From the NCBI GenBank assembly GCA_027622715.1, contig JAQBYN010000001.1:62001-126000 (forward strand): a stretch of DNA of 64,000 nucleotides, written 5' to 3'. Origin of the DNA: Pseudomonadota bacterium. Lineage in GTDB: Bacteria; Pseudomonadota; Alphaproteobacteria; SHVP01. The first letter of the stretch is position 1; every line of letters starts with the position of its first letter. Below the pieces are notes generated by a model. It was not told where the DNA came from. It did not search any database and worked only from the letters and a program-made list of their open reading frames with translations. Made by a program: the position numbers and the translations under genes. Positions 1 through 64,000 of this stretch are shown here, piece after piece.

Positions 1-1317
1 GAGCACCCATGCGTTGTCCCCAACAAAAAACGTCTCGGCCGTCTTGCCGGCGACGTCCGCCGCCCGGGTTTTGAAGATCCGGAGGCCCGCTTTGTTGCAG
101 GTCACGATGGCACCTTGATCATCAAACGTGATCACGCCGTTCGACATACTTTCCAGCATCGAATCGTTGTAGTTCTTCATCTGCTGGATGTCGTCGAACA
201 GCTTCGCATTCTCCAACGCAATCGCGACCTGCGCCGTAAACGCCTTGAGTCTGCTTTCGTCTTCGGCGGTGAACGGTCCGCCACGCTTATTGAGTACCTG
301 GGTGACGCCGATGACCTTGCCGCTCTTGTTGGCGACCGGTACGCAGAGTATCGATCGGGTGAAGAATCCCGTCTGCTTGTCAAAACCGGGGTTGAAGCGA
401 AGATCGGCGTACGCGTGCGGAATGTTCACGCTCTTTTTGGACGTAAACACCGCGCCTGCAATGCCGGCATTGTTGGGGAGACGGATTTCGCCGATCGTCG
501 AATCGCCTTGGGCAACGCGCGAAAAAAGTTCGCCCGTCTTCTCGTCGCTCAAGAATAATGTCGAGCGCTCAGCGCCCAGCATCCGCGTCGCTTCGCCCAT
601 TACGCGCTGGAGCAATGTCCCGAGCTCAAGTTCTGACGTCACGTCCGCGACGAGATCGAGAAACTCCATCTCCCTTTCGCGGCTGTCCTTCATCCGTTCG
701 ACAAAGACTGTGCTCTGAAGCGCGACTGCCGCCTGCGTTGTCATTTGCTCTAACAAGTGACGGTCATCCTCAGTGAACTTTCCCTCGTTTTTGTTGAGAG
801 ACTGCATCACGCCGATGACTTCGCCTTTTACCGTCCGGATCGGAACGCAGAGAACGCTCTTGGTCGTAAACCCGGTTTGTTGGTCGATCGCGCGATTGAA
901 CCGCTCGTCCTTGTAGGCATCGTGGATGATGATGCCTTTACCGTCGGTGAATGCGTGACCGGCGATGCCGCTTGTATTGAGAATCCGAATCTCGCGGCGA
1001 AAGGTCCCTTGTGCGACCCGCGAATACAGCTCGCCGGTTTGGGGGTCATTCAGGAACAGCGTGCCGCGTTCGCAGCCGAGCTCAAATGACGTCATTTCGA
1101 CGAGGGTTTCGAGGATATCGTCGAGCGATTCGATCGACGCGCAGCGCCGCGAGACACTCAGCAGAATTTCGGCATGCCGCAAGCGCGCATCGACGTCCTG
1201 CCGACGATCAGCCTCGGCCGTCGACGCCTCGGCGCCAGTGGCCGGCGCCTTTTTCTTGGCGCGCCCCTTCCGCTGATTAGCCTTGGCCTTTTCCGCCGTT
1301 TCCGACTGCATCGCCAT
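1..1317 (-). CDS. GAF-GAF-PAS sensory protein, 3' part beyond window (probably a class III adenylate cyclase)
   Basis: This gene is missing from the ORF track because its frame runs off the left edge; 439 complete codons are readable. After a lysine-rich N terminus (residues 1-45) come GAF1 (about 55-200), GAF2 (about 222-372) and the start of a PAS domain (from about 383). Both GAF domains keep the NKx4-5Fx3D(D/E) motif of cyclic-nucleotide-binding GAFs (NKNEGKFTEDDR and NKRGGPFTAEDE), plus a GIAG segment and an AY-D-RF segment. The order GAF-GAF-PAS with this motif matches the regulatory half of cyanobacterial CyaB1-type adenylate cyclases, so the unseen C terminus is probably a class III cyclase domain; a histidine kinase or GGDEF output cannot be excluded. 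I chose the ATG at 1317; an in-frame ATG at 1311 also exists. It overlaps the 3' end of the coiled-coil gene by 41 bp, which implies one transcription unit. Confidence 0.85.
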   Translation of the reverse strand, partial: MAMQSETAEKAKANQRKGRAKKKAPATGAEASTAEADRRQDVDARLRHAEILLSVSRRCASIESLDDILETLVEMTSFELGCERGTLFLNDPQTGELYSRVAQGTFRREIRILNTSGIAGHAFTDGKGIIIHDAYKDERFNRAIDQQTGFTTKSVLCVPIRTVKGEVIGVMQSLNKNEGKFTEDDRHLLEQMTTQAAVALQSTVFVERMKDSREREMEFLDLVADVTSELELGTLLQRVMGEATRMLGAERSTLFLSDEKTGELFSRVAQGDSTIGEIRLPNNAGIAGAVFTSKKSVNIPHAYADLRFNPGFDKQTGFFTRSILCVPVANKSGKVIGVTQVLNKRGGPFTAEDESRLKAFTAQVAIALENAKLFDDIQQMKNYNDSMLESMSNGVITFDDQGAIVTCNKAGLRIFKTRAADVAGKTAETFFVGDNAWVL

Positions 1318-1951
1318 GCAGGCTCTCCCACTGATCTCGTAGTATGCGAAGGGACTCTTGAAGGTGAGTCACCTCGTTTCGGCGAGCACGCTCTTCGTCG
1401 TGTATTTTACCCTCATATTCCGCGCGTGTCCTATCTAGCGAGTCTCTGAGGGATTGTGCGGCTTCGCGAAGCGTCGCTATCTCTCCGCTCGATTCGGCGA
1501 CCGCGTGTTGGACGTTCCTCTGAGCCTCGAAACGATGGGTGTCAAGTTCGTCGCGGAGCGCCTGAGCCGCGCTTTTAAGCTGTCGAATTTCGTTGGCGGC
1601 GTCTGCCCGCGCTTCCTGGACCCTGGTATCTGCCGCGTGCCGTACGTCGTCCACCTTGTCGCGAAGGCTTTGGGCCGCGGCGCGCAATTGGACGATTTCG
1701 TCGTAGGATTCCGCTCGAGCCTTTTGGACGGCGGCCTCTTTGTCCATGCGTAGGTTATCGAGCTCGTCGCGCAACGCTTGCGCTGTCTCTCTAAGTTGGG
1801 CGATTTCATCTTGCGACCCCGCGGCGGCACGCTGGCCCACGGTTTGCTTCTCGAATTCGCTGCGCTCGAGCTCCTCGCGGAGTGCCGCAGCAGTCAGCCT
1901 GAGCTGCCGTATTTCCGTTTCAAGTTCGTGCAGCTTTTCAGCGTTATCCAT
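1277..1951 (-). CDS. Helical-repeat (coiled-coil) protein with 36-residue tandem repeats
   Basis: Function unknown. The 224-residue protein is soluble, has no signal peptide and no Cys, and consists almost entirely of five exact-length 36-residue repeats (residues 13-48, 49-84, 85-120, 121-156, 157-192) and a sixth partial copy, each opening with EI-x-QLR-x-x-AQ-x-LRDELD. The pattern predicts a long uninterrupted amphipathic helix, likely a coiled-coil dimer. It lies 72 bp downstream of the VCBS gene and overlaps the start of the GAF-GAF-PAS gene, so it may be a scaffold or spacer for that sensor; this is inference from position only. The ORF track starts at a TTG at 2011, but the ATG at 1951 gives a cleaner protein because the added residues are Cys/Arg-rich and unlike the rest. 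Confidence 0.75.
   Translation of the reverse strand: MDNAEKLHELETEIRQLRLTAAALREELERSEFEKQTVGQRAAAGSQDEIAQLRETAQALRDELDNLRMDKEAAVQKARAESYDEIVQLRAAAQSLRDKVDDVRHAADTRVQEARADAANEIRQLKSAAQALRDELDTHRFEAQRNVQHAVAESSGEIATLREAAQSLRDSLDRTRAEYEGKIHDEERARRNEVTHLQESLRILRDQWESLHGDAVGNGGKGQG
1376..1915 (-). repeat. Five in-frame 108-bp (36-codon) tandem repeats
   Basis: Five consecutive units of exactly 36 codons encode residues 13-192 of the helical-repeat protein. Each unit begins with a Glu-Ile pair and carries LR(D/E) around position 12-14. Thirty-six residues equal ten turns of a 3.6-residue helix (7+11+7+11), so every repeat presents the same face. The nucleotide copies have diverged considerably, so this is an old duplication. 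Confidence 0.85.
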
Positions 1952-2023
1952 TGCGTCCCGCAACCAAAGCTTGCGACCGCACCGACCGCAAGCGCAAAAT
2001 CTTCCGCGCAAGGGCCCGCAAAA

Positions 2024-3049
2024 TCAAGGTTTCCCAGTGCCACGCGGGCGAACAACCGCCAGCGCACCGTCGGCCAGTCCAAATGCAAACGCGCCGGTGC
2101 CCTCGTCGATGCTCAGCATTCTCGTCTGGACGCGCGCCGGCAGAGGGGTTTCGCCGAGGTCCTTGAAACGCCCGCCCGCGAAACTCACCACCCTGAGAGA
2201 TCCCCGATCGGCGCTTGGGAGCACGATGTCCACGGTTCCATCGCCGTCGATATCGGCCACACGAGACAGAAAGAGGTCGCGCGATCCAATGAAGTGATTC
2301 GAGAAGCCGCGTACGCTGTGGTCGTCTTTCAAGGTGCCGCCTTCGATTTCATATAGCTGGAGAACACCGCCGATGTGGGGCGTCTTAACCACCGCGATTT
2401 CGGCCCGACCGTCGCCATCAAAGTCAGCGACGCCGACAGGATTCAACCAGCGGCTCGGTCGCCCGATCGGTGCGGCCTCCGCAATGAGCGCAAGGCGACC
2501 TTCCCTGAGGCCGAAGACCGCAACTGCGGACCCTGTATCAATGTAGGACCGGACAACCACGATCTCGTCCTGCCCGTCGCCATCGACGTCATGGAGGCGC
2601 GGGACAATATCTTCAAGGACGGAGTCTGTCGGTAATCGGTAATCCAGAATGTTGCCGCCGTTGGTCTGAATCCGTAGACCGCTTGCTTCGATGGCATCGC
2701 CGATGACGCCGTGGCGGTAGCGGCTGGTCGGGCCCACTAGATAGGCTTCGCTGATTTCGCCGGCGCCGAGCGCCACGAGCCCATCTGGAAGCATGTCCGC
2801 TCGGCGCGGGCCGGGTGGGCGCTCATAAGAGCCTTGCCGATCGACAATGACCCGCCCATCAGGGGCGGCACCGATTCGAAAGAATACGCCTGAACGGGTC
2901 AGTGCGATCGTCCGACCTTGGTCCTCGAACAGGTCAGCGACGCCGGTCGGCACCGCCACGAATTCAACTGTCCACTCCGCGGCGAGTGCGGGTGTTACCG
3001 GCACGACCAGCCACGTGGCAGCAACCAGGAGCGCCAACGAACGTTTCAT
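2024..3049 (-). CDS. Exported FG-GAP/VCBS repeat protein
   Basis: The 341-residue protein starts with a typical Sec signal peptide (MKRS, hydrophobic core, cleavage near ALAA at residue 24). It carries three calcium-binding DxDGDG loops of FG-GAP/VCBS blades at about residues 154-162 (DVDGDGQDE), 209-217 (DFDGDGRAE) and 266-274 (DIDGDGTVD), each followed by a hydrophobic strand, as in a partial beta-propeller. It is therefore probably a periplasmic or surface protein; ligand and partner are not evident. It is the first gene of a minus-strand group followed by the helical-repeat and GAF genes. A 9-bp inverted repeat lies 50-96 bp upstream of its start. Confidence 0.8.
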   Translation of the reverse strand: MKRSLALLVAATWLVVPVTPALAAEWTVEFVAVPTGVADLFEDQGRTIALTRSGVFFRIGAAPDGRVIVDRQGSYERPPGPRRADMLPDGLVALGAGEISEAYLVGPTSRYRHGVIGDAIEASGLRIQTNGGNILDYRLPTDSVLEDIVPRLHDVDGDGQDEIVVVRSYIDTGSAVAVFGLREGRLALIAEAAPIGRPSRWLNPVGVADFDGDGRAEIAVVKTPHIGGVLQLYEIEGGTLKDDHSVRGFSNHFIGSRDLFLSRVADIDGDGTVDIVLPSADRGSLRVVSFAGGRFKDLGETPLPARVQTRMLSIDEGTGAFAFGLADGALAVVRPRGTGKP

Positions 3050-3098
3050 CTATTGAGATCCCAATGGGTTGGTTTCGCCTAGTCCTACACCAATCGGC

Positions 3099-3145
3099 GA
3101 TCAAGATGGTTCACGAGTTGTCGAGGATTTGGCGGAATCTTGATC
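3099..3145. promoter_or_regulatory. 9-bp inverted repeat upstream of the VCBS gene
   Basis: GATCAAGAT (3099-3107) and ATCTTGATC (3137-3145) form a perfect inverted repeat separated by 29 bp, in the 165-bp gap upstream of the VCBS gene. The position suits an operator bound by a dimer or a looped pair. I saw no convincing -35/-10 pair here. The gap otherwise holds no gene. Confidence 0.3.
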
Positions 3146-3214
3146 TTTGTCGACAAGTCGGTCGCTAGATTGTGCCGTTGCCCTCCAGGCGTATCGGCAT
3201 AATCCCGATGCGTT

Positions 3215-4159
3215 TCACGCAGCCGATCCCGGTGGGCGCGCCCCGGTCCGCTCGACAATCAACCCGTAATGTTCGGGCCGTCTGTGTTTTTCGAAGGCAA
3301 ACCACGTCTCTTTGTAAGATCGGCACCAATCGAGGTTGCACTTGGCGACGATGAGTTCGTCCTCCAGCGTTGAGGCCATCGCGACGATCTCGCCGGACGG
3401 CGCGATGATTGCGCTTTGTCCCAACTGGTCGACGCCCTCCTCTCGCCCCGCTTTGGCCACCCCAATAACCCATGTCGCATTCTGATAGGCGCCGGACTGC
3501 ATGCTGAGATGGTTGTGGAACGACGTTAGGTGATCGTGCTCCGGCGCCGGGGGATTATGGGTCGGCGTGTTGTAGCCAATGAATACCGCCTCCACATCTT
3601 GGAGCCCCATCACCCGGTACGATTCCGGCCAACGACGGTCGTTGCAAATGCAAATCCCCAAATTGCCATCCATCGAAGATACGACGGGGAAACCTAGATC
3701 GCCGACCTCGAAATAGCGCTTTTCGAGATGTTGAAACGCTCGGTAAGGCTCGTGCTCCGCGTGTCCGGGAAGGTGGATTTTGCGGTACTTCAGCGCGATG
3801 TTCCCGCGCCTATCGACGATCACCGCCGTATTGAAGCGGCGGGTTACGCCATCGACCACGACCAGCTCGGCATAACCGATATGAAAACCAACGCCGAGCC
3901 GCTTGGCCTCGTCGAACAACGGTTGCGTGGCCGGGCTTGGAAACGCGCGCTCAAAGTAGGCGTCGATCTCGTCTTGGTCATCGATGAACCACCGCGGGAA
4001 GAAGGTCGTCAGGGCCAGCTCGGGATAGACGATCATGTCGCACCCCCGCGCATGCCCCTCGCGCATCATGGCAAGCAGTCGACCGACGACGACCTGCCGG
4101 CTTTCGTCACGAGCAATGGGGCCGAGCTGGGCGGCGCCGACGTTGAGGATGCGGCTCAT
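3215..4159 (-). CDS. N-carbamoyl-D-amino acid hydrolase (nitrilase superfamily)
   Basis: The enzyme hydrolyses N-carbamoyl-D-amino acids to the D-amino acid, CO2 and ammonia in the cytoplasm. At 314 residues it fits the family. The Glu-Lys-Cys triad falls at Glu47 (YPELAL), Lys127 (KYRKIHLPG) and Cys172 (ICNDRRWPES), the numbering known for the Agrobacterium D-carbamoylase, and the HLPGHAEHEP and FQHLEKRYFE segments are also typical of that subfamily rather than of general nitrilases. It lies 6 bp downstream of the L-carbamoylase-type gene, so the two are co-transcribed, and both diverge from hyuAB. Having D- and L-type enzymes side by side suggests use of racemic or either-handed carbamoyl amino acids, or that one has another ureido substrate such as a beta-ureido acid. 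Confidence 0.88.
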   Translation of the reverse strand: MSRILNVGAAQLGPIARDESRQVVVGRLLAMMREGHARGCDMIVYPELALTTFFPRWFIDDQDEIDAYFERAFPSPATQPLFDEAKRLGVGFHIGYAELVVVDGVTRRFNTAVIVDRRGNIALKYRKIHLPGHAEHEPYRAFQHLEKRYFEVGDLGFPVVSSMDGNLGICICNDRRWPESYRVMGLQDVEAVFIGYNTPTHNPPAPEHDHLTSFHNHLSMQSGAYQNATWVIGVAKAGREEGVDQLGQSAIIAPSGEIVAMASTLEDELIVAKCNLDWCRSYKETWFAFEKHRRPEHYGLIVERTGARPPGSAA

Positions 4160-4165
4160 CTGGCG

Positions 4166-5413
4166 CTACTGGTTTGCCAGGGCGATCATCGCTTCGGCAA
4201 GGACGCGCGCGCCCGCCGCTAGATCCGCTGGGCGGGCCGCCTCGACTTCGTTGTGACTGATGCCCTTTTCGCAGGGCACGAAGATCATGCCCGCCGGGCA
4301 AATGTCGTTCATGTATTTAGCATCGTGCAGGGCGCCTGAAATCATGTCGCGGTGGGATAGCTTGAGTTCCTTCGTGCAATCCCTGATCCGGCCGACGACG
4401 CCATCGTCGAATTTGATCGGCGGCACGTTATAGGTCTCGCGCAAAGTGTATTTGAGCCCGTTTGCGTTGCGTCGGCATACGTCTTCGACTTTGTCGCCCA
4501 ATTCCTTGAGGAACGCCGCATCTGGGTGACGAATATCGAGCGTGAAGTAGACGTGGCCGGGAACGGTGTTGGGTGACCCCGGCGCAACCTCGAAGCATCC
4601 GACGGTAAAGCGCAAAATGTCTTTGTCGTCGACCGTGAGTTCGTACAATTCGGCGACAATCGCGTGCGCCGCGCGAAACGCGTCACGCCGGGCTGAGAAT
4701 GGTGTGGTTCCGGCATGCGCCTCCGAGCCCTCGACGTCGACAGCAAACCAGCGACATCCCTGAATGCCTGTGACGATGCCGATGGTCAGATCTTCCATTT
4801 CGAGGATCGGGCCCTGTTCGATGTGTGCCTCGATATAGGCGCCGAGCGGCGTACCGAACGCCCGCCGTTGCGCGCCCGGAGTGGCGGCCAAAGTTGCCGG
4901 CAGCAGATCGCCGACCTTGGCGCCGGTGCGATCGATTACGGCGAGCATCTCGTCGAAGTTCATCGCGCCTGTGTAAACCGCCGACCCCATGGTCGCTGGT
5001 TGAAACCGACCGCCCTCTTCATTGGACCAGGCGACGAATTCGAGCGGCCGCTTGGTCACGATGCCGGCGTCTTCAGCGGCCTCAAGCACTTCAAGGCCGG
5101 CCAGGACTCCGTAGGCGCCATCGAACTTTCCGCCGGTTGGTTGGCTGTCGATGTGGCTGCCGGTGACGACCGGGGCGGCATCTGGATCGGTCCCGGCCCG
5201 ACGAAAGAACAAGTTGCCGATATCGTCCACTGCGCAGGAAAACCCGCGCGCCGCGGCCCAACCGGCGAGGAGTTTGCGGGCTTCGGCTTCCTCAGGGGTA
5301 AACGCCTGCCGATTGACGCCGCCTTTGGCCGTCGCGCCGATCTTCGCCAAATCCATGTGGCGTTGCCACAACCTTTGTTCGTTCACGGCATTTGCGATCG
5401 TCAATGGACACAC
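4166..5413 (-). CDS. Zn-dependent N-carbamoyl-L-amino acid hydrolase / allantoate amidohydrolase family (M20)
   Basis: The 415-residue protein belongs to the M20/M28 metallopeptidase-like amidases that include HyuC/AmaB, beta-ureidopropionase and allantoate amidohydrolase. Visible family motifs are GSHIDSQPTGGKFDGAYG (metal ligands His and Asp, about residue 85-100), EEGGRFQP (metal-ligand Glu), and the lid-domain GxxGxxW-like IVTGIQGCRWF. Exact substrate cannot be read from sequence; neighbouring hyuAB and a D-carbamoylase favour carbamoyl amino acids. The track start is a GTG at 5413, directly abutting an AGGAG. A TTG three codons later (5404) is better spaced from that AGGAG, so the true start is uncertain by three codons. 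Confidence 0.85.
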   Translation of the reverse strand: MCPLTIANAVNEQRLWQRHMDLAKIGATAKGGVNRQAFTPEEAEARKLLAGWAAARGFSCAVDDIGNLFFRRAGTDPDAAPVVTGSHIDSQPTGGKFDGAYGVLAGLEVLEAAEDAGIVTKRPLEFVAWSNEEGGRFQPATMGSAVYTGAMNFDEMLAVIDRTGAKVGDLLPATLAATPGAQRRAFGTPLGAYIEAHIEQGPILEMEDLTIGIVTGIQGCRWFAVDVEGSEAHAGTTPFSARRDAFRAAHAIVAELYELTVDDKDILRFTVGCFEVAPGSPNTVPGHVYFTLDIRHPDAAFLKELGDKVEDVCRRNANGLKYTLRETYNVPPIKFDDGVVGRIRDCTKELKLSHRDMISGALHDAKYMNDICPAGMIFVPCEKGISHNEVEAARPADLAAGARVLAEAMIALANQ

Positions 5414-5600
5414 TCCTGGTCAGCGGCGTATCAGCGCCGAATCGGTTTCACTGGCTAGCTGGACGGGACGCCCTCCCACCACTTATTATTCCTCGCTGGT
5501 GCGCGATGTCCAGCGGTCGCCCAAACTGCGCCGGATCAGCAACCCAAGAACAATCAATGTCATGCGCCGCAGGCAGCGGTAGCGCCGGGAGACCAATTGC
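5414..5600. promoter_or_regulatory. Divergent intergenic region between the carbamoylase genes and hyuA
   Basis: This 187-bp region must hold the promoters for both divergent units. The only clear elements are the AGGAG upstream of the minus-strand gene and a GGGAG nine bases before hyuA. I found no convincing sigma-70 boxes or operator symmetry. Confidence 0.4.
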
Positions 5601-7685
5601 ATGAAGCTTATAGGTGTCGACGTCGGTGGCACATTCACCGATCTGGTATTGACCGATACAACGGCCAACCAGACCATCATCCACAAGGTGCCGACGACCC
5701 CGCACGACCCTTCGGAGGGCGTGATGGCCGGGTTGATCGAGCTTTGTGAGCGCAACGGCATCGACCGCACCGAAATTGATCATGTCCTGCACGGGACGAC
5801 CATCGCGACCAACGCCGTGCTTGAGCACAAAGGCGCGGTCACCGGCATGATCACGACCAAGGGCTACCGAGATATCATCCATATCGGCCGCCACCAACGC
5901 CCCGAGCACTATTCCATCATGCAGGAGATCCCGTGGCAGGATCGGCCGCTGATCAAGCGCCGACACCGCAAGACGGTTGCTGAACGGATTGCGCCGCCGA
6001 AAGGTGAGGTTCTTGTACCGCTCGATGAGGAAGAGGTCCGGATCGCCGCGCGCGAATTGAAGGCGCAGGGCGTCGAGTCGATCGCCGTGTGTTTCCTGTT
6101 CTCCTACATCGACCCGAGCCATGAAGACCGGGCGAAAGCAATCGTTCTAGAAGAATTTCCCGAGGCGTTCGTCACGACATCGTCCGATATTTCGCCGCAG
6201 TTTCGGGAGTTCGAGCGCTTTACGACCGCGGCGATGAACGCGTTTGTCGGCCCAAAAGTGCGGACCTACGTCAAGAACCTGGCCGCCAACATCGCCGCCA
6301 GCGGGCTAAAGGCCGATCTACATATTATGGGATCGAACGGCGGCGTCGCGACGGCGGCGTTGGTCGCGGAGCGCCCGGTCTTGACCCTTCTGTCGGGACC
6401 AGCGGCCGGTGTCCTCGGCGGCGCCTGGTGCGGTGCGCTATCGGCGCGAAACCGCTTGATCACGTTCGACGTTGGCGGCACCAGTGCCGATATCGGCATT
6501 GTCACCGACGGACGCTTTGGCGAGGCGACCGCACGAGACACATCGATTGCCGGGTTTCCGCTGATGGTGCCGATGATCGACATTCACACAATCGGTGCCG
6601 GTGGCGGCAGCATCGCCTGGCGCGACGCCGGTGGGACATTCAAAGTGGGGCCGCGCAGTGCTGGATCACAGCCCGGCCCCGCAGCCTATGGCCGGGGCGG
6701 CACGTTGCCTACGGTCACCGACGCTAACGTCGTTCTCGGTCGGCTGAGCAAAGACAACTTCTTGGGCGGCGAGATGACGCTCGACGGGCCGGCCGCCAAC
6801 GATGTTATCGTCGCCTTTGCCGACAAGATGGAACTGCCCGTTCACGAATGCGCGGAAGGCATTCTGACCATCATCAACGCGAGCATGGCCAATGCGATTC
6901 GGTCGCGCACGGTACAAAAGGGAATCGACCCGCGCGAATATGCCTTGGTCGCATTTGGCGGTGCCGGCCCCTTGCACGGCGCCGAGGTTGCGGCTGAGCT
7001 CGGCATCTCAGAAGTCATCATTCCGCCCTACCCCGGCATCACATCGGCCGTTGGCCTGCTGACGACCGACCACAAGTACGATGCGATCAAGACCGAATTC
7101 CAGGTTGAAGGCGACCTGGACCTGCCGCGGATCAATCAAGACTTTGACGCCATGGAAGAGAATCTCCGCAAGTTGTTCGTCGCCGAAGGCCTATCGGATG
7201 ATGAAATGGCGTTCCAACGGGCTGGCGATTTCCGCTATGCCGGTCAAGGGTACGAGCTGCGGATCGACTTCCCGGGCGGTCGGGTGGACGATGATCTCAT
7301 GGTGAGCGTGTTCAACCGGTTCCATGAAATTCACTTGGGGGAATACGGTCAAAACTATCCGGACACGCCCGTTGAGCTGGTGAACGTAAGAGTTACCGGA
7401 GTTGGCCAAATGCCGAAGATTCAGGCCGCCGTTGTTGACGAATCGACAACCCGGTCTCTGGACGCCGCGCTCGTGCGGCGCGATTCGACGATGTTCCGGG
7501 TTGATGGCGACCTGCAAACCTTCGAGACGCCCTATTATCGGCGCGAGCTTTTGCCGCTCAATCAACCGATTCCGGGGCCGGCGATTGTCTTGCAAAAAGA
7601 CACCACGACGGTGGTGCCACCGACCTGTACGTTCAGCGCAGACCGCAGCGGCAATCTGTTCATCCAAGTTGGAGAGATAAAATGA
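5601..7685 (+). CDS. hyuA: Hydantoinase/oxoprolinase subunit A (N-methylhydantoinase A family)
   Basis: This is the ATPase-fold subunit of the ATP-dependent hydantoinase/5-oxoprolinase/acetone carboxylase superfamily, which activates a cyclic amide or ketone with ATP. The N terminus has the phosphate-binding [13 protein letters not shown] signature; a second actin-fold phosphate motif, [14 protein letters not shown], is near residue 290, followed by [11 protein letters not shown] and the C-terminal [12 protein letters not shown]. At 694 residues it is full length. A GGGAG lies 9 bp before the ATG. Its TGA overlaps the ATG of hyuB by four bases, so the two subunits are translationally coupled. 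Actual ring substrate (hydantoin, N-methylhydantoin, oxoproline) cannot be decided from sequence; the adjacent carbamoylases favour a hydantoin. Confidence 0.92.
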
Positions 7686-9478
7686 CCTCATCCAGCATCC
7701 CCGGCCAAGGTGACAATCGCTGGGCTGTCGATCCGATCACCGCAAGCGTGATCCAGGGCGCGCTCGAGAGCATCGCGGTCGAGATGGGCTACAAACTCAT
7801 GCGCATGGCGTATTCATCTATTATCCGCGAGTCGGAAGATTTCGGCGCGGCCATTGTTGACGTCCAATGCCGTCAGCTTTGTGAATCCAAACAGAGTACG
7901 CCGCTTCAGTCCGGCCCGATCCCGGGTTACATCAAAGGCATCAACCGCACGCTGGAAGCGCGCGGTGAAAAAATCATGCCGGGCGATGTCATCATGCATA
8001 ACGATCCGTATGGCGGGTCGTCTCACGGCCCCGATGTTCTGTTTGCTGTCCCCGTCTTCTTTGACGACAAGCTGGTGGGATGGTCGGCAACGACCGCGCA
8101 TCACCTTGACATCGGCTCGCTGAGCCCGGGTTCGTGCGGCATCGTCGATGCGATGGATGTTTACGCCGAAGGCCTACAATTCAAAGCCATTAAGGTCTTT
8201 GACCAAGGCCGGAAAAACGAGATGGTCTGGCACATGCTGCGCGACAATATTCGCGCATCTCATCTCGTCGTCGCCGACATGGAAGCCCAAATCGCCGCGT
8301 CGAGGATTGGCGCCCAGCGCTTCATCACCTTGATCGAACGCTATGGCCTCGAGATCGTTAGCGCTGCATCCGAAGCACTGATGGACGCGTCGGAAAAGAT
8401 GATGCGCAACGCCATTAGCGATATCTCGGACGGGGTCTACACCGCGACCGGCCACATCGACGGCTTTGAAAATAGCGAAGACCCAAAAGAGAAGAATCTA
8501 CCCATCGTGGTGACGGTCACAGTCGCGGGCAGCGATATGACGGTCGACCTGACCGGCACCGCCGACCAAATCAACCTGCCGATCAATATGCCGTTCGAGG
8601 GCACCGTCGATGTTGCCATTTGGCTGACGGTCCGGTCGATCCTGGCTGATACCGCGACGGTCGGCCATGTGCCGCAAAACAGCGGGCTGACGCGACCTAT
8701 CAAGATCATCGCGCCGAAAGGCTCGCTGGCCAATCCGAACTTTCCGGCGCCAGTCATCGCACGGTTCGCGCCGGGCGTCATGATCGCCGACACCCTTATG
8801 CGGGCGCTGGCGCCCGCGGTCCCGAAGCAAATCAGCGCCGGCGTCGGGAATTTGAAGGTCATCGCCTTCTCCGGCCTGGAGCAGGGCCGGCACTGGGTTC
8901 ACATGGAGATATTCGAAGGCGCCTACGGCGGCCGCTATGGCAAAGACGGCATGGACGCGGTGGACACGTTGTATGCCAACACCCGCAACAATCCGATCGA
9001 AGACATCGAGTCCCATCTGCCGTTGCGCGTTGACCGCTATGAGATGCGCGAGGGCGTAGTCCCTGCCGGCAAGTGGCGCGGCGGCATCGGTGCAATTAGA
9101 GAGTTCTCCTTTCTTGGCGATGGCGGCTATTCCGTCGAAGGCGAAGGCCACCTGTTCAAGCCTTGGGGCTTTGAAGGCGGCCAAGAGGGTGACCCGGCCA
9201 GCCTTCGGTTCGACCGCCATGACGGCAAGTCCGAGGACCTGCCGTCAAAACTTCCTTATCGCGTGGCCAAGACCGGCGACACGTTCGTGGCCTACGGTCC
9301 TTGCGGCGGCGGATACGGCGACCCTTTGGCGCGCGATCCACTCGATGTCCTCGACGATGTGCTGGACGGCTACATTGGGGCGGAAGCGGCCAAGGCTGAC
9401 TACGGTGTGGTCATCGCCAATTCGGTCGTGGACGATGCGGCCACCTCGAAACTGCGTGCCAGCCTGACATCGGCATAA
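7682..9478 (+). CDS. hyuB: Hydantoinase subunit B (N-methylhydantoinase B family)
   Basis: This is the partner of HyuA and carries the ring-opening part of the ATP-dependent hydantoinase. The 598-residue protein opens with the family signature [20 protein letters not shown] and an S-x-x-I-R-E-S-x-D-F segment, followed by [18 protein letters not shown] (metal-site region) and the C-terminal [13 protein letters not shown] tail. Length and motifs are complete. The start codon overlaps the hyuA stop (ATGA). It is followed after 45 bp by the SLC13 permease pair on the same strand, which suggests uptake and ring opening are expressed together. Confidence 0.92.
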
Positions 9479-9523
9479 CGGTCAGGCTCGACGACATGCA
9501 CGCCGGCCGAATGGGCGGGTATC

Positions 9524-11311
9524 ATGTCCCATGACCAGATAGCGGTTCTCGCCATCCTCGGGCTTGCGCTCGCGGGATTCGTGTGGGGCCGGTGGCGCTA
9601 CGACATCGTCGCGCTCAGCGCGTTGGTTTTGGCGGTCGGCGTCGGTGTTGTTCCGGCGAGCGAGGCATTCATCGGCTTCGGTCATCCGGCGACCATCACG
9701 GTCATCGCGGTCCTGGTCCTCAGCCGCGCTCTTTCAAATTCGGGGTTGGCGGACGCGCTCGCGCGGCGGCTCGCACCGGTAACCCGCCGACCGATCGAGC
9801 ATGTCGGCATACTGACAGGGCTGGGCGCGCTTTTATCGACCGTCATGAACAATATCGGTGCCCTGTCGCTCTTGCTGCCGGTCGCCATCCAATCGGCAAC
9901 ACGGGCCCGCCGATCGCCGGCGATGGTTCTGATGCCGCTTTCCTTCGGATCGATCCTGGGTGGACTGGTCACCATGATCGGCACGCCGCCAAACATCATC
10001 ATTGCTGGGTACCGCGGCAGCGTGACCGGCGAACCTTTCGGCATGTTCGACTTCACCCCGGTCGGGGCAGTGATTGCAGTCGTCGGCGTCATCTTCATCA
10101 CCTTTGTCGGGTGGCGACTAATTCCCCGACGCCGGCTGGCGAATACCCCGACGCGCAATCTGTTCAAGATCGAGGACTACGTCGCCGAGGGGTTGGTCGG
10201 CGAGACATCGGACGCCAAGGGAAAAACCATCGAGCAAGTCGACACTATCGGGGAACTACACGACGTCGTTCTGATCGGGATCCTGCGCAACCGCCTGCGC
10301 ATATTTGTTTCTGCCCGCCACCAGACGGTCCAGGCGGACGACCTGATTATTGTTGAAGGCGGCGCCAAGGAAATCGCCGATTTCATGCGCGCGCTCGGCT
10401 TGGAACTGGCGACCGACGACGCCGACATTCAGACGATGTTGCGCGGGCCGGACTACGTCCTAAGCGAAGCCGTTGTTGCACCCGGCTCGTCCATGATTGG
10501 CCGCACTCCTCTGTCACTGCGCCTAACAGGACGCTATGGCATCAATTTGCTGGCAATCTCGCGGCGTGGCGAGCGGGTGCGTGAGCGCGTGGGCCAGGTG
10601 CGCCTCAAAATTGGTGACATACTTTTGTTCCAGGGCGACTCGGAGCGTCTTTCACAGGTCATCCCGAGCTTGGGATGCCTGCCATTGGGCGAAAAGCGCG
10701 TCACTTCGGGCAGCAGATCCATGGCGCTTCTCGCCTTCGCCATCTTTGCGCTGTCCCTGGGCATCGCCTCCACCGGCGTCGTGCCATTCGAACTCGCCCT
10801 GACCGGCGGCGCATTGGCTGCCGTTCTTACCAACATCGTCCCGCCGCGCGAGATGTATGAAGCCGTCGACTGGTCGGTCGTGGTGCTTCTCGGCGCAATG
10901 ATCCCGGTCGGTTTTGCGATCGAATCGTCCGGAACCGGTGACCTCATCGCGTCAGGCATACTCGGGATGACGGACGGCATGTCGCCGCTGATCGTCCTGA
11001 CCGTGTTGCTGATCGTGACGATGATAATGACCGACGTCATGAATAATGCGGCGACGGCATTGGTCGCCGCGCCGATCGCCTTTAGCCTCGGACAGGCACT
11101 TGATGTTAGCCCGGACGCCTTCTTGATGGCCGTCTCAATCGGCGCTTCGAGCGCCTTTCTGACGCCGATCGGGCATCAAAACAACGCCCTCATCATGGGG
11201 CCGGGCGGGTACAGGTTTGGCGACTATTGGCGGATGGGGTTGCCCCTAAAGATACTCATCGTCATCGTGAGCGTTCCGCTTCTGGCGATAATCTGGCCCA
11301 TGTCACCATGA
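9524..11311 (+). CDS. SLC13/DASS-type permease with central TrkA_C (RCK_C) domains, copy 1
   Basis: The 595-residue inner-membrane protein has hydrophobic segments at both ends and a soluble middle (about residues 205-400) that resembles two TrkA_C/RCK_C domains, the usual plan of the ArsB/NhaD/SLC13-related permeases. Motifs include STVMNNIGALSLLLPVA, the IGTPPNIIIAGYRG loop and a second NNAATALVAAPIA, the paired SNT-like and NNA-like motifs of the divalent-anion transporter fold. Transported anion is unknown (candidates are dicarboxylates, sulfate or other small anions). It follows hyuB by 45 bp and its stop overlaps the start of a paralogue by four bases. Confidence 0.85.
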   Translation: MSHDQIAVLAILGLALAGFVWGRWRYDIVALSALVLAVGVGVVPASEAFIGFGHPATITVIAVLVLSRALSNSGLADALARRLAPVTRRPIEHVGILTGLGALLSTVMNNIGALSLLLPVAIQSATRARRSPAMVLMPLSFGSILGGLVTMIGTPPNIIIAGYRGSVTGEPFGMFDFTPVGAVIAVVGVIFITFVGWRLIPRRRLANTPTRNLFKIEDYVAEGLVGETSDAKGKTIEQVDTIGELHDVVLIGILRNRLRIFVSARHQTVQADDLIIVEGGAKEIADFMRALGLELATDDADIQTMLRGPDYVLSEAVVAPGSSMIGRTPLSLRLTGRYGINLLAISRRGERVRERVGQVRLKIGDILLFQGDSERLSQVIPSLGCLPLGEKRVTSGSRSMALLAFAIFALSLGIASTGVVPFELALTGGALAAVLTNIVPPREMYEAVDWSVVVLLGAMIPVGFAIESSGTGDLIASGILGMTDGMSPLIVLTVLLIVTMIMTDVMNNAATALVAAPIAFSLGQALDVSPDAFLMAVSIGASSAFLTPIGHQNNALIMGPGGYRFGDYWRMGLPLKILIVIVSVPLLAIIWPMSP

Positions 11312-13089
11312 CCTACGAGCAATTTGCGATCAGCGGCGTCCTCGCCGTCGCTCTTGTCGGCTTTGTCTGGGGTCGGTGGCGCTACGACGTCGTTGCTTTT
11401 GGCTGCCTTATCGCGGGCGTGTTTCTGGGTGTGGTCCCAGGTCAAAATGCGTTTTCCGGTTTTGGACATCCGGCGACCATCACCGTCGTCGCGGTTCTGA
11501 TTCTCAGTCGCGCACTCAGCAATTCCGGCGTCGTTGAGAGTCTCAGCAAGCTACTGGAGCCCGCCACCAAGACACCCGCGATGCACATCGGGGCTCTCAG
11601 TCTGATCGCCACCCCCCTTTCAGCAATCATGAACAATATCGGCGCGCTTTCGCTGCTGATGCCGGTCGCTATTCAATCAGCAGTTAAGGCCAAGCGCTCC
11701 CCTGCCCTGGTTCTAATGCCCCTTTCGTTTGCGTCGATTCTGGGCGGACTGGTCACGCTGATCGGGACCCCACCCAACATTATTATTGCCAATTATCGGG
11801 GTACGGCGGGCGACGAACCATTCGGCATGTTTGCGTTCACGCCGGTGGGCGGCGTCATCGCGATCGTCGGCGTCGCCTTTATTGCGTTGATCGGCTGGCG
11901 ACTCATTCCCCGCGCCCGTCTTCGACTGACGCATGAGAAGGACTTGTTCGAGATTGACGACTATGTCGCTGAGATCACAGTTGGCGACGAGTCTGCGGCC
12001 ATCGGCCAGTCGATTCACGATCTTCATGAGGCGGCGGGCGAAGCCGACGTCAAGATCCTAGGACTGGTCCGCGAGGGTACCAGGGGCTATTTGCGCGTCC
12101 GTTACTTGGCGTTGCGCGCCGGCGACCGGCTGGTGGTCGAAGCACCGCCAGCGGCGCTCACGGCGTATGTCAAGAAAGCCGGCTTCGAACTCTCCGGAAC
12201 CGGGAGCGACGGGGTGGTCGACCTCGAGGGTGAGAATACGGTGCTTGTTGAGGCGGTCGTCCCGCCACGATCGTCCCTGACCGGGCGAACCCCGCGTCTC
12301 GTCGGGCTGAGCGGGCGCGCCGGCCTTCATCTGCTCGGTATTTCGCGGCAGGGGCGGCCCATTCGCGATCGCCTCTACCAAGTTCGTTTTCGGCCTGGCG
12401 ACATTCTTCTGCTGCACGGCGACGACGAGAACGTGCACCGGATTATCGCGGACCTCGGGTGTCTGCCGCTGGCGCCAAGAAAACTGAGCGAAGGGCCGGG
12501 GCGCAAAGCATCGATTGTTGTCGTCGCATTCGCAGCCGCTATCGCCGTCAGTATCGCAGGGCTGGTGCCGCTTCCGGTGTCGTTCGGGGCGGCCGCTGTT
12601 GCCGTGGTCGTTACCAACGTTGTCCCGCTACGCGATTTATACCAAACCATCGACTGGCCGGTGGTGGTCCTGCTGGGGGCAATGATGCCGATCGGCGGCG
12701 CCCTAGAGTCCACCGGGGTCACCGCGCTGATCACGAGCGGTATTGTCGAGTTGTCCGCTTCGCTTGGACCAACAATGATTCTCGCGATCATCTTGATTAT
12801 TACGATGACCCTGTCCGACATTATGAACAACGCGGCCACTGCGGTGGTCGCCGCGCCGATCGCCTATGGCACGGCGCTGCAATTGGGCGTCAATCCCGAC
12901 GCGTTTCTCATGGCTGTCGCTGTGGGCGCGAGTTGTGCATTTCTGACGCCCATCGGCCATCAGAACAACACGCTAATCCTCGGCCCAGGCGGGTACCGGT
13001 TCAGCGATTATTGGCGCGTCGGCTTGCCGCTGGAGATCATCATCGTTGCGGTTGCCGTACCGATGATCCTGCTCATCTGGCCCCTATGA
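11308..13089 (+). CDS. SLC13/DASS-type permease with central TrkA_C domains, copy 2
   Basis: This 593-residue protein is a tandem paralogue of the preceding gene with the same layout: VWGRWRYD near the N terminus, SAIMNNIGALSLLMPVA, LIGTPPNIIIANYRG, a TrkA_C-like middle, and NNAATAVVAAPIAYG and FLTPIGHQNNTLILGPGGY near the C terminus. The ORF track starts it at 11227, inside copy 1; the ATG at 11308 overlaps the stop of copy 1 (ATGA) and aligns with the N terminus of copy 1, so I use that. The middle domains of the two copies differ much more than the membrane parts, which suggests different ligand control or a heterodimer. Confidence 0.87.
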   Translation: MTYEQFAISGVLAVALVGFVWGRWRYDVVAFGCLIAGVFLGVVPGQNAFSGFGHPATITVVAVLILSRALSNSGVVESLSKLLEPATKTPAMHIGALSLIATPLSAIMNNIGALSLLMPVAIQSAVKAKRSPALVLMPLSFASILGGLVTLIGTPPNIIIANYRGTAGDEPFGMFAFTPVGGVIAIVGVAFIALIGWRLIPRARLRLTHEKDLFEIDDYVAEITVGDESAAIGQSIHDLHEAAGEADVKILGLVREGTRGYLRVRYLALRAGDRLVVEAPPAALTAYVKKAGFELSGTGSDGVVDLEGENTVLVEAVVPPRSSLTGRTPRLVGLSGRAGLHLLGISRQGRPIRDRLYQVRFRPGDILLLHGDDENVHRIIADLGCLPLAPRKLSEGPGRKASIVVVAFAAAIAVSIAGLVPLPVSFGAAAVAVVVTNVVPLRDLYQTIDWPVVVLLGAMMPIGGALESTGVTALITSGIVELSASLGPTMILAIILIITMTLSDIMNNAATAVVAAPIAYGTALQLGVNPDAFLMAVAVGASCAFLTPIGHQNNTLILGPGGYRFSDYWRVGLPLEIIIVAVAVPMILLIWPL

Positions 13090-13102
13090 ACAAGGGTGCT
13101 AT

Positions 13103-13696
13103 TTAGAGATCGATCTGGATCCGCATTCGCGCAAGTGCCCAGACTTGCGACGGGTCCGGCGCGAAGACGAGATCGGCGTCGGCCGCCACATGGGTCCAGG
13201 CATTCACAGCGATTTCATTTTCAAGCTGTCCCGCCGCCCATCCGGCGTAGCCAAAGAAAATTCGCATCTCGGCCGGACCATGCCCCGCGGCGCGTGCCTT
13301 CAGTGCGTCGACGGTCGGGGAAACTGCAAACTTTCCATCGACGACCTCCGTTCGATCAGTCGCAAAGTCCATTGAATGGAGCGCCAGCGTCGAGGCAGTC
13401 TGGACCGGTCCGCCGAGGTGCACGGCAACCTGCGCGTCCGGTGCTTCTATATCCTCATTGAAGAGCGAGAGAACGTCGGTTACCGACCGCTGTTCCGCGA
13501 AACGATTGATCACGAGTCCGAAAGCGCCGTCCCCGTCGTGGCGAATAATCAAGATCACTGTTTTCGAGAAGTTCGGATCGATCAGCGACGGCTGGGCCAC
13601 AAGCAACCTTCCCGCAATATTGTCGGCGGCAAACGCGCCGCGCCCTGTGCCGCCAAGGACCAGCGCCGTGAATGCAACCGCCCACAGCCAGCGCAT
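13103..13696 (-). CDS. AlgH/YqgE (UPF0301, DUF179) family protein with a signal peptide
   Basis: The 197-residue protein contains the AlgH/YqgE core: GRLLVAQPSLIDPNFSKTVI, GAFGLVINR, a HLGGPVQ strand and a RIFFGYAGWAAGQLENEI segment. These are the family's best conserved motifs. Unlike ordinary AlgH proteins, which are cytoplasmic, it begins with a Sec-type signal peptide (MRW, hydrophobic core, cleavage near AFAAD at residue 24), so it is predicted to be periplasmic. It starts one base after the stop of the upstream alcohol dehydrogenase gene, so the two form an operon. It converges with the SLC13 genes with a gap of only 13 bp. Family function is not established. Confidence 0.85.
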   Translation of the reverse strand: MRWLWAVAFTALVLGGTGRGAFAADNIAGRLLVAQPSLIDPNFSKTVILIIRHDGDGAFGLVINRFAEQRSVTDVLSLFNEDIEAPDAQVAVHLGGPVQTASTLALHSMDFATDRTEVVDGKFAVSPTVDALKARAAGHGPAEMRIFFGYAGWAAGQLENEIAVNAWTHVAADADLVFAPDPSQVWALARMRIQIDL

Positions 13697-13697
13697 G

Positions 13698-14798
13698 TTA
13701 TTGCATCCTCAGAATCGGTTTAATTGCCTTGCCAGCAACCGAGTCCGCGACGGCGTCGTTGATCCGATCTAACGGATAGTAGGTGGCCAAACGGTCCATC
13801 GGGAAACGGCCTTGGGCATAGAATTCTATCAGCTGCGGAATGAACACATCGGGGACACTCGAGCCCTCTAGAACGCCAACAACCGTCCGACCGCCGGTCA
13901 ACAAGTAGCGGGCGCTGAATTCGAATGCCGCGCCGCGGTTCGGCACAGTGACAATGCCGCAGACGCCGCGCATCGCTAGGCAAGAGATCGCGTCGGTGAA
14001 CGACTGTACGGTTCCTGCGGTTTCCAGGGCGTAGTTTGCGCCACCACCGGTTGCCGATCGAATTCGGTCCGAGACGTCGCCATCGCGCGCATCAAAGGCA
14101 TGGCTTGCGCCAAGTTCTTGGGCCAGTTCGAGTCGGGATTCATTGACGTCGACGGCGACGATCGTGGTGCAGCCGACCAGGCGCGCGGCCATAATGCCGC
14201 TGAGCCCGACTGAGCCGGCGCCCATCACCGCGAGACTGCTGCCCGGACGCGCGCCGATCGTATTGAGCACCGCCCCCGCGCCCGTTTGTATCCCACAGCC
14301 CAGGGGGCCCAAGAGTTCGAGTGGAACGGCGCTGTTGGTGACCTTAACGACGTTGCGCTCGGTCGCGAGCGCGTGGGTCGCGAACGAGGATTGCTGAAAA
14401 AAGGCACCGAAAATCTTTTCGCCCTTTTGCTGCATCGTCGGTGAGCCGTCGGCCCGGCCGCCGGAAAACTGAAGTATGCGCATGTTGTGACAGTGCGAAG
14501 GCGCGCCCTCGACGCAAGAAGCACAGCCACCGCACGATCCAAAGGTCATCACGACGCGGTCACCGGGAACCACCTTTGAGACGTTGGGCCCGACGGCTTC
14601 GACGATGCCCGAGCCCTCATGCCCGAGGACGATGGGCAGCGGCATCATGTGCTGGACGCCGATATCGGTATGACAGACGCCGCAGGCCACGACACGAACC
14701 AGCACCTCGCCTGCTGCCGGGGCGTCGAGTGTGACCGTTTCGAGATCGAATCGCCCGCCAGCTTTCCGCAAAACGGCAGCGACGACATCCATCCGCAT
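13698..14798 (-). CDS. Zinc-dependent alcohol dehydrogenase (benzyl/aryl-alcohol dehydrogenase-like MDR)
   Basis: The 366-residue protein oxidises an alcohol with NAD(P)+. The catalytic zinc site is visible as CGVCHTD and GHEGSGIVEAVG; the structural zinc motif CGGCASCVEGAPSHC is complete; the Rossmann motif is GAGSVGLSG. The GCGIQTGAGAVLN segment is characteristic of XylB/AdhB-like aryl-alcohol dehydrogenases, so a bulky or aromatic alcohol is more likely than ethanol. Start: the annotated ATG at 14798 is only one base from AGGAG, whereas the third-codon ATG at 14792 has better spacing, so the true protein may lack two residues. It diverges from the DUF4864 gene. Confidence 0.88.
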   Translation of the reverse strand: MRMDVVAAVLRKAGGRFDLETVTLDAPAAGEVLVRVVACGVCHTDIGVQHMMPLPIVLGHEGSGIVEAVGPNVSKVVPGDRVVMTFGSCGGCASCVEGAPSHCHNMRILQFSGGRADGSPTMQQKGEKIFGAFFQQSSFATHALATERNVVKVTNSAVPLELLGPLGCGIQTGAGAVLNTIGARPGSSLAVMGAGSVGLSGIMAARLVGCTTIVAVDVNESRLELAQELGASHAFDARDGDVSDRIRSATGGGANYALETAGTVQSFTDAISCLAMRGVCGIVTVPNRGAAFEFSARYLLTGGRTVVGVLEGSSVPDVFIPQLIEFYAQGRFPMDRLATYYPLDRINDAVADSVAGKAIKPILRMQ

Positions 14799-14874
14799 TC
14801 TCCTCGTTGTAAAGCTCGCGACGAGCCCGGTTGGCCGCTATCCTAACCCGATCGCGCGCCTAGAGGAGAGGACT

Positions 14875-15315
14875 ATGACCCGCCTATCCGCAGTGATCCT
14901 GGTAATTGCGTCCGTGTGGATGGGGCTCGCACCTGCGGTCGCCCAGGACATGAAAGAGGGCGACGCCACATCCAAAACGGCGATCATCGGGGTAATCGAG
15001 GCGCAGATTGCGGCCTTTCAAAATGACGATAGCGCGACAGCCTTCGCCCAGGCCTCGCCCGGCATCCGCGCCTACTTTGGTTCGCCCGACCGGTTCATGC
15101 GCATGGTGCGATCGTCTTATTCATCGGTGTACCGCCCGCGCAGCGTCGAGTTCCGCCGCCTTCTCATTGTCCGAGGCGAGCCAGTGCAGGAGGTTTTCTT
15201 CGTCGGGCTCGATCTAACGACGATGCTGGCGCTTTACCGAATGGAACGACAACCCGATGGGCGCTGGCTCATCAACGGCGTTCTCGTCGCCGACACCAAG
15301 GAACAGGCGACCTAG
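14875..15315 (+). CDS. DUF4864 domain protein with signal peptide
   Basis: The 146-residue protein is exported by a Sec signal peptide (MTRLSAVILVIASV, cleavage near VAQD at residue 23). The remainder matches the DUF4864 pattern: IEAQIAAFQNDD, AFAQASPGIRAYFG, a paired FMRMV and YRPRSVEF and a C-terminal YRMERQPDGRWLINGV, resembling the NTF2-like fold. Function is unknown. The ORF track extends it to 14731, but an AGAGGAGAG ribosome-binding site lies just before the ATG at 14875. The 76-bp divergent gap towards the alcohol dehydrogenase must hold both promoters. Confidence 0.82.
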   Translation: MTRLSAVILVIASVWMGLAPAVAQDMKEGDATSKTAIIGVIEAQIAAFQNDDSATAFAQASPGIRAYFGSPDRFMRMVRSSYSSVYRPRSVEFRRLLIVRGEPVQEVFFVGLDLTTMLALYRMERQPDGRWLINGVLVADTKEQAT

Positions 15316-15411
15316 GCGGTCTTTTGTTGCGGTATCCGTTGCCGAACCACCCCAGCACCGGTTCGTAGCGGCGCATCCCCACCGGTCTCAGCGACACGTT
15401 TTCCGCAAGAA

Positions 15412-17781
15412 TTATTGGCGCGCGGGAAACGCCTGACGACGCACGTCGTCGTTTTCGAGAAAGGTCGGACGGCGCGCCATGCCGAGCTGTGCGTCTTGCG
15501 AATCACCGAATCGCAGCGCGACCGCTTGGGCCCGCCAACATGGACTGCGGGCGCCACGTCGAACGATCTCATCGATCCACCTGGGGACTGGCATCTCATC
15601 GCGCGTCAATGTGCGGCGGGAAAGTTCTATGGCAACAACCAGCGCCGTACAATCGCGCTGCAATGCCAGCGCGGCGATCGTCGGTCGGGCGGCCGCCAGT
15701 GGCCGCTCCAGCGCGACCAACGCACCCGCATAAATCCAGGCTTGCGCAACGGCGCCTTCACCGAGCATGGCGGTGATCTTCTCAATGATGTGGTCCGCCT
15801 CTGGCGAGCCCTGGTCTTTCACGACGCATCGCAAAACGCCGAACAGCCCGAGGCCGCGATGCTCGTTGTCGCCAACCGCGGCGACGACCGCCGCAAGGTC
15901 GCGCGAAAGAGCGCGGCGCACCGCACGATGCGCGTTTTTAGCCAGAAGGCCATCCCCAGTGAAAGGGAACGCGTTCGCCAGCGAGTCCGCGAGTTTCGCG
16001 TCGGCTGTGCCGCTCGCTTCAAACGGGACGCATGCCGGCGGCGTGGGGCCTTCGACATGCGGTGCTTTGGCTGCGAACGGCCCACCCTGCGGGATGACGG
16101 CGAAACTCTGGCGCTCTCCAGCGACAACGAATGCGTCGCGCCGGTCAACGCCCAGCATGGCCGCCACGCCGGGTAGGCCGCCCGACCAATGCCCGCCGCC
16201 CCAGCCACTGCTGTTCAATGAGAAGGAGTCGATGCCCCCATCATCGACCATGACACCGAGGCCATTGGCGGTACTTGCACCCTGCGCCAGCGAACCTGCC
16301 ACGTAGTGGTCATCGCCTGCACGGTCGCGTAGGAGGCCAATCGAACGATCCAGCCCCATCCCCTGCGAAACACCGACGCTGGCGAGGTAGGAATCGTCGC
16401 CCGCGCTGTCATCCAAAATACCAATGGCGACATGCGCGGCTTCGCCCTGAGCGTATCGAACTGCCGTATATCGGTCATCGCCGGCACGGTCTGCCAATAG
16501 ACCCATACCGAAGAAAAAACCGTGACCTTGGGCAAACATTTCGGCGTCGTAGGTGTCATCGCCACTGTGGTCGAGGAGCACACCAACGCCCCCGGCGACC
16601 CCTTCGCGGCTACCAAAACCAACGCCCTGCGCTTTACTGACGCGGCCGCCGCGGTCGAAGGCGTCATCTTGTCCGTCGGCGCGGTAACTGTCGTCTCCGG
16701 CGACATCGACCAGAACCGCGGCGCCAGCCGTACCGGCAAAGCCCTGTCCCAATCCGTTCAGGCGATAGCGGTCGTTGCCGGCAACGTCTATCAAGACTGA
16801 GCGACCCAGAACGGCGGCGGCCTGACCGAAATAGGTGCCGTCGTAGACATCGTCGCCCTGAAGATCGGCGACCGCGGCAATGCCACCGAAAGCCGATGAC
16901 GGACCCGCACCGGGCCCGCCCCACCGATCGTCGCCGGCCCGGTCGACCACGACCAGTACCGAAAGAACGCCCCCCCCGCCGGCATAGCTATCGTTTCCGG
17001 CGTGATCGACCACAATGACGACGCCGCCGGCGCCAAGCCCAGAAAAGTCGTACTCGTCATCCCCGCCCGGATCGATAATCACCATGACGCCCGATGCAAC
17101 GTCAGGACGGTAGCGATCGGGACCAAGCGTACCGATGATACGCGACACGCCCCTGGTCGTAGGGTCAGACACCGACGACTCTGCGGCGATTAGATCGACC
17201 AAGAGCGGGAGGACCAACCTGCCCAACCGCGCGGTCGAGGCATCCAGCTTGGCATCAAGGCCAGCAACAACGTCGTCGTGGAGGATTTCGCCGCCCCCCA
17301 ATATGCCGTTCAAATTGCTCCGATCTGTCTCAGCAAGGCCTTGAAACCATTCGACGGACTGACGCCATTGGCGGATCGCGTTGTCGGCACGCCGGGCAAA
17401 CTGGTTTACTACCCCAATCTCGGATCGCTGGATGGCGTGCTGCCGTCCTATCTGGATGGTCATGGGAACGGGCCACCCGATCCGACGAAGTGTATCCTCG
17501 AACTGCCCTCCCGGATCGTCGAGCAAGCGGGGAACGGCCTGGATTTGACGAAGGAATGCCGGTTCGGTCGCCCGCGCCGGCTCTTGGCCCGCTCGAAAGA
17601 CGGTATTGGGGATGACGAACATCGCGTCTCGGCCCAAGCCGCGTCCCACCAAACTTTCTTCCACTCGTTGAGCCACCGATTCGGCGGCTCGTGCGGACGT
17701 GACGCCAAACGAAAGAACCAGCGCCAGGGAAGCTGCGCCCATGATTCTTACGGCAGGATCAGACGTCATGCATGAAATCAT
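15412..17781 (-). CDS. Large exported protein with eleven D-x-x-G-D-D-x-Y repeats
   Basis: Function unknown. The 789-residue protein starts with a signal peptide (hydrophobic core about residues 12-28, cleavage near ARAAE at 32). Residues 33-225 form an alpha-helical, charged N domain. Residues 236-520 hold eleven repeats such as VDRAGDDRW, IDVAGNDRY, LDHSGDDTY and ADRAGDDRY, spaced about 20-45 residues, with QG and G-rich turns in between and a hydrophobic strand before each acidic motif. This resembles a calcium-binding beta-solenoid, akin in principle to RTX repeats though the motif differs. Residues about 590-789 form a second helical domain with a few Cys. The protein is probably periplasmic or surface exposed. 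A second in-frame ATG lies four codons downstream (17769). It is monocistronic; the terminator of livK lies upstream of it. Confidence 0.75.
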   Translation of the reverse strand: MISCMTSDPAVRIMGAASLALVLSFGVTSARAAESVAQRVEESLVGRGLGRDAMFVIPNTVFRAGQEPARATEPAFLRQIQAVPRLLDDPGGQFEDTLRRIGWPVPMTIQIGRQHAIQRSEIGVVNQFARRADNAIRQWRQSVEWFQGLAETDRSNLNGILGGGEILHDDVVAGLDAKLDASTARLGRLVLPLLVDLIAAESSVSDPTTRGVSRIIGTLGPDRYRPDVASGVMVIIDPGGDDEYDFSGLGAGGVVIVVDHAGNDSYAGGGGVLSVLVVVDRAGDDRWGGPGAGPSSAFGGIAAVADLQGDDVYDGTYFGQAAAVLGRSVLIDVAGNDRYRLNGLGQGFAGTAGAAVLVDVAGDDSYRADGQDDAFDRGGRVSKAQGVGFGSREGVAGGVGVLLDHSGDDTYDAEMFAQGHGFFFGMGLLADRAGDDRYTAVRYAQGEAAHVAIGILDDSAGDDSYLASVGVSQGMGLDRSIGLLRDRAGDDHYVAGSLAQGASTANGLGVMVDDGGIDSFSLNSSGWGGGHWSGGLPGVAAMLGVDRRDAFVVAGERQSFAVIPQGGPFAAKAPHVEGPTPPACVPFEASGTADAKLADSLANAFPFTGDGLLAKNAHRAVRRALSRDLAAVVAAVGDNEHRGLGLFGVLRCVVKDQGSPEADHIIEKITAMLGEGAVAQAWIYAGALVALERPLAAARPTIAALALQRDCTALVVAIELSRRTLTRDEMPVPRWIDEIVRRGARSPCWRAQAVALRFGDSQDAQLGMARRPTFLENDDVRRQAFPARQ
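16222..17076 (-). repeat. Region encoding eleven GDD-Y acidic repeats
   Basis: These codons encode residues 236-520. Repeat motifs start near residues 236, 259, 279, 305, 331, 358, 403, 430, 457, 485 and 512, each with the form hydrophobic-D-x-(A/G/S)-G-(D/N)-D-x-(Y/W/F). The last copy (VDDGGIDSF) is degenerate. Most spacings are 20-28 residues; one insertion of about 45 residues lies between copies 6 and 7. Confidence 0.85.
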
Positions 17782-17800
17782 AGGCCGACATTGGGGTTAA

Positions 17801-17830
17801 TAAAAAAGGGGCGGCAAAATGCCGCCCCTT
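17801..17830 (-). terminator. Rho-independent terminator of the liv operon
   Basis: A perfect 10-bp stem, AAGGGGCGGC / GCCGCCCCTT, with a five-base loop lies 23 bp after the livK stop. Read on the minus strand, it is followed by a run of six T. The repeat gene begins just beyond it, so it separates livK from that gene. Confidence 0.9.
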
Positions 17831-17852
17831 CTTCACTGCTCCGGTCGAAAAA

Positions 17853-19049
17853 CTAGGAGCTGGATTTCTCGCACTTGTCTGCCGGATGCTGGTCAAACAA
17901 AGTCCACTGACCGTCTTTCAGTTCGATAATGAACCCAGGAAGCTCCGCATCGCCATCGGCGTCGAAACAAATCGGGCCGAGCATGCCCACATAGTCGGTC
18001 TTGCGCAGTTGATCGCGGATCTTAATCCGGTCCGCGGCCAAGCCGTCCATATCTCCGGAAATGTTGGCCTCGTCTATCACTTGGGCCAAGAGATAGACGA
18101 TCTCATAGGCCTGGGCGTCAACGTGATGCGGGAACGCGGACTTAATGCCAATCTTTAGATTGGCTTCGTTGAACTTCTTGGTGAAAGCGCGCGTCTTGTC
18201 GTTGAGGTCCCACCAGAATCCGGCGGCGAAGATGGTGCCATCGGCTTCTTTACCGACAACATCGGTAATTTCCGGATCGCCAAAAAGCTGTGAGCCGACC
18301 ATTCGGCCCTTGAACCCCTGGCGCCGTGCTTCCTTTAGAATCTTCACAGCGTTGTCGAGAATCGCACCGGCACCAATCACGTCCGGCGGAGTCTGCATGA
18401 TCTTGGCAATCTGGGGCGACAGGTCGAACGCGTTCTGCGGGAAACCTTCTGGCTCGCCAAGAACTTTGATCCCCACCGCGGCGAACGAGCCGGGCATGAT
18501 GAGCGTCCCAACGGCCTTCGACACAAACTGATCAGACTCGTACATGATCGCAGCCGTATCAGCCGGAATACCCTTGCGCTTCAGACTCGTCAGCATTCTG
18601 TTGAATTGCTTGCCCTCATCTTCGGTGACGCGGAAGGCAAACGAATTCCCCTTGGCCAACCCTGGGGTCGATGCGGCGTTGGGAATCTGAACAATCCCAA
18701 GGCGTTCTCCGATTGCAAAGGCGACCCGCGCCTCACCCGACGAGAAGGGACCGATAATGGCAAGCGCATGGTCGTCCTCGGCCAACTTCCGCGTTGCAAC
18801 GGCGGCCTGCTTCGCGTCACTGCCGGTGTCGAACTTGACGACTTTGATCATCTTGCCACCGATGCCGCCCGCAGCGTTGATTTCGGCAACAGCAATATCG
18901 ACGGCTGTCTCGGTTGTTTCGCCTGACGACTTCAGGAAACCTGTCTTGGCCATATTGAGGCCTAGAACAATTTCATCGGCTGCGCTGGCAGGCGCCGCGA
19001 TGAGCGACGCCGCTAGTGCGGCGACAGCAAACCCGGTTATTTTCTTCAT
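17853..19049 (-). CDS. livK: Branched-chain amino acid type ABC transporter, periplasmic binding protein
   Basis: The protein captures the substrate in the periplasm and delivers it to the LivHM permease. From the ATG at 19049 it has 398 residues: a signal peptide (MKKITGFAVAALAASLI, cleavage near ASAAD at 24) and a type I periplasmic-binding fold with GLNMAKTGFLKSSGE, AVAEINAAGGIGGKMI and IIGPFSSGEARVAF, all typical of LivK-like proteins. The ORF track start at 19289 is upstream of a GGAGGAAG ribosome-binding site that clearly selects 19049. It is last in the livHMGF-K order and 79 bp separate it from livF, where a small hairpin lies, so it may have extra transcripts. Ligand may be an amino acid, amide or urea compound. 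Confidence 0.9.
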   Translation of the reverse strand: MKKITGFAVAALAASLIAAPASAADEIVLGLNMAKTGFLKSSGETTETAVDIAVAEINAAGGIGGKMIKVVKFDTGSDAKQAAVATRKLAEDDHALAIIGPFSSGEARVAFAIGERLGIVQIPNAASTPGLAKGNSFAFRVTEDEGKQFNRMLTSLKRKGIPADTAAIMYESDQFVSKAVGTLIMPGSFAAVGIKVLGEPEGFPQNAFDLSPQIAKIMQTPPDVIGAGAILDNAVKILKEARRQGFKGRMVGSQLFGDPEITDVVGKEADGTIFAAGFWWDLNDKTRAFTKKFNEANLKIGIKSAFPHHVDAQAYEIVYLLAQVIDEANISGDMDGLAADRIKIRDQLRKTDYVGMLGPICFDADGDAELPGFIIELKDGQWTLFDQHPADKCEKSSS

Positions 19050-19128
19050 AGTCTTCCTCCCAAGTTGTGTCCGTTTGTCCGGACCTGGTGACAGTTTGAC
19101 GTTCGGAAAGCGCCTTAACAAGGTAGTG

Positions 19129-19836
19129 CTATCCGGCGCCGAGGTAGGCCGCTTCGAGTTTTTCCCCGGCACGTAATTGGTCGGGGGTTCCTTCGGCGAC
19201 AACGCGACCAAGCTCAAGAACGTAGCCACGGCTCGCCGTTTGCAAGGCTTTGTGCGTGTTTTGTTCGACGAGGAGGATCGACAGACCATCCCGATTCAGC
19301 GCCACGATGAGCTCAAAGAGTTGATTCACCAAAATAGGGCTCAGCCCAAGTGAAGGTTCATCGAGCATCATCAGGACGGGGCGCGCCAGGAGCGCCCGAC
19401 TAATCGCCAACATTTGCTGCTCGCCGCCCGAAAGGACGGACGCGGGCATCGTGCGGCGTTGCGCGAGATTGGGAAAGCGTTCGTAGACGCCTTCTATGTC
19501 TTTCGCGACATCGGAATCTCGGCGGCAATAAGCACCCATCAGGAGATTGTCGTGCACGGTGAGGGAGACGAATATCTGCCGGCCCTCCGGCACCATGACT
19601 AGGCCTGAGCGGACGCGCTTTTGTGCCGACCGCGACGAGATGTCCTGGCCACGAAAGCGCAACGCATCTGCGGTCGCCCCAGCGGTTCCCTGAAGGGCCT
19701 TGAGCAGCGAACTTTTCCCGGCACCGTTCGCACCAAGGACGGTGACAATCTCGCCTTCGTCGACCGATAGCGAAACGTGACGGACCGCATGATTACGGCC
19801 GTATCGGACATTCAAGTCGTCGGCCTCAAGCAGCAT
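19129..19836 (-). CDS. livF: ABC transporter ATP-binding protein LivF
   Basis: One of two ATPases that drive the Liv-type importer. The 235-residue protein has Walker A GANGAGKSS, the signature motif LSGGEQQM, Walker B LMMLDEPSLGLSP and the switch histidine region of the family; the short N terminus MLLEADDLNVRYG is typical of LivF. It overlaps the 3' end of livG by 11 bp, consistent with coupled translation. Confidence 0.95.
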   Translation of the reverse strand: MLLEADDLNVRYGRNHAVRHVSLSVDEGEIVTVLGANGAGKSSLLKALQGTAGATADALRFRGQDISSRSAQKRVRSGLVMVPEGRQIFVSLTVHDNLLMGAYCRRDSDVAKDIEGVYERFPNLAQRRTMPASVLSGGEQQMLAISRALLARPVLMMLDEPSLGLSPILVNQLFELIVALNRDGLSILLVEQNTHKALQTASRGYVLELGRVVAEGTPDQLRAGEKLEAAYLGAG

Positions 19837-20599
19837 CGCCTACCGCTTCCGAACCGAGATAGGCTTCGAGAACGCCGGGGTCCCGGTGGACTTCACTGGA
19901 GGGGCCCTCGAAGATCTTCTTGCCGAAATTCAGCACGACGACGTGATCGCACAGGCTGCGGACGAACTGCATGTCATGTTCGACAACGAGGAGCGTGACC
20001 CCGCGCCGCGATGCCCCTTCGAGCAACAGCTGAAGCTCCCCGGTTTCCTTCTCGTTGAGACCGGCAGCGGGTTCATCAAGCATGAGTACTTTCGGATCGG
20101 ACATCATCGCACGGACAACTTCGATCCGTTTTTGAACGCCGTAAGGGAGGTTGGCGACCACCTCTCCCGGATAGGTTGCGAGTCCGGCTTGTGCCAGCGC
20201 GTCGGCGGCTTCGCTCGCCCAACGGTTGCCGGGCAGCCAGCCAAGCGGGAACAGCAAACTGCCAAGTTTTCTCGCCCGAGCATGCTGACCGAGCATGACA
20301 TTCTCGATTGCGCTCAGGTGCGGCATCAGACGAATATTCTGGAAACTGCGCGAGATCCCCATATTGATGCGTTCGCGATCCGGCAGCCGCGTAATATCCA
20401 CGCCATCAAGCAGGATTTTCCCGTCATCGATCGGGTAAACGCCGCTGATCAGATTGAAGACGGTTGTCTTACCTGCGCCGTTGGGACCGATCAGAGCGGT
20501 TCGGCTGCCGCGCGCAACGTCGAACGACACCTCGTCGACCACGCGCAATCCGCTGAAGTTTTTTGAAACGGCCTGAAAGGATAGAACGGAATCTGTCAT
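19826..20599 (-). CDS. livG: ABC transporter ATP-binding protein LivG
   Basis: Second ATPase of the importer, 257 residues from the ATG at 20599. Motifs: Walker A GPNGAGKTT, the signature NLPYGVQKRIEV (LivG-type in place of LSGGQ), Walker B LMLDEPAAGLNEKE and a late VVEHDMQFVRSLCDHVVVL. The ORF track extends it to 20734 inside livM; the ATG at 20599 overlaps the livM stop (ATGA), so I use that start. Confidence 0.95.
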   Translation of the reverse strand: MTDSVLSFQAVSKNFSGLRVVDEVSFDVARGSRTALIGPNGAGKTTVFNLISGVYPIDDGKILLDGVDITRLPDRERINMGISRSFQNIRLMPHLSAIENVMLGQHARARKLGSLLFPLGWLPGNRWASEAADALAQAGLATYPGEVVANLPYGVQKRIEVVRAMMSDPKVLMLDEPAAGLNEKETGELQLLLEGASRRGVTLLVVEHDMQFVRSLCDHVVVLNFGKKIFEGPSSEVHRDPGVLEAYLGSEAVGDAA

Positions 20600-21456
20600 C
20601 GATCGGCCACCGCCGTGCGACCGCGGCGCCAAAACAAGCCGTAGAACCGCTCGACAAGAGTTCGCGTCACCAAACCCTCCGGCCGAACAACCATCATCAG
20701 GACGATGATGACCCCGAAGATGACGAACCGCCATTCGTTACTAACGCGCAGAAATTCGGGCAACAACGTGAAGAAGACGGCGCCGACCAGAGGTCCATAA
20801 GGCGTCTGCGTCCCGCCAATCAGAACGTAGAGTAGGACGAACGTGCTGAGGAGAATGTTGAAGTGTTGTATTTCGACATAGTTGAACTGGTGGGCCCAGA
20901 TTGCGCCGCCGATCCCAGCGATGACCCCACCCAGTGTGAACGCAGCGACCTTAGTCATACGCGTGTTCACACCGAACAGGGACGCCACGCGTTCGTCGTC
21001 ATGGACGGCACGCATCGAAAGACCGAAACGAGTCGCCATTAGGAAAACGACGAAAAGGATCACAAGGATCGTTATCGGCGCGATGATGTCGAGTTCGGCA
21101 AAGGCCGCGACCGGATACCCGGCGGCAGCGCCAAATATTTCCAGATTGATGTATATCCCTTGCACGATCTCAGCGAATGCCAGTGTCGCAAGAACCATGT
21201 AGACGCCTCGGGTGCGCAGCATCGGAAACGAGATCAGAAAGGCCACTGCGCCGGTTGCAAGTGCGGCGATGGGAATCGTCAGCCACATCGCCAGGCCGAC
21301 ATCCGTGCTGAGATATCCACTCGTATACGCGCCAATAGCGACAAAACCTGCGGCGCCAAGGTTCAGCTGTCCGGCTGCCGCTGGCAGAAACACCGAATAG
21401 GCCACCACGATATTGAAACAAAGGATCGCAACGATGCCGGTCCAATAACCGCTCAT
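20596..21456 (-). CDS. livM: ABC transporter permease LivM
   Basis: The 286-residue integral membrane protein forms one half of the permease. It has about eight hydrophobic segments, the Liv-type N-terminal GQLNLGAAGFVAIGAYTSG motif and the EAA-like loop region around MRAVHDDERVASLFGVN. The C terminus MVVRPEGLVTRTLVERFYG is typical of LivM. It follows livH by 3 bp and overlaps livG by four bases. Confidence 0.94.
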   Translation of the reverse strand: MSGYWTGIVAILCFNIVVAYSVFLPAAAGQLNLGAAGFVAIGAYTSGYLSTDVGLAMWLTIPIAALATGAVAFLISFPMLRTRGVYMVLATLAFAEIVQGIYINLEIFGAAAGYPVAAFAELDIIAPITILVILFVVFLMATRFGLSMRAVHDDERVASLFGVNTRMTKVAAFTLGGVIAGIGGAIWAHQFNYVEIQHFNILLSTFVLLYVLIGGTQTPYGPLVGAVFFTLLPEFLRVSNEWRFVIFGVIIVLMMVVRPEGLVTRTLVERFYGLFWRRGRTAVADR

Positions 21457-21459
21457 GGT

Positions 21460-22353
21460 CTAGAACTTTCCCTTGCCGATGGCGGTGTGGCCGAACAGCC
21501 CCGACGGTCGAACAAGGAGGATCAACAACAGCAATCCCCAGATCGGTATTTTGACAATGTCGGCGCCAAAAAAGTGGATCGCCATCACCTCGGTAAGGCC
21601 GACGATCAGGCCGCCGGCGATCGCGCCCCAGATGTTCCCGAGCCCGCCGATGACCATCCCCGCGATGGCCTTCGCGGCAACGTTGTCCCCCATATAGGCG
21701 TTGATATCGGCGTAGTTGAGTGTGAACAGCATCCCGGCGATGCCCGCCATCAGGCCGGTGATGACGAAGACGATCGGCACGATGTAGTTGACGCTGACAC
21801 CCATCAGTGTTGCCGCATCGGGGTTCTCCGCGATGCTGCGCAGCGCTCGGCCGACCCGAGTCCGCTTCAGCATGATGCTGAGGCCCCAAACGATCGCCAG
21901 CGCAAGAACGAGACTAACCAGCTGGGGAATGCCAATGATCAGTTTGCCGAGATGGAAGTCCGCGCTAGTGAATGGTGTCGGAAACCGCTGCGGATCGGAG
22001 CCGAGGATGACCAAGACGAGATGTTCGAAAATAATGAGGAAGCCGAGGGAGCTTACCAGTGGGAGGGCGTGTTCGGTGGCATCGCCGTATCGCACCCGCA
22101 TGTAGCGGTAGGTAAAGCGCTCGACGATGAGCGACGCAAAGGTCGCCGTGGCTACGCCGCCGAGCAGCGCCAGCGCCCAATGAACGCCGACCGTGGTCAA
22201 GCCCCAGGCAACCATGCCGGACAACATGAAGAGGGCTGGAATGGTAAAATTCAGGAAGTTGAGCATGCCGATGGTCAACGTGAAGGCAACCGCGACCATC
22301 ACGTAGATGCCACCGATCATCAGGCCGGAAATCAGTTGCTGGAGTATCAACAT
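21460..22353 (-). CDS. livH: ABC transporter permease LivH
   Basis: The 297-residue membrane protein is the other permease half. The N terminus LILQQLISGLMIGGIYVMVA and the cytoplasmic loop RTRVGRALRSIAENPDAATLMGV are diagnostic of LivH. It is the first gene of the operon. Its ribosome-binding site is weak (AAAAAGACC) and a very stable hairpin (22369-22386) sits 15 bases before the start, which could restrict translation. Confidence 0.94.
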   Translation of the reverse strand: MLILQQLISGLMIGGIYVMVAVAFTLTIGMLNFLNFTIPALFMLSGMVAWGLTTVGVHWALALLGGVATATFASLIVERFTYRYMRVRYGDATEHALPLVSSLGFLIIFEHLVLVILGSDPQRFPTPFTSADFHLGKLIIGIPQLVSLVLALAIVWGLSIMLKRTRVGRALRSIAENPDAATLMGVSVNYIVPIVFVITGLMAGIAGMLFTLNYADINAYMGDNVAAKAIAGMVIGGLGNIWGAIAGGLIVGLTEVMAIHFFGADIVKIPIWGLLLLILLVRPSGLFGHTAIGKGKF

Positions 22354-22368
22354 GATGGTCTTTTTGAT

Positions 22369-22386
22369 GGCCCGCCAAGGCGGGCC
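22369..22386 (-). other. GC hairpin in the livH leader
   Basis: GGCCCGCC-AA-GGCGGGCC is a perfect 8-bp palindrome arm pair in the leader of livH, 15 bases before its start. On the minus strand the hairpin is followed by ATCAAAAAGACC, so it has no U-tract and is not an intrinsic terminator. It may be a translational control hairpin or an mRNA-stabilising 5' structure. Confidence 0.45.
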
Positions 22387-22516
22387 GTCGTACCCCTAAA
22401 TCTCCTGCGTCTCGAGCATCTGACCCGCGGCGCCATTTTTGGCTGGCGCAACCTACATAGTCGGCGTTGCCAAGTCTATACACCTTTGCGGGAGGTCGCA
22501 TTGCGTCAACCGGCGG

Positions 22517-23485
22517 TCAAACTGCTTGACGTTCCTCGGGTTTCTCGACTCGGCGAAGTGGTGTTGGCTTGCGCGAAAACCAGCGTGCGCGGTCCTGATC
22601 GAAGACGTCCGATAGATGATCGATGACTGCGCGGATACGAGCGCCCTTGTTGGTTTCTTCGTGCGACACGAGCCAAATCTCGGCTGAACAATTGGTGTCG
22701 ACCGGGAGCCGAACGAATTCGGAATCGAGTTCCTCGACATAGAGCGGGAAAAGACCGATCCCCATCCCCATGCGGACCGCCGAGACGACCGATGCCGAAG
22801 AGTTAGATCGGTAGACCACGGCGTTGTGCCGCTGAACAATATCGGTCCATGGCATCCAACCCGGGTTCATGTGGAGCGCGGTATGGTCAACCAAACGGTG
22901 ACGGTAGAGATCGTCGATCGACTCTGGAGTGCCGAATACGCGCACGTAAGATTTGGTCGCGAAGAGATGGAGATCCATCGCCCCAACTTTCTTCGCCACA
23001 AGTTTCGGTTCGGAAGGTCGCGCGTAGCGCACGGCAATATCAGCCTCGCGCATCGCCAGGTCGACCACCCGGTCCTTGCAGACGGTTTCGATCATGATGT
23101 GTGGGTGTTCGCGCTGGAATTCGACCAGTTTCGGCGGCAACCAAAGGGTCGCAAGGCCCTCGGTAATAGAGATACGGACCAGCCCCGTCATCTCGCTGTC
23201 GGCACCCGCCAGTTGGCGCTCGATGCCGGCCGCGGACGCTTCCATGTCGGCCGCCTGGCTGAAAATCAGTTTGCCTGCCGGCGTCAGTCGCATGCCGCGG
23301 CTGTGCCGGTCGAACAGCTTGGCGCCAAGGCGGTCCTCGAGCGCCGCTATTCTGCGGCCCACCGTAGACTGGTTGGTTTTTAGAAGCCGCCCCGCATCAG
23401 AAAAACTTCCGGTGCGCGCAACAGCCAGGAAATACTGGATGTCGCGCCAATCCCTTAGTTCTCCCTGTGATCTGCTTTTTTGCAT
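22517..23485 (-). CDS. LysR-family transcriptional regulator
   Basis: The 322-residue protein has the LysR N-terminal winged helix (about residues 13-72; DIQYFLAVARTGSFSDAGRLL, NQSTVGRRIAALED, LFDRHSRGMRLT) and an effector domain of the periplasmic-binding fold. It lies 163 bp upstream of livH in the same direction and diverges from the nucleotidyltransferase operon, so it could control either; LysR proteins most often control the divergent neighbour and themselves. A near-perfect inverted repeat directly upstream of its start (23489-23524) is a plausible binding site. The inducer is unknown. Confidence 0.92.
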   Translation of the reverse strand: MQKSRSQGELRDWRDIQYFLAVARTGSFSDAGRLLKTNQSTVGRRIAALEDRLGAKLFDRHSRGMRLTPAGKLIFSQAADMEASAAGIERQLAGADSEMTGLVRISITEGLATLWLPPKLVEFQREHPHIMIETVCKDRVVDLAMREADIAVRYARPSEPKLVAKKVGAMDLHLFATKSYVRVFGTPESIDDLYRHRLVDHTALHMNPGWMPWTDIVQRHNAVVYRSNSSASVVSAVRMGMGIGLFPLYVEELDSEFVRLPVDTNCSAEIWLVSHEETNKGARIRAVIDHLSDVFDQDRARWFSRKPTPLRRVEKPEERQAV

Positions 23486-23488
23486 GTG

Positions 23489-23524
23489 TTTTATGCGTAT
23501 TTTGTTAATTCGCAGCGCGTAAAA
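23489..23524. promoter_or_regulatory. Candidate LysR operator (inverted repeat)
   Basis: TTTTATGCG (23489-23497) and CGCGTAAAA (23516-23524) form an inverted repeat matching at eight of nine positions with an 18-bp AT-rich spacer. It lies in the 113-bp divergent gap between lysR and the nucleotidyltransferase gene, only three bases from the lysR start, as expected for an autoregulatory site. Confidence 0.4.
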
Positions 23525-23598
23525 CGACGGATACGGTAACGCACGTCTAAAGGGTAGGCGGTCGTTTAGTTCACGGCAACAGAATTGGCGGGGGATCT

Positions 23599-24858
23599 GT
23601 GCCAGACCGACAAAAATCCACGTTTCGTGCGTATTTGAGGAGCCCGTCGACGCGTCTCGCGGCGACGATCGGGACGCTGATGTACCTTTCCTACGCGGCC
23701 GGCTTCGACGCTTGGGGCAACCCAGCGCTCATCGGTGTGACTGCCCTCATAGGCATAGCACTCCCGGCCTACTCGCGGGTCAGCAATCGCATCGAACAAA
23801 GAGTGAATTATGCGCTGGTGCTGGTCACCGCCGGACGCCTCGCCAGATTTGCCGCTCAGTTCGCGTTTAACCTTGCAGCCTTCCTCATCATACAACTTGG
23901 GGGTGTGTTTGGCGACACCAGTTTATCTGGCTTGGGCGGCATCGTTGGCGCAGCGGCTCTGACGACCGCGGCGTCTCAAGGCGCGCAATACGTGGCCATC
24001 ATGCTGTTCAACCGAAACCTCGGCGATTTGAACCGGAACGTCATGCTCGCGCTGGCGGCCAACATCGTCGTGACGGCCGCTGCCGTGGTTGGCATTCCGG
24101 TCGTTCAGCCGGCATTCGTCGTCCTGGGCATTGGATTGGCCGCGTTTGTTTTCGGCAGCGGGATTCTTTCCGATCTGCGTGGCGTCTTGTTTCCGAAACG
24201 GGGTATCGGAATTTTTTTCGGGACGTTTAATCCCTTTCATATCACCCACCTTCGCCTCATTCGCGATGCGCTTGAACACCGCAACCTCGAGCGCGTCATC
24301 GTTCATCCCACACTAGTTCCCAAGGGCCACCGGCTCGCGCTGGAGCGTGGCGATATCGTCGTCGATCGGCTCGAAAACGGTTTGCAGATTTACGAACGGA
24401 CCGACCGCGCCGATCCGTATGTCGACTATTTCCCGACGGGACAGCGTTTCTTCGCACCCGAAACCCGACGCCACCTGATTGAGGGCGCGCTCGAAGAGGC
24501 CGGCCTCAGTAATCAGGTGGAAGTCGCCTTCATGCCCGAGGTCTATGACGCGCGGGGGTTTCACGGTGTGATCGCCGAAATCAAGAAAAACAATCCCGGC
24601 AAGCCGGTGCACGGCATTCATGGCAGCGATGTCGGTGGCATGATGGTCCGCGCAATCATGGACGAGTGCGGCTGGATTTATCCCATACCGATCCGCCGCC
24701 GAGACGGTATTTCCGCAACCGCCGTGCGCTCCGGCGCAACAGGCATGACACCCGAATCGATAAATGCCGCGTTGTCCCAACTAAAGAGTGATTCTTCGCA
24801 AGTCGTCATCAACGAAAGGAAGTTCCGTAATGACAAAGGCGTCCTCGTACCTGCCTAA
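23599..24858 (+). CDS. Membrane-anchored nucleotidyltransferase (NadD/cytidylyltransferase-like fusion)
   Basis: The 419-residue protein joins an N-terminal membrane domain (residues about 17-190, five to six hydrophobic segments) to a C-terminal nucleotidyltransferase. The catalytic part begins at IGIFFGTFNPFHITHLRLI (about 203-221), the HxGH motif of the superfamily seen here as HITH, and contains ISATAVRSG (about 371-379), equivalent to the ISSTxIR nucleotide-binding motif of NadD/NMNAT. Substrate is unknown: it could be nicotinate mononucleotide, a pantetheine-like phosphate or another phosphate acceptor. The membrane fusion is unusual for this superfamily. The start is GTG with GGGGGAT before it. 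The 3' end overlaps the GNAT gene by 29 bp, so it heads a coupled operon. Confidence 0.75.
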   Translation: MPDRQKSTFRAYLRSPSTRLAATIGTLMYLSYAAGFDAWGNPALIGVTALIGIALPAYSRVSNRIEQRVNYALVLVTAGRLARFAAQFAFNLAAFLIIQLGGVFGDTSLSGLGGIVGAAALTTAASQGAQYVAIMLFNRNLGDLNRNVMLALAANIVVTAAAVVGIPVVQPAFVVLGIGLAAFVFGSGILSDLRGVLFPKRGIGIFFGTFNPFHITHLRLIRDALEHRNLERVIVHPTLVPKGHRLALERGDIVVDRLENGLQIYERTDRADPYVDYFPTGQRFFAPETRRHLIEGALEEAGLSNQVEVAFMPEVYDARGFHGVIAEIKKNNPGKPVHGIHGSDVGGMMVRAIMDECGWIYPIPIRRRDGISATAVRSGATGMTPESINAALSQLKSDSSQVVINERKFRNDKGVLVPA

Positions 24859-25432
24859 CAGCAGGCGTAACGACATCTCGGTCAAAGTGGCCGGGTCGAT
24901 CGAAGAAATGATGCAAGCTTTTGCGATCCGTTCGGCTGTCTTCATGGCGGACCAAAATTGCCCCTATGCAGAGGAATTCGACGGGAACGATTTTTCCGCG
25001 ACGCACGTCGTGGCCTACGAGGGCGAGGAGCCAGTCGCCTGCATGCGCGTGCGATACTTCGGCGACTTTGCCAAGCTCGAGCGGTTCGCTGTCCGTAAGG
25101 AATACCGCCGCATGAGCATTATCAATGCGGTTGCCAACTACTCCATCAAGCTGTGCCGGCAGAAGGGCTACACCAAGCTTCACGCCCACGCGCAAAAGCG
25201 TCTGATCAAACTTTGGAGCCGCTTTGGTTTCGAGCCCAGCGGCGACCTGTTCCACTTCTCGGACCACGAATACGTCACTATCGTCGGCGATTTTGAGCGC
25301 CTCGACGACGCGATATCGATCGCGGCCGACCCAATGGTGCTCGTACGGCCCGAAGGAAAATGGGGAGAACCCGGCGTCCTCGATTTCTCCCGTGAGCGCT
25401 CTCCGACCAATCCGATTGGCGGTGCAGTATGA
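24830..25432 (+). CDS. GNAT-family acyltransferase
   Basis: The 200-residue protein has the GNAT core: a VACMRVRYFG strand, AKLERFAVRKEYRRMSI (acyl-CoA pyrophosphate loop region, about residues 84-100) and a C-terminal KLWSRFGFEPSGDLFHFSDHEYV. The acceptor is unknown. The layout (an early IRSAVFMADQNCPYAEEFDGND segment, then R-x-R-x-F) also resembles LuxI-like acyltransferases. The ORF track starts it at 24788, but GAAAGGAAG before the ATG at 24830 selects that start. It overlaps the nucleotidyltransferase gene by 29 bp and the isochorismatase-fold gene by four (ATGA), so the three proteins are made together. Confidence 0.8.
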   Translation: MTKASSYLPNSRRNDISVKVAGSIEEMMQAFAIRSAVFMADQNCPYAEEFDGNDFSATHVVAYEGEEPVACMRVRYFGDFAKLERFAVRKEYRRMSIINAVANYSIKLCRQKGYTKLHAHAQKRLIKLWSRFGFEPSGDLFHFSDHEYVTIVGDFERLDDAISIAADPMVLVRPEGKWGEPGVLDFSRERSPTNPIGGAV

Positions 25433-26052
25433 GGCCCTTTGATATGAACCAAAACTACGAAGTCTCCGACACGCCGTTACTCATCGCGATCGAGATCCAG
25501 CGGGAATACACGACCAAAGGCCGTCCCTATTACATGGAAGAAATCGATGAGAGCCTTGAGAACTGCAGCAAGATTCTGAGCCACGCGCGGGACAAGAATT
25601 GGACGGTCGCACATGTCCGCCACGAACAGCCCGGCAACCTCTTTGGCCAGGCCCATGCAGCGACCCAGTTTGTGAAAGGCTTCGAACCGCTGCCCCGCGA
25701 GTACCTTTTTACCAAGGGGAATTTCTCTTGCTACAGCAACCCCGGCTTCGAGAAGTTCATGGAAACCTCAAGGCCGGAGCAGGTCTATCTCATCGGCTAC
25801 AGCTCGCCGATGTCTTGCTTGTCGACGATCGTCGAGGGTTACCACCGAGGTCACGAGTTGACCTTTGTGACAGACGCGTCGCTTGCCCGTGCAACGCCTA
25901 ACGCGGAAGAAAAAACCGCCCATATGCATGCGACGCACATCATTTCTGGCTACGCCAATCTGGTCGAAACGTCCAAGGTCTTGGGCGATGTCTCACGCGG
26001 GTTTACCCCGTATCAAGACATGTCGGTCGCCGAGGCAAGGCACGCCGTGTAG
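25429..26052 (+). CDS. Isochorismatase-fold cysteine hydrolase with Glu in place of the catalytic Asp
   Basis: The 207-residue protein fits the isochorismatase/nicotinamidase superfamily in length and layout: a first strand PLLIAIEIQREY (residues 16-27), Lys96 in LFTKGNFSCY and the nucleophile Cys130 in GYSSPMSCLSTIVEGYHRGH, then the VTDA strand. The usual Asp-Lys-Cys triad has Asp at the end of strand 1 (as in LLVIDMQ); here Glu22 occupies that place. Lys and Cys are kept, so catalysis is likely but specificity may be altered. Substrates in the family include nicotinamide, N-carbamoylsarcosine and isochorismate. It is the last gene of the operon and is followed by a strong terminator. Confidence 0.78.
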   Translation: MRPFDMNQNYEVSDTPLLIAIEIQREYTTKGRPYYMEEIDESLENCSKILSHARDKNWTVAHVRHEQPGNLFGQAHAATQFVKGFEPLPREYLFTKGNFSCYSNPGFEKFMETSRPEQVYLIGYSSPMSCLSTIVEGYHRGHELTFVTDASLARATPNAEEKTAHMHATHIISGYANLVETSKVLGDVSRGFTPYQDMSVAEARHAV

Positions 26053-26073
26053 CGATATTTCCGGAATCTCTTC

Positions 26074-26105
26074 AAAACGGGCACCATAATGGTGCCCGTT
26101 TTCGT
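26074..26105 (+). terminator. Rho-independent terminator after the isochorismatase-fold gene
   Basis: AAAACGGGCACCA and TGGTGCCCGTTTT form a perfect 13-bp stem with a TAA loop and T-tract, 21 bp after the stop codon. It closes the three-gene operon and insulates the ECF sigma gene. Confidence 0.93.
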
Positions 26106-26231
26106 TATGCCGGGTCGCTTGCGGCGCTCAGTTGTTAAAACTATGGTCCGAACTAGGCGAGATGCCGCCCCGCTGCGCCTCCGGCTGAGCGTCGACACAA
26201 AGGCACCAATAGCACAGGCCGATTCGATCAC

Positions 26232-26789
26232 ATGGTGACAGACGATCCTATCGGCCCATTCCTCGAAGCTGCGGCTAAGGGAGATTACGGTGCCTTCGCC
26301 GAGATTTATCGGCTGACCTCATCGAAACTTTTTGCGCTCTCGATGAGTATTCTCAGACGTAACGACTGGGCCGAGGAAGCCCTCCAGGAGACCTACACGC
26401 GGATTTGGCGATCAGCACACCGCTATGATTCGGAAAAGGGCGCCGGGATGGGCTGGATCGTGACGATCGCTCGAAATGCCGCCCTGTCGAAGTTGATGCG
26501 CCGGCCGAAAGACGAGTTTGCAGGCAATGAAAGCGACATGCTCCAGCTTCCCAGTGGGGACCCGACGCCGATGGAGGCGGCGATGCGGTCAAGTGACGCG
26601 CGGCAGCTCATGACCTGTCTGAGCGAGCTCGACGAGGAGCAGAAGCAGTCCATTTTATTGATTTATTATCAAGGACTTACCCAGCGCGAGGTCGCCGACC
26701 ATCTGCGCCGCCCGGTCGGCACCGTCAAAAGTTGGGTGCGCCGCGGCCTGCTGCGCCTTAGGGACTGTTTGGACCGTGAAACAGCTTAG
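26232..26789 (+). CDS. ECF-type RNA polymerase sigma factor
   Basis: The 185-residue protein has sigma region 2 (about residues 20-90; LSMSILRRNDWAEEALQETYTRIW, ending in GWIVTIARNAAL) and region 4 (about 120-180; LIYYQGLTQREVADHLRRPVGTVKSWVRRGL, a helix-turn-helix). No region 3 is present, as usual for ECF sigmas. Its 3' end overlaps the GTG start of a membrane anti-sigma factor by 14 bp, the standard pairing. It resembles the SigK/EcfG-unrelated ECF group with RskA-like anti-sigmas. I could not identify its own promoter in the 179-bp gap upstream. Confidence 0.93.
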   Translation: MVTDDPIGPFLEAAAKGDYGAFAEIYRLTSSKLFALSMSILRRNDWAEEALQETYTRIWRSAHRYDSEKGAGMGWIVTIARNAALSKLMRRPKDEFAGNESDMLQLPSGDPTPMEAAMRSSDARQLMTCLSELDEEQKQSILLIYYQGLTQREVADHLRRPVGTVKSWVRRGLLRLRDCLDRETA

Positions 26790-27477
26790 CGCCACAGATC
26801 GCAGCCAGCTTGCGGGGGAATACGTCCTAGGGACCCTCCGCGGCCCGGCACGGGTGCGATTCGAGCGCCTTGTCGAGGACGACCCGCACCTATGGCAAGA
26901 GGTTGCCTTTTGGGAGCGCCGGCTCGGCCCGCTAGGCGAGGCGCTTCCCGAACAGGCGCCACCCAGCCGCGTTTGGGCAGCGATCGAGGCGCAGATTGGC
27001 CCCCAAAGAGCGCCCGCACGTCAGCCCACCGGGTTTTGGCAAAGCATGCAATTCTGGCGCGGATTCAGTCTCGTCGCCACTGGCCTCGCGGCGGCGCTGC
27101 TGGTTCTTGTCCTGCTACCGCCGGCCGACACCGATTTTAGGCCGATTCAGGTCGCGACGCTCCAGAACGAGGCCGACGGCACGGCATGGATTGTCCGGGT
27201 AGCGGCCGACGGCACCGCAGAAATCGCCGCGATCGATGCGCCCACGGCGCCGCCGGGTCGCGACTACGAGCTATGGCTCTTGCGAGGCACCGATCAGGCG
27301 CCCGTCTCATTGGGTCTCGCGTCGAACGCGCAAACCCAGCGGATTGCCCTGCCCGCGACGTTTGCTGACGGAACGGGGTTCGCCATTAGCGTCGAACCGG
27401 CGGGCGGCTCGCGCACCGGCGCGCCGACCGGCCCGGTTCTTTTCGTGGGCGGCCTCGTCGGCACACGGACCAACTAA
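26776..27477 (+). CDS. RskA-like membrane anti-sigma factor
   Basis: The 233-residue protein has a cytoplasmic N-terminal helical region (residues 1-90, LAGEYVLGTLRGPARVRFERLVEDDP, typical of RskA-type anti-sigma factors), one transmembrane segment (about 95-115, LVATGLAAALLVLVLL) and a periplasmic RskA C domain containing PPGRDYELWLLRG and GFAISVEPAGG. It would hold the preceding ECF sigma factor at the membrane until a periplasmic signal releases it. The start is GTG, overlapping the sigma gene by 14 bp. Confidence 0.9.
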   Translation: MKQLSATDRSQLAGEYVLGTLRGPARVRFERLVEDDPHLWQEVAFWERRLGPLGEALPEQAPPSRVWAAIEAQIGPQRAPARQPTGFWQSMQFWRGFSLVATGLAAALLVLVLLPPADTDFRPIQVATLQNEADGTAWIVRVAADGTAEIAAIDAPTAPPGRDYELWLLRGTDQAPVSLGLASNAQTQRIALPATFADGTGFAISVEPAGGSRTGAPTGPVLFVGGLVGTRTN

Positions 27478-27539
27478 CGCATCCACTCTGCCCGAGTACG
27501 GGTATTCCAAGTAACGCTTCAGAATCGGAGGGCCAGACC

Positions 27540-28133
27540 GTGCCACACGAGAATTCGAGTTCGTTGATTGTCGCCCCATCGCCCAACCTTGTTTCGCGGC
27601 GTGGCTTCTTCTCGACCACGGGGACACTAACCCTGTCGGCAACCGCTGTGGCGCTGCTCGCGGGTTGCGGCACAATGGCGGCCAAGAGTAACGATGCGGC
27701 GGTGAGCGACTTCGACATCCTTAATGGCGCCGTGGGTGCCGAGCAGGAGGCGATTGCCGCCTATCAGCTTGGGGCGGACAGCGGCCTATTGGAGCCGGCA
27801 GTCGCCCAAGTCGCGCTCGCGTTTCAACGCGATCACAGCGAACACCTAAAAATCTTGTCGGACACGATTCGACAACTGGGCGGGACACCAGCGCCGGCCA
27901 AATCGGACTACAATTTTCCAGTTGCCGACCTCAAGTCGCAGGCCGACGTGTTGGCATTTGCCGCCGACCTCGAACAGGGCGCGGTCAGTGCCTACGTCCA
28001 GGCCGTGTCAGACTTTCAGAATGGCGACCTCAGGACCGCGGCGGCCAGCATTCTCGGCGCCGAAGCCATGCATTGGGCGGTTCTGCGCAGCGCATTGGGC
28101 GAGAACCCAGTGCCATCAGCGTTCGTTAGCTAA
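27540..28133 (+). CDS. Ferritin-like domain Tat lipoprotein
   Basis: The 197-residue protein has a twin-arginine motif (SRRGFFSTTG, residues 20-29) followed by a hydrophobic stretch and a lipobox LLAGC (Cys about 42), so it is a predicted Tat-exported lipoprotein. The mature part is a four-helix ferritin-like bundle: EQEAIAAYQLGADSG, FQRDHSEHLKILSDTIRQLGG, AADLEQGAVSAYVQAVSDF and ILGAEAMHWAVLRSALG, which supply Glu and His in the expected E...ExxH-like pattern of Ferritin_2/DUF4439 proteins. It lies 62 bp after the anti-sigma gene and is likely co-transcribed with the ECF pair, so it may be a target. Start is GTG. Metal and substrate are unknown. Confidence 0.8.
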   Translation: MPHENSSSLIVAPSPNLVSRRGFFSTTGTLTLSATAVALLAGCGTMAAKSNDAAVSDFDILNGAVGAEQEAIAAYQLGADSGLLEPAVAQVALAFQRDHSEHLKILSDTIRQLGGTPAPAKSDYNFPVADLKSQADVLAFAADLEQGAVSAYVQAVSDFQNGDLRTAAASILGAEAMHWAVLRSALGENPVPSAFVS

Positions 28134-28299
28134 GGATTAAAGCTGGTTTACGTCCCGCCAGCGGTTCAGGCGATTCCCCTATCGCGTCGCACGGCACTTG
28201 CCTGTCTCTGAGTCGTCGGCGGGACACCCAGTTTTACCCTGATTTACGTCCGGGTCGGCGGATTTTCCTAACCCGAGTCGATGTCGCCCGACGTTGTGG

Positions 28300-28388
28300 T
28301 GGTGCCCGCTGAGGGACTTGAACCCCCACTCCCGTTTCCAGGATGCAGATTTTAAGTCTGCTGCGTCTACCGGTTCCGCCAAGCGGGC
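28300..28388 (-). tRNA. tRNA-Leu (anticodon TAA)
   Basis: On the minus strand the gene forms a cloverleaf with acceptor GCCCGCT/AGCGGGC, D arm GCGGAACCGGTAGACGC, anticodon stem-loop GCAGACTTAAAATCTGC (TAA anticodon), a long variable arm as expected for a class II tRNA, T arm GGGGGTTCAAGTCCC, discriminator A and encoded CCA. Length is 89 nt including CCA. A weak TTGCCC-18-TAGGGT pair lies upstream. Confidence 0.95.
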
Positions 28389-28443
28389 ACTGGCGCACCC
28401 TATCCGCGCTGTCGCAATGGGGGCAAGGCGCGGTTTGCGTGCG

Positions 28444-29211
28444 CTAACTTGAGACGACCTCATCTGAGGGATCGCCGCCCGCGCTTCGGACCAGGGCTCT
28501 GACCTCCTCGGCGGCTTGGTCCAGGAGCGTTTCATCCGCGCCCCGCAAGACCAACGTGCAGCCCGACCGCCCATCGCGAAAATATGGATAAGACCCGATA
28601 TCGACCGCGGCGAAGCGGGCTTGAACCTCGCCAAGACCTTTGGCGATGACGCCCTCGGGCAGCCGTGCATCGATGGCGCGAGACTTGAGCGGCGTCCCCC
28701 CAACCAGCCGATCGCCGAGTCCGTCGAACATGACCTGCATGATCCGCGGCACGCCCGCCATGACAAACACGTTCTCCATCTGAAAGCCGGGCGCGAGGCT
28801 GACCGGATTGTGGATGAGTTGCGCGCCCGCCGGCGTGTGCGCCATGCGAATGCGCGCGTCGTTGATTTTCTCGCGGCTGCCGTAGTGCCCCAGGAGCAAC
28901 TGATAGGCTTCGTCATTGAGCGTGTTCTCGACGCCGAAGGCGCGCGCGATACTATCGGCGGTGATGTCGTCGTGGGTCGGGCCGATGCCGCCCGTTGTGA
29001 AGACGTAATCGAATTTAGGGCGGCTTTCGTTGACGGTCTCGACAATCGTCTCCATGACGTCCGGGATCACGCGGACCTCACGCAAGCGGATACCCCGCTC
29101 GTTCAGACGCACCCCGATGAACGCCAGATTTTGGTCCTTCGTTCGCCCCGACAGGATTTCGTTGCCGATAATGATCAGGCAGGCAGTGTAGACACGCTCA
29201 GACGAACCCAT
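28444..29211 (-). CDS. CinA N-terminal-type (MoaB/Mog fold) molybdopterin-binding domain protein
   Basis: The 255-residue protein is a COG1058-type, CinA-N domain protein without the C-terminal nicotinamide-nucleotide amidase domain. Motifs include IIGNEILSGRTKDQN near the N terminus, TTGGIGPTHDDITADS (residues about 70-85) and the GxP-like APGFQMENVFVMAGVPRIM. CinA-N domains bind molybdopterin-like or ADP-ribose-type nucleotides and have been linked to ADP-ribose pyrophosphatase activity. The track starts at a GTG (29232); the ATG at 29211 has AGAGG ten bases upstream and I prefer it. It diverges from sfsA with only 53 bp between starts. Confidence 0.85.
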   Translation of the reverse strand: MGSSERVYTACLIIIGNEILSGRTKDQNLAFIGVRLNERGIRLREVRVIPDVMETIVETVNESRPKFDYVFTTGGIGPTHDDITADSIARAFGVENTLNDEAYQLLLGHYGSREKINDARIRMAHTPAGAQLIHNPVSLAPGFQMENVFVMAGVPRIMQVMFDGLGDRLVGGTPLKSRAIDARLPEGVIAKGLGEVQARFAAVDIGSYPYFRDGRSGCTLVLRGADETLLDQAAEEVRALVRSAGGDPSDEVVSS

Positions 29212-29264
29212 TAGGCCGGTACCTCTTGTCACGACGACTCAGCAATGTTCGCTATCATTGAACG

Positions 29265-29999
29265 ATGATCTTGCCTAGCCCTCTAATCAGAGGCCGCCTC
29301 GTGCGCCGCTACAAACGGTTTTTTGCGGACGTTGAGATGCCGGATGGTTCCGTCGTGACGGCGCACTGTCCCAACACCGGCGCCATGCTAGGCGTTGCAA
29401 CGCCCGGCTCGGCGGTGTGGCTGTCGCGATCTGACAATCCCAAACGCAAGCTGCCCTATACCTGGGAGCTGGTGCGCTCACCGGACGCGCCGGAATCAAG
29501 TCTTGTCGGTATCAACCCCATGAACGCGAACAGGATTGTCGCCGGCGCCCTTGAAGGCGGCGACATCGCGCTGCTGCGCGACTACGGCACGGTGCGCCCG
29601 GAGGTTCGTTACGGGCACGGCTCGCGTGTTGATTTTCTGCTCACCCAGACCGGCCTGCCTGACTGTTACGTCGAGGTGAAAAATGTCCATTTAATGCGCG
29701 AACCGGGCCTTGCCGAGTTTCCCGACGCCGTGACCTCCCGGGCGACCAAGCACCTTGGCGAGTTGGCGGCTGAAACGGCCAGTGGTAACCGGGCTTTAAT
29801 GCTCTTTTTGGTACAACGGGCCGACTGTGATCGATTTGCTGTCGCCGATGATATCGATCCGGCTTACGGCGCGGCGCTCGATTCGGCTGTGGCGGCCGGG
29901 GTGGAGGTGCTCTGCCTTGCGTGTCGTGTAAGATTGACCGATATAACGGTGGTCCGGACGATCGATTTCGACGGGACCAAACGGAGACGGACACCATGA
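29265..29999 (+). CDS. sfsA: SfsA family protein (DNA/sugar fermentation stimulation)
   Basis: The 244-residue protein matches SfsA across its length: LIRGRLVRRYKRFFADVE (N-terminal OB-like part), HCPNTGAMLG, NPKRKLPYTWELV, EVKNVHLM (catalytic-like, restriction endonuclease-type E-x-K) and the RADCDRF C-terminal segment. The family has a PD-(D/E)xK-like nuclease domain; the cellular role is unclear. Its stop overlaps the map start by four bases. A TATCAT 12 bases before the ATG suggests a very short leader. Confidence 0.93.
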   Translation: MILPSPLIRGRLVRRYKRFFADVEMPDGSVVTAHCPNTGAMLGVATPGSAVWLSRSDNPKRKLPYTWELVRSPDAPESSLVGINPMNANRIVAGALEGGDIALLRDYGTVRPEVRYGHGSRVDFLLTQTGLPDCYVEVKNVHLMREPGLAEFPDAVTSRATKHLGELAAETASGNRALMLFLVQRADCDRFAVADDIDPAYGAALDSAVAAGVEVLCLACRVRLTDITVVRTIDFDGTKRRRTP

Positions 30000-30817
30000 C
30001 CTACGCCCTTGCCGCCGACGCACCGTTGCGCAATACCGGTGTCATCAAGCTTCATTCGCCGACCGATTTTGATGGGATGCGGGTCGCTGGGCGACTCGCC
30101 GCTGAGACGCTCGACGCGCTCCTGCCCTTGGTTGAGCCCGGCGTCACGACAGAAGCAATCGATGACTTCGCGCATGCGTTTATCATTGAGCGGCACGCGA
30201 TTCCCGCGCCGCTCAATTACCGTGGATTTCCAAAATCGATCTGTACGTCGGTCAACCACGTTGTGTGTCATGGCATCCCCGGATCGAAGACCCTTCAAAC
30301 GGGCGATGTCGTCAATATCGACGTCACCGTGATTGTCGATGGGTGGCATGGCGATTCGAGCCGTATGTTCCATGTCGGCGATGTTGGCGTAAAGGCCCGA
30401 CGCCTTTGTGACGTGACCTACGATGCGATGATGCGTGGCATTGAAGCCGTTCGCCCGGGGGCGACCACGGGCGACATCGGTCACGCGATTCAAGAATACG
30501 CAGAATCTCAGCGGTGCTCGGTGGTGCGCGATTTCTGCGGTCACGGCCTGGGCCGCGTGTTCCACGACGCGCCGAATATCCTTCACTACGGCGCCCCTGG
30601 CACCGGCACAGAGTTGCGTGAGGGCATGTTCTTCACCATCGAACCGATGATCAATCTGGGCAAGTGGCAGGTGAAGATGTTGCACGACGGCTGGACCGCG
30701 GTGACCAAAGACCGATCGCTGTCGGCGCAATACGAGCACTCCATCGGCGTGACGGCGGACGGATTTGAAATATTCACCGCCTCCCCGACAGGCCTCCACC
30801 GGCCGCCGTACCACTAG
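29996..30817 (+). CDS. map: Type I methionine aminopeptidase
   Basis: Removes the N-terminal methionine from nascent proteins. From the ATG at 29996 the protein has 273 residues. The five metal ligands are all visible: Asp in [19 protein letters not shown] (two Asp), His in [14 protein letters not shown], Glu in FTIEPM and Glu in YEHSIGV. The ORF track begins at 29921, inside sfsA, but the ATG at 29996 overlaps the sfsA stop (ATGA) and fits the family. It is followed by radC after 8 bp. Confidence 0.96.
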
Positions 30818-30825
30818 GCCACGGC

Positions 30826-31536
30826 ATGCCGAAGGGGTCCGATCCGGTCGCTCAACCAGCGACGCCTCAGCTCGGACACCGTGAACGGCTCCGGCAACGT
30901 TTCGTCACCGGCGGCGCGGACGCCATGCCCGACTATGAACTGCTTGAACTCGTGCTGTTCGGCGTCATTCGGCGGGGCGACACAAAGCCGCTCGCAAAAT
31001 CCCTCATCAAAGAATTCGGCTCGTTCGAGCAGGTCCTGGCCGCGCCGGCGACTCGGCTCATGGAGGTTCCTGGAATTGGCGAGGCCGTGGTCAGCGCACT
31101 CAAGGTGGTTGAGGCCGCCGCCGTCCGCATGGCACGGGGCAGGACGATCGATCAGCCCATTATCGGATCGTGGGACAAATTGCTCGAGTACTGCCGCGCG
31201 GCGATGAGCTTCCGCACAACCGAAGAATTCCGTGTTCTGTTCCTCGACAAGAAAAATCGTCTTATCGCGGACGAGCAACAGGGGCGCGGTACCGTCGATC
31301 ATACCCCGGTCTACCCGCGGGAGATTGTACGTCGTGCACTCGAGCTCGAGGCTTCGTCCGTCATACTCGTCCATAATCATCCAAGCGGAGATCCGACGCC
31401 GTCAAAGGCCGATATCGAGATGACCCGGCAAGTCGAGCAGGCAGCAGCGGCCCTGGGCGTTACGGTCCACGACCATCTCGTTATCGGCGGTCAGGAGCAC
31501 GTGAGTTTTCGGGCGACCGGATTGCTTGGGCGATAA
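30826..31536 (+). CDS. radC: DNA repair protein RadC (JAMM/MPN domain)
   Basis: The 236-residue protein has the N-terminal UPF0758 helix-hairpin-helix ([17 protein letters not shown]) and a C-terminal MPN domain with the JAMM zinc motif [14 protein letters not shown]. RadC is conserved and its DNA repair role is historic; biochemical function is unsettled. It is the third gene of sfsA-map-radC and its stop is 6 bp from the convergent DUF1194 gene. Confidence 0.93.
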
Positions 31537-31542
31537 CCAGCG

Positions 31543-32286
31543 CTAGCGCGCTGTGGGCGCCTGCGCGAAATAACGATTCGGGTGCTCATTTCTGGGACCG
31601 GTGTCGCCGGAAATTTCGCGCACCAGTTTGTTTAGAACGGCGGCGGAAAAGGCGTGAAAGTTCTGCGCCGAGACGACGAAGGCCCCCGGACCACCCACGA
31701 CATTCTCGCCGTAATAGAGATCCAGATCGGGAAAGTCGGTCAAGATCGCAAGCCCGTTAATTGTCACCCCGGCCTCGATCGCGATGTCACGGGCAACATT
31801 CGGCTCATATCCAATGTTATTGGTCCCATCGCCGGAAATGTCGATGACCTTGCGATCCCCGTCATAACCGTTGCCCAAAAACATGCGCGAACCCGTCTCG
31901 ATCACGTTGCTGAGGGACGTGCCGTCGCGAAGAATGAACCGCGGTGTGGAGAGAATTTTCTCAACGAACGCGTCGGCGCTCTGCGGGCTATCGATCACGC
32001 TCCAGTCCGCGATGACCCGAACCCCGTCGCGACGATCGCCCGCCCAAATAAGAAGCGCCACCGCAATGGCGCCGGTATCCCCATTGGTCACGGTTTCGAT
32101 CACGGCCGGATTGCGGAACGCGTCGATATATCCTTGCAGCTGGAGATTGAATTCGCGGGTGTTGACGCTGCCCGATGAATCCAAGGCAAGTATTAGCTCA
32201 AGATCGACCTTTCGGTCCTGCGCCCAAACCGGCGACCCAGCCAAACACCAGACAGCCAACCCTACAATCGCGACAAGTCCGCGCAC
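31543..32286 (-). CDS. Exported DUF1194 (VWA-like) protein
   Basis: The 247-residue protein has a signal peptide (MRGLVAIVGLAVWCLAGSPVWAQD, cleavage near residue 22) and a von Willebrand-like domain with the MIDAS-type DSSGS in LILALDSSGSVNT, the pattern of DUF1194. SLSNVIETG and IDISGDGTNNIG supply other metal-site residues. It is probably periplasmic; the function is unknown. The start is GTG. It diverges from purB with a 92-bp gap. Confidence 0.88.
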   Translation of the reverse strand: MRGLVAIVGLAVWCLAGSPVWAQDRKVDLELILALDSSGSVNTREFNLQLQGYIDAFRNPAVIETVTNGDTGAIAVALLIWAGDRRDGVRVIADWSVIDSPQSADAFVEKILSTPRFILRDGTSLSNVIETGSRMFLGNGYDGDRKVIDISGDGTNNIGYEPNVARDIAIEAGVTINGLAILTDFPDLDLYYGENVVGGPGAFVVSAQNFHAFSAAVLNKLVREISGDTGPRNEHPNRYFAQAPTAR

Positions 32287-32378
32287 ACCGACCTCTTCGT
32301 TCCCGGGCGTCCCAACGATGGCCCCGACCCGCCGCTGCGACTATACTTCAGCGGCCCGCCACTTTAAGAAATAGTCGA

Positions 32379-33701
32379 ATGATCCCGCGCTATAGCCGAC
32401 CCGAAATGACCCAAATCTGGGCGCCAGAGACCCGATTCCAGATTTGGCTGGAGATCGAAGCCCATGCCTGCGACGCCCAAGCGGCACTAGGCGTGATCCC
32501 AAAGGAGGCGGCGGCCGCCCTGTGGGAAAAGGGCCGTTTTGAGATAACTCGAATCGATGAAATCGAGCGCGAAACACACCACGATGTGATCGCCTTTTTG
32601 ACCAACTTGGCCGAATACGTCGGCGAGCCCGCGCGCTTTATCCACCAGGGGATGACGTCGTCGGACGTTTTGGACACCTGTTTGGCGGTTCAACTATCGC
32701 GCGCGGCGGACCTTCTCATTCAAGATTTGGACGCGTTGCTTGGCGTCCTCCGCCGGCGCGCCCTAGAGCACAAAAACACAGTATGTGTCGGGCGAAGCCA
32801 CGGGATTCACGCTGAGCCGACGACGTTTGGTCTCAAGATGGCCCAAGCCTTTGCGGAATTCACCCGGTGCCGCGAGCGGATGGTGGTGGCCCGCGCCGAG
32901 ATCGCGACTTGCGCCATTTCCGGCGCCGTCGGCACCTTTGCCAACATCGACCCCCGGGTCGAAGAACACGTCGCCAAAGCCCTCGGCCTCACGGTTGAGC
33001 CGGTGTCCACACAGGTCATACCCCGCGACAGGCACGCGGCGTTTTTCTCGGCACTGGCACTCGTCGCCTCGTGCGTTGAACGTCTCGCCACCGAGGTTCG
33101 CCATTTGCAGCGCACCGAAGTGCTCGAAGCCGAGGAGTACTTTGCGACGGGCCAGAAAGGATCCTCGGCGATGCCGCACAAGCGGAACCCCGTGCTCAGC
33201 GAAAACCTGACCGGGTTGGCCCGCCTGGTGCGCAGCTACGCCGCCCCAGCGCTCGAAAATGTCGCGTTGTGGCACGAGAGAGATATTTCGCATTCGTCGG
33301 TCGAGCGGATGATTGGCCCCGACGCGACGGTGACGCTCGATTTCGCGCTTTCTCGGTTGGTCGGGTTGATGGACCGTTTGGTCGTCCATCCTGAACGCAT
33401 GCGCGAAAACCTTGATGCGTTGCGCGGACTAGTTCACTCGCAGCGTGTCCTCCTGGCCCTGACGCAAAAGGGCGCCAGCCGGGAAGCCGCCTACACCATG
33501 GTGCAGCGCAGTGCGATGAAGGTATGGGAAACCCGGACCGACTTTCTCGAACTGTTGTTGGCTGATCCCGAGGTCGTGTCGCTGATCGCCGAGCCTGAGC
33601 TACGAGAAGCTTTCGATCTGGGCTACCACACCAAGCACGTCGACACGATCTTTGGTCGGGTTTTCGGTCCTGGTGCGGAAATCCGCCGCGCCGCCGAATA
33701 G
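32379..33701 (+). CDS. purB: Adenylosuccinate lyase
   Basis: Catalyses two fumarate-releasing steps of purine synthesis (SAICAR to AICAR and adenylosuccinate to AMP). The protein has 440 residues from the ATG at 32379; the track start at 32175 lies within the DUF1194 gene. Superfamily motifs are GMTSSDVLDT, VGRSHGIHAEPTTFGLK (His base), and the signature loop GSSAMPHKRNPVLSEN. It sits upstream of purC but is separated by the convergent DUF1476 gene. Confidence 0.96.
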   Translation: MIPRYSRPEMTQIWAPETRFQIWLEIEAHACDAQAALGVIPKEAAAALWEKGRFEITRIDEIERETHHDVIAFLTNLAEYVGEPARFIHQGMTSSDVLDTCLAVQLSRAADLLIQDLDALLGVLRRRALEHKNTVCVGRSHGIHAEPTTFGLKMAQAFAEFTRCRERMVVARAEIATCAISGAVGTFANIDPRVEEHVAKALGLTVEPVSTQVIPRDRHAAFFSALALVASCVERLATEVRHLQRTEVLEAEEYFATGQKGSSAMPHKRNPVLSENLTGLARLVRSYAAPALENVALWHERDISHSSVERMIGPDATVTLDFALSRLVGLMDRLVVHPERMRENLDALRGLVHSQRVLLALTQKGASREAAYTMVQRSAMKVWETRTDFLELLLADPEVVSLIAEPELREAFDLGYHTKHVDTIFGRVFGPGAEIRRAAE

Positions 33702-33705
33702 GCGC

Positions 33706-34038
33706 CTAACCGCGCGCGGCGTCGCTTTCGATCTGGTCCCGAGCGACCTGAACCAGACCGTCCATTTTTCGGCGGAGATCGTGGTCCGACATTTCGACGT
33801 TGGCCGCGGTAAGATCGGCTTTGACCTTGCGAAACACGTCCTCGTCGCCGGGCTCGTCAAAGTCCGCCATCACCGTTTGTTTGGCATAGGCGTCGGCATC
33901 TGCGCCCGCCATCCCCATCAACTCAGCCGCCCACAGCCCCAAGAGCTTGTTCCGCCGTGCCGTCACCTTGAAGGCGAGCTCGCTGTCATGGGCAAATTTG
34001 GCTTCTTGGCCTTGTTCGCGTTTCTCGAAAGTGGACAT
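33706..34038 (-). CDS. DUF1476 protein, ATPase inhibitor subunit zeta
   Basis: The 110-residue helical protein starts with MSTFEKREQGQEAKFAHDSE, the highly conserved start of alphaproteobacterial DUF1476. Members such as the Paracoccus zeta subunit bind F1-ATPase and inhibit its ATP hydrolysis. The rest (KLLGLWAAELMGMAGADAD, YAKQTVMADFDEPGDEDVF, MSDHDLRRKMDGLVQVA) matches the family. The track start at 34107 is upstream of the conserved Met. It is sandwiched between purB (convergent, 4-bp gap) and purC (divergent). Confidence 0.92.
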   Translation of the reverse strand: MSTFEKREQGQEAKFAHDSELAFKVTARRNKLLGLWAAELMGMAGADADAYAKQTVMADFDEPGDEDVFRKVKADLTAANVEMSDHDLRRKMDGLVQVARDQIESDAARG

Positions 34039-34134
34039 GAGGCGCGGCGCTCCTTGCTGGGCGGAATGGCTAGGCAGTCCATAGCCCTTTAGGTCGGGCC
34101 GGATCAACCACCGATGTAAGGTTTGACCTAACGT

Positions 34135-34167
34135 GTGTCCAGTCCTGGAGGCTCTTGGGTGTCCAGT
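34135..34167. repeat. Direct repeat GTGTCCAGT in the purC leader region
   Basis: GTGTCCAGT occurs at 34135-34143 and 34159-34167, a 24-bp period. The second copy overlaps the purC -35 and the start of the spacer. Spacing near two helical turns suits a regulator binding one DNA face, or the match may be chance. Confidence 0.35.
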
Positions 34168-34183
34168 TTTTTTGGCCTATAAG
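34155..34183 (+). promoter_or_regulatory. Sigma-70-type promoter of purC
   Basis: TTGGGT (34155-34160), a 17-bp spacer with a T-tract, and TATAAG (34178-34183) lie 45 bp before the purC start. This is the best promoter match in the DUF1476-purC divergent gap. Confidence 0.55.
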
Positions 34184-34227
34184 ACGGCAGGGCCCTAACT
34201 GGCCCCTCACCACAGGATTGACCGCCA

Positions 34228-34992
34228 ATGGCCCGCCGCAGACAGATCTACGAAGGCAAGGCAAAGGTCATATTTGAGGGCCCGGAACCTGGGACTCTGG
34301 TCCAGTATTTCAAGGATGACGCCACCGCCTTCAACAACCAGAAGCGCGGGACCATCACTGGAAAAGGCGTCCTCAACAACCGTATTTCTGAGTATTTGAT
34401 GACCCGCATCGGCGAGATCGGGGTGCCGACCCATTTTGTGCGCCGCTTGAACATGCGCGAGCAGTTGATCAAGGAAGTCGAGATCATCCCAATTGAGGTG
34501 GTCGTGCGGAACGTGGCCGCGGGGTCGCTGTCCAAAAGGCTGGGCATCGAGGAAGGCCAATCGCTGCCGCGCTCGATCATTGAGTACTATTACAAATCCG
34601 ACGAGCTCGGCGACCCGATGGTCGGCGAGGAGCACATCACGGCGTTCGGTTGGGCCGCGCCGCAAGAACTCGACGAAATGGTTGCGATGTCGTTGCGCGT
34701 CAATGATTTCCTGTCTGGATTGTTTTTCGGCGTGGGCATTCGCCTGATCGACTTCAAAATCGAATATGGGCGGCACTACACGAACGAGGATATGCGCATC
34801 GTGTTGGCCGACGAGATCAGCCCCGACTCATGCCGATTGTGGGATTTGCATACCAACGAAAAAATGGACAAAGACAGATTTCGCCGCGACATGGGCAATG
34901 TTGCCGAGGCGTATCAAGAAGTCGCTCGGCGTCTTGGCATCCTGCCTGAAAGCGGACCGACCGATATCAAAGGCCCAAAGGTGATGCAGTAA
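34228..34992 (+). CDS. purC: SAICAR synthetase
   Basis: Joins aspartate to CAIR using ATP in purine synthesis. The 254-residue protein carries [11 protein letters not shown] at the N terminus, [20 protein letters not shown] and [11 protein letters not shown] near the end of the catalytic core, all typical. It starts the purC-purS-purQ-purL run; purS follows after 3 bp. Confidence 0.97.
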
Positions 34993-34995
34993 GCG

Positions 34996-35244
34996 ATGAA
35001 GGCTTTAGTCCACATTACTCTAAAGCCGGGCGTGCTCGATCCCCAGGGCAAGGCCATAGCCAACGCGCTGACGAACCTCGGGTTTCAAGGGGTCAATGAG
35101 GTGCGTCAGGGCAAGTACATTGAGCTCGATCTGCCCGATAGTGATCGTGCTTCGGCCGCAGCCAGCGCTAAAGATATGTGCGAGCGATTGCTCGCGAACA
35201 CCGTCATCGAAGATTACCGAGTTGAGATTGTCGATCAGACTTGA
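34996..35244 (+). CDS. purS: FGAM synthase subunit PurS
   Basis: The 82-residue small subunit bridges PurQ and PurL in the three-subunit FGAM synthase. The sequence KALVHITLKPGVLDPQGKAI and FQGVNEVRQGKYIELDL is typical. It is 3 bp after purC, and presence of PurS agrees with the short 731-residue PurL. Confidence 0.96.
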   Translation: MKALVHITLKPGVLDPQGKAIANALTNLGFQGVNEVRQGKYIELDLPDSDRASAAASAKDMCERLLANTVIEDYRVEIVDQT

Positions 35245-35277
35245 TCTGGGGCCACGCGCAGCCACCAACGAGGCCGC

Positions 35278-35967
35278 ATGAAAGCCGCCGTCATTGTCTT
35301 TCCGGGTTCGAACTGCGACCGCGATCTGATGGTTGCGCTTGAACAAAGTGCGGGCGCGGCACCGACCATGGTGTGGCACCGTGAGACGACCCTCCCGGAT
35401 GTCGATCTAATCGCCGTACCCGGTGGTTTTTCATATGGCGACTATTTGCGATCCGGGGCGATGGCCGCACGGTCGCCGATTATGAAGGCCGTCGTTGAGG
35501 ATGCTCGCCGCGGGGTTGCGGTACTGGGTGTCTGCAATGGTTTCCAGATTTTGACAGAGTCTGGGCTACTGCCCGGCGTCTTAATGCGCAATCGCGATCT
35601 CAGGTACGTCTGCCGCGATGTCTTTCTCCGGGTCGAACAAAACGACACCCCGTTCAGCAACAAGTACGCTCAGGGTCAAGTCGTCAAAATCCCAATCGCG
35701 CATCACGACGGGAACTTCTTCATCGATTCGGATGGGCACCGACAGCTCGAAGACGAAGGCCGCATCGCGTTTCGATATTGCGACAGCGCAGGGCTGGTCG
35801 ACAACCGTTCGAACCCCAATGGCTCGCTGGCGAATATCGCCGGCGTTCTTGATCCGTCGCGCCGCATTCTGGGGATGATGCCGCACCCGGAGCGCCTCTC
35901 CGATCCAAACCTCGGTGGCAACGACGGGCGCGCGCTATTCGATTCCATTCTCAACGCGCTCTCCTAG
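35278..35967 (+). CDS. purQ: FGAM synthase glutaminase subunit PurQ
   Basis: A class I glutamine amidotransferase of 229 residues that supplies ammonia to PurL. The catalytic Cys is in [13 protein letters not shown] and the His-Glu pair is in [10 protein letters not shown]. The start [14 protein letters not shown] is typical. It sits 33 bp after purS. Confidence 0.97.
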
Positions 35968-35970
35968 CCC

Positions 35971-38166
35971 GTGCAGAACCTATCCAACGTCACCGTCGAA
36001 CTGGCCGCCGAGCATGGCTTGACTGGGGGCGAATTCGCCCGCGCGGTGGAGATCCTCGGTCGAACGCCGAACTTCACCGAACTGGGCATCTTCTCAGTGA
36101 TGTGGAGTGAGCACTGCTCGTATAAATCTTCCAAGAAATGGCTTAGGACGCTGCCTACCGAAGCACCTTGGGTTATTTGCGGGCCCGGCGAAAACGCCGG
36201 CGTGATCGATATCGGCGACGGTCTGGCGGCCATTTTCAAAATGGAGAGCCACAACCACCCCTCCTACATCGAGCCCTATCAGGGTGCCGCGACCGGTGTG
36301 GGCGGCATCCTGCGCGACGTCTTCACCATGGGCGCGCGACCGATCGCGAACCTGAATGCCCTACGGTTCGGCTCGCCCGATCACGCGAAAACCCGGCATC
36401 TCGTCAGCGGCGTCGTCGCCGGGATCGGTGGCTATGGGAACTGTATTGGGGTGCCGACCGTCGGTGGCGAGTGCACCTTTCACACCAGCTATGACGGCAA
36501 CATTCTCGTCAACGCGATGACGGTCGGGATTGCCCCGAAAGACAATATCTTTTACGCGGCAGCCGCCGGCATCGGGAACCCCGTGATTTACGTCGGCTCT
36601 AAGACCGGCCGCGACGGCATTCACGGGGCGACAATGGCGTCGGCGGAGTTCGACGATCAATCGGACGAAAAGCGGCCGACGGTGCAGGTCGGCGACCCGT
36701 TCACCGAAAAGCTGCTGCTAGAGGCCTGCCTAGAGCTGATGGCCACCGACGCGATTGTCGCGATCCAAGACATGGGTGCCGCAGGCCTAACATCATCGTC
36801 TTTTGAAATGGCGTCACGCGGCGGTATGGGAATCGATCTCGATCTCGACCAGGTCCCGATGCGCGAGACCGGCATGACCGCCTACGAGCTGATGCTATCC
36901 GAATCTCAGGAACGCATGCTGATCGTTCTCAGGGCGGGCCGTGAAGACGACGCCCGGGCGATCTTTGAGAAATGGGAACTCGACTTTGCGGTGATTGGCC
37001 GCCTCACCGATTCGGGACGCATGGTCCTGAAAATGGCCGGCGATATCGTCGCCGATTTGCCAGTGGCACCACTGGCGGAAAGTGCACCCGAATACGACCG
37101 GCCACACCGGGCAAGTCCAAAACTTGATGCGATTCGCGGCGCCGACGTCATTCTCAGAAAAAGCACTCGAGACGCGCTTCTTGCGCTCATGGGCTCACCG
37201 GATCTGTGCTCAAAGCGATGGATTTGGGAGCAATACGATCACATGGTGATGGCCGACACGGTGGTTCGGCCGGGTGCAGACGCCGCGGTCGTTCGGATTC
37301 ACGGGTCCAACCGAGCCCTCGCGATGACGACCGACTGCACCCCCCGCTATGTTTTCGCCGATCCAGTTGAGGGCGGCAAACAGGCGGTCGCCGAATGCTG
37401 GCGAAATCTATCCGCGACCGGTGCCAAACCGTTGGCCATCACAGACTGCCTAAACTTTGGTAGCCCGGAACGCGAGGAGGTCATGGGCCAGTTCGTCGGG
37501 GCGATTGCCGGCATCGGCGAGGCATCACGGGCGCTCGATTTCCCCATCGTCTCGGGCAACGTGTCGTTCTACAACGAGACGAACGGCGTCGCGATCCAGC
37601 CAACGCCATCGATCGGCGGCGTCGGTCTGATCGCGCGTGTGGATCGGATCGCCCGTGTGGGCATAAATGCCGAAGGGCTGGCCATCATTCTGTTGGGCCA
37701 GACTGTCGGCGAGCTCGGCGCGAGCCTTTACCTACGCGAAATCAACCACTCGGAGGCCGGCGCGCCGCCACCTGTCGATTTGGCGCAAGAAAGGCAAATT
37801 GGCGAGTTTGTGCGCAGCCGGATCGAATCGGGCGACGTGCGGGTTTGCCATGACGTCAGCGACGGCGGCCTGGGCGTAGCCGTCGCGGAAATGGTCTTGG
37901 CAGGTGGCGTTGGTGTCACCATGTCTGTTCCGAACGGGGTTGATCACGGATGGTGGTTTGGCGAGGACCAGGCCCGCTATATCCTCGCCGTCGATCAGAA
38001 GTCCGCGGCGCAGATTATTTCGGACTCCGAAAAAGTTGGTATTAAGGCCACTCGAATCGGGACGAGCGGCGGCAGTACATTGGACCTTGGGGCCGATGGC
38101 GCGATTACGCTCAGTGACTTGCGCGCCGTCGCCGAGGGTTGGTTGCCGGGATACATGAACGCCTAG
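35971..38166 (+). CDS. purL: FGAM synthase subunit II PurL
   Basis: The 731-residue small-type PurL makes FGAM from FGAR with ammonia from PurQ. Motifs include [30 protein letters not shown] (nucleotide-binding region), GECTFH and the second-half GNVSFYNET and [15 protein letters not shown]. Length is normal for the PurSQL system. The start is GTG, 3 bp after the purQ stop. Confidence 0.97.
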
Positions 38167-38196
38167 CGCGTTACAAACCTAGTTAGGAGACCGCAG

Positions 38197-38433
38197 ATGG
38201 CCATGGACGCCGCCGAAATTCAGCGATTAATCAAAGAGGGCATCCCTGACGCCGTGGTCAAAATTGAGGACCTGCGCGGCGACGGGGATCACTACGCCGC
38301 CCATGTCACATCAAGTCAGTTTGCCGGAAAGACACGTATTCAGCAGCACCAAATGGTCTACCAAGCGCTGCGCGGCAACATGGGCGAGGCCCTGCACGCC
38401 TTGGCGCTACAGACCGCTGTGCCGGCCGAATAA
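38197..38433 (+). CDS. BolA/IbaG family protein
   Basis: The 78-residue protein has the BolA fold: IQRLIKEGIPDAVVKIEDLRGDGDHYAAHVTS with a His in the metal-ligand loop, then RIQQHQMVYQALRG. BolA proteins partner with monothiol CGFS glutaredoxins in handling [2Fe-2S] clusters, and such a gene is next. A TTAGGAGACC site precedes the ATG. Confidence 0.93.
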   Translation: MAMDAAEIQRLIKEGIPDAVVKIEDLRGDGDHYAAHVTSSQFAGKTRIQQHQMVYQALRGNMGEALHALALQTAVPAE

Positions 38434-38526
38434 TACCCCTTGATCTCTTGTGGTTGAAAAATCATCGGGATTGAGCACATTAGCGCCATACGCCGGTCAA
38501 CCCCCGGCAACGAAAGGACGAACCAA

Positions 38527-38871
38527 ATGAGCGACAATCCGGTTTTCGACCGCATTCGCCAAGAAATCGATCAGAATCAGGTGGTGCTGTACATGAAGGG
38601 CACCCCCATCTTCCCGCAGTGCGGCTTCTCGGCCGCGGTGGTTCAGGTCTTGAGCGAGTTAGCGGTCAAATTCAAAGGCGTCGATGTCCTTGCGGATCCG
38701 TCTTTGCGTGACGGCATCAAGCAGTTCAGCGATTGGCCCACCGTTCCTCAGCTCTACGTCAAAGGTGAGTTCGTGGGCGGAAGCGACATCATCCGTGAGA
38801 TGTTCGAAACCGGCGAGTTGAAGCAATACCTTGAGCAACAAGGCGTGGCGTCCGCTGCGGTCGACGCTTAA
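38527..38871 (+). CDS. grxD: Monothiol (CGFS) glutaredoxin, Grx4 type
   Basis: The 114-residue protein has the CGFS active site (KGTPIFPQCGFSAAVVQVL), a TVPQLYVKGEFVGGSDI glutathione-binding segment and the conserved WPTVP motif. It likely carries or transfers [2Fe-2S] clusters together with BolA next door. An AAAGGA site precedes its ATG. It is followed by a bidirectional terminator. Confidence 0.95.
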   Translation: MSDNPVFDRIRQEIDQNQVVLYMKGTPIFPQCGFSAAVVQVLSELAVKFKGVDVLADPSLRDGIKQFSDWPTVPQLYVKGEFVGGSDIIREMFETGELKQYLEQQGVASAAVDA

Positions 38872-38910
38872 CACCACCGCGCGCCAGCGATCTACTCAAC
38901 CGACCAAAGA

Positions 38911-38938
38911 AAAATGGCGCATAAGCGCCCTTTTTTTT
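38911..38938. terminator. Bidirectional terminator between grxD and rpsD
   Basis: GGCGC-ATAA-GCGCC is flanked by AAAAAT on the left and CTTTTTTTT on the right. Read rightward it ends grxD; read leftward it is followed by ATTTTTC and ends rpsD. Confidence 0.85.
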
Positions 38939-38953
38939 CGAGAACTAACAGGA

Positions 38954-39571
38954 CTAGTGGGAGGAGTAGTACTCGACCACTAGGTTCGGTTCCATCATCA
39001 CTGGATACGGTACGTCGGCAAGTTTCGGGGCACGAACGAACGTGCCCTTCATCTTAGCGTGGTCGACCTCGATGTAATCCGGCACATCGCGCTCGGCCAA
39101 CTCAACCGCCTCAAGCAAAACCCCGAGTTGCTTGGACCGGTCGCGCACCTCGACGACATCGCCTTCGCGAACTTGGTAGCTCGGAATGTTCACGCGGCGG
39201 CCATTGACCATAACGTGACCGTGGTTCACGAACTGTCGTGCCGCGAACACCGTCGTCACAAATTTCATGCGGTACACGACCGCGTCCAGCCGCCTCTCAA
39301 GCAAGCCAATCAGCGTTTCGGAGGTGTCCCCCCGCTTGCGCGACGCTTCCTCGTAGGTCCGGCGAAACTGCTTTTCAGTGATATTGCCGTAGTAGCCGCG
39401 CAGCCGCTGCTTGGCCATCAACTGAATGCCATAGTCAGACGGTTTGCGGCGGCGCTGGCCGTGCTGACCGGGCGGGTACTCCCGACGGTTAACCGGACTC
39501 TTGGGTCGACCCCAGAGATTCTCGCCGAGTCTCCGGTTGATCTTGTACTTAGACTTAAGCCGTTTGGTCAT
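38954..39571 (-). CDS. rpsD: 30S ribosomal protein S4
   Basis: A primary 16S rRNA-binding protein of the small ribosomal subunit. From the ATG at 39571 it has 205 residues; the track start at 39613 adds a non-conserved leader. [17 protein letters not shown] is the typical start and the S4 RNA-binding domain spans about residues 95-155 ([24 protein letters not shown]). It stands alone, as often seen in alphaproteobacteria, and has a strong promoter upstream. Confidence 0.97.
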
Positions 39572-39637
39572 TCGCGATTCGCCATTCCCACACACGAAGA
39601 CGGCCGCCCGCAAAGCAGCCGCCTTTTGAAGTCGCGT

Positions 39638-39665
39638 ACTATAGCGACGCGCGGCCCTGTGTCAA
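39638..39665 (-). promoter_or_regulatory. Sigma-70 promoter of rpsD
   Basis: On the minus strand TTGACA (39660-39665), a 16-bp spacer and TATAGT (39638-39643) lie 66 bp before the rpsD start. This is the strongest consensus promoter in the window. Confidence 0.88.
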
Positions 39666-39728
39666 ACGGCGCGGAAGCACGGAACGAAGATAATAACTCA
39701 ATGTTTACAACGACTTAGTGTCCACCCA

Positions 39729-39765
39729 GGCGTTGGGGTGCCGGGCAAGCGCTCGGCAAGACGCC
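39729..39765 (-). terminator. GC-rich hairpin after trmJ (terminator-like, no T-tract)
   Basis: Thirteen bases after the trmJ stop, an outer stem GGCGT/ACGCC and an inner stem TGCCGGGC/GCTCGGCA with an AAGC loop make a very stable hairpin. It lacks a U-run, so it may be a non-canonical terminator or an mRNA 3'-end stabiliser that separates trmJ from rpsD. Confidence 0.45.
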
Positions 39766-39777
39766 GTCACGCACGCC

Positions 39778-40542
39778 TCAGCTTTGCCCACGACCATGAG
39801 AGAGCGAGGAAACCACGCCGCGTAGCGTCCTGACCTCCTGCTCCGTGAGCCGCGCCCTTTGGAGAATGGCGCGAATGTTCCGCACCATCGTTGGGGATTT
39901 TTCCGGCGGGAAGAGGAACCCGCTCAGACGCAACTCGTCCTCCAAGTGGCCAAAAAGCAGCGCGAGCTCAGCCTTTGTCGCGGGCTCGCTGTCCCCGTCG
40001 TTGTGCTGAAATGTCGGCGTATCGTCGCCGAGGGCGAAATACTCATAACCAAAGATCAGCACGGCTTGCGCCAGGTTGATCGAAGAAAACCCAGGGTTCG
40101 ACGGCACACTGATGATGATGTCCGCCAGCGAGATATCGTCGTTGTCTAGGCCGGCTCGCTCCGGGCCGAACAGAATTCCGCATCGTTCGCCACGCGCGAG
40201 TCTATTGCGGATATCGCTCGCGGCGTATCGCGGCGTAACCATGTCTTTGCGAAGATCGCGGCGGCGCGCCGTCATGGCGTAGACAACCTGAAGATCATCC
40301 AATGCGGCGGTTGTGTCGGCGTAGACGGTCGCTGATTCGATAACGACATCTGCGCCGGACGCCGCAGCAACCGCTTTTTCACTGGGCCAGCCGTCGCGAG
40401 GACTGACCAACCTCAGATCACCCAGTCCAAAATTGAGCATCGCGCGGGCCGCCGCGCCGATGTTTTCGCCCAGCTGCGGTTCGACAAGGACAATCGAGGG
40501 GCCTCCAACGACTGGCGATTGCGATCTGTCGGTTCCGGCCAC
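39778..40542 (-). CDS. trmJ: tRNA (Cm/Um32) methyltransferase TrmJ family (SpoU)
   Basis: A SPOUT-fold RNA 2'-O-methyltransferase. Motifs: VEPQLGENIGAAARAMLNFG (motif 1), LFGPERAGLDNDDISLAD (motif 2) and PSNPGFSSINLAQAVLI (motif 3), the TrmJ/YfiF type. The track starts at TTG (40566); a GTG at 40542 shares its G with the cysS stop (TAGTG) and gives 254 residues, so I use it. The C terminus carries an extra helical region (about residues 190-254). Confidence 0.9.
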   Translation of the reverse strand: MAGTDRSQSPVVGGPSIVLVEPQLGENIGAAARAMLNFGLGDLRLVSPRDGWPSEKAVAAASGADVVIESATVYADTTAALDDLQVVYAMTARRRDLRKDMVTPRYAASDIRNRLARGERCGILFGPERAGLDNDDISLADIIISVPSNPGFSSINLAQAVLIFGYEYFALGDDTPTFQHNDGDSEPATKAELALLFGHLEDELRLSGFLFPPEKSPTMVRNIRAILQRARLTEQEVRTLRGVVSSLSHGRGQS

Positions 40543-41927
40543 TATTGTTCGGCCTGGAAGCGCCAAATTGTGCCGTCAGAACCATCTTCGAGGACAACAC
40601 CTTTGGCCAATAGTTCGTCGCGAATGCGGTCGGACGCGGCAAAATCCTTCTTTTGGCGCGCTTCGGTCCGCATCGCGATCAGCTTGTCAATCTCCTCGTT
40701 CCCCTCTGTAGCCGCACCCTCCTTGAACCAACCCTCAGGATCCTCGCTGACCAGACCGAGCAACGAACCGGCCTCGCGGATCGCGGCAACCAGGGCGCCG
40801 CGATCATCTGGGCTGTCGGCGCGATTGAGGCGGCCGACCGCGGCCATCAACTCCGACAAGGCGAGAGGCGTATTGAAGTCGTCCCGAAGCGCCGCCCGAA
40901 TGTGCGCGAGCGCGCCATCGGGTTCTCTTACAGAGGCGATGTCGCCCGACCGCCGCAGCGCCGAGTAGAGCCGGTTGAGGTTCGCCCGTGCTTGACGCAA
41001 CCCCGCCTCTGTCCAGTCGAGCGGTTGGCGGTAATGCGCGGACAGCAGAAGCCAACGAATCTCCTCGCCCTTCCAGCGTTCGAGGGCCTCACGAACGACC
41101 ACGAAGTTGCCGAGCGATTTCGACATTTTTTGGCCTTCGATAATGACCATGCCGTTATGTAGCCAGTAGTTGGCGAGCTTGGCGCCGTGGTGGGCGCACA
41201 CGCTTTGAGCGATTTCATTCTCGTGGTGCGGAAAGATCAGATCTAACCCGCCCCCATGTATGTCGAACGTCTCCCCGAGGTAGGCTTTGCACATCGCCGA
41301 GCACTCAATGTGCCAGCCCGGCCGCCCCCGCCCCCACGGGCTGTCCCATCCCGGCTGATCGGCATCTGACGGCTTCCAAAGGACGAAGTCGGCCGGGTCG
41401 CGCTTATACGGTGCGACATCGACACGGGCCCCGGCCACTTGCGCGTCGCGGTCGCGTCCCGAGAACCGGCCGTAGTCCGGCATCGAGGTGACCGAGAACA
41501 AGACGTGATTTTCAGCGACGTATGCGTGCGCTCCCGCAATCAGTATCTCAATCATCGCAATCATTTCGGCGATGTGCTCGGTGGCGCTCGGTTCAACATC
41601 GGGCGGGAGAACCCCGAGTGCTGCCATATCCTCATGCATCGCGCGCGTGGTTCGATCAGTGATCACGTCGATCGGTAGCCCTTGGGCACTGGCTGCGGCG
41701 TTGATCTTGTCATCGACGTCCGTAATGTTCCGCACGTAGGTGACCGTTGGAAAAGCATCCCGCAGGACACGAACGATTAGGTCAAAGGCCACCATCATGC
41801 GCGCGTTGCCAACGTGCGCGAGGTCGTACACCGTCGGGCCACAGGCGTATATCCGGACGTTCGCCGGATCGATTGGCGCGAAAATCTCTTTTTGCCGAGT
41901 CGCGGAATTGTGGAGCGTGAAGGACAT
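40542..41927 (-). CDS. cysS: Cysteinyl-tRNA synthetase
   Basis: The 461-residue class Ia synthetase has the HIGH-like HVGNAR in GPTVYDLAHVGNARMMV, the zinc site region C28-like in IYACGPTVYD and KMSKSLGN. It is in the nadE-cysS-trmJ minus-strand set; trmJ starts within its stop codon. Confidence 0.97.
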   Translation of the reverse strand: MSFTLHNSATRQKEIFAPIDPANVRIYACGPTVYDLAHVGNARMMVAFDLIVRVLRDAFPTVTYVRNITDVDDKINAAASAQGLPIDVITDRTTRAMHEDMAALGVLPPDVEPSATEHIAEMIAMIEILIAGAHAYVAENHVLFSVTSMPDYGRFSGRDRDAQVAGARVDVAPYKRDPADFVLWKPSDADQPGWDSPWGRGRPGWHIECSAMCKAYLGETFDIHGGGLDLIFPHHENEIAQSVCAHHGAKLANYWLHNGMVIIEGQKMSKSLGNFVVVREALERWKGEEIRWLLLSAHYRQPLDWTEAGLRQARANLNRLYSALRRSGDIASVREPDGALAHIRAALRDDFNTPLALSELMAAVGRLNRADSPDDRGALVAAIREAGSLLGLVSEDPEGWFKEGAATEGNEEIDKLIAMRTEARQKKDFAASDRIRDELLAKGVVLEDGSDGTIWRFQAEQ

Positions 41928-41974
41928 GGCTTCCTTGGTCGTGCTAACGCGCAGTCGCAGGTTTGCGGGCGTTG

Positions 41975-43633
41975 TTATACCTGCTCGGTGAAGCGGTTGG
42001 TAATGGGGTAGCGCCGGTCACGGCCGAACGACTTACGGGTAATCTTGACCCCTGGCGGGGCTTGTCGCCGTTTGTACTCGGCTACGGCGAGAAGCCGGGC
42101 GATCCGCCGCACCGTTGATGCGTCGTGCCCCAGTGCGACGATTTCCGCCAGACTGCGCTCTTCCTCCACCAGGCCCAAGAGAATTTGATCGAGATCCTCG
42201 TAGGGCGGGAGCGAATCTTGGTCGGTTTGGTCGGGCCGCAGTTCCGCCGATGGGGCCTTGGTGATGATGTTTTCAGGAATTGGATTTTCTATCGGCCCGA
42301 GGCTATCGATTGGCACGTTGGCGTTCCGCCACCTGGCCAAGTCGTAAACCATGATTTTATAGATGTCCTTCAGAACGGAATAGCCGCCACACATGTCGCC
42401 GTACAACGTTGCATAACCAACCGACATCTCGGATTTGTTGCCCGTCGTTAAGACCATGGACCCGAACTTGTTACTCAATGCCATGAGGGTCACACCGCGA
42501 GCCCGCGCCTGGACGTTCTCTTCGGTTGCATCAGGGTCCCGGTTCTCAAACAGGCCGGCCAGCATGGCGTCGAACGCCGCGATTGCAGGCTCGATCGACA
42601 CAGTGTCGATCCGGCAACCGATCCTTGCGCAACACTCGGCGGCGTCCTCGATGCTCGCTCGCGAGGTATATTTCGAAGGAAGCGAGACACAATGGACTCG
42701 ATCCGCGCCCAAAGCATCGGCTGCGACAACCGCCGAGAGTGCCGAGTCGATGCCCCCCGACATCCCAAGGAGCACCCCAGGAAATCCGTTCTTGTTCACG
42801 TAGTCGCGCAAGCCAAGGACCATCGCGCTGTAGACATTATCGAGGCGATCGCCGGGACGCTGGATCGACCCTTCGTCGAAGCGCCAGCCGCCAGCCTGCC
42901 GCACGAGGGCCGCGCGCTCCACGCTTTCGGTCCAAGCCGGCATCAGCAACGCGCCCGTACCATCGCCGTTCAGGGCGAAGGATCTGCCGTCGAACACCAA
43001 CTCGTCCTGACCGCCCACTTGGTTGACGTACAACAGCGGCAAGCCGGTTTCGCGAACCCGGTTCTGGGCAAGTCGTTCTCGTTCTTCCCACTTGTCGAGT
43101 TCAAACGGCGAGCCGTTCAGGACAATCAGAACTTCCGCGCCGGTTTCAGCTAGACATTCCGAGACATCAGGCTTCCACATGTCCTCGCACACCATGACGC
43201 CCAAACGAACGCCGCGGAACTCGATCGGTCCAGGAAGGTCGCCCGCGTCGAAGACCCGTTTCTCGTCGAACACGCCGTAGTTGGGCAGATCGACTTTGTA
43301 CCGCGTCGCAACAATCTCGCCGCCGGAGAGCAGCAGCGCCGCATTGAACACCCGGCCGTTCTCACGCCATGGGGTGCCGAGGAGAATGGCGGGACCGCCG
43401 CTTGTGGCTTGCGCCAACGCCAACACAGCAACTTCGATCTGCTCCAGAAAGGACGGTCGACGTACGAGATCCTCAGGCGGATAGCCGCAGAGAAACAACT
43501 CGCTCGTGACGACGAGGTCGGCCCCGTTTTCCGCCGCAGTCTTTGCTGCGGCCAGGAGCTTTTCTGCGTTTCCCGGCAAATCGCCCACGATCGGATTGAG
43601 CTGGGCCAGGCATATGTTGAGTTGATCGGTCAT
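41975..43633 (-). CDS. nadE: Glutamine-dependent NAD+ synthetase
   Basis: Makes NAD+ from nicotinate adenine dinucleotide using ATP and glutamine. From the ATG at 43633 it has 552 residues; the track start at 43735 adds a poorly conserved leader. The N-terminal carbon-nitrogen hydrolase domain has TSELFLCGYPPEDL (Glu), and GVMVCEDMWKP (Cys nucleophile). The C-terminal synthetase has the PP-loop SGGIDSALSAVVAADALG. Both domains are complete. Confidence 0.97.
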   Translation of the reverse strand: MTDQLNICLAQLNPIVGDLPGNAEKLLAAAKTAAENGADLVVTSELFLCGYPPEDLVRRPSFLEQIEVAVLALAQATSGGPAILLGTPWRENGRVFNAALLLSGGEIVATRYKVDLPNYGVFDEKRVFDAGDLPGPIEFRGVRLGVMVCEDMWKPDVSECLAETGAEVLIVLNGSPFELDKWEERERLAQNRVRETGLPLLYVNQVGGQDELVFDGRSFALNGDGTGALLMPAWTESVERAALVRQAGGWRFDEGSIQRPGDRLDNVYSAMVLGLRDYVNKNGFPGVLLGMSGGIDSALSAVVAADALGADRVHCVSLPSKYTSRASIEDAAECCARIGCRIDTVSIEPAIAAFDAMLAGLFENRDPDATEENVQARARGVTLMALSNKFGSMVLTTGNKSEMSVGYATLYGDMCGGYSVLKDIYKIMVYDLARWRNANVPIDSLGPIENPIPENIITKAPSAELRPDQTDQDSLPPYEDLDQILLGLVEEERSLAEIVALGHDASTVRRIARLLAVAEYKRRQAPPGVKITRKSFGRDRRYPITNRFTEQV

Positions 43634-43714
43634 TTCTGAGAGACCCATAGCGCGAGCGAGCCCGGAGTATGACCTATAGTGTAGTCCTTGGCGGCGAACA
43701 ACGGCGTAGGTGGG

Positions 43715-44734
43715 ATGGACATGGTGCAAGACCAAAACCTTAGGGTGCTGCTCGCGCGGCGGCCTACGGGCGCACCGACGCCCGAGGATTTCTCAATTGT
43801 ATCAGATGCTGTTTCGGCGCCTGCGCCCGGCGACGTATTGGTTCAGAACCTCTTTCTATCGCTTGACCCGTATATGCGCGGGCGGATGAACGACGCCAAG
43901 TCCTATGTGCCGCCAATTCAGATCGGCGAGGTTATGGGCGGCGGCGCGGTGGGCCGGGTGATCCGTTCCGAGTCGCCCGACTTTGCGCAGGGCGACATCG
44001 TCGAGGGCCTCCTTGGATGGCAACAGTTCGCCGTCGCCAAAGCTAAGTTGCTGAGAAAGATCGACCCCACGCTGGCGCCGGTCTCTACCGCGCTTGGCGT
44101 CCTGGGCATGCCCGGCCTGACCGCCTATTTCGGATTATTGGACCTGGGAAAGCCCGTTCCGACCGACACCGTCGTGGTCTCGGCCGCTTCGGGCGCGGTT
44201 GGGTCATTGGTTGGGCAGATCGCGAAACGCCTGGGGTGCCGGACGGTCGGCGTCGTCGGATCCGCCGACAAGGCCCAGTACATCACGGACGAGTTAGGCT
44301 ACGACGCGGCGATTAACTATCGGACAGCGGGCAACTTGCGCAAGGAGATCCGCGCAGCCGCACCGGACGGCGTGAACGTCTATTTCGACAACGTGGGGGG
44401 CCCGGTGACCGATGCGGTCTTCGAAAACCTCGCCCAGCGCGCCCGCATCGTCATTTGCGGTCAGATTTCCCAGTACAACAGCACCGAGCAAGAACTAGGA
44501 CCACGGAATCTTTCGCGCATATTGGTCACGCGGAGCCGCATTGAGGGGTTCATCGTCTTCGACTACGCGGACCGATACCCGCAGGGCTTGAAGGATCTGT
44601 CCGGCTGGCTGGCAAATGGCGAGATCAAGTACAAAGAAGACATCGTCAAGGGACTTGAAAACGCGCCCGCCGCATTCATTGGCCTCCTTGAAGGAAAGAA
44701 TTTCGGCAAGCTCCTCGTACAGATTGCGGATTAG
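43715..44734 (+). CDS. NADP-dependent MDR oxidoreductase (CurA/leukotriene-B4 dehydrogenase type), copy 1
   Basis: The 339-residue protein is a zinc-free medium-chain reductase. It has LSLDPYMRGRMNDA near the N terminus, the Rossmann motif AASGAVGSLVGQIAKRLGCR, a NYR segment and YFDNVGGPVTDAV, all diagnostic of the CurA/PTGR group that reduces alkenal/one double bonds. No catalytic or structural zinc Cys are present. The track starts at TTG 43688; the ATG at 43715 follows GGTGGG and I use it. A near-identical paralogue follows after 7 bp. Confidence 0.88.
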   Translation: MDMVQDQNLRVLLARRPTGAPTPEDFSIVSDAVSAPAPGDVLVQNLFLSLDPYMRGRMNDAKSYVPPIQIGEVMGGGAVGRVIRSESPDFAQGDIVEGLLGWQQFAVAKAKLLRKIDPTLAPVSTALGVLGMPGLTAYFGLLDLGKPVPTDTVVVSAASGAVGSLVGQIAKRLGCRTVGVVGSADKAQYITDELGYDAAINYRTAGNLRKEIRAAAPDGVNVYFDNVGGPVTDAVFENLAQRARIVICGQISQYNSTEQELGPRNLSRILVTRSRIEGFIVFDYADRYPQGLKDLSGWLANGEIKYKEDIVKGLENAPAAFIGLLEGKNFGKLLVQIAD

Positions 44735-44741
44735 AACACCC

Positions 44742-45785
44742 ATGGCATTACCCAATCACAACCGCAAAGTCGTTCTCGCGCGCCGCCCTGATGGCATGCC
44801 GGTCAAGGACGATTTCCGCCTCATCAATGATCCGGTGCCCGAGCCTGGGCCCGGCGAGCTGCTCGTGCGAGCGCACTATTTGTCGGCGGACCCATTCCAA
44901 CGCATGCGTCTGGACGCCAGCTCGCGCTACGGCAAGACCCTGGATATTGGCGATGTCATTAAGGGGCGTCTGGTCGGCGAAGTCGTTCGCTCCAACAATG
45001 CGGACTATCAGGTCGGTGATTTCGTCGAGGGCATGCTGGGGTGGCAAACCTACGCCATCTCCGATGGCAGCACCGCCCGGGCGGAATATGCCCCCGGAAT
45101 TACGAAAGTTGATCCGAAGATCGCCCCGATCTCGGCGTACCTCGGTATTCTCGGCTTTCCTGGGGTGACCGCCTATTTCGCGTTACTTGAGGTGTGCGAC
45201 CCACAAGCTGGCGAAACCGTGGTTGTCACAGGCGCCGGCGGTGCGGTCGGGTCGTTGGCCGGGCAGCTCGCTAAGATCCGCGGTTGCCGCGTCGTGGGCA
45301 TCGCGGGCAGCGACGAGAAGCTGAGCCATATCGTCGACGAACTCGGCTTCGACGCTGGCATCAATTACCGGACCACGCCGGATCTGTTGGCCGCGCTGCG
45401 GCGCGACTGCCCCGAGCGAATTGACGTCCACTTCGACAATGTCGGCGGCGATATTGCCCACACCATTGTGCATCACCTCGCCCGCAACGCGCGCGTCGTT
45501 CTGGTCGGCAACATCAGTCAAAATAATCTCGCGGAAAAACCCTCCCGGCCCGACGTGACCGGCCTTCTGATGACCGCCCGGGCGATGACCAAGGGTTTTA
45601 TCGTCTACGACTGGGAGGACCGGGCAGACGAAGCCCGCAACGCCATCGCCGGTTGGCTCGCCGAGGGGAAAATTCGCTACCGGGAGACTATTTCAGAAGG
45701 CATCGACAGCGCCCCGGCCGCCTTTATCTCGATGCTACAGGGCGGCAATATCGGCAAACAGTTGATCCGGCTGGACGACCTTTAG
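44742..45785 (+). CDS. NADP-dependent MDR oxidoreductase, copy 2
   Basis: The 347-residue protein is a paralogue of the previous one: LSADPFQRMRLDAS, TGAGGAVGSLAGQLAKIRGCRV, NYRTTPDLLAAL and HFDNVGGDIAHTI match the corresponding segments. The ORF track begins at 44616, inside copy 1; the ATG at 44742 is the sensible start. The pair looks like a tandem duplication that has diverged, possibly for different enones. Its stop overlaps the pncB stop by four bases (convergent). Confidence 0.88.
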   Translation: MALPNHNRKVVLARRPDGMPVKDDFRLINDPVPEPGPGELLVRAHYLSADPFQRMRLDASSRYGKTLDIGDVIKGRLVGEVVRSNNADYQVGDFVEGMLGWQTYAISDGSTARAEYAPGITKVDPKIAPISAYLGILGFPGVTAYFALLEVCDPQAGETVVVTGAGGAVGSLAGQLAKIRGCRVVGIAGSDEKLSHIVDELGFDAGINYRTTPDLLAALRRDCPERIDVHFDNVGGDIAHTIVHHLARNARVVLVGNISQNNLAEKPSRPDVTGLLMTARAMTKGFIVYDWEDRADEARNAIAGWLAEGKIRYRETISEGIDSAPAAFISMLQGGNIGKQLIRLDDL

Positions 45786-46918
45786 TCCGCGGGGCGAAGC
45801 AAAAACTCGCGACCGACTTTCACCGATTTTGTCCCGTCGTAATCGATCACATCGGCGGTCGCGTAGGTCTCGTCCCACCGTTCCGGAAGAAAAGATCCGG
45901 TGCCGATCACATCCACTGGGGCGTTGACGCTGGCCATGACCTTGCATTTGGCAGGTCCGAACCCGGAGCTGGCAACAATGGCTACTTTTTCAAAGCCGGC
46001 TTGATCAAGCTCCTCGCGCATGAGGTAGATCGCCGCCGCCGTGACACCGGTGCCGACCAGCCAGCGCAGCTCCGGCTCGGAACGGTATTGCCGCGTGCTC
46101 TTGGGCACATGCCGTTCCAACACCGCATAGGAGGCCTGGGGATCAAGACCTTCGACGAATCGTCCCCCGTGGGTGTCGAGACGAACCGACAACGATCCCG
46201 CCGCGGCAAGATCCGGAAAACGCCGGCAAACCGCCAGGGCATCGGTGATTTCCTGTCCAAAATAGTCGACCAAAATCGTCATTGGATCGTCAGGAAATGT
46301 CTCGTGAAACATCTCGGCCGCCCGTACGGTTGAGCCGGCGTAACCGATCAGCGCATGCGGCATGGTTCCCATCCCGCCGGCATTCCCAAAATAGTGGGCG
46401 GTGGCGTCGGTCGCATTACCGACAAAGCCGACCGCGCCGACTTCTGCTTTGGCGGCGTTCGAGCCGACGCTCGCCGCATAGGCCATCATTTCCGCCATTT
46501 CGGCGCCCGCGCAATGCCGAGCATCCATTGCCAGAAAGGCCACCTTGGGCAAGTCCTTACACATCGAATAGGCGTTGTAAGCGGCAACACAAGCTGGCCC
46601 CAAGCGTTGCAGATAGAGTGTTTCAAGATCGACGAGTTCGGCCAGCGAACCGGTGATGTAAACCAGCGGATCGCCGGCACCCACCCAATCGCCTTCTTTG
46701 TAGCGACACTCAATCTCAAACTGGACGCCGCGGCGCGCGGCAACCGTCTCCAACGCGTCGATCATCAGCCGCGGGGTGAAGAGAACCGGGCGGCGCATAA
46801 AGACCGCATAGGTGACTTGCTTGTCGCCAAACCGCTGCACGACCGTTTTTGTGCGGTTGAAATAATGATCAGTGTGGCGCTGGATCGCCGCATCAGACTG
46901 GACAACAGACAACGGCAT
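45782..46918 (-). CDS. pncB: Nicotinate phosphoribosyltransferase
   Basis: Converts nicotinate and PRPP to nicotinate mononucleotide, the first salvage step to NAD. The 378-residue protein is of the shorter nicotinate PRTase type: HTDHYFNRTKTVVQRFGD at the N terminus, AYNAYSMCKDLPKVAFLAMDARHCAGAEMAEM, VGFVGNATDATAHYFG and the PRPP-loop like LSVRLDTHGGRFVEGL. The nadE gene is about 2 kb away. Convergent with the MDR pair; the stops overlap. Confidence 0.85.
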   Translation of the reverse strand: MPLSVVQSDAAIQRHTDHYFNRTKTVVQRFGDKQVTYAVFMRRPVLFTPRLMIDALETVAARRGVQFEIECRYKEGDWVGAGDPLVYITGSLAELVDLETLYLQRLGPACVAAYNAYSMCKDLPKVAFLAMDARHCAGAEMAEMMAYAASVGSNAAKAEVGAVGFVGNATDATAHYFGNAGGMGTMPHALIGYAGSTVRAAEMFHETFPDDPMTILVDYFGQEITDALAVCRRFPDLAAAGSLSVRLDTHGGRFVEGLDPQASYAVLERHVPKSTRQYRSEPELRWLVGTGVTAAAIYLMREELDQAGFEKVAIVASSGFGPAKCKVMASVNAPVDVIGTGSFLPERWDETYATADVIDYDGTKSVKVGREFLLRPAD

Positions 46919-46940
46919 CGAATCGACCTCCGCGGGGAAT

Positions 46941-48320
46941 CTACGCTGCCGCTGACTTGGTCTGAGCGGCGGTCTTACGGTGCTTCAACATGTCGGCCAC
47001 GAGAAAAGCCAACTCTAGGGCCTGTGAGGCGTTCATCCTAGGATCGCAGTGAGTGTGATAGCGGTCCGACAGATTCTCCTCGCTAATCTCCTGCGCGCCA
47101 CCCAGGCATTCCGTAACGTCCCCACCCGTCATCTCGAAATGCACGCCACCGGCGTAGGTCCCTTCCGATTCGTGAATCGCGAAGAAATCCCGCACCTCGG
47201 ACAAAATTTTGTCAAACCGCCGGGTCTTGTATCCGGTGGACGATTTGATCGTATTGCCGTGCATCGGGTCGCAAGACCAAACGACTTGCCGCCCCTCACC
47301 GGTGATCTTGCGTATCAACGCGGGAAGCCGGTCGCCCACCGCATCCGCGCCCATCCGGCAAATAATCGTGATACGCCCGGGTTCATTGTTGGGGTTGAGG
47401 TGGTCGATCAAACGCAACGCGTCGTCCGGATTGAGGGACGGCCCGGCTTTGAAACCGACAGGGTTGCCGACGCCACGCAAAAACTCCACATGGGCACCGT
47501 CAAGCTGGCGGGTGCGATCGCCGATCCACAAAAAGTGCGCCGATGTGTCGTACCAGTGCCCCGTGGTGGAATCGATTCGTGTGAGCGACTGCTCATAACC
47601 AAGCAGGAGGGCTTCGTGCGACGTGTAAAACTCGGTCTCGCGTAACACCGGCACGGTCTTCGCCGTTAGGCCGATTGCCTCCATAAAATCGAGTGACTCT
47701 GAAATTCGGTCGGCCACGGCACGGTAACGCTCACCCTGGCGACTGTTCTCCAAAAATCCGAGGTTCCATCCGTGCACCCGCCGCAGCGACGAATAGCCAC
47801 CATGTGAGAACGCGCGAATCAGATTCAGCGTGCTTGCCGATTGGCTATACGCTTGAAGCCAGCGCGCAGGATCGGGATGTCGCGCCGCGGGGGTGAATTC
47901 GATCCCATTGACGATGTCGCCGCGGTAGCTGGGCAACGTGACGCCATCCTGCACTTCGGTTGCGTCGCTCCTCGGTTTGGCGAATTGGCCGGCGATGCGG
48001 CCCAATTTCACAACCGGCACGGAGCCGGCGAAAGTCAGGACCACCGCCATCTGCAAAAGGACGCGGAAGGTGTCCCGAATATTATCTGGATGAAACTCGG
48101 CGAAACTCTCCGCGCAGTCCCCGCCCTGAAGGAGAAATGCCTTGCCGGCGCTGACGTCGGCGAGCTGCGCGGATAGGTTTCTCGCCTCGCCCGCGAAGAC
48201 CAGCGGCGGATAATTTCCTAGCGTCGCCTCAACTTCTTGCAGCGCCGCAAGATCGCTGTACTCGGGCTGCTGCTCAATCGGCAGTCCCCGCCAGGAGTCG
48301 ATCGACCAATCGTTCGGCAT
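46941..48320 (-). CDS. Class II 3-deoxy-7-phosphoheptulonate (DAHP) synthase
   Basis: Catalyses the first shikimate pathway step, condensing PEP and erythrose 4-phosphate. The 459-residue protein is class [16 protein letters not shown] at the N terminus, [14 protein letters not shown] (metal-binding Cys), FGKPRSD-like [12 protein letters not shown] and SCDPMHGNT near the C terminus. It is upstream of pncB by 22 bp in the same direction, so both may be co-transcribed. Confidence 0.95.
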
Positions 48321-48399
48321 ATTTTCTCAGAGACCCCGGGCGCGACGGTTAGACCATGGGGCTTATACGCCCCAATTCCGCCGATCACCAAGCCCAGCC

Positions 48400-49776
48400 T
48401 TATTCGGCTGCCTGGGCCTCGGGAGCGACATAGCGTTCCCGCATCGTCACAAACTCTTCCGCCGCCGTCGGATGGATCCCGACCGTGGCGTCAAAATCGG
48501 CCTTAGTCGCGCCCATTTTTACCGCGACGGCCAAACCCTGGATAATCTCCGCGGCCTCAGGGCCAACCATGTGAACACCGAGAACCCGGTCGGTCGTCGC
48601 ATCGACAACGATCTTCATCAGGGTTTTTTCATCGCGGCCCGACAGCGTGTGAAGGAGGGGTCGAAAAGTCGATTTGTAAATATCGACCTTCCCCCCTTGC
48701 AGCCGCGCCGCTTCCTCGCTCAACCCGACGGTGGCGACACTCGGCTGACTAAAGACAGCGGACGCGATTGTCTCATGGCTCATGATTCTCTCCCGACCAC
48801 CGAAGACCGTGTCGGCAAAACATAAACCCTCGTTCAGGGCCACCGGAGTCAGGTTGACACGGTCCGTAACGTCGCCAACCGCGTAGATGTTGTCGATGTT
48901 GGTCTGGGAATACTTATCGACAATGACCGCGCCATTTTCGCGTTGCGCAACACCCACTGCAGCAAGGTTGAGACTCTCGGTCTTCGGCGCTCGGCCGGTT
49001 GCGCAGAGGACACAGTCGGCCTCGATGATTTCACCATCTTCGCAGGTAACGATCAGGCCGCTCGGAAGTTTCTCGATATGTTTGATGTTTGACTCGACGC
49101 GGATATCGACCCCCTTTTTTCGCATCTCCTGGGCCAACGTCGCGCGAACGTCGCCGTCGAACCCCCGAAGGATCTGGGCGCCGCGATAGATTTGAATAAC
49201 GTCCGAACCAAGGCCATTGAGAATCCCGGCAAACTCGACCGCGATGTACCCACCGCCGACCACAATGACGCGTCGCGGTTGGGCGGGAAGTTCAAACAAC
49301 TCGTTGGATGTAATCGCATGTTCGCTGCCGCTTGAGACCGGCTTCACCGGCCAGCCCCCAGTGGCGATCAGTATCTTGTCGGCCGTGATCTGCCGCCCCG
49401 CGACCTCGACCGTATGGGCATCGACGAAGCGACCGGTGCCGACGACGAGTTCAACGCCCGCATTGTCGAGCAGGCGGATATAGATTTTGTTGAGTCGGTC
49501 GATCTCCTTGTCCTTGGCCGCCATGAATTTGGTCCAACTGAAGCTGCGCGGTCCGACCGTCCAGCCATAATCGGCGGCGTCCTCGAAATTCTCGGCGAAG
49601 TGAGAGGCGTAGACCATGAACTTCTTTGGAATGCAGCCTCGGATGACGCAGGTGCCGCCAACCCGGCTGTCTTCGCAAATCGCGACCCGCGCGCCGTGGT
49701 TCGCTGCGACCCGCGCCGCGCGTACGCCGCCGGAACCAGCGCCAATAACGAAGAGATCAAAATCGTATTTATTCAT
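48400..49776 (-). CDS. gor: Glutathione-disulfide reductase
   Basis: The 458-residue flavoprotein reduces GSSG with NADPH. FAD motif GAGSGGVRAARVA, redox-active disulfide GGTCVIRGCIPKK (C-x4-C), NAD(P) motif GGGYIAVEFAGIL and the C-terminal dimer motif VGIHPTAAEEFVTM are all present. The track start at 49812 is unlikely. The ATG at 49788 overlaps the gabD stop (TGATG) and the ATG at 49776 follows GGGAAAAGG; I use 49776, four codons shorter. Confidence 0.92.
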   Translation of the reverse strand: MNKYDFDLFVIGAGSGGVRAARVAANHGARVAICEDSRVGGTCVIRGCIPKKFMVYASHFAENFEDAADYGWTVGPRSFSWTKFMAAKDKEIDRLNKIYIRLLDNAGVELVVGTGRFVDAHTVEVAGRQITADKILIATGGWPVKPVSSGSEHAITSNELFELPAQPRRVIVVGGGYIAVEFAGILNGLGSDVIQIYRGAQILRGFDGDVRATLAQEMRKKGVDIRVESNIKHIEKLPSGLIVTCEDGEIIEADCVLCATGRAPKTESLNLAAVGVAQRENGAVIVDKYSQTNIDNIYAVGDVTDRVNLTPVALNEGLCFADTVFGGRERIMSHETIASAVFSQPSVATVGLSEEAARLQGGKVDIYKSTFRPLLHTLSGRDEKTLMKIVVDATTDRVLGVHMVGPEAAEIIQGLAVAVKMGATKADFDATVGIHPTAAEEFVTMRERYVAPEAQAAE

Positions 49777-49787
49777 GCCTTTTCCCA

Positions 49788-51245
49788 TCACTGATCGATC
49801 CCGCCGACGCATAGGTATTTGGTCTCAAGATATTCTTCGATCCCGTACTTCGAGCCCTCACGGCCCAATCCCGATTCTTTCATCCCGCCAAATGGCGCGA
49901 CCTCCGTGGAAATCAGGCCGGTGTTGATTCCGACCATGCCGTATTCAAGCGCTTCGGACACGCGCCAGACTCGGCCAAGGTCGCGGCTGTAGAAGTAGGA
50001 CGCGAGGCCGAATTCGGTGTCGTTTGCCATCGCAATTGCTTCGGCCTCAGACTTGAATCGGTAGAGCGGCGCCAGCGGACCGAAGGTTTCCTCGCGCGAT
50101 ACCAACATCGCTGGCGTCACGTCCGCTAAGATTGTCGGCTGGAAGAATGTTCCCCCCAACGCGTGTCGGGCACCGCCGCTGACAAGGCGGGCGCCGCGAC
50201 TCAATGCGTCGGCGATGTGTTCCTCGATCTTTTCGACCGCAGCCAGATCGATCAAGGGCCCTTGCTCTGTCACCCCTTCCAGTCCGTTGCCGACGCGCAG
50301 CTTTGCGACGGCTTCCCCGAGCATGCTTGCGAACTGGTCGTAGACCCCCTCCTGCACGAGAAGGCGATTGGCGCAGACGCAGGTCTGCCCCGTGTTCCTG
50401 TATTTGGACGCGATCGCGCCCTCAACGGCGGCTTCAAGGTCGGCATCGTCGAAAACGATGAACGGCGCGTTGCCGCCGAGTTCCAGCGACATTTTCTTCA
50501 TCGTTGCGGCGCTCTGGACCATGAGCTTTTTGCCGATCTCGGTCGACCCGGTGAACGACAGCTTGCGGACCGTTGGGTTCCCCGTCATTTCGCCGCCGAT
50601 CTCAACTGCCGAACCGGTAATCACGCTGAGCACGCCCTGCGGGATGCCGGCCCGCTCACCCAACTCGGCCAAGGCCAGCGCCGAAAACGGTGTTTGGGAG
50701 GCCGGCTTGATAACCATTGGACAACCTGCCGCCAGCGCGGCGCCGGCCTTACGGGTGATCATCGCGGCTGGAAAATTCCACGGCGTGATCGCCGCGGTAA
50801 CGCCGATCGGCTCTTTGAGCACGACGATACGTTTGTCGGCTGCATGGCTCGGAATAGTATCGCCGTAGACCCGCTTGGCTTCTTCGCCGAACCATTCGAT
50901 GAAGGACGCGGCATAGGCGATTTCACCCTTTGATTCCGCAAGCGGCTTGCCCTGCTCGGCGGTCATCAGGACTCCTAAGTCGTCCTGGTTCTCCATCATC
51001 AACTCGAACCAACGCCGCAGAATCACCGCGCGTTCCTTACCGGTCTTGGCGCGCCACGCTGGATAGGCAGCCTCAGCAGCGGCAATCGCCCGGCGGGTTT
51101 CGGCAGCTCCCATTTTGGGAACGGTCCCGAGCGTCTCGTCGGTCGCAGGATTGTTAACCCGGACCGTCCCGCCGCTATCGGCGTCCGACCATTGGCCCGC
51201 AAGGTAGGCTTGTTGGCGAAAAAGCTTGGAATCGGCGAGTTTCAC
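49788..51245 (-). CDS. gabD: Succinate-semialdehyde dehydrogenase (aldehyde dehydrogenase family)
   Basis: Oxidises succinate semialdehyde to succinate with NAD(P)+. The 485-residue protein has KPASQTPFSALALAELGERAGIP (cofactor site), SFTGSTEIGKKLMVQSA, LELGGNAPFIVFDDADLE (Glu base) and NTGQTCVCANR (catalytic Cys), the last of GabD type. It is followed by gor with a stop/start overlap, so they are co-transcribed. Confidence 0.92.
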   Translation of the reverse strand: MKLADSKLFRQQAYLAGQWSDADSGGTVRVNNPATDETLGTVPKMGAAETRRAIAAAEAAYPAWRAKTGKERAVILRRWFELMMENQDDLGVLMTAEQGKPLAESKGEIAYAASFIEWFGEEAKRVYGDTIPSHAADKRIVVLKEPIGVTAAITPWNFPAAMITRKAGAALAAGCPMVIKPASQTPFSALALAELGERAGIPQGVLSVITGSAVEIGGEMTGNPTVRKLSFTGSTEIGKKLMVQSAATMKKMSLELGGNAPFIVFDDADLEAAVEGAIASKYRNTGQTCVCANRLLVQEGVYDQFASMLGEAVAKLRVGNGLEGVTEQGPLIDLAAVEKIEEHIADALSRGARLVSGGARHALGGTFFQPTILADVTPAMLVSREETFGPLAPLYRFKSEAEAIAMANDTEFGLASYFYSRDLGRVWRVSEALEYGMVGINTGLISTEVAPFGGMKESGLGREGSKYGIEEYLETKYLCVGGIDQ

Positions 51246-51337
51246 GCGCGTGTCCTTCTTTTATGAGTGTCGAATTGGCGAACTATATATCAGGCCGCGG
51301 CGCTTGGGCCGCAAGACCCAACCCTACCGCGGTCGGG

Positions 51338-53161
51338 TCACTCGACCGTGACGGATTTGGCTAGGTTGCGCGGCTGATCCACGTCCGTCCCCTTAAGAAC
51401 GGCCACGTGATAGGCCAACAGTTGCACGGGTATAGTGTAGAGGATCGGCGTAACGAAGGGATCGACATCGGGCATGACAATCGTTTCCCAGGGCTCGTCG
51501 CCCACTTTTCGCCGGCCGGCTTCGTCGGTGATCAGAATCACCCGGCCGCCGCGCGCCGCCACCTCACGCAGGTTCGACATAGTCTTGTCGAAAAGATCGT
51601 CACTTGGCGCGATAACCACGACCGGCACGCCCTCGTCTATCAAGGCAATCGGTCCGTGCTTAAGCTCGCCGGCGGCAAAGCCTTCGGCGTGAATGTAGGA
51701 AATTTCCTTTAGTTTCAACGCGCCTTCCAGCGCGATCGGATAGGACGTGCCGCGACCGATATACAAAATGCTGCCGGCGTGAACCAGAGACTCCGCCAGG
51801 GTCTTGATCGCGGCGTCATGGTTCAGGACATCGACGGCGCGTGCCGGAACCTCTGCGATCGCGTGAGACAACCGGGCCTCATCGGCGGTTGTTATCGCGC
51901 CTTTGGCGCGCGCCAGCGAAATCGCAAACGCGGCCAGCGCAACTAGCTGGCAGGTAAACGCTTTGGTTGATGCGACGCCGATCTCTGGACCGGCATTGGT
52001 CATCAAAATGGCGTCGCTCTCGCGGGCCATGGTGCTCTCCGACACGTTCACCAAAGATACCGTGTGCTGGCCTTCCCCTGCCGCAAAGCGTAGCGCCGCC
52101 AACGTATCGGCGGTCTCGCCAGATTGTGAAATAAATAACGCCAACCCGCCGGGCGGCATTGGCGCGCGGCGATAGCGGAACTCGGAGGCGATATCGACCT
52201 CTGCCGACACCCGCGCGTAGCGTTCGATCCAGAATTTGCCGACTAGCGCCGCAAGGTAGGAGGTGCCGCAGGCGACGATCGTTACTTTCGAGACCCCTTC
52301 CAACTTGACGCCCAGATCGGGCAACTGAATCGTGCGGTCGGCCGGATTGAAGTATCCGTTCAGCGTCTCGCCGATGACGGTGGGCTGCTCATAGATCTCC
52401 TTTTCCATGAAGTGGCGATAGTTCCCCTTGCCGATCAACGCCCCGGACGCAGCGCTGGACCTTACTTCCCGCTCAACCACCTGATCCTCGGCATCGTGGA
52501 ACACAGCGTTGGTTCGCGTCAGTTCGACCCAGTCGCCGTCTTCGAGATAGGAAATCCGATTGGTTTCGGACGCCAGGGCGATGGCGTCAGATCCGAGAAA
52601 CATCTCATCGTCACCCCAACCCACGGCCAGCGGGCTCCCGCGGCGCGCGCCGATCATAAGGTTCAGCTCGCCGGCGAAAACGATCGCCAGAGAAAACGCG
52701 CCTTCTAGTCGCTTCAACGATCGCGCCACCGCTGTCTGCGGGCTATCCCCCTGGTCGAGATAGGACGAAATCAAGTGCACCACGGCCTCGGTGTCGGTTT
52801 CGCTTTCGAAGTTGCGCCCTGCACCGACGAGCTCATCACGAAGCTCGGCGAAATTCTCGATGATGCCATTATGCACGGCCGCCACTTTTGTCGTCGCGTG
52901 GGGATGGGCATTGATCTCGTTGGGGACTCCGTGCGTAGCCCACCGCGTGTGGCCGATCCCGATCTCGCCGCCCAGGGGTGCTCGCGACAGCAGAGTCTCG
53001 AGTTCGCCAATTTTGCCCTTGGCCCGTCGCCGCTCCAGCGAGCCGTCAACGACCGTCGCTATCCCGGCGGAATCATAGCCTCGATATTCGAGCCGCCGAA
53101 GCCCGGCAAGGAGTCGGCCAGCGACATCGCCCGTGCCAACGACGCCAACGATACCGCACAT
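51338..53161 (-). CDS. glmS: Glucosamine-6-phosphate synthase (isomerizing)
   Basis: Makes glucosamine-6-phosphate from fructose-6-phosphate and glutamine for cell-wall precursors. The 607-residue protein begins MCGIVGVVG with Cys2 as the N-terminal nucleophile and has two C-terminal SIS domains (VACGTSYLAALV, SQSGETADTLAALR; YIGRGTSYPIALEGALKLKE). Length is standard. Its ATG overlaps the glmU stop (TGATG). Confidence 0.97.
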   Translation of the reverse strand: MCGIVGVVGTGDVAGRLLAGLRRLEYRGYDSAGIATVVDGSLERRRAKGKIGELETLLSRAPLGGEIGIGHTRWATHGVPNEINAHPHATTKVAAVHNGIIENFAELRDELVGAGRNFESETDTEAVVHLISSYLDQGDSPQTAVARSLKRLEGAFSLAIVFAGELNLMIGARRGSPLAVGWGDDEMFLGSDAIALASETNRISYLEDGDWVELTRTNAVFHDAEDQVVEREVRSSAASGALIGKGNYRHFMEKEIYEQPTVIGETLNGYFNPADRTIQLPDLGVKLEGVSKVTIVACGTSYLAALVGKFWIERYARVSAEVDIASEFRYRRAPMPPGGLALFISQSGETADTLAALRFAAGEGQHTVSLVNVSESTMARESDAILMTNAGPEIGVASTKAFTCQLVALAAFAISLARAKGAITTADEARLSHAIAEVPARAVDVLNHDAAIKTLAESLVHAGSILYIGRGTSYPIALEGALKLKEISYIHAEGFAAGELKHGPIALIDEGVPVVVIAPSDDLFDKTMSNLREVAARGGRVILITDEAGRRKVGDEPWETIVMPDVDPFVTPILYTIPVQLLAYHVAVLKGTDVDQPRNLAKSVTVE

Positions 53162-54507
53162 CAGGCCCCGTCCTTCGCGCGCGCACGTTTCGTGATGGAC
53201 CAGCCCTCTCGTGTGGCCTCTATACCACGCGTGTCCGCGACTCGGAGCGCGTCCGCGGGGACATCTTCCCGTACCACCGTGCCTGCACCTATTGTCGCGC
53301 CGCGCCCAATCTTCACGGGCGCCACCAGTACGACGTTGGACCCAATTGAGGCGTCGGCACCGACCTCGGTCTGTGCCTTTCGGAAACCGTCGTAGTTGGC
53401 TGTAATCGTCCCGGCGCCAACATTGGCATGCTCGCCGATGATCGCGTCACCAATATAGGTGAGGTGATTGACCTTCGCGCCGGCGTGAATTGCTGAATTT
53501 TTTACCTCGACGAAATTGCCGACTTTTGCCCCTTCACCAATATCTGCCCCCGGCCGGAGCCGCGCGAAGGGGCCAATGACAGCCCCTTTCTTGATCGTGC
53601 ATCCTTCGAGGTGGCTAAAGGCCTTGACGGTAACGCCATCGCCAATCTGTACGCCGGGGCCGAAGAATACATTTGGCTCGACGACGACATCCTGGCCAAC
53701 GATCGTGTCAAAACTGAACCAAACGGTTTCCGGCGCAATCATCGTGGCGCCCCCCGCAAGCGCGGCTTGTCTTGCGCGAACCTGAAAAGCGGACTCGGCC
53801 CGCGCGAGGTCCGCCCGGGTATCTATCCCAATCAGTTCCGCGGGATTGCCCTCGACAACCACGCAGTCGTGGCCCTCGCGACGCGCCATGCCAACGATAT
53901 CCGTCAGGTAGTACTCGTGCTTTGCATTGTCGCTTCCCAACCGGTCGAGAAGCGAGAAAAAGACCTGTGCGTCGGCCGCAATAACGCCGGAGTTGCAGAG
54001 CGGAATCGACCGAGTCTGCTCGTCTGCGTCCCAGTATTCGACGATTCTATCCAGCCGATTTTCGGCATCGACGACCAAGCGGCCATATTGTCCCGGGTCA
54101 TCCGGCACAAAACCCAGCACCACCAGAGCCGGTGGATTTGGGCCGCCGCGCGCCGCAATAAGGCGCGACAGCGTTTCCGCCGAGACCAGCGGGTCAGCGC
54201 CAAACAGCACAAGTACAGTGCCCGAAAATCCTTTAAGCGCTGGACCAGCACATTTGGCCGCATGACCGGTGCCCAGCGCGCGGTCCTGGACCGCAATTTC
54301 AGCTTGGCTCGACCACCCAGCGGGGTCCGCCATATCCGGGCTGACGACAACGACAACGCGCTTGATGGCGGCGTCGGCGATCGTCTGCATCAGGTGGTCA
54401 ATCATTGGACGACCGCCCACCGCATGCATCACCTTGGGCAGCGACGAGCGCATCCTGGTTCCTTTGCCGGCGGCAAGGACGATGGCGGCGACTTTTTGGG
54501 AGTCCAT
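53161..54507 (-). CDS. glmU: Bifunctional GlmU (GlcN-1-P acetyltransferase / GlcNAc-1-P uridyltransferase)
   Basis: Makes UDP-GlcNAc. The 448-residue protein has the N-terminal uridyltransferase motif VLAAGKGTRMRSSLPKVMHAVGG and a C-terminal left-handed beta-helix of hexapeptide repeats (GDGVTVKAFSHLEGCTIK, RLRPGADIGEGAKVGNFVEVK). It is followed by glmS with a TGATG overlap, the usual glmU-glmS operon. A GATGCC-ACACG-GGCATC-like hairpin lies 33-49 bp upstream. Confidence 0.96.
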   Translation of the reverse strand: MDSQKVAAIVLAAGKGTRMRSSLPKVMHAVGGRPMIDHLMQTIADAAIKRVVVVVSPDMADPAGWSSQAEIAVQDRALGTGHAAKCAGPALKGFSGTVLVLFGADPLVSAETLSRLIAARGGPNPPALVVLGFVPDDPGQYGRLVVDAENRLDRIVEYWDADEQTRSIPLCNSGVIAADAQVFFSLLDRLGSDNAKHEYYLTDIVGMARREGHDCVVVEGNPAELIGIDTRADLARAESAFQVRARQAALAGGATMIAPETVWFSFDTIVGQDVVVEPNVFFGPGVQIGDGVTVKAFSHLEGCTIKKGAVIGPFARLRPGADIGEGAKVGNFVEVKNSAIHAGAKVNHLTYIGDAIIGEHANVGAGTITANYDGFRKAQTEVGADASIGSNVVLVAPVKIGRGATIGAGTVVREDVPADALRVADTRGIEATREGWSITKRARAKDGA

Positions 54508-54679
54508 CTAGGTTTAGCTCATCACGTTGGACGGCGGGACGATGCCACACGGGCATCGCGGCACCAAGTAACGAAGTCTTACCGGATTTTGCAACCGATT
54601 CGGGTATCCCCGCCGACTGACGTCACATATCGGGTCTCCTGGTCCGACCGACCGATACGACTCTCGGCGCCGCGGCGCC

Positions 54680-54708
54680 TTGACTTGCCCGATAGGCAAA
54701 CCTATTAC
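54680..54708 (+). promoter_or_regulatory. Promoter of tRNA-Val
   Basis: TTGACT (54680-54685), a 17-bp spacer and TATTAC (54703-54708) end 10 bp before the tRNA 5' end, so transcription would start within a few bases of the mature end. Confidence 0.7.
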
Positions 54709-54718
54709 GACCGACAAC

Positions 54719-54793
54719 GGGCGCGTAGCTCAGTGGTAGAGCACTACGTTCACATCGTAGGGGTCGCTGGTTCGATACCAGCCGCGCCCACCA
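54719..54793 (+). tRNA. tRNA-Val (anticodon CAC)
   Basis: A full cloverleaf: acceptor GGGCGCG/CGCGCCC, D arm GCTCAGTGGTAGAGC, anticodon stem CTACG/CGTAG with loop TTCACAT (CAC), T arm GCTGGTTCGATACCAGC, discriminator A and encoded CCA. Length is 75 nt including CCA. Confidence 0.96.
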
Positions 54794-54956
54794 TGCAGCC
54801 CACTTCGTCGCTTCTAATTGAGGCCGAATGGCCGGCGTAGCGTCGACGAGAGGCCTGCTCGGTGGGACGAGTGCCAAGACGCCAGATAAACTGCGGCTTG
54901 AGCACCCGAGTCCGCTCACTAGTCAAGGGACCTAGCCCAATGATTGGTTCGCCGCG

Positions 54957-55889
54957 TTGAAGACGTTTAGCCGCCTGGAACGAAGGAGGTTGGCCTGGGT
55001 CGGCTTGGGGTTGGGCGTGCTCATCGCGATCGGCACGATCTCGGCATGGTTCCCAATCGGCGGGCGCTGTCCGTGCTGCCCGCCTGCTGGGATCGAGGGC
55101 ATCCCGCTATCGAACTTCGTTGTCGCGCGCGACGCTGAGGCAGTTGAAACGTTCTTCGGCGCGCAAGGGTTCGATGTCGTATCGGTTGGGAACGACGCGC
55201 TGCCACGCCTGTATGTCCGGGCGTTGCCATCGGACCTTGAGACCTTGGCCGACCTGGATCGGCGTAAGCGCGTTTTCGTTCTCATTGTTCTGCCCCAGGT
55301 CCTTCGCCTCAACGAGGCCATCCTTGCCGACCGAGACCGCCTACTTTCTCTATGGGCTCGAATGGACGCCGGGCGCGATCTGCCGGCGGCTGACCGTCGA
55401 TGGATAGCGGCAATCGAGACGCGATACGGCGTGCGAGCGGGCGACCGTGACACCCTTCTTCGGCGCCTTGATATCGTACCGCCCTCGCTCGCGCTCGCGC
55501 AGGCCTCAATTGAGAGCGGCTGGGGCACCTCGCGATTTGCCCAGGCCGGTAACGCAATATTCGGACAAAAAACTTTCGATCCCGACGGCAAGGGCCTCGA
55601 ACCAGCCGACATCGATGACCCGGACTTCAAGGTGAAGAAATTCCCGTCTTTGATGCGCTCGATCTGGGGCTACATGCTCACCCTGAATGCCCACCCTGCC
55701 CATCGTGATTTTCGCGACGCCCGTGCCCTGTCACGGCGCGCCGGCCATGACTTCGATTCGATAGCATTGGCTGCGTCGCTGACGCGCTATTCTGAAGACG
55801 GCGAGACGTACGTGAATCTTGTGCAAGAGGTGATCACCGTGAACAACTTCCAGCGCTTCGACAGCCTGCCTTTGGCCGACGCGCGATAG
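54957..55889 (+). CDS. Bax-like glucosaminidase domain protein
   Basis: The 310-residue protein has an N-terminal membrane anchor (about residues 12-32, LAWVGLGLGVLIAIGTISAWF) and a C-terminal glucosaminidase/Bax-like domain (about 140-300): LAQASIESGWGTSRFAQAGNAIFGQKTF holds the catalytic Glu region, with YMLTLNAHPAHRDFRDAR and LTRYSEDGETYVNLVQEVI. It probably cleaves peptidoglycan in the periplasm. The start is doubtful: the track uses TTG at 54957 without a clear ribosome-binding site, and an AAGGAGG lies 24 bp further in. An in-frame ATG is absent from the early codons. Confidence 0.82.
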   Translation: MKTFSRLERRRLAWVGLGLGVLIAIGTISAWFPIGGRCPCCPPAGIEGIPLSNFVVARDAEAVETFFGAQGFDVVSVGNDALPRLYVRALPSDLETLADLDRRKRVFVLIVLPQVLRLNEAILADRDRLLSLWARMDAGRDLPAADRRWIAAIETRYGVRAGDRDTLLRRLDIVPPSLALAQASIESGWGTSRFAQAGNAIFGQKTFDPDGKGLEPADIDDPDFKVKKFPSLMRSIWGYMLTLNAHPAHRDFRDARALSRRAGHDFDSIALAASLTRYSEDGETYVNLVQEVITVNNFQRFDSLPLADAR

Positions 55890-55902
55890 CGACCGACCCG
55901 TA

Positions 55903-57168
55903 GTGCCCGAAAGCCGCGCGCTGTGCCGCGATTGCGGGACGGATTTTCCCACGCCGCCCGTCGAACGCCGGTGTCCATTTTGCGATTCGCCTCGCATCAT
56001 TGAGCATGCGGAGCTCGAAGAACTGTCGGTGGCTCATCTGGATTGCGACGCGTTCTACGCCACCGTGGAGAAACGTGACGACCCCGCGCTCGCCGACCAG
56101 CCGGTCGTGGTGGGTGGTGAAAAGCGTGGCGTTGTCATGGCATGCTGCTACATCGCACGTCGCTATGGGATTCGTTCGGCGATGCCGATGCGGCAGGCAT
56201 TGGAGCGCTGCCCTCACGCCGTCGTGGTCAAACCAAGTATGACCAAGTACCGCGACGCCGGTCATGCGGTCCGCGCGCTTATGCAAGAGACAACACCAAA
56301 AGTCGAACCCATCTCGATCGATGAGGCTTTTTTGGATATGGCGGGAATGCGCGGCGTACACGGAACCTTTCCCGCCCGCATATTGGACAATCTTGTCCGC
56401 CGAATCGAAAAGGAAATCGGCATCACCGCGTCGATCGGCCTGAGTTACAATAAGTTCCTGGCCAAGATTGCCTCGGATCTCCACAAACCGAGAGGCTTTA
56501 GCATTGTCGGCCGGGCCGACGCCGTGCCGTTCCTCACCGACAAACCGGTTTCGCTACTTTGGGGTGTCGGGCCCGCACTGGAGCGCCGACTAAACCGCGA
56601 CGGAATCATGCGGGTCGGCCAGCTGCGCGAAATTTCTGAGCGCGCGCTCGTGGCCCGCTACGGGACGATCGGCAGTCGACTCGCCCGGTTCGCCATTGGC
56701 CAAGACAGCCGAGCCGTCCACACCGGCGAGATCCAACGAAGCATCTCTTCTGAGACAACTTTTCGCGACGACTTGCGTGACGGGGCGGCCCTGCTCGACA
56801 AGCTGTGGCCGCTTTGTGAGAACGTCGGTAGGCAACTGAAGGCGAAACGCCTTGCTGCGGGGTCATTGACGCTAAAACTCAAGACATCGAACTTCAAGCT
56901 GATCACCCGTAGTCGCAAACTTGCCCGGCCAACTCAATTTGGGACGGACTTATTCGCCGTCGCGAAACCGCTCCTCTCGCAGGAGGTGGGCCACCGCAAA
57001 TTTCGCTTGATCGGTATTGCGGTCAAAGACCTTCTGGAATTTGAAGATGCGGATCATGCGGATCTATTTGGGCCAACGACCGAACACGTCGTGGAGAACG
57101 CCGTCGATCAAGTCAGGGCGCGATTCGGCAACGATGTGATTAAGAAAGGACGGACATTCCGGCCCTAG
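55903..57168 (+). CDS. dinB: DNA polymerase IV (Y family) with N-terminal zinc ribbon
   Basis: Translesion DNA polymerase. The 421-residue protein begins with CRDCGTDFPTPPVERRCPFC, a CxxC...CxxC zinc-ribbon (about residues 8-27), then the Y-family palm AHLDCDAFYATVEKRDDPAL (catalytic Asp) and ISIDEAFLDM, and the little-finger domain. The zinc ribbon is absent from E. coli DinB but known in alphaproteobacterial versions. The start is GTG. Its TAG stop overlaps the convergent hydrolase stop within the palindrome CTAG. With dnaE2 nearby this window holds two damage-tolerance polymerases. Confidence 0.93.
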   Translation: MPESRALCRDCGTDFPTPPVERRCPFCDSPRIIEHAELEELSVAHLDCDAFYATVEKRDDPALADQPVVVGGEKRGVVMACCYIARRYGIRSAMPMRQALERCPHAVVVKPSMTKYRDAGHAVRALMQETTPKVEPISIDEAFLDMAGMRGVHGTFPARILDNLVRRIEKEIGITASIGLSYNKFLAKIASDLHKPRGFSIVGRADAVPFLTDKPVSLLWGVGPALERRLNRDGIMRVGQLREISERALVARYGTIGSRLARFAIGQDSRAVHTGEIQRSISSETTFRDDLRDGAALLDKLWPLCENVGRQLKAKRLAAGSLTLKLKTSNFKLITRSRKLARPTQFGTDLFAVAKPLLSQEVGHRKFRLIGIAVKDLLEFEDADHADLFGPTTEHVVENAVDQVRARFGNDVIKKGRTFRP

Positions 57169-58199
57169 TTGGTCCGCGCCGCGAACAAATTGCCGCCCGA
57201 CACTTCCGCCCCGGATGGCAATGCGGCGGAAGCGTCGTCGATCCAAGCCAGAATATCGCGCCAAACGACCTCCGCTTGTAGATCTCTGAGCAACATGTGA
57301 TAGCCGTTCGGGTAAACCGCGAACCGACCTGAGCCGTCCATTTTTGCCGCCAAAGCTGCCGTCGGCCGGCGCGGAATTATTCGATCCTTGGATCCATACA
57401 AAACCAGCAGCCGTGCCTCAACATCCGGCGCCGCACGCTGGGCGGCCCCCATCAGTTTGACCAGACCATAGAGCGAATCGATGCGGGTTGCTTTGATGAC
57501 CAAGGGGTCCCGGCCCAACGCCCGTAGCATGTCGATGTTGTCGGACGGCACGACCCCGAGGCCACGGCCGGTCAAACGGCGTGACGGCACCGTGTGGGCC
57601 GCTGCCCAAAGCGTGAGACGGTAGAAAGGACTCATCGCCGGACCGCCCCAGACGGCGGGCGCGGTCAAGCTGGCGCCGGCGATCGACGACAGCGCGCTCC
57701 CGGGCGCGCGGGTGGCAAGTGCGATGAGCACAACGGCACCGCCCATTGAATTGCCGTGAACGAAGAGCGGCTTGCCTGGATGCCTTTCACGCAATGCACC
57801 GACAATGTCCTCCAGATCCTGCACCAACCGGCGTTCGCCGGGCCAAGTGCCCGGTTCGGGCGCCATGCCAAACCCACGTTGGTCATACGCGTAGGTGACA
57901 ATGCCACGGTCCGCCCACCAGCGACCGGCCGCATCAAACGTGCTGGAATGGTCGTTGAAGCCGTGCACGCCAATGATGACGGCACGCACCGACTCTGGGT
58001 CGCTGGATGCGTCTTGCGGCGCCCAAACCCGTGCGGGAAGCGAGGCGCCATCGGACACCCGGATCATCATTTGGCCGTCCAAGGGGTCGCCTGAAACGCG
58101 GGGCGGCAGAGTGACCAACCCGGCCGGTTGAACGTACGGCGACGCGCACGCTGACAGGATCAGCGCACCGACGATCAGAGAATATCGGAGGCGAATCAT
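57165..58199 (-). CDS. Alpha/beta-hydrolase lipoprotein (monoacylglycerol lipase-like)
   Basis: The 344-residue protein has a lipoprotein signal peptide ending in LSAC (Cys18) and a serine hydrolase fold: HGFNDHSSTF (oxyanion), HGNSMGGAVVLIALA (nucleophile Ser) and YGSKDRIIPRRP (Asp region), with a late YPNGYHMLLRDLQ supplying His. It resembles serine aminopeptidase S33/monoglyceride lipases. It is predicted to be membrane-attached in the envelope. The stop overlaps the dinB stop. It is followed upstream in the minus direction by the uracil-DNA glycosylase gene with a four-base overlap. Confidence 0.87.
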   Translation of the reverse strand: MIRLRYSLIVGALILSACASPYVQPAGLVTLPPRVSGDPLDGQMMIRVSDGASLPARVWAPQDASSDPESVRAVIIGVHGFNDHSSTFDAAGRWWADRGIVTYAYDQRGFGMAPEPGTWPGERRLVQDLEDIVGALRERHPGKPLFVHGNSMGGAVVLIALATRAPGSALSSIAGASLTAPAVWGGPAMSPFYRLTLWAAAHTVPSRRLTGRGLGVVPSDNIDMLRALGRDPLVIKATRIDSLYGLVKLMGAAQRAAPDVEARLLVLYGSKDRIIPRRPTAALAAKMDGSGRFAVYPNGYHMLLRDLQAEVVWRDILAWIDDASAALPSGAEVSGGNLFAARTN

Positions 58200-58819
58200 T
58201 TCAACCCGAGGACCCGGTGAACTTTATTGCGCAACTCGGGCAGAAGGTCGCGCTCGAACCACAGATTCTTTGTGAGCCAATGATTGTTGTGCCACGACGG
58301 ATGCGGGATCGGAAAGTAGCGTGGCTGATAGTCGCGCCAAGCCGCAACCGTTTCGGTCAAGGTTCCTTTTCGAACACCAGACAAATGATAGGCTTGTGCA
58401 TATTGGCCAGCGACCACGAGCACCTCAAGTTTCGGCATGGCCGCAAGGAGCCGCGCGTGCCAGGTTTTCTGGCAAACCGGCGGCGGCGGGAGGTCTCCGT
58501 TGGCGCCCTTGCCTGGATAGCAAAACGCCTGCGGCATGATTGCCACCTTGGAATCGTCGTAGAAGTCTGCCTCGGACAGGTCCAACCATTGCCGGAGACG
58601 CTTTCCACTGGCGTCATTCCACGGAATGCCACTCTCGTGGACCTTGGTTCCCGGCGCTTGTCCGGCGATCAATATCTTGGCACCGACAGCAGCCCGCAGC
58701 ACCGGACGCGGCCCGAACGGGAGGTCCGCCGCGCACAAGCGGCACGACCGCACCTCGACCAGCAAGCGGCTTAAGCTTTCGCCGCCGGTCGTCTTTCGCA
58801 ATTCTTGAACCTTCGCCAT
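58196..58819 (-). CDS. Uracil-DNA glycosylase family protein
   Basis: The 207-residue protein starts at the ATG at 58819 (the track runs in from 59038 through the moxR region). It has CRLCAADLPFGPRPVLR, ILIAGQAPGTKVHESGIPWND (the glycosylase active-site loop, GxAPG) and HPSWHNNHW (second loop), as in the family 4/5-related glycosylases that are often annotated only as family members. Two Cys near the start could bind a cluster or zinc, but the full four-Cys motif of family 4 is not evident. It diverges from moxR with a 45-bp gap. Confidence 0.83.
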   Translation of the reverse strand: MAKVQELRKTTGGESLSRLLVEVRSCRLCAADLPFGPRPVLRAAVGAKILIAGQAPGTKVHESGIPWNDASGKRLRQWLDLSEADFYDDSKVAIMPQAFCYPGKGANGDLPPPPVCQKTWHARLLAAMPKLEVLVVAGQYAQAYHLSGVRKGTLTETVAAWRDYQPRYFPIPHPSWHNNHWLTKNLWFERDLLPELRNKVHRVLGLK

Positions 58820-58864
58820 CGACTCCGTACGGTCATCGCCGGTTCCACAGTATCGGTAACGAGC

Positions 58865-59704
58865 ATGAGATTCCAAGGCACCGAGCGCTATGTCGCGACG
58901 GACGATTTGTTGATGGCGGTCAACGCGGCCATCACCTTGAAACGCCCCCTGTTGATCAAGGGCGAGCCGGGGACCGGGAAGACCGTGCTCGCCGCTGAGA
59001 TCGCGCAGGCCTTGGGCAAGAATCTGATCGAGTGGCACATCAAATCAACAACCAAAGCCCAACATGGGCTCTACGAGTATGACGCTGTCGCTCGACTGCG
59101 CGATTCGCAACTGGGCGAGGACCGTGTCCAAGACATCGCCAACTACATCCGGAAGGGCAAACTGTGGGAGTCCTTTGTCGCAAACGATCCACCGGTACTG
59201 CTGATCGACGAGATCGACAAGGCCGATATCGAGTTTCCGAGCGACCTGCTGCTGGAACTCGATCGTATGGAGTTTCACGTCTACGAGACCCAAGAGACCG
59301 TGCGCGCAATACAGCGTCCGATCGTGATCATCACGTCGAACAATGAAAAAGAACTGCCCGATGCGTTCCTTCGGCGCTGCTTTTTCCATTACATCCAGTT
59401 TCCGAGTGCGGAAACCATGACGGCGATTGTCGACGTGCATTTCCCGGAAATCCAGAAACGGCTCATTCGCGAGGCACTAAATGCGTTCTACGAGCTGCGT
59501 GAGGTGCCGGGACTCAAGAAGCGCCCCTCGACGTCCGAGTTGCTCGATTGGCTCAAGTTATTGGTTGCGGAGGATATTCCGCCCGAGGCGCTGCGCTCGA
59601 CCGATGGCCGTACGGTCATACCGCCCCTATATGGCGCGCTGTTGAAGCACGAGCAGGACCTGCACTTGTTTGAGCGCCTCGCGTTTCTGCAACGGCGCCA
59701 GTAG
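58865..59704 (+). CDS. MoxR-type AAA+ ATPase
   Basis: The 279-residue protein is from the ATG at 58865; the track begins at 58805, in the glycosylase gene. It has Walker A GEPGTGKTV, Walker B LLIDEIDKAD, sensor 1 IITSNNEKELPDAFLRR and a C-terminal lid. MoxR ATPases act as chaperones for metal-cofactor or complex assembly with VWA proteins, and a VWA gene follows immediately. The pair fits the CoxD/CoxE-like or APE2220-type MoxR subfamily; target unknown. Confidence 0.92.
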   Translation: MRFQGTERYVATDDLLMAVNAAITLKRPLLIKGEPGTGKTVLAAEIAQALGKNLIEWHIKSTTKAQHGLYEYDAVARLRDSQLGEDRVQDIANYIRKGKLWESFVANDPPVLLIDEIDKADIEFPSDLLLELDRMEFHVYETQETVRAIQRPIVIITSNNEKELPDAFLRRCFFHYIQFPSAETMTAIVDVHFPEIQKRLIREALNAFYELREVPGLKKRPSTSELLDWLKLLVAEDIPPEALRSTDGRTVIPPLYGALLKHEQDLHLFERLAFLQRRQ

Positions 59705-59717
59705 TCGGAACTAACCG

Positions 59718-60902
59718 GTGTTCGTCGACCTCTTCCTCGGATTGCGGGATGCCAAAGTACCGGTGTCGATCAGGGAATACCTAACTCTGATCGAGGCCGT
59801 TGACGCTGGATTGGCGCAGTTCGACGTAGACCAATTCTATTTTCTGTCCCGCGCTGCTTTGGTGAAGGACGAACGCCACCTAGATCGTTTCGACCGGGTC
59901 TTCGGCAAGGTATTCAAAGGACTCGAAAATGATCCCGGCGCGGCGGACTCCGCGGCAAGCATTCCGGAAGAGTGGTTGCGCAAGCTATCCGAACGCCACC
60001 TAACCGAAGATGAGAAACGCGAGATCGAAGCGCTCGGCGGCTGGGATAAATTGATGGAAACGCTCCGCCAAAGACTCAAAGAACAGGAAAAGCGCCATCA
60101 GGGCGGGAGCAAGTGGATCGGCACTGCCGGTACGTCGCCGTTCGGCGCTCACGGCTACAATCCCGAAGGCGTGCGAATTGGCCAGGACAAGTCTCGGCAT
60201 CGGCGCGCGGTAAAAGTTTGGGACAAGCGCGAATTCCGCAACCTGGATGACTCGGTCGAAATCGGCACCCGGAACATCAAGATCGCTTTGCGCCGCCTGC
60301 GCCGGTTCGCCCGCGAAGGCGCGCCGGAGACGCTTGATCTACCCGATACGATTAGATCGACGGCCCGCAACGCCGGACTTCTCGAGATCAAGATGGTGCC
60401 CGAGCGCCGCAATACGGTGAAAGTTCTTTTGCTGCTCGATGTCGGCGGTTCGATGGATGATTGGATCAAGGTGTGCGAGGAACTTTTCTCGGCCGCCCGC
60501 GGCGAATTCAAACATCTGGAATATTTCTATTTCCACAACTGCCTTTACGAGCGCGTATGGAAAGACAATCGACGACGCGATCAAGAAACGCAGGGCGTTT
60601 GGGACCTCTTGCGCACCTACGGCTCGGACTATCGCGTGGTTTTTGTCGGCGATGCCAGCATGAGCCCCTATGAAATTACCATGCCGGGTGGGAGCGTCGA
60701 ACACTGGAACGAAGAGCCCGGCGCAACTTGGATGCAGCGGTTCCTCCAGACGTTTCCCCACACCGTCTGGCTCAACCCGGTTGGCGAGAACCACTGGCGC
60801 TATACGCCGTCCATCGAATTGATGCGCGAATTATTGTCTGATCGGATGTATCCCCTGACCCTGGCCGGCCTTGATCGTGCCATGCGCGAGCTCAGCCATT
60901 GA
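59718..60902 (+). CDS. VWA domain protein, CoxE-like
   Basis: The 394-residue protein carries a C-terminal VWA-type domain with the MIDAS motif seen as LLLDVGGSMDDWIKV (D-x-G-G-S, the CoxE variant) and VVFVGDASMSPYEITMPGG. The N-terminal half is helical and charged (EWLRKLSERHLTEDEKREIE). It partners with the preceding MoxR ATPase. The start is GTG, 13 bp after the moxR stop. The class IV aminotransferase gene starts inside its stop codon. Confidence 0.88.
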   Translation: MFVDLFLGLRDAKVPVSIREYLTLIEAVDAGLAQFDVDQFYFLSRAALVKDERHLDRFDRVFGKVFKGLENDPGAADSAASIPEEWLRKLSERHLTEDEKREIEALGGWDKLMETLRQRLKEQEKRHQGGSKWIGTAGTSPFGAHGYNPEGVRIGQDKSRHRRAVKVWDKREFRNLDDSVEIGTRNIKIALRRLRRFAREGAPETLDLPDTIRSTARNAGLLEIKMVPERRNTVKVLLLLDVGGSMDDWIKVCEELFSAARGEFKHLEYFYFHNCLYERVWKDNRRRDQETQGVWDLLRTYGSDYRVVFVGDASMSPYEITMPGGSVEHWNEEPGATWMQRFLQTFPHTVWLNPVGENHWRYTPSIELMRELLSDRMYPLTLAGLDRAMRELSH

Positions 60903-61807
60903 GTAAGGCCAATCCCTTTGCCGAGGGATGCGCCCACGTCGCCGGCGCATTCGTGCCGATTAGCCAAGCTGGCATTCCGATTCGGGACTTCGGCTTTCTG
61001 CGTTCCGACGCGACATACGATGTCGTGCATGTCTGGGACGGCGCGTTCTTTCGCCTGGATGTCCACCTCGATCGGTTTTTTCGCAACATCGAGCGGCTGC
61101 GCATGACCTGCCCAATCTCGCGGGAAACCGTCAGCGAGGTCTTGATCGACTGCGTCCGCAAGAGCGGGCTTCGTCAGGCCTATGTCGAAGCGATCTGCAC
61201 CCGCGGCGAACCGCCACCGCAAACCCGCAATCCTCGTGATGCCGTCAATCGCTTTTTCGCGTTCGCTGCGCCGTTTGTGCCCTACGCCAATGAGGATATG
61301 AAACGCCGCGGGCTTCACGTGGTGATCGGCAGCAACCAGCGGATCCCGCCCGAGTCCGTGGACCCGACGATCAAGAATTACCATTGGCACGACCTCACAG
61401 CTGGACTGTTCGAGGCGCAAGACCGCGGGGCCGATAACGTTGTGCTGCTGGACCGGGATGGGAACCTGACCGAAGGGCCTGGGTTCAACGTTTTTTGTGT
61501 CGAGGAAGGCCGCGTTTTGACGCCGCGACACGGTGTCCTCGACGGGATCACCCGGCGCACAGCCCTTGAACTCTGTGCGGCTTTGGAGATTCCCTGTGCC
61601 GAGACCGACATTCCCGCAGAGCGCTTCATCGCTGCCGACGAAGTTTTTATCACGTCGACCGCGGGCGGGATTATGGCCGTGACCCGGGTTGAATCGCGCA
61701 TTCTTGGCAACGGCGCACCGGGTGCCGTCACCAATCGACTCGCCGACGCCTATCTCGCACTCCATCGCGATGAAAGCTATCTCACCCGGGTCCCGTACGA
61801 CGACTAG
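60899..61807 (+). CDS. Class IV aminotransferase (branched-chain/D-amino acid type)
   Basis: The 302-residue PLP enzyme has RDFGFLRSDATYDVVHVWDG at the N terminus, the catalytic Lys in TIKNYHWHDL (about residue 160), NLTEGPGFNVFCVEEG and SRTGEITP-like TSTAGGIMAV. These are class IV features; branched-chain, D-amino acid or aminodeoxychorismate lyase-like activity cannot be told apart. The start is a TTG that overlaps the VWA stop (TTGA); no ATG occurs near it in frame. It is convergent with dnaE2. Confidence 0.85.
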   Translation: MSKANPFAEGCAHVAGAFVPISQAGIPIRDFGFLRSDATYDVVHVWDGAFFRLDVHLDRFFRNIERLRMTCPISRETVSEVLIDCVRKSGLRQAYVEAICTRGEPPPQTRNPRDAVNRFFAFAAPFVPYANEDMKRRGLHVVIGSNQRIPPESVDPTIKNYHWHDLTAGLFEAQDRGADNVVLLDRDGNLTEGPGFNVFCVEEGRVLTPRHGVLDGITRRTALELCAALEIPCAETDIPAERFIAADEVFITSTAGGIMAVTRVESRILGNGAPGAVTNRLADAYLALHRDESYLTRVPYDD

Positions 61808-61818
61808 CGTCTAAATTA

Positions 61819-64000
61819 CTAGTGAAAGTCCCGGGACTGGATCAGCTTTTGGGCGACAAGGCCGCGATTGGCGGCGCCGTAGCGAATCTCGTCGGCACGG
61901 CTGTAGACGCCGTCCAGGTTGACTGAATCGTTGTTGGCGCTACCCCATTGTTGGGCGGGCGCGGCGCGTTCTAAAGCGGCCGGCAGCCCAGCCTGGACGG
62001 TCCGATGCTCGTGCGGCGGCAACCGGTAATCCGCCAACGAAACGAGTGAGGACGACAGGTCGACAAGGTGCGATGCAATAACATGCACAACGAGCCCTTC
62101 ACGCTCCACCTTGCCACTGACACCCAGCAATCGTGACCGCAATACCTGCTTGCGAAAGCGCTCGAACATACTCGGCCACACGACAATATTCGCGACCCCA
62201 GTGTCGTCCTCCAAAGTCATGAAGATAACGCCGCTCGCCGTACCGGGCCGTTGGCGGCAGATCGCCAGCCCGACCACATCGACCCAATCGCCCGTTTTGT
62301 GATTCAGAAGGTCTGCCGCCCGCATGTATTTTTTGCGGAAACTGCCGCGCAGCAACGCCACCGGATGTGCCTTGAGAGTCAGACGCAGGGTTGAATAATC
62401 ACAAATCACTTCCTCGCCGATCGTCATATCGGCGAGCGTGATGCTGGGCTCCTTCATCAATTCGATCGGCAATTCGCTTTCGCCGCGCTCTGTGGCTTTG
62501 TCACTGAGTTTTTGCTCTGCGGCAGCGAAAAGCGGCAGCGCAGAATCCCGTAACCCCTTCACCGCCCACAAGGCTTGACGCCGCTTCAACTCAACAGAGT
62601 TGAAGCAATCGGCATCCGCCAGCTTTTCGACCAAATCGACCCGCAGTCCGGTCCGCCGCCAAAGATCGTAGACATCGCGGAACGCATGCGCCGACCGCGC
62701 TTGGCAAATGGCCTCGGCACTTTCTTGAGGAAACCCCTTCACCTGCCGAAAGCCCAACCGCAGCGCAAAGGCTTCGCTGTTCGGCACCTGTTCCAAGGCG
62801 CCATCCCAGTGGCTGTGATTGACATCGACCGGCAGCACCGTCACGCCGTGATCACGGGCATCCCGGATGATCTGGGCGGGGGCGTAAAACCCCATGGGCT
62901 GGCTGTTCAACAGGCCGCAAGCAAAAACAGCGGGGTAATAGCGCTTGAGCCAGGAGGATACATAGACAAGCAACGCAAACGATGCGGCGTGCGATTCGGG
63001 AAACCCGTATTCCCCAAATCCCTCGATTTGCTGAAAGCAGCGCTCGGCAAAATTCTGGTCATACCCCTGTCCGACCATCCCGTCGATGAAGCGAAGTTTG
63101 TAGTTATGAATTGTGCCGGCGTGCCGAAAAGTCGCCATGGCCCGCCGTAATCCATCCGCTTCACTTGGCGTGAATTTCGCGCCGACAATGGCGATTTGCA
63201 TCGCCTGTTCTTGAAACAGCGGCACCCCGAACGTTTTGTGTAAAACCGCCTTTAGTTCTTCGGACGGATAGCTGATCTTCTCTTCGCCGTTACGGCGGCG
63301 CAAATAGGGGTGGACCATGTCGCCTTGAATCGGGCCGGGCCGCACAATCGCCACCTCGACAACTAAGTCGTAATAGCACCGGGGCCGAAGCCGCGGCAGC
63401 ATTGTCATTTGGGCGCGGCTTTCAATTTGAAATATTCCGATGGTGTCGGCTTTGCACAGCATGTCGTAAACCACCGGATCTTCCGTCGGTACCGACCGTA
63501 TCGTGTGCTCGACGCCGTAATGCGCCGACAATAGATCGAGCGACTTGCGGATACAGGTCAACATGCCCAAACCCAGCACATCGATTTTGAGGATGCCCAA
63601 CGCGTCGATGTCATCCTTGTCCCACTCGATCATCGTGCGGTCCTCCATCGCCGCGTTGGCGATTGGCACGACTTCTGTGAGCGGCCCTCGGGTGATGACG
63701 AATCCACCCGGATGCTGCGACAGGTGGCGCGGAAACCCCTTAAGAGATCGCGCCAGAATCAAGGCTTGATGGAGGCGGCGATCGTCCGGGTCGAGCCCCA
63801 GTTCGCGCACCTGTTCGTCGTTCACACCTGTATTCCCCGACCCCCAGATATAGCCCGCCAGGGCGGCGCCAACGTCTTCTGACAGCCCCAAGGCCTTGGT
63901 GACCTCACGAATGGCACTGCGCCACCGGTAGCTGATGTACGTGGCGGTCATGCCGGCGCGGTGCCGTCCGTATTTTTGGTAGATGTATTGGATGACTTCT
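61819..64000 (-). CDS. dnaE2: Error-prone DNA polymerase III alpha (DnaE2/ImuC), C-terminal part
   Basis: The gene's 5' end lies beyond the window: the frame continues past the track's Met to [21 protein letters not shown] at the edge, a characteristic DnaE2 segment. About 727 residues are present: the palm/fingers ([28 protein letters not shown]-like [40 protein letters not shown]), the HhH region and a C-terminal OB fold ([25 protein letters not shown]). The PHP domain and first catalytic residues are outside. DnaE2 usually acts in damage-induced mutagenesis with ImuA/ImuB, whose genes would be expected to the right of the window. Confidence 0.95.

Follow-up and report, generated by a model that had tools for sequence, protein, structure and literature searches.

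A LysR-associated operon pairing a membrane-fused NadD-like nucleotidyltransferase with a GNAT acyltransferase in Alphaproteobacteria

Enzymes with the NadD fold are usually regarded as soluble and housekeeping. NMN-adenylyltransferase-like enzymes are also found in phosphonate natural-product pathways, where FrbH and PhpF activate a small phosphonate and stand beside tailoring enzymes. Cysteine hydrolases related to the isochorismatase-fold protein considered here use an Asp-Lys-Cys triad (PMC7948467), and the lpiA-acvB genes of Agrobacterium form a lysyl-PG operon (PMC13197417). The locus described below lies in a stretch of 64,000 nucleotides (the window, meaning the whole stretch of DNA that was analysed) and brings together a NadD-like domain fused to a membrane domain (NTmem), a GNAT acyltransferase, an isochorismatase-fold hydrolase (ISO), and a LysR regulator, with the following features:

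22517-23485, minus strand: LysR gene (GcvA-like; PF00126 and PF03466), divergent, conserved partner of the operon
23486-23598, no strand: promoter region between the divergent genes; weak inverted repeat at 23488-23497 and 23516-23525
23599-24858, plus strand: NTmem gene, 419 aa, GTG start
23599-24192, plus strand: membrane domain at the N terminus of NTmem, predicted to have six helices
24193-24858, plus strand: NadD-like nucleotidyltransferase domain at the C terminus of NTmem (GTFNPFHITHL ... HGSD ... ISATAVR)
24830-25432, plus strand: GNAT acyltransferase gene, 200 aa (PF00583, E 3.5e-11), with the C-terminal tail DPMxLxRPEGxWxxPGxL
25429-26052, plus strand: ISO gene, 207 aa, an optional isochorismatase-fold cysteine hydrolase (PF00857, E 4.3e-23)
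26074-26106, plus strand: intrinsic-terminator-like hairpin, from folding and a shuffle test

The preliminary description was right about the layout, in which three genes overlap (NTmem and GNAT by 29 bp, GNAT and ISO by 4 bp in an ATGA) and the LysR gene faces them across a gap of 113 bp. The terminator-like hairpin that it reported is also present, as a perfect 14-bp inverted repeat at 26074-26102 that folds into 13 pairs around a 3-nt loop (folding energy −21.2 kcal/mol), and 0 of 500 shuffles gave a stem as long, the longest being 11 bp. L022 (a congener) and L006 each have a hairpin followed by a T-run at the equivalent site, that of L006 with a different stem sequence. The inverted repeat claimed for the LysR gap exists but is weak (10 nt, 90%) and of marginal significance, being equalled in 6.8% of shuffles; it is largely retained in L022 and not retained in L006. 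The products match Pfam families above the cut-offs: CTP_transf_like for NTmem, Acetyltransf_1 for GNAT, and Isochorismatase for ISO. All four genes evolve under purifying selection, with dN/dS against the congener G001 of 0.07 (NTmem), 0.03 (GNAT), 0.05 (ISO), and 0.02 (LysR), in a pair whose dS is close to saturation. Downstream, at 26232-28133, lie ECF sigma factor, anti-sigma, and ferritin-like genes (named by eye), which also adjoin the operon in L022 and in the same-family L006. Elsewhere in the window (15412-17742), a 776-aa protein with many GDDxY-like repeats is encoded next to a branched-chain amino-acid ABC transporter and is kept in the congener.

The C-terminal domain of NTmem carries the motifs GTFNPFHITHL and ISATAVRSG noted earlier. 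Among 14 homologues H214 and H217 of HxxH are invariant, with T or S in place of the usual G, and S372, T374, and R377 of SxTxxR are nearly invariant. PF01467 (CTP_transf_like) is matched in 14/14 members, in NTmem of the window at 25.2 bits against a gathering cut-off of 21. The earlier call of a membrane-fused NadD-like transferase is borne out, NadD ranking first in both profile and fold searches: the best match in a PDB profile search is Enterococcus faecium NadD (E 1.5e-4), and Foldseek with the AlphaFold model gives Mycobacterium tuberculosis NadD at the top (probability 1.0, E 0.016). The model was built from a six-row alignment (mean pLDDT 76). Active-site detail is tentative because the Foldseek E values are 0.016 or worse and residues 342-380, from HGSD to SATAVR, are poorly modelled (pLDDT below 50). 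Against the NadD model TIGR00482, NTmem scores 25.5 bits, far below the cut-off of 112.45, and only residues 205-241 align; the segment following HxxH is family-specific (HPTxVPKxH...YFPTG). A housekeeping role as NadD or CoaD was considered and rejected, since the genome encodes a NadD beside proA and an intact CoaD elsewhere (both named by motif and neighbours), so that NTmem is not the enzyme of housekeeping NAD or CoA synthesis.

GNAT scores 43.8 bits against PF00583 (cut-off 20.7) and a fold search places it in the YjcF/SACOL1063/ElaA fold. The canonical CoA-binding loop, R/Q-x-x-G-x-G/A, occurs in L007, L008, L027, and L035, and is replaced by RRMSII in the window and its nearest relatives; because this pyrophosphate loop is degenerate, use of acyl-CoA by the GNAT of the window is uncertain.

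ISO scores 82.7 bits against PF00857 (cut-off 27) and retains Cys130 and Lys96 of the Asp-Lys-Cys triad in all seven aligned proteins. The triad Asp is present in L006, L007, L008, and L010, and is Glu in the window and in G001 and Gly in G101, so that the window ISO has the Lys and Cys of the triad and lacks its Asp. Curated models score far under their cut-offs (biuret hydrolase 22.8 against 370; RutB 13.2 against 378), no nicotinamidase model stands among the matches listed, and the nearest solved structures (4h17, 3oqp, and 3hu5) bear only generic isochorismatase-family names from their depositors. The retained Lys and Cys favor amide hydrolysis over true isochorismatase activity, although the triad Asp is not conserved. 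The nicotinoyl or ureido substrate given as an example in the preliminary description is thus not supported, in view of these scores, the substituted Asp, and the separate canonical NadD.

A scan of genome contigs returned five relatives, all from metagenome-assembled genomes (MAGs): L007, L008, and L009 belong to other alphaproteobacterial lineages, L006 is a sister, and L010 is from Campylobacterota, which rules out an adjacency restricted to the genome of the window. Fourteen alphaproteobacterial loci were seen whole (the window, L006-L009, L022-L027, L035, L036, and L052). A LysR gene adjoins NTmem in all 14 and is divergent in 13, the exception being L009, and GNAT lies immediately 3′ of NTmem in 13 of the 14, the remaining locus (L052) holding an internally deleted remnant. 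In G712, GNAT is upstream of NTmem in the same orientation. ISO is present in 8/16 loci (the window, L006, L007, L008, L010, L022, L027, and L052), which rules it out as an obligate member; a second GNAT occupies its position in the genus to which G074, G286, and G363 belong, and in the genome of L009 the sole isochorismatase-fold match is distant (E 7e-9) and located elsewhere. Pairwise divergence of NTmem is correlated with that of GNAT (rank r 0.44, p 0.0015), and the correlation with ISO, from seven loci, is not significant (p 0.18). The conserved unit is therefore LysR, NTmem, and GNAT, with ISO optional. The preliminary view of an undescribed operon with synteny kept in distant taxa holds for this unit, seen in several alphaproteobacterial families (13 loci), and fails for ISO as a fixed part; an indivisible system of three enzymes is unsupported because ISO is absent or replaced in half of the loci while the other three genes persist. 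A literature search on the gene combination returned nothing relevant. Pairs of GNAT and LysR genes without NTmem occur on plasmids of Aureimonas, Agrobacterium, Rhizobium, and Sinorhizobium (L039-L042), with XRE-type regulator genes nearby in L039, L041, and L042.

Outside the class, the gene order in G712 is HalD-family Fe/2OG enzyme, GNAT, NTmem, FAD oxidoreductase, EamA-like transporter, and PNPOx, and in L010 it is PLP Cys/Met-type enzyme, NTmem fragment, and ISO, followed beyond an IS by an Fe/2OG-like gene and an EamA-like transporter (the L010 Fe/2OG gene and every EamA assignment being made by eye, without a model). Both contexts look like small-molecule tailoring clusters and therefore favor nucleotidyl activation and acylation of an amine-bearing substrate. 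The explanation that we place first, while holding it tentatively, is a LysR-controlled, patchily spread operon for small-molecule modification, in which NTmem would nucleotidylate and GNAT would acylate an amine-bearing substrate at the membrane. We infer the reaction, the order of its steps, the cytosolic orientation, and the regulation as follows. NTmem would sit in the inner membrane with both termini cytosolic, and its NadD-like domain would move AMP or CMP from an NTP to a phosphate, or less likely a carboxylate, of a small and probably amine-bearing substrate held at or close to the membrane domain. GNAT would acylate the same compound or a precursor of it; ISO, where encoded, may be a cysteine hydrolase of the amidase type, trimming or recycling an amide on this compound, a role in which a second GNAT could substitute, and LysR would detect a compound of the pathway and switch the operon on. 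This tentative reading draws on the conserved LysR-NTmem-GNAT order, the near-invariant motifs, the NadD-like fold, purifying selection, correlated divergence, the separate NadD and CoaD, and the tailoring-type neighbours; the degenerate GNAT loop, the stretch with pLDDT below 50, the non-conserved ISO Asp, and the decay of several copies (see below) weigh against it.

The membrane domain bears on an alternative substrate. Its helices are predicted by AlphaFold at residues 16-36, 42-73, 76-100, 114-138, 144-164, and 169-197, and the loop charges obey the positive-inside rule, which predicts cytosolic N and C termini. No convincing Pfam match was found across 14 members and no PDB sequence match up to E 10, and the fold is unplaced because a Foldseek search with the entire NTmem model gave matches of note to the nucleotidyltransferase domain only; when the search for remote copies of this domain was relaxed, just two marginal matches were added (E about 0.002). 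Polar residues are kept within it (R80, R83, Q87, N91, T122-T123, S126, Q130, R139, N147, and S191-D192-x-R194). A stand-alone copy of 204 aa with no nucleotidyltransferase domain is encoded in G360 (L028:9092-9706), beginning 6 bp 3′ of a gene pair for lysyl-PG synthase (lpiA/mprF-like) and lysyl-PG hydrolase (acvB/virJ-like), and it is possible that this copy is a third member of a lysyl-PG operon. That the helix polar residues are conserved in the G360 copy as well suggests, from this one genome, a domain that does more than anchor the protein and that may be functional and perhaps lipid-facing. NTmem might accordingly belong to a lipid head-group pathway, in which the membrane domain serves to bind or present a lipid, NTmem makes a CMP- or AMP-activated precursor, and GNAT acylates or transfers it to give a modified phospholipid. 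The G360 arrangement, the conserved polar residues, and the lysyl-PG operon of Agrobacterium (PMC13197417) speak for this alternative, but the stand-alone domain was seen only once, no lipid synthase or CDP-alcohol phosphatidyltransferase was noticed among the called genes beside NTmem loci (partially annotated), and the nucleotidyltransferase domain is closer to NadD than to cytidylyltransferases, all of which leaves it unlikely.

The distribution of the operon was followed by whole-genome profile searches in draws that each contain their centre genome. NTmem occurs in 8/385 sampled genomes of the class, about 1 in 50, one of the eight having the membrane domain only; in 3/399 genomes of a phylum-wide draw, two of them already in the class set and the third (G712) from another class; and, among 200 Campylobacterota genomes, in that of L010 alone, all of these rates being upper-end values because the centre genome is counted. 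No match was found in 72,556 plasmids (E 1e-8) or in the viral contigs searched, and the low, patchy counts and the absence from plasmids therefore mark NTmem as a rare accessory gene. G1144 carries two copies, one of which (L036) adjoins IS66- and IS21-type genes and integrases (by eye). The module is decaying independently in several copies, with in-frame TAA codons in NTmem of L008 (L008:6200) and L014 (G002, codon 66), and an internal deletion of GNAT in L052 (4200-4400; G1156). In L010, NTmem stops at 300 aa and shares an ATGA overlap with ISO (L010:8010-9451); its C-terminal third and GNAT are gone, as though deleted in between. Sporadic spread is one of several points in keeping with a role in detoxification or self-resistance, in which LysR would sense a toxic compound and the enzymes would act on it by nucleotidylation (NTmem), acylation (GNAT), and hydrolysis (ISO). 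The others are LysR control, the mobile neighbours of L036, three chemistries each of which could inactivate a compound, and the GNAT and LysR pairs alone on rhizobial plasmids; yet no efflux pump or resistance family is conserved next to NTmem loci, PADLOC gave no match, and we know of no resistance nucleotidyltransferase with a NadD fold, so that we judge this role to have only a modest chance of being correct.

A reading akin to that of the preliminary description, in which the operon serves NAD-related salvage or makes a NAD-like dinucleotide at the membrane, takes up the NadD-like fold and the isochorismatase-fold partner, but no observation links the operon to NAD, the genome has its canonical NadD, ISO has nearer relatives among uncharacterised cysteine hydrolases than in nicotinamidase and is missing from half of the loci, and the family-specific segment after HxxH stands at the position of the substrate loop of NadD, which makes it quite improbable.

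Small-molecule modification thus stays the leading reading, and a bolder, somewhat doubtful reading is that NTmem founds an undescribed class of membrane-embedded nucleotidyltransferases, whose polar-lined domain would present a lipid or membrane-soluble substrate and which with a dedicated GNAT would yield a product both nucleotide-activated and acylated, whether a signal, a lipid head group, or a natural product. If true, an accessory NadD-fold enzyme that is conserved and regulated, has a new membrane domain, and stands nearly always next to an acyltransferase would indicate an unrecognised membrane-associated pathway. The system is tractable, with four genes, clear catalytic residues, and the stand-alone relative in G360 as a second handle.

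Compared with known systems, NTmem shares with NadD the Rossmann-like fold, GTFxPxHxxH, S-x-T-x-x-R, and the position of the G(S/A)D motif, and differs from it in the membrane-domain fusion, T/S for G in HxGH, and its own YFPTG insert. ISO resembles N-carbamoylsarcosine amidase and the biuret and triuret hydrolases in fold and in its catalytic Cys and Lys, but the triad Asp is Glu or Gly in some members and every named-enzyme cut-off lies above its scores. The operon GNAT is like YjcF, SACOL1063, and ElaA in fold and N-terminal motif, and unlike them in its added conserved C-terminal tail, the degenerate CoA loop of the window clade, and its operon context. No PEP mutase was noticed among the loci read, and FrbH and PhpF, unlike NTmem, are not membrane proteins; any likeness to them would lie in the recruitment of an NMN-adenylyltransferase-like enzyme beside tailoring enzymes.
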